Of a DNA stretch of 41,490 bases, positions 1-41,490 are shown one piece after another (positions within the stretch are counted from its first letter, which is position 1; every line of letters begins with the position of its first letter). A model generated the notes under the pieces. That model had not been told where the DNA came from. It worked only from the letters and a program-made list of their open reading frames with translations, and made no database searches. This DNA is from Hyphomicrobium sp. GTDB lineage: Bacteria; Pseudomonadota; Alphaproteobacteria; Rhizobiales; Hyphomicrobiaceae. The translations under genes were made by a program, and so were the position numbers. The DNA lies in the NCBI GenBank assembly GCA_019748215.1, contig JAIEPV010000004.1, positions 1 to 41,490 of the forward strand, written 5' to 3'.

Positions 1-378
1 TACAAAATAAAAAGTTCGGATCCGCCGGGGACGAAAGACGAAACCTCGGGGACGATCGAATTCACCGATTACACGCTGATTTTAGGCTTTGCCGACGACA
101 TTGCGATCCGTGTCGCCGACGCGAGCGCAGATAGTGGCGGCTCGATTATCGATGTGCGGTCGGCGTCGCAGTTCGGGCGCTATGACTTTGGCGCGAACGT
201 CGAACGGATCCGGATCATTCTCCGAGAAATCGTTGGCCGGCTTGAAGTGTCAGTGCCCAGTTCGAGTCCGGGCGCCGCTAAACCCATCGCCAAAGGCGAC
301 CAACAAAAGCTCAAACGACAGCTAGGACGCGATCTGGAGTCAAAGGAAGATCGCAAGCCAAGACGCCCCGCTCAATGA
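1..378 (+). CDS. DUF1499 domain-containing protein, C-terminal part (5' truncated by window edge)
   Basis: Frame 1 is open from base 1 to the stop at 378. It reads ...FTDYTLILGFADDIAIRVADASADSGGSIIDVRSASQFGRYDFGANVERIRIIL..., which matches the DUF1499 C-terminal pattern (DVRSxSxxGxxDxGxNxxRI). Confidence 0.8.
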   Translation, partial: YKIKSSDPPGTKDETSGTIEFTDYTLILGFADDIAIRVADASADSGGSIIDVRSASQFGRYDFGANVERIRIILREIVGRLEVSVPSSSPGAAKPIAKGDQQKLKRQLGRDLESKEDRKPRRPAQ

Positions 379-1219
379 GAAACTCGACGTGAGCCTGGAC
401 CGATAATGTTGCGGCCGGCTGCATGGCGGCAGCTATGCCCCGATAAACCTCGGGTACGATCTGGCCGATGGTGGATGCGCCGGAATTGATGGCCGCGATC
501 ACCGACTGTTCCCGCCAGCGACGATGCAGCAGATAGGCTTTGACGGTGCGCTGGGGATCCTTCAAACGGCCGCCGTGACCGGGCAGAAAGACGTCGTCAG
601 TTCGATCGAGCAGAATTTCGAGCGAGGCGATGTAGTCTGCCATGCGGCCTTCGGGCGGCGCCACGACGGACGTGTTCCATGCCATGACGTGATCACCTGA
701 AAACACGGTGTGGCGGCCGTTGAGAGCGAACGAGATGTGGTCAGGTGCGTGGCCCGGCGTGTGCAGCGCCGTCACATTCCAATCGCCGCCGTCGATGATG
801 TCCCCACCATGCAACGCCAAGTCCGGCGCAAAATCGTAGTCGACAAAGAAACGTCCGGACGGGCTCAATTCGGCGGCGATGCGGGAGGCGGATGGGTCGC
901 GCGGATGGGCGCAGACGATGGCGCCGGTTTCAGCCTTGAGCGCGGCGACGCCATCGACGTGGTCGCGATGCGCGTGCGTGACGAGAATGTGGGTGATCTC
1001 GCGTGAGCCGGCGGCCTTCAGAATCGCTGCCAGATGGGCCGCGTCGCTCGGTCCCGGATCGATGACCGCAAGTGACGTCGAGCCGATCAGGTAGGTGTTG
1101 GTGCCCTTGAAGGTGAAGGGACCGGCGTTGGGCGCAACGAGGCGGACGATGCCGGGCGCCATCGGCGCCGGTTCGCCATAGGCAAACGTCATATCGGTTT
1201 TGAAGGCTATTCCATCCAA
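311..1219 (-). CDS. MBL-fold metallo-hydrolase
   Basis: 302 aa with the HAHRDHVDG metal-binding motif and downstream HTPGHAPDH and SGDHV motifs. Confidence 0.9.
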
Positions 1220-1292
1220 CGCGGTGATCTCCGAAGGCGAGGCCCAGCTTCACGCATGTGCTGCCAGGATTGCCAGGACGAAAATAGGAAAT

Positions 1293-1369
1293 TGGTCGGA
1301 GCGAGAGGATTCGAACCTCCGACCCCTTGCTCCCGAAGCAAGTGCGCTACCAGGCTGCGCTACGCTCCG
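1293..1369 (-). tRNA. tRNA-Pro (anticodon CGG)
   Basis: The reverse complement CGGAGCGTAGCGCAGCCTGGTAGCGCACTTGCTTCGGGAGCAAGGGGTCGGAGGTTCGAATCCTCTCGCTCCGACCA forms a full cloverleaf. It has a GGTTCGAATCC T-arm, the CTTCGGGA anticodon loop and an encoded CCA. Confidence 0.96.
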
Positions 1370-1587
1370 CACCGACCGTCAGCCCGACGTGAGGCTCTGT
1401 TCCGCCAGCCGCGCGGGAAAGACCGCGACCGGAAGTCGGGCTTATAGCGGCACGGGCCACCGCCTGCAAGCCTCTCGCGATCAAAGAGACGCGCGCGCGT
1501 AACCATGGCAGCAGGCGGGTGACTTAACGATTTTCGCCGCCTTGAATGGGCGTGCGCTCGATGTCTCGTTTTTGTTTGCAGACCGGG

Positions 1588-2460
1588 TCAGGAGGCGACG
1601 CGGCGTATATACTTTGCGTAATCGGATTTACCCAGGCGGGCGAGCCAAGGTTCCATCTCCGACAATGTGATGAAGCCTTTGCGCAGCGCGACTTCCTCAG
1701 GGCAGCAGACCTTCATGCTTTGGCGCCGCTCGAGCGTCGCAACAAACTCGCTGGCGGATAGTAGGCTGTCGAATGTTCCGGTGTCGAGCCAGGCAAAGCC
1801 GCGCCCCATGCGCTCGACGTGGAGTTTTCCGGCCTCCAAATAGCGGCGGTTGAGATCGGTGATCTCCAGTTCACCACGCGGCGATGGCTTGATGTCGGCT
1901 GCGATGTCGACGACGTCGTTGTCGTAGAAGTAAAGCCCGGTGACCGCCCAATTCGATTTCGGTGTCGGCGGCTTTTCTTCGATCGACGTCGCCTGACCGT
2001 CGGCGTCGAAACTGACGACGCCGTAGCGCTCTGGATCGTTGACCTCATAGGCAAACACGCTGGCGCCGGACGGGCGCTGCATTGCGTTTTCCAAAAGCTC
2101 GGGAAGGCCGTGACCATGGAAAATATTATCACCGAGAACCATCGCACACCGCGAATTGCCGATGAAGCGACGGCCGATGATGAACGCCTGCGCCAATCCA
2201 TCGGGCTTGGGCTGAATGGCATAACTCAGCGCCATGCCGAATTGGCTACCATCACCGAGCAAGGCCTCGAACTGCGCCTGATCGTGCGGCGTCGTGATGA
2301 TCAGCACGTCGCGGATACCCGCTAGCATCAGCACGGAGAGCGGATAGTAGATCATCGGCTTGTCGTAGACCGGCATCAATTGCTTCGAGATCGACAATGT
2401 CAGCGGGTACAGCCGCGTCCCGCTTCCCCCCGCCAGGATGATCCCTTTCAGTGCACTCAT
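1588..2460 (-). CDS. rfbA: Glucose-1-phosphate thymidylyltransferase
   Basis: [58 protein letters not shown] is the typical RfbA/RmlA N-terminus. Confidence 0.97.
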
Positions 2461-2502
2461 AATTGCGTGTCCTAACCCGTTGCGACGAGATTTTCCGATT
2501 TG

Positions 2503-3600
2503 TCAGCCGGCCGCTGTTCCCGCCGCCACTTTGGAATTGCTGTCGGGCTCGGCCGGCAACAAACCCAAACGCGCACCTGAGTAGACGCCCTTGCGCAAGG
2601 GCGCCCACCAGGCCTCGTTTTCAAGATACCAAGCAACCGTGCGCGCAATGCCACTGGCAAACGTTTCTTCAGCGCGCCAGCCAAGCTCGGTCTCGATCTT
2701 TGCCGGATCGATGGCATAGCGACGATCGTGACCTGGGCGGTCAGTGACGTGGGTGATGAGATTGCGCCGTGGCGTGGTCGCTGGGCGGAGATCATCCAGG
2801 ATATCGCAAATTTGCCGGACAACAGCGATGTTTTCCATCGGTGCGCGGCCACCGACGTTATAGGTCTCGCCGACGCGACCGCGCTCAAGCGCGAGTGTCA
2901 GCGCCTTTACGTGATCATCGACGTACAGCCAATCGCGAACTTGCCGCCCGTCGCCGTAAACCGGCAGTGGTTTGCCATCCAGAGCATTGAGCAGCACCAG
3001 CGGAATGAGCTTTTCCGGAAAATGATAGGGGCCATAATTGTTCGAGCAATTGGTGATGACGGTCGGCAGCCCGTATGTTTCATGCCAAGCGCTGACCAGG
3101 TGGTCGGATGATGCTTTGCTGGCTGAGTAAGGGGATCGTGGATCGTAAGGTGTCGTTTCGGTGAAGAAGCCGTCCGCCGGAAGTGATCCGTAAACTTCAT
3201 CGGTTGAGACGTGAAGGAAGCGAAATGTGACTTTGTCAGTAGCTGTTAAACCGTTCCAATAGGCGCGCGCGGCTTCGAGCAGCACATGCGTGCCGACGAC
3301 GTTTGTGCGAATGAAATCTGCCGATCCCGTAATCGACCGATCGACATGGCTTTCGGCCGCCAGATGCATCACGGCCGATGGCTTGGTCTCGGCGAAAACC
3401 TCATCCATCGCCGCTCGATCGCAAATATCGGCATTAAAAAAGCGGTAGTTCGGTGCGTGCGCGATAGCATCCAGTGACGCGAGGTTCGCGGCGTACGTCA
3501 GCTTGTCGACATTGGTGACGTGCCAGCCGCGGTTCGCCACAAGATGGCGGATTAAAGCCGAGCCAATGAACCCGGCACCGCCCGTCACGATCACCCGCAT
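2503..3600 (-). CDS. rfbB: dTDP-glucose 4,6-dehydratase
   Basis: [20 protein letters not shown] Rossmann motif, [12 protein letters not shown], and [12 protein letters not shown] extended family RmlB. Confidence 0.97.
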
Positions 3601-3775
3601 ACTGTCAGTCCCCCGGATCTTTTGTTCAGCGACAGGCCACCACGCGCGACCAAGTGAACGTCATAGTTATGGCAACGGCACTATTTTTGCTAATTTCTTG
3701 TCGCTGCGGCATCGGCATCAAATCGGAACGTTCGCAACGTGGTCATGCGAGCGGCAATTTCGTCGCTTTGGTATT

Positions 3776-4330
3776 TCAAAGCGTAAAATAAACCGGCGAT
3801 TCGGCGAGCGTCGGATGTTTCGTGTCCTTGTCCGAAAGTTGCGCGCCGCCGTTTGGCACAGGCCAGTCGATCGCCAACGCCGGGTCGTTCCATAGAATGC
3901 CATGGTCGCACTGAGGGGCGTAGACAGCGGTGACTTTGTAGATGACTTCGGTGTCGGGCTCGAGCGTACAAAAGCCGTGCGCGAAGCCGGGCGGCACCCA
4001 AAGCTGCTGCCAATTGTCGGCCGAAAGGACAGCGCTAACGTGCTGGCCGAAGGTTGCCGAGCCGTGCCGAATGTCGACTGCGACGTCGAAGATCGAACCG
4101 CGGACGACCCGGACCAGCTTACCTTGCGCGTGCGGCGCGGATTGAAAATGCAAGCCTCGGACGACGCCGGCACGACGCGACAGAGAATGGTTGTCCTGGA
4201 CAAAACCAACATTGATGCCGCCGTCGGCCAGAAATTTCTGGTTATAAACTTCGGAGAAGAATCCGCGATCGTCGCGGTAGATCTTAGGGGAAATCAGTTT
4301 GACGTCGCTGATTTCTAGGGATTTGATCAT
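3776..4330 (-). CDS. rfbC: dTDP-4-dehydrorhamnose 3,5-epimerase
   Basis: MIKSLEISDVKLISPKIYRDDRGFFSEVYN...GVVRGLHFQSAPHAQGKLVRVVRG...IPPGFAHGF-like motif. The start is set at 4330 because the extra N-terminal residues in the ORF track are atypical and GAAGG precedes the 4330 ATG. Confidence 0.95.
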   Translation of the reverse strand: MIKSLEISDVKLISPKIYRDDRGFFSEVYNQKFLADGGINVGFVQDNHSLSRRAGVVRGLHFQSAPHAQGKLVRVVRGSIFDVAVDIRHGSATFGQHVSAVLSADNWQQLWVPPGFAHGFCTLEPDTEVIYKVTAVYAPQCDHGILWNDPALAIDWPVPNGGAQLSDKDTKHPTLAESPVYFTL

Positions 4331-4599
4331 ACGTTCATGGCCTTCGACGAAATGGCGGTCCACGCCCCATCATTTGACTAACGCATCGCGCCTCGCCGAG
4401 ATCGAAGCAAGTATGAATCTGGTCGCATAGCCGCGCTCGAATCCATGCGATGATGGATCGGCCAAACCGGCTTTGCGGTGTGCCCGTAGCGGTGACCTGC
4501 TTGCAAGCTAACCGTCGCGGCACCGGTCCTCGCGGCTTTGCACGAAGCGTCAATATTGACGGCAAGAAGCGGAGTGCAGACGGCTGAAAAGCCGAGTAC

Positions 4600-5718
4600 T
4601 TGGGTGTCTTGGACGACAGTGAGCCAAGGAATTTCGACATGACGGCGAAGGTTCTGTCACGATTCGCCAGCCCACTATCGGCCAGCGACGATCAGATGTG
4701 GGCCGCCATCATAGTCCGCGACCCTGACTTCGAAAGTCGCTTCGTTTATTCCGTCAAAACGACAGGTGTGTACTGTCGCCCGACGTGCCAGGCGAGATTG
4801 CCACTACGCCGCAATGTTGCCTTTCATGCTTCTTGTGCTGACGCCGAGGCCGAAGGGTTCCGACCGTGTAAACGCTGCCGGCCTCGCGACCCAACCGTTG
4901 CCGCCGAGACGATCGCAAAGATTTCGGCCGCGTGCCGGTTCATAGAGTCCGCAGAGTTGCCACCTAGCCTGAACGAGATAGCGGCTGCGGCCGGGCTCAG
5001 CGCCTATCATTTTCATCGCACGTTCAGGTCTATCGTCGGCTTGACGCCGAAAGCCTATGGCGAAGCGCAGCGCCATCGCCGCGTGCGGGAAGCATTGATG
5101 GTTTCAGAAACCGTGACCTCTGCCATCTATGACTCAGGCTTCAATTCGAGTGGCCGGTTTTATGCGACGGCTCAAGAAGCGTTTGGGATGACGCCGACAC
5201 GGCTTCGCAACAAAGGCGACAGCGAAATCATTCGCTTTGCAATCGGCGATTGCTCGCTCGGCTGCATTCTGGTGGCGGCAAGTGGCAAAGGCATCTGCGC
5301 CGTCCTGCTCGGAAACGACGCCCAGGCTCTTTTGCGCGATCTGGAGGCCCGTTTTGCAAACGCTGAGCTGATCGGCGGGGACGCCGAATTCGATGCAATG
5401 GCCGCGACCGTGATCGCATTTGTCGACAAGCCATCCGACGAATTTGGGCTGCCGCTCGACATCCGAGGCACCGCATTTCAACACAAGGTATGGCAGGCCC
5501 TTCGTGATATTCCGTCTGGCTCAACCGCAAGTTACGCGCAAATCGCCAACACGATCGCAAAGCCGAAAGCAGTCCGTGCGGTCGCACGGGCCTGCGCCGC
5601 CAATGCCATCGCCGTCGTCGTGCCTTGTCACCGTGTCGTGCGCACCGATGGCGATCTATCGGGCTATCGCTGGGGAATTGACCGTAAGCGTGAGCTGTTA
5701 CGTCGAGAGCGAAGCTAG
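4600..5718 (+). CDS. ada: Ada: bifunctional transcriptional activator / O6-methylguanine-DNA methyltransferase
   Basis: N-terminal YCRPTC...FRPCKRC zinc site, central AraC-type HTH, and C-terminal VVPCHRVVRTDGDLSGYRWG active site. Confidence 0.95.
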   Translation: MGVLDDSEPRNFDMTAKVLSRFASPLSASDDQMWAAIIVRDPDFESRFVYSVKTTGVYCRPTCQARLPLRRNVAFHASCADAEAEGFRPCKRCRPRDPTVAAETIAKISAACRFIESAELPPSLNEIAAAAGLSAYHFHRTFRSIVGLTPKAYGEAQRHRRVREALMVSETVTSAIYDSGFNSSGRFYATAQEAFGMTPTRLRNKGDSEIIRFAIGDCSLGCILVAASGKGICAVLLGNDAQALLRDLEARFANAELIGGDAEFDAMAATVIAFVDKPSDEFGLPLDIRGTAFQHKVWQALRDIPSGSTASYAQIANTIAKPKAVRAVARACAANAIAVVVPCHRVVRTDGDLSGYRWGIDRKRELLRRERS

Positions 5719-6017
5719 TGGCCATGTTCCACCGGCTCGTTCGACAAGCGGCTGTCGGCCTGCCAGATTGTACGCGGTGTCAGCGATCGTCAATGTCACG
5801 CTGACGCGTGGCTAAGGCAGATCTTCTCAGATCACGTTGCCCACAACTTTGGCATTGATGAGAAAATGCGCCTCAGCGCTAGGCAGATTTTTCGAGACGA
5901 GACGCGATCCCAACCTGCGCGCGATGTAGCACGGCGATAATGCCATCAATTTTGTAATTTGCTTTGGTTGGCACGCTACTTGAGTTGATCGGGGAAAATC
6001 GAAACACCAGTCGGGGT

Positions 6018-6545
6018 ATGTCTCGCGTGGGGCAAGATGACTTCCATGGTTATACCGTCGCTTACGACCGCGACGAAATTCAATTTCCGGTCTACGCGGT
6101 CCTGGCGATCGGTGGCGCGCTTCTAGCGCGCGGTGTGATGATCGATAACATCTTCCTGGTCGCAATTGGTATCGCCGCAATCGGTTACGTCTATCACAAC
6201 TACCCGTTGCTGGAGACGGGCCGTCCGCGCCTCGGCGCTGGCCAATATGGCGTCTTTGTCGACGGGCTCGGCATTATCGCCTGGCGTTCGATCAACGACA
6301 TCGACATCGTCGCTGGAGATCACCGGGGTGTTGTCCATCGCGAACTCAGATTAAGTCTCAGTCGGCCAATCGGCTCAGCGCTGATCGTGGATTGGCGAAA
6401 ACGTCCGGTTCACCGCTTTCTCATGCGACTGCCGTGGGCGTCGCGGGGGCCGACAACAATCGACATCCCCCTCGATGTCTTTGACCAACCCGCCGATGAT
6501 ATTCATGCGACGTTCGTCCGCATGCGGCGCTTCTACGGCGCGTGA
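6018..6545 (+). CDS. Hypothetical protein with an N-terminal membrane segment
   Basis: Continuous ORF with hydrophobic YAVLAIGGALLARGVMIDNIFLVAIGIAAIGYVY. The ATG at 6018 is preferred over the TTG at 5964. Confidence 0.6.
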   Translation: MSRVGQDDFHGYTVAYDRDEIQFPVYAVLAIGGALLARGVMIDNIFLVAIGIAAIGYVYHNYPLLETGRPRLGAGQYGVFVDGLGIIAWRSINDIDIVAGDHRGVVHRELRLSLSRPIGSALIVDWRKRPVHRFLMRLPWASRGPTTIDIPLDVFDQPADDIHATFVRMRRFYGA

Positions 6546-6610
6546 TGCCTCGCCAACGACCGCGTCGGTGGGATGGCTTGGTCGGCAGTTGCCATCGTCC
6601 GCGCCGCCAA

Positions 6611-7585
6611 TCAGGCGGCCACAAGTTCATGAACGCTAAACAGGTGTTGGCTATCCGTCCACGTTTGGACCGCCTCCCAGCCAGACTTAGCTGCCAGCTG
6701 ACGGAATTCGTCGACCGTATATTTGTACGAATTTTCGGTATGAATGGACTCGCCCTGACGCATCGGAAAGCTCCGGCCAAGAATCTCTATATCTTGGTCG
6801 ATGAGGCTGAACAGGTGCATCTCGATACGGCCGTGGATCGGATCAAAAATTGCTTGGTGCCGAAACGTCGTGATGTCGAATGAATCTTCGATCTCGCGAT
6901 TGATGCGCTGGAGAAGATTGAGGTTGAACTCGGCCGTCACACCCGCGGCATCGTTGTAGGCGCGCACGAGTTTCCCAATATCTTTTTTGAGGTCGACACC
7001 GACGATCAGCCGACTGTGCTCGCTTAATGACGATTTCAATACGCGCAACAAATGAATGGCTTCTGCCGGTGCTAGATTGCCGATCGTCGAGCCGGGAAAA
7101 AAACCGAATTTTGGGACCGACGAGATCGCTGCGGGGTAGCGAACCGGCTGAGAAAAATCGGCGACGATGGGGAGGACGGTGAGGGTCGGGAACGTCCGCG
7201 ACAATCGTTCCCGCGCGCCATCGAGTGCGCTCGCCGACACGTCGATTGGGATATACAAACGGAGCTTGGCGAGCGCCTCAATGATAAGCTCGGTTTTGCG
7301 GCTTGAACCCGATCCGAATTCGACAAGTGCTGCCCCGTCAGCGACGTTGGCAACGAAGTCCGACGCGTTGGTTTTCAGGATCTCGATTTCGGCTCGAGTT
7401 TGGTAGTATTCGGGCAAATCCGTAATTTCTTCAAACAATTCGCTGCCGCGCCGATCGTACAAGAAACGGCGCGGTATGGTTTTCTGTTTCAACGATAAGC
7501 CGGATAGAACGGCGTCGGCGAAATCAGTGTTGCTGCTGGGATGTGTAGGTTCGAGGCGTGGCAGTGCCGTTTTGGTAAGTTCCAT
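6611..7585 (-). CDS. egtD: L-histidine N(alpha)-methyltransferase (ergothioneine biosynthesis)
   Basis: KQKTIPRRFLYDRRGSELFEEITDLPEYYQTRAEIEIL...LVEFGSGSSRKTELII...FFPGSTIGNL. The start is trimmed to the ATG at 7585, 2 bp after the egtB stop. Confidence 0.94.
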   Translation of the reverse strand: MELTKTALPRLEPTHPSSNTDFADAVLSGLSLKQKTIPRRFLYDRRGSELFEEITDLPEYYQTRAEIEILKTNASDFVANVADGAALVEFGSGSSRKTELIIEALAKLRLYIPIDVSASALDGARERLSRTFPTLTVLPIVADFSQPVRYPAAISSVPKFGFFPGSTIGNLAPAEAIHLLRVLKSSLSEHSRLIVGVDLKKDIGKLVRAYNDAAGVTAEFNLNLLQRINREIEDSFDITTFRHQAIFDPIHGRIEMHLFSLIDQDIEILGRSFPMRQGESIHTENSYKYTVDEFRQLAAKSGWEAVQTWTDSQHLFSVHELVAA

Positions 7586-7587
7586 TC

Positions 7588-8880
7588 TCAAAGATCCCTT
7601 GCGAGGCGAAGCCCGGTGAATTGCCAGCGCTGATGCGGATAAAAGAAATTCCGATACGTCGCGCGCGAGTGGCGAGCAGGCGTAACGCACGATGCGCCGC
7701 GCAGCACATGCTGGCTGACCATGAATTTGCCGTTGTATTCTCCCAGGGCGCCCGGCGGTGAGCGGTAGCCTGGGTAAGGAAGGTAAGCACTTTGTGTCCA
7801 CTGCCAGCAGTCGCCGAACATTTGTTGTAACCCAGCGTGAGCATCCTTGCTGCACGCCATCGGTCGTAGATATTTCGAGCCGACGGTGTTTCCGGATGAG
7901 GGCGTCGCTGCGGAGGCAATTTCCCATTCAAATTCTGTCGGCAATCTTTTTCCGGCCCATCGCGTGAACGCGTCGGCTTCGAAGTAACTGACGTGGCAAA
8001 CGGGAGCGTCAAGCTCGATGGGGTGTAAGCCATCCAACGACATGGCGTACCACTCGCCCTGGCACTGTTCCCAATACAAGGGCGCGATCCACCCCTCGGC
8101 GTTGACCAAGGTCCACCCGTCTGACAGCCACAACGCCGGCGTGCGATAACCACCGTCCGCCATGAACTCCAACCATTCCCGGTTGGTCACGAGGCGATCA
8201 GCCAATTGAAAATCGTGCACGAGTGCTTGGTGCCGAGGGGTCTCGTTGTCCCAAGAAAAAGTATCGCGCGCTGCGCCGATGTCGAATATGCCGCCCGCAA
8301 AATCTACGAAGCGCAAGTCAGCGCTCGCCGGGTGATGTGGTGCGTCCAGACGGGGCTGATAGGCGGGCCTCAAAGGGTTTGCGGCAAACAATGACAAGAT
8401 ATCCGTCAGCAGCAATTCTTGATGCTGTTGCTCGTGGTTGATGCCCAATGTCACCAGTTCGGCAATGCTTGAACTCTCGGGACCAATATTCGCCAGCAAA
8501 TCGTCAAGCTTGGCGTCGATATGTGCTCTGTACGCAAAAACGCGATCGCTGGACGGTCGTGATAACACACCTCGCGACGACCGCGGTTGTCGCGCTCCAA
8601 AGCTCTCATAATAGGAGTTGAAGCAGAAATTGAATTGGTCGTCGAAGAGCTGATAATTCTTGACGTAGTTTTGTAGAATAAACGTTTCGAAAAACCACGT
8701 CGTGTGCCCCAGATGCCATTTCGTTGGGCTCGCGTCCGGCGTCGCCTGGACCGTCATGTCCTCGGCGGACAACGGCGCTGCTAGTGCAACACTCAACGAC
8801 CGAGTTGACGTCAGCGCCTTGCGCAATTCCGCCAAAGTCGTTTCAGCGCCGGGTGGAGGCGTTCGCGATCGATCGAGCAT
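7588..8880 (-). CDS. egtB: Ergothioneine biosynthesis sulfoxide synthase EgtB (DinB_2 plus FGE-sulfatase domains)
   Basis: SPTKWHLGHTTWFFETFIL, GINHEQQHQELLLTDI, LPTEFEWEIA and VLRGASCVTPARHSRATYRNFFYPHQRWQFTGLRLARD motifs. Confidence 0.95.
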   Translation of the reverse strand: MLDRSRTPPPGAETTLAELRKALTSTRSLSVALAAPLSAEDMTVQATPDASPTKWHLGHTTWFFETFILQNYVKNYQLFDDQFNFCFNSYYESFGARQPRSSRGVLSRPSSDRVFAYRAHIDAKLDDLLANIGPESSSIAELVTLGINHEQQHQELLLTDILSLFAANPLRPAYQPRLDAPHHPASADLRFVDFAGGIFDIGAARDTFSWDNETPRHQALVHDFQLADRLVTNREWLEFMADGGYRTPALWLSDGWTLVNAEGWIAPLYWEQCQGEWYAMSLDGLHPIELDAPVCHVSYFEADAFTRWAGKRLPTEFEWEIASAATPSSGNTVGSKYLRPMACSKDAHAGLQQMFGDCWQWTQSAYLPYPGYRSPPGALGEYNGKFMVSQHVLRGASCVTPARHSRATYRNFFYPHQRWQFTGLRLARDL

Positions 8881-9178
8881 GTATCTTACCTTTACTTCGG
8901 CGCTTGATCACGCGCCGTGAGACCGAAGCAACGATTGCGGCTTATGCGTTTGGCCCGCCCCAATCTCATGTGCGCTGTTGCGGCGCAACAATAGAACACG
9001 CGGTGCGCCGGTTAGATCCCAAAATTGCTGCGGACTTTTGCACGCACTTCGCCGCTAGCGCCCGTGTTTGCGCGTGTTGAGCTGCGCAATTACCCCGCGA
9101 AGGGGCTGAAAGCTCTCTAACGATAATCGCTTCACTCCGTTCCAATCAGTGCAGCATCAATCATTTATCAATGCGCTG

Positions 9179-9568
9179 CTATTTCGAGCGAAGCACTTCG
9201 ACGATTTCGACCTTGCTTCGATCAAATCCCAGATAACCGGCAATGGCATCTGCCTGTGCCGTGGGGTTTTCATATGACCAGACGGCATTGGCTAGACTGC
9301 CGGCTTCTGTCGCAATCGAGTAGTACGAGGCCTGCCCCTTATGGGGGCAATGGGTGGAGTGCTTTGAACGCGTCAGAAGTTCCATATTTACCTCATCGCG
9401 GGGCACGTAGGTGACCGGTGGATAATTGCTTTCAAGCAGCATCAGGCCGTGTTCGACCTCAGCGATCACGAGTGACCCCACATGAATACGCACCGAATAC
9501 TCAAGCGGAAAAATCCGCAAGACGTTTTCTTTCATGGGGCTCTGATTGATGGTCGCGTCTGTGGTCAT
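9179..9568 (-). CDS. DUF427 domain-containing protein
   Basis: Pattern ...VADVEHGLMLLESNYPPVTYVPRDEVNMELL...STHCPHKGQASYYSI...NAVWSYENPTAQADAIAGYLGFDRSKVEI is typical of DUF427. Confidence 0.88.
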   Translation of the reverse strand: MTTDATINQSPMKENVLRIFPLEYSVRIHVGSLVIAEVEHGLMLLESNYPPVTYVPRDEVNMELLTRSKHSTHCPHKGQASYYSIATEAGSLANAVWSYENPTAQADAIAGYLGFDRSKVEIVEVLRSK

Positions 9569-10193
9569 GCGTGAAATCTCATGTCAGTGAACAGATGGCT
9601 TGCGAGGCCCGGAATTGAGCTCGGGGTTCGGACCGCCGCTAACGATGAGCTACTTGGTCATCGATCATTTCTGCGGCCGCGGTATGCGATCGGCGGTGCT
9701 CGCGATTGACAGCAAGCCTCGGCAACGCGAATTCTAAAACACAACGGAGCAGGACGGTGCATATTCAGCACCGGCTGCAGGCTGGAGCCGAGCGCTGGAG
9801 CACTGCAACGTGAGATGGAGGCACGTGAGCGGAGGAGCGTCCGCTGCAGTACCGTCGCATCGCGCACTTGGGTGAAGTTTTTCTGCGGATTCAATCTTGG
9901 TCGGCAAGAAACCATGTGCAGCGGTATCGTCATTGCAGGTGCTTCGCACAGCGAGGCGACAAGAATGAGATGCCCGACTCTGAAAAAAATCTCGTCAGAA
10001 AAATCATGGCTTACTGCGCGCGTGATAAATAGGCGCGGTAGTGGTATGATAATCGCCTAGTTCGAGGAAATGCATTTGATGCACGTTCTCCATGCCGATG
10101 CTGCATCAACCAAGGATTTTGAGTTGTTCATGCCGCGTTTGTTTCAACAACCGATCGACGCGCGTGAGGTGTGCAGCTCACAAATAAAACATT

Positions 10194-10221
10194 CACCAAG
10201 TGGCTGGCACCAAGTGGCTGG
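10194..10221. repeat. Two perfect tandem copies of a 14-bp unit (CACCAAGTGGCTGG)
   Basis: Read directly: caccaagtggctggcaccaagtggctgg, ending 19 bp before the 10241 ATG. Confidence 0.9.
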
Positions 10222-10240
10222 CTAGTCGTGGAAAAGTGAT

Positions 10241-10480
10241 ATGCAAATCAAGACTGAAACGGCGAATTTTTTGGTTTGGAGTTTGAGTATCTACGGGATG
10301 GTCGGAATAGTCATCGCAATTGTCTTTCTGGTCGTCGGCATCGGGCGGGTAGACGCCAACGCTCGTGGAAACTACGCGTTTCGACCCATCCTTATACCGG
10401 GCATCCTGGTGCTTTGGCCGCTTATCCTAGCTCGTTGGTACATTTTGGAGCGCGAACAACGAGCGGAGACGCAGCCCTAG
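10241..10480 (+). CDS. Small membrane protein, first gene of a five-gene operon
   Basis: 79 aa with two hydrophobic stretches (MVGIVIAIVFLVVGIG; FRPILIPGILVLWPLILARWYIL); next ATG is directly after its stop. Confidence 0.75.
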   Translation: MQIKTETANFLVWSLSIYGMVGIVIAIVFLVVGIGRVDANARGNYAFRPILIPGILVLWPLILARWYILEREQRAETQP

Positions 10481-10657
10481 ATGTTACGCCCTCATCGCGA
10501 CTCCCACGTCGTGCTCTCGTGGCTGCTGGCCGCCGTTGTGACTTTGTCTATGGTCGTGGGGGTGGCGATACGGCAAGCTGACCCGGCAGGTCGCGCTGCT
10601 GTTCAAATAGCTCCCCCTGACGATGCTGCAACACCTGAAAAAGTCGGCGGTCCATGA
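10481..10657 (+). CDS. Very small single-TM protein (58 aa), absent from the supplied ORF track
   Basis: Translation MLRPHRDSHVVLSWLLAAVVTLSMVVGVAIRQADPAGRAAVQIAPPDDAATPEKVGGP*. It starts immediately after the 10480 stop and overlaps the next gene by ATGA. Confidence 0.75.
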   Translation: MLRPHRDSHVVLSWLLAAVVTLSMVVGVAIRQADPAGRAAVQIAPPDDAATPEKVGGP

Positions 10658-11706
10658 GTGCACGCTATAAATCCATTTCGTGGAACCGATCGAAAGTTGT
10701 TTACGATACGGTTCTGGCATTCGCCATTTTGGCCTTCATTCTCGGCTATTTGAAACTCGCTCCAAGCCTGCCGGGTTTTGCATCGGCCGTTGAGCTCCCG
10801 ATCCAACGTATTCGGGCGTTCGGTAGTTGCGCCTTTCTGATGCTGTCGGTGTTGCTGTGTATCGGTCCGGCAGCACGTCTCGATCGCAGATTTTTGCCGC
10901 TGCTTTACAACCGTCGCCATTTTGGCGTCATGACGTGTGTCGTGGCCGCCGCTCACGCGTCCTTCGTACTCGATTGGTACTTCGCCTTCAGCCGGCTTGA
11001 TCCGTACGTCGGCCTTCTCGTGGCCAATACAAGCTATAGCCAATGGCTTGGTTTTCCGTTCGAGATATTCGGTATCGCAGCCTTCGCGATTCTGTTGGTG
11101 CTGGCCGTCACCAGCCACGATTTTTGGCTGAAATTTTTCACTCCGCCGGTTTGGAAGGCCCTGCATATGTCGGTTTATGCGGCGTACGCCCTTGTCGTCG
11201 TGCACGTCGCCTTCGGCGCTCTGCAGGACCCCAAGATGAGCGTGTTGGCGATGTCGTTTTTTCTCGTGCCCCCCGCCATCGTCGTTGTGTTGCATATCGT
11301 GGCTGCCAGCCATCATTCGCCGTCGTCCGAGACTGTGAAAGCGTCGGCCGTCACGAGCGAATCGTGGCTGCCTGTCGGCTCGGTGCACGACATTCGAGAT
11401 GGGCGCGCAAAAGTCGTCGTTCTGGATGATGACTCGGAAGTCGCGATTTTTCGCCATTCGGGAAAATTTTCGGCCGTGACCAATGCCTGTGCCCATCAGA
11501 ACGGTCCGCTCGGAGAGGGTCGCATTGTCGACGGTTGTGTGACTTGCCCGTGGCACGGCTTTCAATACCGCCCGGACGATGGCTGCGCGCCGCCGCCGTT
11601 CACCGAAAAGATCGCCACATATCGCCTCAAGCGCGAGGGCGAGTTGCTTTTCCTTGATCCGCGGGCCAACCCACCTGGAACGTATGTAAAGCCGGTCGAG
11701 CTGTGA
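10654..11706 (+). CDS. Ferric-reductase-like transmembrane domain fused to a C-terminal Rieske [2Fe-2S] domain
   Basis: Multi-TM region with His pairs (HFGVMTCVVAAAH; HMSVYAAYALVVVH), then CAHQNGPLGEGRIVDGCVTCPWHGFQY (C-x-H-x16-C-x2-H). Confidence 0.92.
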   Translation: MSARYKSISWNRSKVVYDTVLAFAILAFILGYLKLAPSLPGFASAVELPIQRIRAFGSCAFLMLSVLLCIGPAARLDRRFLPLLYNRRHFGVMTCVVAAAHASFVLDWYFAFSRLDPYVGLLVANTSYSQWLGFPFEIFGIAAFAILLVLAVTSHDFWLKFFTPPVWKALHMSVYAAYALVVVHVAFGALQDPKMSVLAMSFFLVPPAIVVVLHIVAASHHSPSSETVKASAVTSESWLPVGSVHDIRDGRAKVVVLDDDSEVAIFRHSGKFSAVTNACAHQNGPLGEGRIVDGCVTCPWHGFQYRPDDGCAPPPFTEKIATYRLKREGELLFLDPRANPPGTYVKPVEL

Positions 11707-11718
11707 AGGATTTGCAGA

Positions 11719-12489
11719 ATGCGTAACAGCGACGACAATGACGGATTTTTCGTCGGCTACATCAATAGCCTTCCTGGATCGGCGCAGTGGTTTGTGCCGT
11801 TGACAGCCGTGTTGATGGTTTTAGGCTTTGCAAGCTTCGGCATCCTGGCCGCCGTGGTTCAAAGCGATCCTGGCAGCGGGCAGTTCTTGTGGGATGCTGG
11901 TGAAGTGAACGTCAGCGGCGTTCTCGAAGAACATCCCTACCCGCTTATTCATGCCGAGCCGAGCGCACGTTTTCCGCAAGGTCGCACGTTGATGCTGAGT
12001 GGCGACGGCAAGCGGGGCGTCCAGAAACGGGTCGCGTCGCTCAGCGGGCAGCGCGTGGACGTGAGTGGCTTCCTGCTGAAGCGCGGCACGATCGATATGC
12101 TGCAAGTCACCGCAACCCCGAAGCCCAATTCCACTGTCATGCCACAGCAAACCGTGAATGCGCCCCTGCCTCGATCGCTTGGTCGATGGCGGCTGACCGG
12201 CGAGCTGTGCGATGGAAAGTGTTATGCAGGTGCGATGCGACCGGGGCAGGGGCTGGCACATAAAGCGTGCGCGAATCTTTGCCTGATCGGCGGTGTGCCT
12301 CCGGTGTTCGTGTCGACCGCGCCGGTTGAAGGCCATCAGTTCATGATGGTTGCGGATCAAAACGGCATGGCATTGTCGGCAGAATGGTTGCACCGAGTCG
12401 CGGTTTTGATCGAGGTCGAAGGTGCGATCGAAGAGCGTGGTGACTTGCTCATTTTCAAGATGGACGCGGCGAGCTTAAAGGATCTTTGA
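11719..12489 (+). CDS. Conserved hypothetical membrane-anchored protein with a C-x3-C...C-x3-C motif
   Basis: N-terminal TM (VPLTAVLMVLGFASFGILAAVV), then GELCDGKCYAGAMRPGQGLAHKACANLCLIGGVPPVFVS; co-oriented and closely spaced with the Rieske gene. Confidence 0.8.
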   Translation: MRNSDDNDGFFVGYINSLPGSAQWFVPLTAVLMVLGFASFGILAAVVQSDPGSGQFLWDAGEVNVSGVLEEHPYPLIHAEPSARFPQGRTLMLSGDGKRGVQKRVASLSGQRVDVSGFLLKRGTIDMLQVTATPKPNSTVMPQQTVNAPLPRSLGRWRLTGELCDGKCYAGAMRPGQGLAHKACANLCLIGGVPPVFVSTAPVEGHQFMMVADQNGMALSAEWLHRVAVLIEVEGAIEERGDLLIFKMDAASLKDL

Positions 12490-12492
12490 TCG

Positions 12493-12753
12493 ATGTCCGC
12501 AGGCGCCAAACACGTGCTTGGTGTTGTCTCTGTCGCGATTACGGTAGCCGTCTGCTACTATGTCTGGACGATCGTTCCAATGCTTATCGGACAGTCGGTG
12601 TTTGAAGACTTTCGCATTGTTGCGGGTGCGCTAGCGTTAGCGCTGACATTGACGGCAGCCGATGGCGTCGTGACCAAAGTCGAAGAATTCTGGCATGCCA
12701 GCGCCTCGCACGCCGACGAATCCAAACAAGCAAGCGACGACCATGACAGTTAA
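12493..12753 (+). CDS. Small membrane protein, last gene of the redox operon
   Basis: 86 aa with two hydrophobic segments; starts 3 bp after the previous stop. Confidence 0.75.
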   Translation: MSAGAKHVLGVVSVAITVAVCYYVWTIVPMLIGQSVFEDFRIVAGALALALTLTAADGVVTKVEEFWHASASHADESKQASDDHDS

Positions 12754-12871
12754 TGCTAGCGCGTGAGCACGCAATTCGCACGGCCGGCCACGTTCGGACG
12801 GCACACTGGCGGCGGTGCAATCAGCGCCTCGCCTGTGGTCTAGACTAGCGCTGTGCAAGCGGCAGCGATCA

Positions 12872-13408
12872 TCAAGCCGGCTTTCGTAGGGTCGTGAAGA
12901 GGCCGATGATTTCCCAACCTCGCTCCGACTTGCTACACACGACGTTGACCAGAAACGCAAGCCGGTCCGGTGCCTGAGCGGTGCCAATCACAAGTGTAAG
13001 GGGTTGAAACAAGTAACCCGACTGAGGGCTGAGGGGAATGTATTGCCGGGCAGCTCTGTCGGGTTCAACGCGCCAAACTTCGGATTTTTGAAACGTTACC
13101 ATGCGCTCCAGCATCGCCTCTCGTCCCCAGAACACCTTGCCGTCGCTGACCCACTGGAATTGCGGTGACGGGGAAAGTAGCGAGCGGACCGTCGCGACGT
13201 CCTTGGCGTTTTGCGCCGAAACAAAGCGCTCATAGAGCTCTTCCACGGCCCGCGCGTCGGCGGCCGTCTCGGCCGTCGCCGATTGCATCCACCCCGGGCC
13301 AGCCGCCCAGGCGAACAAAAACCAAGCCACTAACGTTCGGTAGCGCTTCGAATCAATCACCGCGCTCGCCGGCGCGGCAGACGTCCATGTGCGGTTCATT
13401 TTCTTCAA
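12872..13408 (-). CDS. Exported SnoaL/DUF4440-like (NTF2-fold) protein
   Basis: Signal-like N-terminus, then ARAVEELYERFVSAQNAKDVATVRSLLSPSPQFQWVSDGKVFWGREAMLERMVTF, an NTF2-like fold pattern. Confidence 0.65.
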   Translation of the reverse strand: MKKMNRTWTSAAPASAVIDSKRYRTLVAWFLFAWAAGPGWMQSATAETAADARAVEELYERFVSAQNAKDVATVRSLLSPSPQFQWVSDGKVFWGREAMLERMVTFQKSEVWRVEPDRAARQYIPLSPQSGYLFQPLTLVIGTAQAPDRLAFLVNVVCSKSERGWEIIGLFTTLRKPA

Positions 13409-14053
13409 GACCTCGCAAACCCGTTGCAGATACGTCTGGCAAGCATTGCGTCGCGCATAGCATCAAGCTGGTTCCGCGATCAGTCGCTTCGATTGCGCGC
13501 AAGCCATCTCGCCCTGCATTTTGCCCGCAGCCTGCCTACGACGATCGATAATACACTGCGAACTTAGCCGGTTGCGAACTACGCTGACACCGCGAATGAC
13601 ACGGTCGCAACGAAAACGTTTTGCACGACCAGCGGCGCTTTCCTTTCGCACACACAATCAACTTGTGATGCCAAGCGTGTGATCGAAAATCTCATGATCG
13701 TGAACGTGATGCGTAACAGCCGAAGCAAGCCGCTCGCTGCGTGACAACATGAGCACTGCGCAGCTCGAACAAATGGCAATTTCATCACGAATTGGCCCAC
13801 TTCGATCATTGCGCGATGCAACGCGGGCATCACGGTGTGCGGTATTCTCATTCTTTCGACTATGGACGATTGAAATTGTATGGCGCGGACGTGAAGCGCG
13901 ATGCCATTACAAATCCTCCACCGATAAAGCTACACATTTGTAACGAAACGATGCCGACGCGAGCCACGTCTTCATTACTGCTTGCAGATTTGCACCCCAC
14001 TCAATTGGATTAGCAACTATGCAAATTAGTCTGTTTTCCATTGGAGAATTGAA

Positions 14054-14947
14054 GTGGACGCCGTATTTACGGACGAGGTTGCAACTAACGAGTCGCTTGC
14101 GAATTGGTATGCAGCCCGTTGGCCGGAAAATGTCTTTGAAAAGCGCAAACTCCAGAATTTCAGGATGTTTGAATACCGGCATGCAGCAGTTTCGTCAGAT
14201 GTGTCACCAGATAACAGTGCTTTGCTGAAAATCATGTTTGATGGCGGCAAGTATTTTCGAATGGCTGACGCGCAGCGCAGTGACGCAATTGGTCCGGAGT
14301 CATTTGGGCAATTGGTGCTGCCGACAGCGCGGCTGGCGGGAGTCTTCGACCTCAATGGCGAAACACACGGCGTTTCCATCGATATTCCGCTTCAAGCGAT
14401 AGAAAATGTTTTGGAGAGCGGAGACGCTGCAATTGGGGCTTCGCTGCAGGGCGTTCTACCGTCCGACCGGCCGGACAGAAGACTTCGCAATTTGATGCTG
14501 GCGATTTGGCGATCGGCCAAAGGAGACGTGTGGGCACCGGACCTTGACCCGGATTGGGCGTTGTTGCGGGTTGTAGACATCCTGCGCAGTCAGTCCCAGA
14601 ATGGGAATGTTACGGGAGAAGGCTCGTATCGGCTGGCGCCGCATATTCGAAAACTAGTGATGCGACATATCGAAGAGAGTATTGACGGAAATTTGTCGCT
14701 ATTCGAATTGGCGACGGTTGCTGGGTTGTCGCCATCGCATTTCGCGCGAGCGTTTCGATTGGATATGGGCGATCCACCACACCGATATGTCATGTCTCGT
14801 CGATTGAGCCGCGCACGTGATGTCATTGTCGCGACGCGTCTGCCACTCTCCGAGATCGCTGCGTCGTTTGGATTTGCCAGCCAGCAGCACATGACGACTG
14901 CATTTGCAAAATATCTCGGGACGACCCCCGGTCGGCTGAGAAAGTAA
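14054..14947 (+). CDS. AraC family transcriptional regulator
   Basis: C-terminal double HTH: LSLFELATVAGLSPSHFARAFRLDMGDPPHRYVMSRRLSRARDVIVATRLPLSEIAASFGFASQQHMTTAFAKYLGTTPGRLRK. Confidence 0.93.
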   Translation: MDAVFTDEVATNESLANWYAARWPENVFEKRKLQNFRMFEYRHAAVSSDVSPDNSALLKIMFDGGKYFRMADAQRSDAIGPESFGQLVLPTARLAGVFDLNGETHGVSIDIPLQAIENVLESGDAAIGASLQGVLPSDRPDRRLRNLMLAIWRSAKGDVWAPDLDPDWALLRVVDILRSQSQNGNVTGEGSYRLAPHIRKLVMRHIEESIDGNLSLFELATVAGLSPSHFARAFRLDMGDPPHRYVMSRRLSRARDVIVATRLPLSEIAASFGFASQQHMTTAFAKYLGTTPGRLRK

Positions 14948-15136
14948 TCGGTCGATGTTCAGCCGACATTACGCGACGCTGGCTTGCATGGTTTGAGTGT
15001 GCTGGTGACTGATTGCCCAATTGCGTCGAACAGTCTTAAATTCGCGCGCGAGCGAGCCATCGAAAAATGTCGATGAATGGCTTGGCCTCCTGGTCGCGTC
15101 CGTTCGCATCGTTGAAGGTGCGGACGCGTTGAACGA

Positions 15137-15646
15137 ATGGATTGGATAACGATGATGCGGCTTGGCTTCCTACAGCACGTACTTCCGGCGTTCGTTTTCG
15201 CAGCGCTCGTCGTCGCGTCCGCGTCATCGGCGACGAGAGCTGCGTCGCCGACGATTTTCGGCAATAACGTGTTGCTCGACTTCGGCAGCAAAGACGGACC
15301 TCACGCGGTCGTTACGATCAACAAAAATCGTGCTGCGACGGCGGCGCTCAAAATCGAAACCTTTGGAACGGGAGTCGCCGGCTCTAAAATCTCAATTATG
15401 ATCGATAACAACGCGGCGCCGATGTTCACGCACATCTTCACCAAAGAAGAATGCAAGATGCAAGATGATCGCAACTATTGCGCTACATCGGTCCTCGGCC
15501 GTGTTCCTGAATACGGCCGCTTGCTCACCGGTTTTCGCAAAGGCAGCGTCAGCCGGCTAGAATTGGAAACGGGCGGTGCGATGGATATGTCCCACGTTTT
15601 GACGCTTGCCGGTTTTGATCGGGCGTACATGGACGACAGCCGGTAA
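15137..15646 (+). CDS. Hypothetical exported protein
   Basis: 169 aa with a signal peptide (LPAFVFAALVVASASSATRAA), soluble remainder; no family assigned confidently. Confidence 0.65.
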   Translation: MDWITMMRLGFLQHVLPAFVFAALVVASASSATRAASPTIFGNNVLLDFGSKDGPHAVVTINKNRAATAALKIETFGTGVAGSKISIMIDNNAAPMFTHIFTKEECKMQDDRNYCATSVLGRVPEYGRLLTGFRKGSVSRLELETGGAMDMSHVLTLAGFDRAYMDDSR

Positions 15647-15715
15647 GACGTTAGCTTTCCATCCTAAGGCGAACTGAGCGCGTCGTCGCGCTGTGCAGCC
15701 TGACGATCGCGCCGT

Positions 15716-16645
15716 CTACAGGGAACAGACAGCGGCCGCCAGCATCAACGGATTATGTTCGTGGTCTGCGACGGTGCCGCGTCCAACGGGATCGGAGCGC
15801 AGCCGGTCGATCAAAGCGGACGCTGCTGCGAGACGCTTGCGGCCTGAAATGGCATGTAAGTACACAGGCCCGATGAAGTTCAAGCCAGTGAGGGCGACGG
15901 CCGCGACGTCGCCAGATGGTGTCATGCGCGCTGGCAGGATCGCGACGCCTAAATCTTCGGCAACCAAAGCCAGAACGTCTTCGGTCGATTCAAATTCTTG
16001 TCGCCCTCCATGATCGCTGCCGAGATGCACGATGAGCTTTTCGGTTTGTGGGCAGCCGATGAGCGATAGGAGCCGCTGATTTGACAGGGCAGCAACGTCG
16101 ATCGGCGCATCCTGGAACAAAGGATTTGCTTTGTTGATGAATACCGCAAATTGCTCAGACGCCATTGGCCAGCTATCGAGGCGGCTCCAGCGCCCATCGA
16201 GACTTTCTGTTATCGCGATTTCGAGCACACCGTTTTTCAGTTGCTCCAATAGATCGGCTGGAGGATCCCGGCGGAGCAGGACGTCAACCTTGGGAAAATC
16301 GTGGGTAATTTGTTTGAGATGGCCCGCTAGACGGCGAACGTCGACGCTCGGTGAAAGGCCAATTCGTAGATTGCCGCCGCCGCACCGTGTGAATGTCTTG
16401 GCCGTTTGCTGAACTTCCACCGCATTATCGTAGCATTTCTGTAGGCTCGGAAGCAGCCGTCGGCCGAGTTCCGTCAGATGCGTCAAACCCTGTTCGCGCT
16501 GAATGAGTTCACCGCCCAGATGCATCTCAAATTGCTTGATCGCTCGCGACAGCGACGGCTGCGATACTCCGCATTCCTCAGCGGCGCGCGTAAAATTCAA
16601 GCTACGCGATAACGCGAGAAAATAGCGGATTTGATGCATTTCCAT
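15716..16645 (-). CDS. LysR family transcriptional regulator
   Basis: MEMHQIRYFLALSRSLNFTRAAEECGVSQPSLSRAIKQFEMHLGGELIQRE N-terminal LysR HTH. Confidence 0.95.
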   Translation of the reverse strand: MEMHQIRYFLALSRSLNFTRAAEECGVSQPSLSRAIKQFEMHLGGELIQREQGLTHLTELGRRLLPSLQKCYDNAVEVQQTAKTFTRCGGGNLRIGLSPSVDVRRLAGHLKQITHDFPKVDVLLRRDPPADLLEQLKNGVLEIAITESLDGRWSRLDSWPMASEQFAVFINKANPLFQDAPIDVAALSNQRLLSLIGCPQTEKLIVHLGSDHGGRQEFESTEDVLALVAEDLGVAILPARMTPSGDVAAVALTGLNFIGPVYLHAISGRKRLAAASALIDRLRSDPVGRGTVADHEHNPLMLAAAVCSL

Positions 16646-17267
16646 CGACGTCTCCTCAATGTTTTTTTATGAGCGTCAAAGCCTTTGGCCAAATTTTCAG
16701 CCTGTGTCTTTGACGCGTTGAGGGAAAATCCACTGAGATGTGGAGGGCTCGGCGGGAGACTTCGGGGCCCGTCCGGCGAAGGCGTGGTGTGGAAGATAAA
16801 AAGTCGCCAAAGCCAAAAGGCGTTTTAAATCGGACGAAAGCAGATGCTAAAATCAGGGGCGCGTCACACATGCCGTGAACGTATATTGAGTGTGAACCGG
16901 CCCGGTATTTCAAATGCTTGCTGTGAAATGGATTTATCGCCAGCCCGGCTGTAACGTCGAGTAGCCTGTAGTACATAGGTGCTACATAGAAGCTTTGCAA
17001 TTGGCCCGCAGCGATGATCGCGCATCAAATCGCTTTAGATTTGAATTAGGGCGGAGCTTCCTCAGCGCGTCGCGAAACGGTTAATGCGGAGAGTTCGGCG
17101 GACGCGGCGCCCGGTTGGGTTAGCCGCTAGCATAAGTCGAGCGATGCACAAACTGGCGCTGGCCGCTTCGGCGATGCGAGGAATTATGCATCGAGCCACA
17201 GGCGGTGTAGGGTCGCGAACTGGTCGATGGCGCGCAGCACAGTTCAATTTTTCGGCTGGGCGGAGCA

Positions 17268-17798
17268 GTGGCCATCGCGGTCTTGCACGCGAAACAACGG
17301 GATACAGTCATGGCGCTCTCAGAGAAAACAGCGGCCGTGCCTTCGGCCTACGATTTATTGCAACTGGACAACCAGCTTTGTTTCGCGCTTTACGCGGCAA
17401 CGCGGGCCATCTCGAAAACGTATCGTGAGCGGCTTGCACCAATCGGCCTGACGTATCCGCAGTATCTCGTCATGATCGTCCTGTGGGAAAAAGATGGACT
17501 GAACATTTCCGAAATCGGCGACAAACTGATGCTCGATTCCGGCACGCTCACGCCGTTGTTGAAGCGGTTGGAGGGGATGTCTTTTGTCAGACGCCAGCGC
17601 GACAAGGCCGATGAGCGGCAAGTCAAGGTGTGGTTGACTGAGACCGGGCGGCAACTACAGGCGGCAGCACTTGAGGCTCGCCGATTTGTTGCCTGCAGAC
17701 TGGAAATGTCTGAAGCTGATATCCTTGCGTTGCGCGCCGAACTTATGGATCTTGTCGGGAGATTGGGCCTTGAGTGCGAAACGAAGGCGGCAGACTGA
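17268..17798 (+). CDS. ohrR: MarR family regulator of OhrR type (organic peroxide sensor-like)
   Basis: LDNQLCFALYAATRAISKTYRERLAPIGLTYPQYLVMIVLWE...LDSGTLTPLLKRLE follows the OhrR pattern, including the N-terminal sensing Cys in NQLCF. Confidence 0.85.
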   Translation: MAIAVLHAKQRDTVMALSEKTAAVPSAYDLLQLDNQLCFALYAATRAISKTYRERLAPIGLTYPQYLVMIVLWEKDGLNISEIGDKLMLDSGTLTPLLKRLEGMSFVRRQRDKADERQVKVWLTETGRQLQAAALEARRFVACRLEMSEADILALRAELMDLVGRLGLECETKAAD

Positions 17799-17931
17799 CG
17801 TTGCTGCATCCGTTTGCAAAATGCCGAACGTGCGCGACGCTCCCGCGCGTCAAACGGATTGCTAAGTATTGCTCTACCCCTGTGAGTTTCGTAGGGAGGG
17901 ATCGGGAACCGACGCGTGAGAAACAACTTGA

Positions 17932-18870
17932 ATGACGCAGCAAAAACCACGCCGCATTGCGGTCATCGGGCGCGACGGTCAGCTTGCGCTCGCACTCAAT
18001 CGCGGCCTCTCCGAAGCCGGGCACGAGGTGATCATTCTCTCTCGGCCGTTAGTCGATCTCAGTTGCCCGAACACGGTGCGCGACGCGATCATCGCCAGCA
18101 GCCCTGAAATTGTTGTGAACGCGGCAGCCTACACGGCCGTCGATAAGGCCGAGGACGAGCCCGATCTTGCCCGCGCCGTCAACGCCGATGGCGCCGGGGC
18201 TGCGGCCGCCGCTGCTGCCGAGATCGGGGCGCCGATCATCCATTTCTCCACTGACTACGTGTTCGACGGTTCGGCATCGCGGCCCTACGATGAAAACGAC
18301 CCAACAGGACCGCTCGGCGTATATGGGCAATCCAAACTCGATGGCGAGCGGATGGTGAGCGCCGCCAACTCGCGGCATGTCATTTTGCGAACCGCTTGGG
18401 TGTGCAGTCCCGACGGCACTAACTTTGTTAAAACCATGCTGCGCCTTGCCGCTGAGCGGCCGCGCCTGCGCGTCGTTGACGATCAGCGCGGTAGCCCGAC
18501 GTTTGCCGATGACTTGGCGGCGGTTGTTTTGCAGATTATTCCGCGCATCGGAGCGCAGTCGGCAACGGAGCACGCCTTCGGCATTTTCCATGTCGCCAGC
18601 AGCGGCGAAACGACCTGGTGCCAATTCGCGCGCGCCATCATGGTCGGCGCACAACAACGCGGAGCGCCGCACGTCCCAATCGATGGCATCACCACGGCCG
18701 ACTATCCAACGAAGGCACGCAGACCGGCTTATTCCGTCTTGTCGACTGAAAAGCTGCGCCGCGTGCACGGCGTTCGGCTACCGCATTGGGAGGCAGCGCT
18801 CTCGGGCTGCCTCGACCAGTTGATTGGCCCTATACCGCTGAAACCGCCGACTTCGCTGAACGATATCTAA
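17932..18870 (+). CDS. rfbD: dTDP-4-dehydrorhamnose reductase
   Basis: IAVIGRDGQLALALNRGLSEAGHEV...VVNAAAYTAVDKAEDEPDLARAVNADGAGAAAAAAAEIGAPIIHFSTDYVFDGSASRPYDENDPTGPLGVYGQSKLDGE. Confidence 0.95.
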   Translation: MTQQKPRRIAVIGRDGQLALALNRGLSEAGHEVIILSRPLVDLSCPNTVRDAIIASSPEIVVNAAAYTAVDKAEDEPDLARAVNADGAGAAAAAAAEIGAPIIHFSTDYVFDGSASRPYDENDPTGPLGVYGQSKLDGERMVSAANSRHVILRTAWVCSPDGTNFVKTMLRLAAERPRLRVVDDQRGSPTFADDLAAVVLQIIPRIGAQSATEHAFGIFHVASSGETTWCQFARAIMVGAQQRGAPHVPIDGITTADYPTKARRPAYSVLSTEKLRRVHGVRLPHWEAALSGCLDQLIGPIPLKPPTSLNDI

Positions 18871-18899
18871 GCGATCGGCGTCAGTCACCGACGCTGATC

Positions 18900-19511
18900 T
18901 TAGTAGGCTGGCTTGTCGCCCCAAGCCTGACTGAGGCGAGCGTCGCGACCGCATCCAGCTCGGTAATATTTGTAGCGAATGGAATTGGTCTTGTAGAAAT
19001 CCTGATCCGGTGCTGGAGTAAACGCCGAGTCGGGCAGAATTTCCACCACCACAGGCCGATCGAAACGCTTGCTGTCGACAAGCTTTTGCTTGCTCGCTTC
19101 GGCCAATCGTTTTTGTTCGTCGTTATAAGTGAAAATGGCAGGTCGATATTGGCTGCCGCGATCGCAGAACTGACCGCCGCCGTCGACAGGATCGACATTG
19201 ACCCAGTAATGCGCCAGCAGCGCTTCATAGTTCGTGATGGACGGATCGTAGGTCACTCGCACGACTTCGGTATGTCCCGTGCGCCCCGTGCTCACTTGCT
19301 GATAGGTCGGGTTGGGAAACGAACCGCCCATGAAACCGGACTCTGTCGAGAGCACGCCTCTGACTTTGTCGAAGTCGCTTTCAACGCACCAATAGCAGCC
19401 AGCCGCGAAGGTCGCGATTTCGGTTGTGGGTTTGTTGCCGGTATCTTGCGCATTTGCAGCGGGTGCAAGCACCGCGCAGAGCAGCAGAATAGTGGAAATA
19501 AGTCGCTTCAT
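18900..19511 (-). CDS. msrA: Peptide-methionine (S)-S-oxide reductase, with signal peptide
   Basis: ATFAAGCYWCVESDFDKVRGVLSTESGFMGG catalytic motif; N-terminal LISTILLLCAVLAPAANA signal. Confidence 0.95.
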   Translation of the reverse strand: MKRLISTILLLCAVLAPAANAQDTGNKPTTEIATFAAGCYWCVESDFDKVRGVLSTESGFMGGSFPNPTYQQVSTGRTGHTEVVRVTYDPSITNYEALLAHYWVNVDPVDGGGQFCDRGSQYRPAIFTYNDEQKRLAEASKQKLVDSKRFDRPVVVEILPDSAFTPAPDQDFYKTNSIRYKYYRAGCGRDARLSQAWGDKPAY

Positions 19512-19591
19512 GTCGCCTCGAATAAAACAATGATGAACACAGGTTGGAGCAGTCTCACCTGCCGGGTGAGACTGCTTTTAGTAAAAGTGAA

Positions 19592-20095
19592 CTATGCCGG
19601 GCCGGCTTTTTTCGGCTCGAAAGTCATCGCCACGCCATTCATGCAGTAGCGCAAGCCGGTTGGCTGAGGCCCGTCTTCGAAGACATGACCGAGGTGGCCG
19701 CCGCAGCGGCTGCAATGCACTTCTGTCCGCGTCGTGAAAAAGCTTTTGTCGACTGACGTGCCTGTGGCGTTGTCGATCGGTTTGAAGAAGCTCGGCCAGC
19801 CTGTGCCGCTGTCGAATTTTGTGTCGGACGTGTAGACTGGCAGATCACAGCCGGCGCATTTGTACGTACCTTCGGCGTACGTCTTGTCGAGCGGTGATGT
19901 CCCGGCCCGCTCTGTCCCGTGCTTGCGCAGGACGTAAAATTGATCAGGCGTTAGGATCTTTTTCCATTCTTCTTCAGACTTCATGATTTCGAACCTTTTC
20001 GTGGTGTCATCGGCGGCGTCGGCGGACATTTTACCGCTGACCAGCGCGCCTGCCAGTGCAAGTGTGGTCGTGGTGAACAGGCGACGGGAAAACAT
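19592..20095 (-). CDS. msrB: Peptide-methionine (R)-S-oxide reductase, with Tat-like signal peptide
   Basis: YKCAGCDLPVYTSDTKFDSGTGWPSFFKPI...VHCSRCGGHLGHVFEDGPQPTGLRYCMNGVAM; N-terminal SRRLF plus hydrophobic segment. Confidence 0.96.
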   Translation of the reverse strand: MFSRRLFTTTTLALAGALVSGKMSADAADDTTKRFEIMKSEEEWKKILTPDQFYVLRKHGTERAGTSPLDKTYAEGTYKCAGCDLPVYTSDTKFDSGTGWPSFFKPIDNATGTSVDKSFFTTRTEVHCSRCGGHLGHVFEDGPQPTGLRYCMNGVAMTFEPKKAGPA

Positions 20096-20255
20096 GCGGC
20101 GATCCTCTTCTTTGGGGTGCGCTCGGCACCACCCGTTTCCTACCCTCGAACTACGCTAGAGGTTGGATGTTCGTTTCGCCGACGCTCCCGGGTCGCTTCA
20201 CGAATTCGTGCGCAGCGGGGCAGTGGAAGGATCGCAGCGCGCCTAAATCAAGGGT

Positions 20256-20972
20256 TTAGGTCGCGAAATCGATGCGCCGGTCAACAAGGATTTCAGTCGC
20301 GGAAAGGCGGCAGGCATAGCACAGCATTTCGACACCGGCTTTGTCGGCCTTCAGAAAGGCTGCTGCATAGGCGGGATCGATATCGCGTGCGATGTCGAAG
20401 CGGTCAACGTCATTGCGCTGCACGAGATAGACCATGACGGCCTTATGACCCTCGCGGACCATGGCCGACAGTTCGCCGAGGTGTTTGACGCCGCGTTCGG
20501 TCTTGCTGTCGGGGAACTCGGCGACGCCCGGCGTGCGCACGAGGTGGACGTTTTTGATTTCAACGTAGCAGTTGAGACCGCCGAGGCCGCCCTCGAGCAA
20601 AATGTCGATGCGGCTGTTGACGCCGTATTTCACTTCGCGCCGGGCGCTGCCGTAGCCCTTCAACTCGCCCATGCGGCCGCTTTCGAGGGCCTCGAACACG
20701 AGCGCATTGGGATGGTTGGTATTGATGCCGACCAACGTCGGCCCTCTGCCGCCGTCGGCCTCGATCAGTTCCCAGGTGTGGCGATATTTGCGCGTCGGGC
20801 TTTCATTGGTCGACAGCCAAACTTTAGAGCCCGGAGCGCTGAGACCCATCATCGAACCGGTATTCGGACAGGTGGCAGTGATCGTAGTACCGTCTTCAAG
20901 CCGGACATCGGCAAGGAAGCGCTTGTAGCGTTGAATGAGGGTGCCGCAGACGAGCGGGGTCGCGAATTTCAT
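20256..20972 (-). CDS. sfsA: Sugar fermentation stimulation protein homolog SfsA
   Basis: RYKRFLADVRLEDGTTITATCPNTGSMMGLSAPGSKVWLS...YVEIKNVHLVR...PDSKTERGVKHLGEL. The start is trimmed to the ATG at 20972 from the 543-aa track ORF. Confidence 0.94.
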   Translation of the reverse strand: MKFATPLVCGTLIQRYKRFLADVRLEDGTTITATCPNTGSMMGLSAPGSKVWLSTNESPTRKYRHTWELIEADGGRGPTLVGINTNHPNALVFEALESGRMGELKGYGSARREVKYGVNSRIDILLEGGLGGLNCYVEIKNVHLVRTPGVAEFPDSKTERGVKHLGELSAMVREGHKAVMVYLVQRNDVDRFDIARDIDPAYAAAFLKADKAGVEMLCYACRLSATEILVDRRIDFAT

Positions 20973-21062
20973 GACTGTCAGATAGCCGTTTGCGGCTACG
21001 GGCAGCAACGGCAAAATGCTAGCGTGTCGGAAACGGGCGAGTCGCGAGGGGAACCACAGGCC

Positions 21063-21941
21063 GTGCTGAACCGTCTTCGCTTTGCAGTCACTGCCGCAGT
21101 CGTTCTCGGCATTGTCATGCTGGCTGCATGGCATGGTCCAGCGCAGGCTGAGCCGCTGGAAACGGCGCACATGACGTGGCCGGAAATCCGCGACGCGGTG
21201 GCGGCTGGGAAAACCACGATCCTCATTCCATCTGGCGGCACCGAACAGAATGGGCCGCACATGATCACCGGCAAGCATAATCTGATCGTTGCCGAGACTG
21301 CCCGACGCATCGCTCAGTCGCTCGGAGATGCGTTGGTTGCGCCAGTGATCGCGTATACGCCGGAAGGCGACATCGAAGCGCGCGACGGACACATGGCCTA
21401 TCCGGGCAGCATCAGCATCAGCCCGCAGGTCTTTGCCGGCATTCTCGACGGCGCGGCGCGGAGCTTTCAAGCGCACGGCTTCAAAACCATCGTCTTCATC
21501 GGCGACAGCGGTCCCAATCAAGCGCCGCAGCGAGCCGTTGCGGAAGCCCTGCAACGCGAGTGGGCAGACCAGAACGTTCGCGTGCTGAGCGCAAATGAAT
21601 ATTATAGGCCGGAAACGTCGCTCTTGCTTTTGAAGGCGGAGGGTGGAGAAACCCAGGCCAGCATCGGCACGCATGCGGGCATCCGAGACACGTCTGAGCT
21701 TTTGGCAATCGCGCCGGACGGCGTGCACTTGGATCGCGCCGTTGCCGACCGTGACGGCGTGTCGGGTGATCCGCGCCGCGCCACGGCGGAACGCGGCACG
21801 AAGCTTCTCGCTGCCAAAGTTAATGCTGCGGTCGTCGAAATTCGTGCGGCTCAGCGTGCCCCAATGGATCACGGGCACAGCAACCATGCGGCGAACGCGC
21901 CGAGTTTGCTGGTGCAGTTGTGGCGCTGGATCTTTGGCTGA
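21063..21941 (+). CDS. Exported creatininase family protein
   Basis: TAHMTWPEIRDAVAAGKTTILIPSGGTEQNGPHMITGKHN is the creatininase metal-site pattern. A GTG start at 21063 gives a signal peptide (VLNRLRFAVTAAVVLGIVMLAAWHGPAQA). Confidence 0.87.
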   Translation: MLNRLRFAVTAAVVLGIVMLAAWHGPAQAEPLETAHMTWPEIRDAVAAGKTTILIPSGGTEQNGPHMITGKHNLIVAETARRIAQSLGDALVAPVIAYTPEGDIEARDGHMAYPGSISISPQVFAGILDGAARSFQAHGFKTIVFIGDSGPNQAPQRAVAEALQREWADQNVRVLSANEYYRPETSLLLLKAEGGETQASIGTHAGIRDTSELLAIAPDGVHLDRAVADRDGVSGDPRRATAERGTKLLAAKVNAAVVEIRAAQRAPMDHGHSNHAANAPSLLVQLWRWIFG

Positions 21942-22077
21942 CGGCGCATTGACTTCGTAGCGGCAAGGTTTTGTGCCCGAGAGTGCCGCATTCCCGCGGC
22001 GCCACCGCGAATGTTATGCCACCGCAGCGGCTAGTTATTGAGTGCCAGCCATTGAGGATCTGACAAGGAGACGTTTC

Positions 22078-22815
22078 GTGCCATCAGCGGACATCGTCAC
22101 GGCGGCCGTGCTGGTGATTGGCGACGAGATTTTGTCCGGCCGAACCAAGGACAAGAACAGCGGCACCATCGCCAGCCATCTGACCGAGATCGGCATTCGG
22201 CTGCGCGAAGTCCGCGTGGTCGCCGATATCGAGACCGAAATCGTCGCCGCGCTGGCTGCTTTGCGCGCGCGCTACACATACGTCTTCACGACGGGCGGCA
22301 TCGGCCCGACGCACGATGACATTACGGCCGACGCGGTGGCCAAGGCGTTCGGCGTCTCAATCGGTGTGTCACCGGACGCCGAGGCGATCCTGAAGGCTTA
22401 CTACGATGGCCGCGGTCTAGAGCTGACCGACGCACGCCGCCGCATGGCGCGGATCCCGGCCGGGGCTTCGCTGATCGAAAACCGCATCTCAGGTGCGCCG
22501 GGCTTCATGCTGGGTAATGTGATCGTCATGGCCGGCATCCCGGACATCATGGCGGTGATGCTGGAAGCGGTGACGCCATTGCTGGCAACGGGCGCGCGAA
22601 TGTTGACGGCGACGCTGTCGGTCAATCGGCCGGAAAGCGAAATCGCGGCGACGCTGGAGGCGCACCAGCGGCGCTATCCGGACGTCGCGATGGGATGTTA
22701 TCCGTATTTATTCGAGGGGCGGCCCGCGAGCGAATTGGTACTGAGGTCGACGTCGCCAAATCGGCTGGATGACGCGGCAGCAATGCTGCGGACAGAGATC
22801 GACCGGCTGGCTTAA
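22078..22815 (+). CDS. CinA/MoaB-type molybdopterin-binding domain protein
   Basis: AAVLVIGDEILSGRTKDKNSGTIASHLTEIGI...VFTTGGIGPTHDDITADAVAKAFG. The GTG start at 22078 has AAGGAG 7 bp upstream. Confidence 0.92.
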   Translation: MPSADIVTAAVLVIGDEILSGRTKDKNSGTIASHLTEIGIRLREVRVVADIETEIVAALAALRARYTYVFTTGGIGPTHDDITADAVAKAFGVSIGVSPDAEAILKAYYDGRGLELTDARRRMARIPAGASLIENRISGAPGFMLGNVIVMAGIPDIMAVMLEAVTPLLATGARMLTATLSVNRPESEIAATLEAHQRRYPDVAMGCYPYLFEGRPASELVLRSTSPNRLDDAAAMLRTEIDRLA

Positions 22816-23068
22816 GCCGCGCTCAAGCGAGCAGCAATTCTGACGTCGTTCAAATAACTATATGAATTCGAACGGATTATTGCGTCGCAAAGCGGCGGCA
22901 ATCCGCCACGTTAACTTACCCCTTTAATCCTCCCTAAGTTGCCTTGGTAAATGTTTTTGTTTTGTTCTCGCTAGGGCATTGGGGAACTGTGTCCGGTGCG
23001 TTCGGCTTGTGCGGAGCGTTGCTTAACGCGACTGCCGACGAGTAGCCGATGAGAGGGAGTACGCCGGA

Positions 23069-23986
23069 ATGTCCGCTCAATTTTGGAAAATGGCCATCGT
23101 TGGCGCGCATCGAGCACGCGTTGCAAATGGCTGGGCGCTTTTCGGCATCATAGCCGTCTCGCTTCTGCTCCCAATGTCATCCGCCGAGGCCAAAACCCCC
23201 GGCAAGACTTACTGCTTCAACGGCATCTGCCATCGCGTCAATACGATAGCAGAAATGGTGGCCCTTGTCGGCCGCGATTTGACGTTCAAGACGTCTTTTT
23301 ATGATGACTGCAAACGCGACCGCTTCAACCCGTGCGGTCTGACATCATCGGGCGAAGTTTTTCGGCCAAACGACGCCGACAACGCGGCGAGCCCGATCTA
23401 TCCCAACGGCACAGTGCTGCTGTTGCGCAATCCCTCGAACGGCAAATCGGCGGTGGTGCGGGTCAACAACGCCGGGCCCTATTGGGGCAAGCGAAAGCTG
23501 GACGTTTCGCGCGGTGTGGCTGACAAACTGGGCTTCAAGACCCGCGGCGTTGCGGATTTGCAAGTCCGCGTCGTCTCGGCACCGTCTCTAGCTGAAGCGA
23601 AATACAAGAAAAACCGCCGCTATGACGCTGTGCCTGGACCCATCGGCACGTTTGCTTCGCTCGATCAGGCACAGGGCGGCATGATGGTCGCTATGGCTTT
23701 GAATTCAATGTCCGGCTCGGTGTTCGCGCCGGCCGCTGGCAAGATGCTTCCGGCACTCAAGACGGCGCGGCCGGCATTGGTCGCGACGCTGCGCTTTGGG
23801 AATGTGGTCGCAGCTGTCGAACCCGCTGCAACGAACCTCAGCCCAGCGGACGGGTTGAAGGCGGCCGCTCGGCGTCTCTACGGAATTGAACCGAGGGAGC
23901 GGCCGCGCCGCGCGGTGCCGTCGTCGCTCACGGCAGACGTGACCCCATCGTATCCGACTATCACGGAGCGGTGGCCAAAACTCTAA
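23069..23986 (+). CDS. RlpA-like double-psi beta-barrel exported protein
   Basis: Signal segment, then TSFYDDCKRDRFNPCGLTSSGEVFRPND...GTVLLLRNPSNGKSAVVRVNNAGPYWGKRKLDVSRGVADKLGF. Confidence 0.85.
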   Translation: MSAQFWKMAIVGAHRARVANGWALFGIIAVSLLLPMSSAEAKTPGKTYCFNGICHRVNTIAEMVALVGRDLTFKTSFYDDCKRDRFNPCGLTSSGEVFRPNDADNAASPIYPNGTVLLLRNPSNGKSAVVRVNNAGPYWGKRKLDVSRGVADKLGFKTRGVADLQVRVVSAPSLAEAKYKKNRRYDAVPGPIGTFASLDQAQGGMMVAMALNSMSGSVFAPAAGKMLPALKTARPALVATLRFGNVVAAVEPAATNLSPADGLKAAARRLYGIEPRERPRRAVPSSLTADVTPSYPTITERWPKL

Positions 23987-24016
23987 AAGCGGCCAACGAC
24001 GGTTTCGCGGTGTAAC

Positions 24017-24664
24017 TCAGTTGATCGTGAGGCGCCCGAAACTCGGCGGTTTAGACGGCATTTCCGCAGCGGCTGTGACCGTCGCAGTCGACCTCGCGTC
24101 GCGGTCGCTGCCAACGACGAACAGGTCGTAGTGCGTGTCGAGCGCGTCGAGGAAGGCGCCCGCCATATCGAGAAGCGGCCCAAGCGCGATGCGCTTGGCG
24201 ACGCGGAAACTGTCGTCGATGGTCAGTTGCGCGGGATGTGAAATCCCGGCGGCGTGCGGGGCGATCAATCCCCGGCCGCGAATGTAGGCGACCAGACCAT
24301 CGCCGGAATCGAAGTCGAGACCGCGGGCATCGCCGGCTTCATCCACTGCGTCGAGCAGCAGGCCAGTGCCTGAGACGAACAAATTCGCGACGGCAGCGAA
24401 ACGTGCGTCTATCGTGCCAAGGGCGCGGGCGTGTTCGCGGGCTTTGAGGATACGAGCGGTGAGCATGAGTTCGAACGAGCGCACGTCTTCGGCGATGTCG
24501 CGCTGGGCTGCCGCAAACAGCGCCACATTATCGCCCGGCTGTTCGGCGAGCTGCCGCCAGTCAGCGCCGCGCGCAATGAGATCTTCGCCCGCGGCGAGTG
24601 CCGCGTCGAGGTGATCGGCCAGCATGTAAACGGCGAGCGGCGCACGCGGCGCATCGACAGCCAT
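24017..24664 (-). CDS. Hypothetical protein
   Basis: Continuous ORF with non-random composition (MAVDAPRAPLAVYMLADHLDAALAAGEDL...); start trimmed to ATG 24664. Confidence 0.6.
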   Translation of the reverse strand: MAVDAPRAPLAVYMLADHLDAALAAGEDLIARGADWRQLAEQPGDNVALFAAAQRDIAEDVRSFELMLTARILKAREHARALGTIDARFAAVANLFVSGTGLLLDAVDEAGDARGLDFDSGDGLVAYIRGRGLIAPHAAGISHPAQLTIDDSFRVAKRIALGPLLDMAGAFLDALDTHYDLFVVGSDRDARSTATVTAAAEMPSKPPSFGRLTIN

Positions 24665-24779
24665 GAAAATCCTTCGATTGCCTTCAAACTTAAGCCTCTG
24701 ACACTGCACCGATTCGCGCTTTCAAGAAAACTGAGCATAAGTTGGAATGGTGAGGATGAGCCGCTGTTGCGCTCATCCG

Positions 24780-25340
24780 TCCCCGGCGGCCGGCTGGATC
24801 TTTGCTGGTCGCTTCCGACTCTGCTCCGCAGAGCCGGCCGGAAGCGACGGAGCGTCTGCGCTGGCGGCCGGCTCGATGAAGGAGAGTCGCAAGCGCCGAG
24901 CAAAAAGCCCGCGAAGCGAAGTCGCCGGGACAAGCAAATGCCACCCGGCGATGCCGCCGAGCATCGCCGGTTGAAAAGAAGGGAGCGGAGCGCGCCTTAG
25001 CACCCTGAGCCTTCCCAGCTGAGATTGAACCATTCTGACGAGGGGCTTTTGCGCTGAGACCAAGGGATTTGGCGACGGCCGCACCCAACGTGCGGCCGAG
25101 ATGAAGCCCGACGTGGATCAGCGCAAAAGCCACCTTCCCTATGTAGGATGGCCCTTCGGGTTCGCGCGGGTTGGCCGCCCGGTTCGTTGGCAGGCTTGTC
25201 CGATGCTTAGGCATCGCACTGCGCCCGCCTCCTGCCGGATCGGCTCAACCGGCGCAAACAGAATTGGCCCAATCTCAGCCGGGAAGGCTCTCGGTACCGC
25301 GTTCCGGAGATGAGCGGCGCCTCGGGCGCGCTCCGCGCAG
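24780..25340. repeat. Hairpin-dense region with nested inverted repeats
   Basis: Inverted arms: GTCGCTTCCG 24808-24817 / CGGAAGCGAC 24839-24848; CCGGCGATG 24945-24953 / CATCGCCGG 24962-24970; GCGGAGCGCGC 24985-24995 / GCGCGCTCCGC 25326-25336; imperfect ~31 bp 25007-25037 / 25259-25290; GGCTTTTGCGCTGA 25044-25057 / TCAGCGCAAAAGCC 25118-25131; GGCCGCAC 25077-25084 / GTGCGGCC 25090-25097. Confidence 0.75.
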
Positions 25341-25651
25341 GGGTTTCTGGTCGACCCGTCGATATGGGCGGTTCCTTACTCCGCCAGCGGGGTCCGCATC
25401 CTCAGAGCATCGACGTGTTCGCTTCGCGGCGCTCTCGGGCCGTTACTCCCTTGGACGCAACGCGCTCAACCTGCCACCCACCCCCAAACACGAAACGCTC
25501 TCGAGCCGTCCTTGGTCGAGGCGGGATGACGCGAGTATGCGGGGGTGGCTGCGGACGGGGATAAGTTTGCCGTGATTTATTTTCGGCATGGTGAATGGCC
25601 GGGAATCATGGGCTGCGTGGAACCACGCGGCCAAACGATGGTTTGATTGTT

Positions 25652-25864
25652 ATGAATGAAACAATGAAACGGATAGGTTTGGAACTCCAGAAGCGCTACC
25701 GGCACATGCTGCGCCGGCCGATGAGTTGGAGTTTGATCGACGCCTTCGTTCGTCTCGAAGAGACGGAAGAGGAAGCGGCGCGCCAGCATGCTGTGCAACA
25801 GCAATCCGAAAAAAAATCGATCCAAGACGAAAGGTTCGACGACCGTTGCGACTCCGATGCCTGA
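25652..25864 (+). CDS. Small NepR-like protein (putative anti-sigma factor family)
   Basis: MNETMKRIGLELQKRYRHMLRRPMSWSLIDAFVRLEETEEEAARQ resembles the NepR core IGxxLxxxYxxxxxxPxPxxxxxLLxxLE. Confidence 0.5.
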   Translation: MNETMKRIGLELQKRYRHMLRRPMSWSLIDAFVRLEETEEEAARQHAVQQQSEKKSIQDERFDDRCDSDA

Positions 25865-25956
25865 CGCCGGTCGAGATGATGCTTAAGACGCAGTTTGCAT
25901 ACGGTCATCACTCGGGGCTCACAAGTTTGCAGGTTGTCGACCAGCGCTTGTCCTAA

Positions 25957-26706
25957 ATGCGAGACGACAAGCTTCCGAGAGTAGCGATGGCGACGCCGGC
26001 GAAAAGTACATCTGTCGAGACCGCTCCGCGCATGAAGTGGCGCTATCCAATTGAAATTTGGCGATCAATGCTGATCCGGCCGCCGGTCTACACCGGCATC
26101 GGTGTCGGCGTGGCCGCTCTTCTGGTGTTGCCATCGTACCTATCTGGCGCGCTGAGCGAGGCGATTGCGTGGTGTCTCGGCGGCAGCACGTATCTCCTAC
26201 TGAGCGCGCGCATCATGGCGGCGTGCCACTCAGACAAAATCAAATCGCGCGCCGCCCGGCAGGACGAGGGCGCCATCGTCATTCTCGTGCTCATCATGCT
26301 GGCGATCTTTTCGAGCCTGACGGTAATTTTCGGATTGCTGACGCAGGCGAAGGCCGCGTCAGACGGGGGCAAGTTTCTATATATTGGTCTTGCTGCGCTG
26401 GCGATTTTGATCGCGTGGCTGGTGATGCAAGTGGTGTTCACGATGCATTACGCCCACGAATACTACGCGCCGGAGAACATCGAGGCGGACGCGCCGCGGG
26501 TGTTGGAATTTCCCAAGGACACGACCCCGGACTATTGGGATTTCTTTTATTTCGCAACCTCGATCGGGGCGACGTCGCAAACCTCGGATGTGTCAATCGC
26601 GTCGAAATCGTTGCGGCGCTTGGTGACGGTGCATGGCACGCTCGCGTTCTTCTTCAACACGATGGTGCTGGCGCTTGCGATCAATCTAGCCGCGAGTTTG
26701 GCGTGA
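25957..26706 (+). CDS. DUF1345 domain-containing membrane protein
   Basis: Multi-TM protein ending ...TPDYWDFFYFATSIGATSQTSDVSIASKSLRRLVTVHGTLAFFFNTMVLALAINLAASL, characteristic of DUF1345. Confidence 0.93.
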   Translation: MRDDKLPRVAMATPAKSTSVETAPRMKWRYPIEIWRSMLIRPPVYTGIGVGVAALLVLPSYLSGALSEAIAWCLGGSTYLLLSARIMAACHSDKIKSRAARQDEGAIVILVLIMLAIFSSLTVIFGLLTQAKAASDGGKFLYIGLAALAILIAWLVMQVVFTMHYAHEYYAPENIEADAPRVLEFPKDTTPDYWDFFYFATSIGATSQTSDVSIASKSLRRLVTVHGTLAFFFNTMVLALAINLAASLA

Positions 26707-26733
26707 GGAAGGAGGGAAGTTTACCTCCTCGGA

Positions 26734-26915
26734 TCGTCATCCTCGGTCGAGCGCGGCGCAGCCGTCGCGAAGGCCGGGGATCCAGCGTAAGGATTGCCGA
26801 AGGCTCAAAAACAATCAAGGCGCTCACAATGGAGCGCCTTGTAAATGCGTCTTCGACGCACTTTGCGCTGGATCCCCAAACTTGGTCGCTTCCCTCCCGC
26901 GTTCGAGGATGACGA
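26734..26915. repeat. Copy 1 of ~182-bp nested-palindrome repeat
   Basis: 12-bp TIR tcgtcatcctcg (26734-26745) / cgaggatgacga (26904-26915); internal aaggcgctc-N6-gagcgcctt hairpin and ggggatccagcg / cgctggatcccc arms. Confidence 0.93.
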
Positions 26916-26921
26916 ACAGAA

Positions 26922-27227
26922 TTAGTCGCGCCAATTTTGAATAGTCTGGGCGAGGTCGGTCCACTCGGGATTTGTAGCTTCAATCAGCGCGATCTTTTGA
27001 GCACGTAAGAATTTCTTCAGCTGTTTCTCTCGTGCGATAGCGTCGAGCATCGTCGCGAAGTATTCGTAGTGCACCAGACGATGCACGCCATAACGCTTGG
27101 TGAACCCATCGACCAATTTCTGCTGATGGATTGCGACGCGCGCGGCAAGATCAGACGTGACGCCGACATAGAGCGTTCCGTTTTTTCGGCTTGCGAGAAT
27201 ATAAATCGCCGGTTGTTTGGCGCGCAC
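26922..27227 (-). CDS. Small GIY-YIG nuclease family protein
   Basis: IYILASRKNGTLYVGVTSDLAARVAIHQQKLVDGFTKRYGVHRLVHYEYFATMLDAIAREKQLKKFLRAQKIALIEATNPEWTDL. GTG start at 27227 with AGGAGG just upstream; the longer track ORF reads through repeat copy 2. Confidence 0.9.
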   Translation of the reverse strand: MRAKQPAIYILASRKNGTLYVGVTSDLAARVAIHQQKLVDGFTKRYGVHRLVHYEYFATMLDAIAREKQLKKFLRAQKIALIEATNPEWTDLAQTIQNWRD

Positions 27228-27241
27228 GACGCCTCCTCGGA

Positions 27242-27423
27242 TCGTCATCCTCGGTCGAGCGCGGCGCAGCCGTCGCGAAGGCCGGGGATCCAGCGCAAGG
27301 ATTGCCGAAGGCTCAAAAACAAGCAAGGCGCTCACGATAGAGCGCCTTGTAAATGCGTCTTCGACGAGTCCTGACGCTGGATCCCCGAACTTGGTCGCTT
27401 CCCTCCCGCGTTCGAGGATGACG
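27242..27423. repeat. Copy 2 of ~182-bp nested-palindrome repeat
   Basis: Near-identical to copy 1; left TIR 27242-27253, right TIR 27413-27423; shares the 10-bp left flank cctcctcgga with copy 1. Confidence 0.93.
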
Positions 27424-27486
27424 GGTCGTTGTTGTTGTTGACGGTTTGAGAGCAAGATAGAACCGCAGTAGTGGTAGCTGTTTGGA

Positions 27487-27668
27487 TCGTCATCCTCGGC
27501 CGAGTGAGCAACGCGAACGATGGCCGGGGATCCAGCGTAAGAATTGCCGAAGGCTCAAAAACAAGCAAAGTGCTCACGATGGAGCGCCTTGTAAATGCGT
27601 CTTCGACGAACCCTGACGCTGGATCCCCGAACGCGTTCGCAAAAGTGCTACACGGCAGAGGATGATGA
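27487..27668. repeat. Copy 3 (diverged) of ~182-bp nested-palindrome repeat
   Basis: tcgtcatcctcgg left end 27487; shared core ccggggatccagcgtaagaattgccgaaggctcaaaaacaagcaaa...; right end gaggatgatga 27658-27668. Confidence 0.9.
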
Positions 27669-28001
27669 CTTTTTTCGCCTGCTAATGGTGTCAATCATAT
27701 CAACATTCTCCCTTCTCTCACGGTCCTCATTGATCGAAGACGATTCAAGAGAGTTGTCTTCTTCAAACTGACGTAGTGCTGCGACAGCCCGCCCGGTATC
27801 GAGCTCGGCCACTTCAGTTTCTGCAAAGGCGGTCATCATCTCTGCTTCAAATCGGTCTCGACGTTTTTTCGATGCGGCATCGGAAATAGCGCTACTTAAC
27901 CGGTTTTTCGCTGAAACTGCTTTCTCGTCAGCGGCTTCGGCGCGGGCCATCGATTGTTGGGCGGTCACAAGTAGCAGTTGCCGAACGGAAGCTAACGACA
28001 T
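27648..28001 (-). CDS. Hypothetical coiled-coil-like protein
   Basis: 117-aa charged/alanine-rich ORF; its last codons and stop lie inside repeat copy 3. Confidence 0.55.
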   Translation of the reverse strand: MSLASVRQLLLVTAQQSMARAEAADEKAVSAKNRLSSAISDAASKKRRDRFEAEMMTAFAETEVAELDTGRAVAALRQFEEDNSLESSSINEDRERRENVDMIDTISRRKKSSSSAV

Positions 28002-28072
28002 TTCTAAATTCCACGTGATGGATTAGTCGGATTTCGTTTCATTTGTGAAGTAAAACATCGCAATCTGTTTAA

Positions 28073-31000
28073 TCACGAACACCCACTCGTGCTTCCACAC
28101 GTGTCGCACTTCAAACACGTGCCATTCCGAACCATCGTGAAGTTGTGGCATTCGGTGCAGGAGACGCCTTCGTAGCCGCGCAGTTTGGCTTCGGACGCGC
28201 GCTGCTTGTGCAGTTCGGCTTTGGTCAGCACCGGCGCCGCCGTGACGATCGTGCGCTGATAGAGCGTTTCGGTGTCGGCCTTCAACGCGGTGGCGCCGAT
28301 GCTTTGCGGCGCGCCGCCGTGCAGGTCGGTGACGTCCTGCTGCATCTGGCGCATGGCGTCGATGGTGCCGGTCGACGATGCCGTCGACGTCGACGTGACC
28401 TGCGATCCGCCGCGGCTGGCGAGACGCACGACCGGCGCGCCGCGCACAAGCCCCTTCGCCACGTCGCGCTGAGGCAGATCGAGATCGAGCTGGATGTCGG
28501 TGTCGGCATCGGACGAGCCAAGCCCGGTCTCGCCGACGATTTCGCGCGGATCGACATGCGCCAGATCGTGGCGGCCGAGGTACGACACGGCGAGTTCGCG
28601 GAAGATGTAGTCGAGGATCGAAGTGGCGTTCTTGATCGTCTCGTTGCCCTGCACTAGGCCGGCCGGTTCAAAGCGCGTGAAGGTGAATGCCTCGACGTAT
28701 TCTTCGAGCGGCACGCCGTATTGCAGGCCAAGCGAGATGGCGATGGCGAAATTGTTCATCAAGGACCGGAAGGCCGCGCCCTCCTTGTGCATGTCGATGA
28801 AGATTTCGCCGAGATTGCCGTTGTCGTATTCGCCGGTGCGCAGATACACTTTATGCCCGCCGACGCTGGCTTTTTGCGTGTAGCCCTTGCGCCGGCCCGG
28901 CATCTTTTCGCGCTCTTGGCTCTTGATGTATTCGACGCGCTCGACGATGCGCTCGACGATCCGCTCAGTCACGACGGCCGTGCGTGCCGCCATTGCCGGA
29001 TTGGCAAGCAAGGCCTCTGCCGCGGTTTCGTCTGCGCCGTCGTCGTCGCCGAGGACCTGCGAATTCAGCGGCTGCGACAGCTTCGAGCCATCGCGATAGA
29101 GAGCGTTGGCCTTCAGCGCCAGCTTCCACGATAGCATGTACGATTGTTTGCAATCGTCCACTGTAGCGTCGTTGGGCATGTTGATGGTTTTGGAAATCGC
29201 ACCCGAGATGAACGGCTGCGACGCCGCCATCATGCGGATGTGGCTGTCGACGGACAAATAGCGGCGGCCCTTGCGGCCGCACGGGTTGGCGCAATCGAAC
29301 ACCGACAAGTGGTGCTCTTTCAGGTGCGGCGCACCTTCAAGCGTCATGGCGCCGCAAACATGTTCGTTGGCCGCTTCGACATCGCGTTTTGAAAAGCCGA
29401 GATGGGCGAACAGATCGAACGCCGGATCGGCAAGCTTGTCGGCTGGAACTTTGAGTGTGTCGATCAGGAACGCATCGCCCAAGGTCCAGCGGTTGAACAC
29501 GAACTTGATATCGAACGCCGATGCCAAGCCGCTCTCGATTTTTTCCAGCGCTTCGTCGGTGAAGCCGCGGGCTTTGAGCGACGTGTGATTGATGGCGGGC
29601 GATTGGCGCAGCGAGGCGTGACCGACCGCGTAGGCTTCGATCTCGGCAACCTGATGCGGGGCATAGCCGAGCGTGCTCAAGGCTTCCGGAACCGACTGGT
29701 TGATGATCTTGAAATAGCCGCCGCCGGCGAGCTTCTTGAATTTGACGAGCGCGAAGTCAGGTTCGATGCCGGTCGTGTCGCAATCCATGACGAGGCCGAT
29801 GGTGCCGGTCGGCGCGACCACGGTCGATTGGGCGTTGCGATAACCGTAGCGTTCGCCGAGCGACAGCGCCTGATCCCAGACGCGCTTGGCGGCATCGATC
29901 ATGCGCGTGTCGAAGCATGAGGCATGATCGAGCGGCACCGGCGCGACCGAGAGTTTTTCATAGCCCTGGGAGTAACCGTAGGCGGCGCGGCGATGGTTGC
30001 GGATGACGCGCAGCATGTCGCTGGCGTTCGGCGCATAGCCGGGAAACGGGCCGAGCTCGCCAGCCATTTCAGCGCTTGTGGCGTAAGCGACGCCGGTCAT
30101 GATGGCCGAGATGGCCCCGCAAATGGCGCGGCCTTCATCTGAATCATACGAGGTACCAGCCGACATCAGCAGGCCGCCGATATTGGCGAAGCCGAGGCCG
30201 AGCGTGCGATAGCGGTAGCTCAATTCAGCGATCTGGCGTGACGGGAACTGCGCCATCAGCACCGAGATTTCGAGCACGATGGTCCACAGGCGGCAGGCGT
30301 GTTCGTAAGCCTCGATGTCAAACGATTTGTCGTCGCGGCGGAAGCGCAGCAGGTTGAGCGACGCGAGGTTGCACGCGGTGTCATCGAGGAACATATATTC
30401 CGAGCACGGGTTCGAGGCGCGAATTTCGCCTGATTGCGGGCACGTGTGCCAGTCGTTGATGGTGGTGTGGAATTGAATGCCGGGATCGGCCGAAGCCCAG
30501 GCGGCATGACCGATCTGTTCCCACAGATCGCGCGCCTGCAACGTCTTTGTGACTTTGTTGCCGAGGCGTGCAGTGAGGTTCCACGGCTTGTCTTCGACGA
30601 CGGCGTTGAGGAACTCGTCGGTCACGCGCACCGAGTTGTTAGAGTTCTGGCCTGAGACGGTGAGATAGGCTTCGCTATCCCAATCGGTGTCGTAGGTGTC
30701 GAAGGCGATGTCCGTGTAGCCCTGCTTGGCAAATTGGATGACGCGCAGGACGTAGTTTTGCGGCACCAGATCGCGCTTGGCGTCGCGGATCGCCTGCTTG
30801 AGCTTCGGATTTTTCGCAGGATCGAAACAATCGCCGGCGTCGGCTTCACAGTTGACGCAGGCTTTCATCACCGCCTTGAGGCGCTTCTGGCAAATCTTCG
30901 AACCGGTGACCAGGGCGGCGACCTTCTGTTCTTCACGCACCTTCCAGGTAATGTATTCTTCGATATCGGGATGGTCGACATCAACGACCACCATCTTGGC

Positions 31001-31831
31001 GGCGCGCCGCGTCGTGCCACCGGACTTAATGGCGCCAGCCGCGCGATCGCCGATCTTGAGGAAGCTCATCAGGCCGGACGAACGGCCGCCGCCCGAGAGT
31101 TTTTCATTGGCACCGCGCAGGGATGAGAAGTTCGAGCCCGTACCCGAGCCATATTTGAACAAGCGCGCTTCGCGAACCCACAGATCCATGATTCCGCCAT
31201 CACCGACGAGATCATCAGCGACTGACTGAATGAAACAGGCGTGGGGTTGGGGATGTTCGTAGGCCGACGAAGACGAGGTCAGCTGGCCGGTCTGATAGTC
31301 GACATACATGTGTCCCTGGCCAGGACCGTCGATCCCGTAGGCCCAGTGCAAACCGGTGTTGAACCACTGCGGCGAATTCGGTGCCGCCATTTGCATGGCG
31401 AGCATGTAGCGATGCTCATCGAAGAACGCCCGCGCATCGTCTTCGGTTGAAAAGTATCCGCCCTTCCAGCCCCAGTACGTCCACGTGCCGGCGAGACGGT
31501 CGAAGACTTGACGAGCGTCGCTTTCGCCGCCAAAGCGTTCGGCTTCCGGAATCGCATTGAGGGCTGCCTCATCGGGAATCGAGCGCCAAAGCCACGATGG
31601 AATCTGCGTCTCTTCGAATTTTTTCAGGCGGCGCGCGACACCGGCTTTGCGGAAATACTTCTGCGCCAGAATATCAGCGGCGACTTGGCTGAAATGCTCG
31701 GGCACGTCGAAGCCATCGAGGCGGAAAACGACAGACCCATCTGGATTCTTGATTTCGGAAGTCGCGCGCCGGAACGGCATCGTCGCGTAGGGTGATTGTC
31801 CAGCTGTCGTAAAGCGCCGCGTGATCTTCAT
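28073..31831 (-). CDS. nrdJ: Vitamin B12-dependent (class II) ribonucleotide reductase
   Basis: 1252 aa; [42 protein letters not shown], and C-terminal [28 protein letters not shown]. Confidence 0.97.
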
Positions 31832-32211
31832 AAGTGTCGTGCCCCCAATGTGCGGAGGTCTCAGTACGAGTTACAAGTCAAAGACCCGAATAAATGTCAT
31901 CTCGAATGGCTGGCGCTTCTCCGTCTGTCATCCGCCAGCATTGATGGTCGCCCCGAGCGCCCCCGCGCGTCGATGGTGCCGTGAAAACGCGTGCTTGCTG
32001 ACGAACTGACCGAAGGACGAGCGACAAACGCACCACAGCGTGGACTAGCGAATGGCCAGCCAGAGCTGCGTCATCGAGCCAGGCGAAAGCCGCGAAACGG
32101 CCGACCGGACCGACTGATCTGGCACGATTTTCCCGCAAAGGATCAACTTGCCGAGCGTCGCATTCTCATCGCAAAAAGCTATGACGATTCGAGTCCGCCG
32201 TCATGTAAAAA

Positions 32212-32258
32212 TTGGCATATATTGTGGTGGCAGAAGCAACCGACACAAGATGTAGTGG
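32212..32258. promoter_or_regulatory. Putative tandem NrdR boxes upstream of nrdJ
   Basis: ttggcatatattgtgg (32212-32227) and acacaagatgtagtgg (32243-32258), 31 bp apart. Compared with acaCwAtATaTwGtgt, I count 10/16 and 13/16 matches. Confidence 0.55.
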
Positions 32259-32517
32259 TGTTAGCAACTTGTGGGTGAGATGCGCCGGAGGCCCTGCAAT
32301 CGCGGCATTGGCAGCAATTCAAGAGCTTCACGGGGCCTGTTGGCAAGCCGTGGACGGCGCTGTTTCGCCAAGCCCCTGAGCATAACGTAATGCGATTCCG
32401 CACCATAAGTGTTGCCGGCTCGCACCGGTGTGCGCACTCTGAGGTCGCCGCTGGACAAAACGCGGGTAGACCGCTTAATCGAAACCTTCCCGATCAGGCG
32501 AAAAGGTGTGTCGACGA

Positions 32518-32916
32518 ATGAGCTTGTTCAGTGAAATCTTCAGCTGGTGGGGTGGCAACACCTGGGGCACGCGCCTTTTTACCTGGCGCAAAGGCAAGCT
32601 GGTCGGCGAGGACGGGTACGGCAACCAATATTACACCCAAACCAAAGGTGTCGGGCCGCTGGGCGTGCCGTCGCGCTGGGTCATCTACCGCGATATGTCC
32701 GAGCCGACGCAAGTGCCGCCGGAATGGCACGGCTGGCTGCATCACACCGTCGATACGCTGCCAACGGATGAGCGTTACCAGGCTAAACCATGGCAGCGGC
32801 CGCACCAGATGAACATGACCGGGACTTCGGCGGCCTATCGGCCCCAGGGCTCCATTCTCGGCGATGGCGTCAGAGCAAAATCCAGTGCCGACTACAAGCC
32901 ATGGACGCCGAACTGA
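32518..32916 (+). CDS. NADH:ubiquinone oxidoreductase NDUFA12-family subunit
   Basis: WWGGNTWGTRLFTWRKGKLVGEDGYGNQYYTQ...RRWVIYRD-like segment, PPEWHGWLHH, Y-KPW; NDUFA12/B17.2 pattern. Confidence 0.94.
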   Translation: MSLFSEIFSWWGGNTWGTRLFTWRKGKLVGEDGYGNQYYTQTKGVGPLGVPSRWVIYRDMSEPTQVPPEWHGWLHHTVDTLPTDERYQAKPWQRPHQMNMTGTSAAYRPQGSILGDGVRAKSSADYKPWTPN

Positions 32917-33076
32917 TATCTCCATGGGTGAGGTTTGCCGCAGCACTTGCTTGAGCTAGACCAAGCTGGCCATGGTAGTGACACGTTTGCTGGTGAACGA
33001 GGTGGCGCTCTGCCGGATGCGCGTCGCCTGATTGCCATCGCCACTCCCGCCGGGCATGAGTTGAATTGGAGCCGAT

Positions 33077-33616
33077 TTGACGAAAGTTGTCACAGTCCTC
33101 AGTCCCGTGGCGCGTCTGATTTTCGTGCTCGTCGCAACGATTGCGCCTTGGCTTGGCGTGGGTCCGGCTCGCGCCGAGCGGATCGAAAATCAGGTCGCAA
33201 TTTTTTCCGCACTCGACAAGGTTACGGCGCGAATCTCAAAATTCGAAGTTGAACTCGGCAAATCCGCGACCTTCGGCGCGCTCAAGGTCACGCCGCGCGT
33301 TTGCTTTTCGCGCCCGCCGACGGAGCAGCCAAAAACGTCGACCTTTGTCGAGGTCGATGAATTGCAACTCGACGGCAAAGAGGCGCGGGTCTTCACCGGC
33401 TGGATGTTTGCCGAAAGTCCGGGTTTGTATGGCGTTGAGCATCCAACCGTCGACGTCTGGCTGACCGAATGTCAAAACCCGAAGACGACGACGGCTCAGA
33501 AAGTGCCGGAAGCCGTGCGCGCGGAAGGCGAGGCGCCTGCCGCAGCGGACGGTACAGGCGTTGCGACAGAACAAGGCCCCGTCGACCAGGAGCCACGACG
33601 CCGGGTGCGGCGTTGA
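33077..33616 (+). CDS. DUF2155 domain-containing exported protein
   Basis: Signal peptide, then AIFSALDKVTARISKFEVELGKSATFGALKVTPRVCFSRPPTEQPKTSTFVEVDE...RVFTGWMFAESPGLYGVEHPTVDVWLTEC. Confidence 0.92.
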   Translation: MTKVVTVLSPVARLIFVLVATIAPWLGVGPARAERIENQVAIFSALDKVTARISKFEVELGKSATFGALKVTPRVCFSRPPTEQPKTSTFVEVDELQLDGKEARVFTGWMFAESPGLYGVEHPTVDVWLTECQNPKTTTAQKVPEAVRAEGEAPAAADGTGVATEQGPVDQEPRRRVRR

Positions 33617-33663
33617 TCGTCTAGGGTCTGTCAGCATCTAGCGGATGGATGGACAAACCCAAG

Positions 33664-36442
<2,779 letters not shown>

Positions 36443-36724
36443 CGTCCCTCCTTAGATTACATGCTGAAAGCTGGTTCCAGTCACGCCCCGACCCCAATTC
36501 TAATGCGCAAAAATCCTGGAAGTTCCGACGAGGCGCGGTGGGTGTGTGATAGGCGCAAAAGCCGTGACATCACTGCGCCAACATCTACGAATCGCGCGAC
36601 GTAGATTGTGTCTTTCAGTTCAGCGCAAATTGTGGCGGCACAGCCGCATTTACGCCATATGTTCGCAGCGCTCAGGCTTGCCTTGCGCCCGGTGCTTTTC
36701 AGGAGCGGTAAAATTTTGGCCGAT

Positions 36725-37852
36725 ATGACCCCATCCACGTCAGCACGTCATCGCGCAGTTGATAGTCCATCCGCGCCCGAGTTTGCGAAAGTCATCAGCG
36801 AGCAGCGCGGCGCGGTGCATGCCTTGACGCTCAACCGGCCGAGCGCACTCAACGCCTTCGACGACGAGATGCGCCAAATTATTGCGGATGCCATCCCAGC
36901 GATTGCACGCAACCCCGATGTTTACGTCGTCGTGCTCAAATCGGCGAGCCCTAAAGCCTTTTGCGCTGGCGGCGATGTGCGCGTCCTGACACAGACGGCT
37001 GCCACGGACCTCGCGCGCGTCAAACGGTATTTTCGCTCCGAATACGCCTTGAATTGGCTGCTCGAATGTTTCTCCAAACCCACAGTTTCGCTGATCGATG
37101 GCATATGCATCGGGTCGGGCGCCGGTTTAAGCTGCTACAACACGCATCGCGTGGCCGGAGACGGTTACCGCTTTTCGATGCCTGAAGCGTCGATCGGACT
37201 GTTCCCCGATGTCGGCGTTGCGCATGTGCTGGCGCGGATGCAGTGGCCAATGGGACTTTATCTCGGCTTGACGGGCCGCATCGTCGAACGGGCAGACGCG
37301 AACTGGCTGGGCCTTGCCACCCATTGTATTGGCTCGGCGGCTTTCGAGACGATCGTCGAGCGGCTGTCGGATGCCCAGCCGATCGATCCGCTGCTGGATA
37401 GCCTGCATCGCGACCCGCCGGCTGGGCCACTGCAAAACGAAGCCGAAATGATCGGGGAATTTTTTTCCGGCAATACGCTTAGCGAGATTTTCCGCAAACT
37501 TGAAACCGCGTCCGGCGCGGTTCGCTCATTCGCGGAAAAGACGCTTGCCGATTTGAAGACCAAATCGCCCCTATCACTCGCGATTACGGATCGGCATATC
37601 CGAATGGCGCGACACATGGATTTGCGCGAAACGCTTGTTCAGGATTACCGGTTAGCAGTGAGGTGTCTTGAAGATCGCGATTTCTATGAAGGGGTGCGGG
37701 CGGTGCTGATCGATAAAGATCGTTACCCGCAATGGTCGCCTGGAGCGCTCGCCGACATCACGGAAACAATGATCGACCGCTACTTTAGCTCGCTTGGCGA
37801 CGATGATCTCACCTTGCCAACGCGCGTCGAAATGCAGGCGGCGCGCGTGTAG
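36725..37852 (+). CDS. Enoyl-CoA hydratase/isomerase family protein (3-hydroxyisobutyryl-CoA hydrolase-like)
   Basis: ALTLNRPSALNAFDDEMRQII...KAFCAGGDVRVL...GICIGSGAGLSCYNTHRVAGDGYRFSMPEASIGLFPDVG; C-terminal HIBCH_C-like region. Confidence 0.9.
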   Translation: MTPSTSARHRAVDSPSAPEFAKVISEQRGAVHALTLNRPSALNAFDDEMRQIIADAIPAIARNPDVYVVVLKSASPKAFCAGGDVRVLTQTAATDLARVKRYFRSEYALNWLLECFSKPTVSLIDGICIGSGAGLSCYNTHRVAGDGYRFSMPEASIGLFPDVGVAHVLARMQWPMGLYLGLTGRIVERADANWLGLATHCIGSAAFETIVERLSDAQPIDPLLDSLHRDPPAGPLQNEAEMIGEFFSGNTLSEIFRKLETASGAVRSFAEKTLADLKTKSPLSLAITDRHIRMARHMDLRETLVQDYRLAVRCLEDRDFYEGVRAVLIDKDRYPQWSPGALADITETMIDRYFSSLGDDDLTLPTRVEMQAARV

Positions 37853-38080
37853 CTATCGGAACGCGGTCCAAGTCGATCAAAAGCGCCATATTGAATTAAC
37901 CCGCTGTTGTCCAACATCAGGGTTAGGCCTCGAAGACAGTTAAAAATTCGTTTTAAAACACCCTCGGAACTATTCTTTTACTATGTCTATTTAGCCGACA
38001 TTTATGGATGTGGGTTATCTATCGCTACAACCCGGAATAATCGGGATGCGTCAATACAGGTAACAGGCAGGGTAAGTTTC

Positions 38081-38590
38081 ATGGGTGTCGCATTGGACGT
38101 GGCGCGTCATCGCGCTCCGGTGCAGGACGATAGTTTTCGCACCGAATATTTGCAGGCACTGCGCTTGATCGAGCGTCTGCATCGTTTGCTTCTCGACGTC
38201 ATCAAGGACGAATTCGATCGCCAAGGTGGCGCCGAGATCAACAGTGTGCAAGCGCTGCTGCTCTACAACATCGGCGAAGGCGAGTTGACGGCCGGCGAGC
38301 TCAAAACGCGCGGTTATTATCTCGGCTCGAACGTCTCCTACAACTTGAAGAAGCTCGTCGACATGGGCTTCATCCATTACAAGCGGTCCGATGTCGACCG
38401 CCGCTCGGTGCGCGTCAGCCTTACGCAAAAAGGCCTCGACGCGTGCGAAATCGTCCACAAGCTCTATCACCGCCAACTCGGCTCGGTGCAGGCCGTCGGC
38501 GAGATCTCGAATGACGACGTCAAAGGTTTGAACAAAGCGCTGGTTCGCCTCGAGCGCTTCTGGTCCGACCAGATCCGCTATCGGCTCTAA
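38081..38590 (+). CDS. ldtR: MarR-type winged-helix regulator of the LdtR family
   Basis: EYLQALRLIERLHRLLLDVIKDEFDRQGGAEINSVQALLLYNIGEGELTAGELKTRGYYLGSNVSYNLKKLVDMGFIHY; followed by an L,D-transpeptidase gene as in known ldtR loci. Confidence 0.88.
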   Translation: MGVALDVARHRAPVQDDSFRTEYLQALRLIERLHRLLLDVIKDEFDRQGGAEINSVQALLLYNIGEGELTAGELKTRGYYLGSNVSYNLKKLVDMGFIHYKRSDVDRRSVRVSLTQKGLDACEIVHKLYHRQLGSVQAVGEISNDDVKGLNKALVRLERFWSDQIRYRL

Positions 38591-38630
38591 TCGATCTCGT
38601 CCGGCAACGGATGGGCGCCGCATAACGTCG

Positions 38631-38670
38631 AGAAAAAGCCGCCGGCCCCGCGCCGTGCGGCTTTTTCTTT
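38631..38670 (+). terminator. Rho-independent terminator after ldtR
   Basis: agaaaaagccgc (38631-38642) / gcggctttttct (38657-38668), a perfect 12-bp stem ending in a T-rich tract. Confidence 0.85.
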
Positions 38671-38927
38671 GCCGGCTCGTCGGTTGCTTGCTGCTTGGGG
38701 GGGGAGGGGCGCTATGTGGCGGGCGTAGCAGCCCCCGGCCCATCTGTGGCCGCCGGGCCTCTGGCCGGCAATATCGGCCGCGGTGGGGAGCACAGCCGTC
38801 GCGGTGCGGTGTTTTCACGACTACACTCCAGCGCGGTTACAATTTTGTTTACGTTTTTGGCCGAGCGCTGGTCTAAGAGACGAGTGATTTCTGGCGCTCC
38901 GACGCGGGCGGCGGAAATCCGATCTGA

Positions 38928-38958
38928 CTGACATTACAGATCTGCCTGACATTACAGA
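38928..38958. repeat. Two direct copies of CTGACATTACAGA, 18-bp period
   Basis: ctgacattacaga at 38928-38940 and at 38946-38958, immediately upstream of the L,D-transpeptidase start. Confidence 0.9.
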
Positions 38959-38980
38959 GATGTGCGACACGAGGCGGACG

Positions 38981-40339
38981 ATGACGATCGGGGCGACGGC
39001 GATGGGTCGGGCAAAGCAGAGATTTGAGATCATGGGGACCGCCGCGGCCACGATCATCCGCTGCGCAATCGCGGCAGTCGTCTTGCTGGCGGCACCGGGA
39101 ATTGTTTCGCTGGCCCGCGCCGACGACCCGATGAACCTGTTCCAGTTCGGCCCCGTCGGCAGGGGGCCAGGCGGCGGCAGTGAAAGCTACGACCGCGACT
39201 TCGTGCGCGAGTGGGAATCGAACCCGCCAAAGGGTTACGCGACGCTGTCCAGAGCCAATATCGACGCCACCAAAGCCGCCGTCGCCCGCTACTCCGCGAT
39301 GGTGCAAGCTGGCGGGTGGGCGGCGCTCCCAGAGCCACAGAAGCGCGATGGGCAATGGGATTTGCTTCAGGCCGGAAGTCGTGACCCGGCGGTGCGGCTG
39401 CTTCGAGCCCGCCTCACCATGTCGGGCGAGTTGAAAGACGGTGATGCGACTGCAGACTATTTCGACTACGAGCTCGAAAAAGCTGTAAAGCGCTTTCAAG
39501 CGTCGAACGGGCTGACCCCGACCGGTATTGTCGATAAGCGCACAGTCGTGGCGTTGAACGTCCCGGCCGACGCGCGCCTCAAGCAGCTCAAGGCGAATGT
39601 CACGCGGTTGCAGCAGTTGGTCCCCGCGACGGCCAAGAAATACGTCATGGTCAACATTCCGTCGGCCCACATAGAGGCCGTCGAAAACGGGCAGATCGTG
39701 GCGCGCTATGCCGGTGTCGTCGGCAAGATCGACCGGCCGACGCCGCTGCTATTGTCGAGCATCACCGATTTGAACTTCAACCCGATCTGGCGGTTGCCGC
39801 CGACCGTCATTTCGGAAGACCTCATCCCGCGCGGGCGCGAGATGCAGTCAAAGGGCCAGGACGTTTTGGCGAAATTCCACATCGATGCCTACGATGGTGC
39901 CGGCAGGAAGATGACGACGAGTGCCGTCAACTGGCAGAAAGTTTCGCCCGGCACGTACACCTACAGCCAGCAGCCGGGAAAAGAAAACCCGCTCGGTTTC
40001 CTGAAAATCAACTTCGACAGTGCGCACTCGGTCTACATGCACGATACGCCATCCGACCGCATCTTCGGGCGAAACTTCCGCTCGGCGAGTTCAGGCTGCA
40101 TTCGTGTGCACAATATCGAACATCTGGCAGTGTGGCTTCTCGGTGATCAGGGTGGATGGAACAGCGACCGCATCGCCAAGATGAAGGCAAATGGCGAGCG
40201 TCTCGACGTGCGCCTGAAAAAGCCGGTGCAATTGCATTTCGTGTATATTACCGCCTGGGCGACCGAAGACGGCGTCGTACAATTCCGTCGCGATCTCTAT
40301 CAGCGTGACGGAGTCGGCGCGGTGGCGGCGACGTATTAG
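38981..40339 (+). CDS. L,D-transpeptidase (YkuD domain) with peptidoglycan-binding domain
   Basis: PG-binding segment LEKAVKRFQASNGLTPTGIVDKRTVVALN; catalytic YMHDTPSDRIFGRNFRSASSGCIRVHN. ATG 38981 with GAGG upstream is preferred over ATG 38960. Confidence 0.93.
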   Translation: MTIGATAMGRAKQRFEIMGTAAATIIRCAIAAVVLLAAPGIVSLARADDPMNLFQFGPVGRGPGGGSESYDRDFVREWESNPPKGYATLSRANIDATKAAVARYSAMVQAGGWAALPEPQKRDGQWDLLQAGSRDPAVRLLRARLTMSGELKDGDATADYFDYELEKAVKRFQASNGLTPTGIVDKRTVVALNVPADARLKQLKANVTRLQQLVPATAKKYVMVNIPSAHIEAVENGQIVARYAGVVGKIDRPTPLLLSSITDLNFNPIWRLPPTVISEDLIPRGREMQSKGQDVLAKFHIDAYDGAGRKMTTSAVNWQKVSPGTYTYSQQPGKENPLGFLKINFDSAHSVYMHDTPSDRIFGRNFRSASSGCIRVHNIEHLAVWLLGDQGGWNSDRIAKMKANGERLDVRLKKPVQLHFVYITAWATEDGVVQFRRDLYQRDGVGAVAATY

Positions 40340-40792
40340 AACTCGTCTGCGATCGACGGCTCAGCTCAGGGGTGTTGCGAGCCTTTCGACCAACGACAAG
40401 GCTCAAGGGTGCGCTGCGCCGCGCAACCACACTTATGCAGCAACGTCTCGTTGTACCCTATGAACCTGCCTTCAAAAATGGCATAGGCTCGTTCGAGCGG
40501 CCCGGCGGTCACGCCAAGTTTCGGGCAATGCTTCTGGCCAAGCCAAAGTCTCGATCGCGATATAAGACCGGCAGACCGGCTGGGTTGCTGTCGTGGTAAA
40601 AAACGTCTCGAAATCACCACGAACCGATGGCACGCCGTTTCCGTTACATATGTTCGAGCACGTCTAAGACGGGTGTCGCACGTGGCGGCGCCAACGCGAC
40701 GAAACGGCACTGGCAGCAGCGCCGAAGTCGAGCGATAACGGTCGCGAAAAAAAAAGCGTCGCAAGAGCGCCCCGGGAGTGAAAAGTCGTTTC

Positions 40793-41490
40793 ATGACCTA
40801 CGATAAGATACTAGGCGAAGCGGTCGACTCGGTAAAACGCGAGGGCCGCTATCGCATCTTTGCCGACGTGAAGCGCCGGCGTGGCGCATATCCCAAAGCT
40901 GATGTTTACCGCGACGCAACCTCGCGGCCAATCACGGTGTGGTGCTCGAACGATTATCTCGGCATGGGCCAGCACGCGAGCGTCATTGCGGCCATGCATG
41001 AAGCGATCGATCGGGTTGGCGCCGGATCGGGCGGCACCCGAAATATTTCGGGCACCACGCATTATCACGTCGAACTTGAAAACGAGATCGCCGATCTTCA
41101 CCGCAAGGATGCAGCACTTCTATTCACGTCGGCTTACGTCGCCAACGAAGCCGCACTTTCTACGCTCGTGCAACTGCTGCCCGGATGCGTTGTCTTCTCG
41201 GACGAAAAAAATCACGCGTCGATGATTGCCGGCATCCGCAACGGTCGCGGGCCGAAGCAGATTTTCCTGCACAACGATATCGGCGATCTCGAAGCGAAGT
41301 TGAAAAGCGTGCCTGTCGGCGTGCCCAAGATTATCGCCTTCGAAAGCGTATATTCGATGGATGGCCACGTCGCCCCTATCGCCGCGATTTGTGATCTCGC
41401 AAAAAAATACAACGCACTGACGTATCTCGACGAGGTGCATGCGGTCGGTCTTTACGGTCCGCGCGGCGGCGGCATCGCAGAGCGCGATGG
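40793..41490 (+). CDS. hemA: 5-aminolevulinate synthase (3' truncated by window edge)
   Basis: ATG 40793: [41 protein letters not shown]...[48 protein letters not shown]...[22 protein letters not shown]; open to the end. Confidence 0.96.

Follow-up and report, generated by a model that had tools for sequence, protein, structure and literature searches.

The window (the whole stretch of DNA that was analysed, 41,490 nucleotides from a Hyphomicrobium species) contains, downstream of a ribonucleotide reductase gene, a small gene for a GIY-YIG nuclease that lies between two copies of a palindromic REP element, with a third copy beyond the second. The features of this locus are as follows.

26734..26915, no strand assigned: REP dimer copy 1, 3' of the nuclease gene
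26735..26787, plus strand: left REP half of copy 1, with CGTC tag and ATCCA tail
26816..26841, no strand assigned: central palindrome of copy 1, CAAGGCGCTCACAATGGAGCGCCTTG
26866..26914, minus strand: right REP half of copy 1
26922..27227, minus strand: small GIY-YIG nuclease gene, 101 aa, GTG start (PF01541, E=1.6e-13; invariant catalytic residues; structure model pLDDT 89.7)
27232..27238, minus strand: Shine-Dalgarno sequence GAGGAGG of the nuclease gene, read from the sequence, within the stretch common to copies 1 and 2
27242..27423, no strand assigned: REP dimer copy 2, 5' of the nuclease gene
27243..27295, plus strand: left REP half of copy 2
27375..27423, minus strand: right REP half of copy 2
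27486..27667, no strand assigned: REP dimer copy 3, diverged, right tag degenerate
27648..28001, minus strand: 117-aa ORF, the variable gene of this locus in the window's species, no Pfam match
28073..31831, minus strand: ribonucleotide reductase gene of the B12-dependent type, named from its sequence, the anchor of the locus in relatives

We assign the nuclease gene to positions 26922-27227 of the minus strand because the GTG at 27225-27227, preceded by GGAGG, makes the best start codon. The initial annotation had placed a GIY-YIG ORF between copies 1 and 2, with its stop 7 bp and its start 15 bp from them; the identification is upheld by the match to PF01541 and the spacings held closely, at 6-7 bp between the stop and copy 1 and about 14 bp between the start and copy 2. 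Among 32 relatives the catalytic residues (Tyr, Tyr, Arg, His, Glu and Asn) do not vary, and the structure model (pLDDT 89.7) resembles UPF0213, the UvrC N-domain and Slx1. The protein thus has both the fold and the catalytic Tyr, Tyr, Arg, Glu and Asn expected of a GIY-YIG nuclease. Fold and active site are shared with the UPF0213-type small GIY-YIG proteins (1zg2, 1ywl), the UvrC N-domain and Slx1, but identity to these is just 26-32% over the best matches, and the more distant small GIY-YIG genes of the same genomes, unlike the family considered here, mostly lack REP brackets. We also note that the window's genome encodes a second small GIY-YIG protein (L024, G000:C208:4895-5149), which shares 27% identity with its closest match in the family and whose gene is without inverted brackets.

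The repeat had been described as an element of about 182 bp present in three copies, with inverted ends and inner palindromes. This held and can be refined: the element is a composite, a REP dimer whose halves stand in inverted orientation (CGTCATCCTCG...GGGGATCCAGCG and the reverse of this) on either side of a spacer with a central palindrome. Folded as single-stranded DNA, copy 1 forms nested hairpins (z = -6.45), and none of 200 dinucleotide shuffles was as stable. Between copies 1 and 2 identity is 97% over a main block of 135 nt and 98% over the last 49 nt, while copy 3 is 73-83% identical without gaps; CGTCATCC...GGATCCA is present in all three, one tag of copy 3 being degenerate, and also genome-wide. 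REP halves are dispersed in the window's genome (24 matches, many in inverted pairs), and a REP pattern search there returned 19 matches against 0 for the reversed control pattern. The stretch common to copies 1 and 2 starts at 26724 and 27232, respectively, and includes CCTCCTC, the opposite strand of the Shine-Dalgarno sequence of the nuclease gene. Since the two copies share even the Shine-Dalgarno stretch, a duplication of about 508 bp is probable, and it is likely, as an inference from sequence alone, that the dimer 3' of the nuclease gene arose in this way.

Of 19 Hyphomicrobium genomes examined, 10 have a gene of the same family downstream of the ribonucleotide reductase gene; they fall into two groups that differ in the orientation of the family gene, and the DNA between the two genes varies in most species of the genus. 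In close relatives a dimer of the 182-bp type is found 5' of the family gene, with a REP also 3' of it in only one of five (L031). We note that the small gene or genes found downstream of the ribonucleotide reductase gene differ between most Hyphomicrobium species (27648-28001 in the window; L286-L304), a hot spot of variable genes that adjoins the REP-nuclease unit at this locus.

Tagged palindromic repeats in bacteria comprise two large superfamilies, of which the CGTC REPs are characterized by a CGTC tag, a tail, head-to-head dimers and interspersed copies (Di Nocera 2013, PMC3733652), and include the dRS3 repeats of Neisseria as CGTC-1 REPs (PMC3733652). The 182-bp element conforms to this superfamily, dRS3 included, in having a CGTC (or TGTC/CCTC) tag at one end together with a CCA-type tail, and in occurring as interspersed multiple copies that are mostly head-to-head dimers. 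It does not conform in its stem: the published families have stems of 8-9 bp (PMC3733652), with a loop of 4-5 nt, whereas the Hyphomicrobium form has a long, imperfect one. Because its stems are longer and less perfect, we file the 182-bp form as an extended variant and not as one of the four CGTC families; a short REP form, CCCGGCGAAGGCCGGG, coexists with it in the window's genome. CGTC REPs were reported in 2013 without a dedicated transposase, no transposase gene being flanked by them (PMC3733652), and no gene associated with them had previously been described.

We find that genes of this nuclease family are bracketed by inverted repeats in many bacteria. The 5' flank of each gene was aligned to the reverse complement of its 3' flank, and a locus with a score of at least 18 was counted as bracketed. 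Three sets were used: 60 relatives (set A, tblastn bits of at least 75), 299 genomes of the phylum (set B), and named genomes retrieved with the window's protein (set C), the last spanning alpha-, beta-, gamma- and deltaproteobacteria, Magnetococcales, Nitrospirota, Planctomycetes, Elusimicrobia and others. The hypothesis was formed on set A, and sets B and C, which have a few loci in common with set A and with each other, are mostly out of sample. Inverted-repeat brackets were present at 40 of 73 family loci in set A, 48 of 74 in set B and 61 of 83 in set C. Over the 220 distinct loci, 142 are bracketed, and a CGTC-type tag could be recognised at 117 of these; about one-third of family loci have no clear brackets. 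As controls we used real ORFs in place of shifted windows, and of these 1/383 (drawn from 400 kb in 20 of those genomes) and 11/378 (neighbours of the set C loci) were bracketed, the figures for short ORFs of up to 160 aa being 0/136 and 5/141. Fisher p values, calculated against an earlier control of 1/385 and uncorrected for shared ancestry, ranged from 8e-30 to 2e-56. The test proposed in the initial annotation, whether nuclease genes sit beside repeats more often than chance, comes out positive against both sets of control ORFs, and the finding that would have refuted its hypothesis, that orthologues usually lack flanking repeats, was not made. The window's own brackets are palindromic full dimers on both sides, in direct repeat, with an inverted-arm score of 16, under the cut-off.

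Where the tags of the brackets are readable, they mostly point outward (107 head-out, 16 head-in and 24 unreadable), and in several family proteins the C-terminus (GSPPxRG) and the stop codon are encoded within the downstream REP. A tally of stop codons inside REP tags (31/220 loci) was close to chance and was dropped. Two simpler descriptions were considered and rejected: that the repeats are generic hairpins or terminators, as the brackets are inverted, mostly tag-outward and family-specific; and that any GIY-YIG gene would be bracketed, as more distant GIY-YIG genes mostly are not (1/7, and 2/12 among fragments or distant matches). No phage homologue of the nuclease family was found.

The REP variant tracks the lineage of the gene and not the genome. 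REP similarity increases with protein identity (Mantel r=0.38, p=5e-4), and in genomes with several bracketed paralogues the REP of a gene is closer to that of its nearest homologue elsewhere than to those of paralogues in its own genome (23 vs 3, p=9e-5); lineage-matched REPs are exemplified by CATGGCCGCGAAGGCGGCCATCCACG (L059/L060) and CGTCATTGCGAGCGAAGCGAAGCAATCCAG (L203/L264). Apart from the within-genome test, no correction for shared ancestry was applied to these statistics. The original argument for RAYTs drew in part on matching REP and protein trees, and the GIY-YIG family meets this requirement of a REPtron, a REP variant that co-evolves with the protein.

REP abundance also goes with the gene. 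At least five REPs of one pattern were present in 46 of 78 gene-positive and 27 of 221 gene-negative genomes among the 299 (p=4e-15, again uncorrected for ancestry), with counts that are lower bounds, since exact pattern searches, on which the census relied, overlook REPs with different tags. No significant association was seen in the 60 nearest relatives (29/44 vs 6/16, p=0.075). A second potential refutation, that repeats are equally abundant in genomes lacking the gene, was thus not met across the phylum, and a few gene-less genomes are nonetheless rich in REPs (G096, G213, G111 and G056, with 160, 122, 48 and 37 REPs, respectively). In each of these four the sole GIY-YIG frame, checked with the Pfam model, is of UvrC length. 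Two Hyphomicrobium genomes (G001, G013) likewise have REPs and no family gene. It is possible that such REPs are relics left after loss of the gene or that they point to another enzyme, and our data do not decide between the two. Family genes are patchily distributed, often as several paralogues with different REPs in one genome, many copies are stop-interrupted or truncated, and REP copies usually far exceed genes in number. We note a strong strand bias of REPs in one nearly complete genome of 4.1 Mb (G018; 51 forward vs 20 reverse).

Evidence that gene and REPs behave as a unit comes from other loci. Within a different genus of this order (g45), unrelated loci are occupied by units of 509-515 bp that have the exact outer ends TTCGTCAT...ATGACGAA in common, and similarity ceases at the outer ends where these were compared. 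At the ligD site a 511-bp unit is present in G113 and a longer one in G109, with none in G228 or G330; when joined, the flanks from G113 align to G228 across the junction at 81%. No target-site duplication was seen at ligD, though the bases next to the single empty junction have diverged. At the glmS site the unit is present in G113 and G129, neither unit nor palindrome is present in G109, and G228 has a gene-less palindrome of 57 bp (TTCGTCATCCACGGGC...GCCCGTGGATGACGAA) with a matching left flank. These filled and empty sites and the boundaries at REP ends, found in another genus of the order, also mean that a third potential refutation, the absence of any sign of insertion, was not met. In Azospirillum lipoferum 4B (L376, AZO_p3) the suf operon is split between sufB and sufC by a family gene that has REP dimers to its left and right, and in Neisseria gonorrhoeae (L375, NZ_CP119140.1) an unannotated family gene is surrounded by dRS3, inside an array of 16 such repeats in 3.2 kb. 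The latter record, of 2.17 Mb, is labelled a plasmid, yet is chromosome-sized. On plasmid p1 of Planktothrix agardhii (L378, NZ_LR882964.1) a family gene sits among GTCATTCTGAG-type repeats, between a type IIL restriction gene and the DISARM gene drmA. Two further loci (L073, L145) have the REP-nuclease unit in tandem copies, including a gene fragment at L073.

The closest parallel is with the REP/RAYT systems, known as REPtrons and REPINs (Nunvar 2010, PMC2817692; TnpA-REP, PMC8266576), which also have gene-lineage-specific REP variants, scattered gene-less inverted REP pairs, and few gene copies for many REPs. The present system differs in its enzyme, a GIY-YIG hydrolytic nuclease (PF01541) where a REPtron has a Y1/HUH transposase of the IS200/IS605 type, and in its repeats, which carry a CGTC tag and an ATCCA tail and not GTAG (GTRG). 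Because the Y1 enzyme and the GTAG tag are absent, and the enzyme is unrelated, we do not regard it as a member of the REP/RAYT group, though it is similar in working. The suggestion in the initial annotation of a repeat-associated nuclease analogous to REP/RAYT is supported as an analogy, with cleavage and mobilisation remaining inferred. GIY-YIG homing endonucleases have the same catalytic domain and may likewise spread through cutting and host repair, but the proteins of the present family are of about 100 aa, consist of the domain only and are not associated with an intron, and the family has terminal palindromic repeats and multi-copy gene-less derivatives. As in pairs of MITEs and insertion sequences, the full unit and its gene-less derivatives have common terminal inverted ends; unlike in those pairs, there is no known transposase and the ends are themselves hairpins. 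No target-site duplication was seen either, with the reservation that the flanks at the ligD junction have diverged.

The reading that we prefer, with moderate confidence, is that a CGTC REP, a small GIY-YIG gene and an inverted CGTC REP together form a REP-nuclease unit whose spread is driven by the nuclease. What is shown here is that the genes are bracketed, that REP and protein co-vary, that units end at REP tags, that sites occur both filled and empty, that Y1 transposases are nearly absent from Hyphomicrobium and that the catalytic residues are conserved; that the nuclease recognises and cleaves REPs, and that cleavage drives their spread, is inferred. Weighing against this reading are the REP-rich genomes that have no family gene, the lack of a significant association in the nearest relatives, the missing target-site duplication, the third of family loci with no clear brackets, and the direct-repeat arrangement of full dimers in the window, where close relatives mostly have a dimer 5' of the gene alone. 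In the proposed mechanism the nuclease would recognise its cognate tagged hairpin, extruded as a cruciform or on a single strand, and would nick the REP at its outer end, after which either the unit itself or, in trans, REP dimers without a gene (the 182-bp element among them) would be copied by host repair or replication. On this view the 182-bp repeats would be non-autonomous and would rely on the nuclease as passengers, much as REPINs are thought to rely on RAYTs. Strand transfer is not a known activity of GIY-YIG enzymes, which hydrolyse DNA; joining must therefore come from the host, and this is the weakest step of the proposal.

Other explanations can be offered. The gene alone might spread in a homing-like manner, the nuclease cutting unoccupied sites or sister alleles and host recombination copying the gene in, with the REPs as its ends and other REPs as footprints of lost units. 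GIY-YIG homing endonucleases are known to spread by cutting and host recombination, and both presence or absence at fixed loci (ligD, glmS and the ribonucleotide reductase locus) and a gene-less palindrome at an otherwise filled site (glmS) would fit; we nevertheless consider this unlikely, as REPs usually far outnumber genes and form dimers with a central spacer of their own, and units are found at unrelated loci. We are similarly doubtful that the nuclease has been domesticated for a host function, processing REP cruciforms or branched DNA while the adjoining REPs regulate or mark the gene. In favour of such a role are the lasting presence of the gene at a single locus (10 of 19 Hyphomicrobium genomes), the similarity of the model to the structure-selective nucleases Slx1 and UvrC, and the REP-encoded C-terminus and stop codon of some genes; against it are the patchy presence, the several paralogues with different REPs per genome, the many stop-containing or truncated copies, and gain and loss between species.

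Passive association, in which REPs pile up in tolerant, neutral intergenic sites and the protein does not act on them, seems very unlikely. REPs are frequent between genes, the nuclease gene is missing from some REP-rich genomes, and 11 of 378 neighbouring ORFs in REP-rich loci were themselves bracketed, but passive accumulation does not account for the excess of bracketing over control ORFs, short ones included, for the mostly tag-outward inverted orientation or for the lineage-specific matching of REP and protein. There is equally little to recommend the idea that a RAYT or an insertion sequence is the mover and the GIY-YIG gene is cargo trapped between two REPs. RAYTs do process GTAG REPs (PMC8266576), and two repeats could trap a gene; however, the same gene family would have to have been trapped repeatedly with matching REP variants, and no transposase gene is flanked by CGTC REPs, as noted above. 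Moreover, Y1 transposases are nearly absent from the genus Hyphomicrobium: Y1_Tnp (PF01797) was not found in the window's genome or in 20 of its 21 Hyphomicrobium relatives, leaving one weak match among 22 genomes, and a RAYT acting in trans within the genus is improbable.

A bolder form of the REP-nuclease reading, which we hold to be about as likely as not, is that the CGTC REP superfamily, dRS3 included, has its own mobilising enzyme in the stand-alone GIY-YIG nuclease of about 100 aa, which would work through hydrolytic nicking and host repair in place of a transposase, and that this represents a second, independent origin of REP/REPIN systems. The family is in any case a specific and testable candidate for the dedicated enzyme that CGTC REPs have lacked. 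The open-licence literature searched yielded nothing relevant that connects GIY-YIG genes to REPs, and an earlier report elsewhere is not excluded. If the proposal is correct, selfish repeats of the REP type arose at least twice, with unrelated enzymes, the common annotation class 'GIY-YIG nuclease family protein' would acquire a function, and many natural pairs of compact nuclease and hairpin target would be open to study.

Lastly, as a separate observation, a more distant small GIY-YIG gene in another genome (L309, G087) lies within inverted repeats of a different kind (CCTCCTTCGAGGCC...CTCAGGATGAGG), and may possibly be a second pairing of repeat and nuclease.
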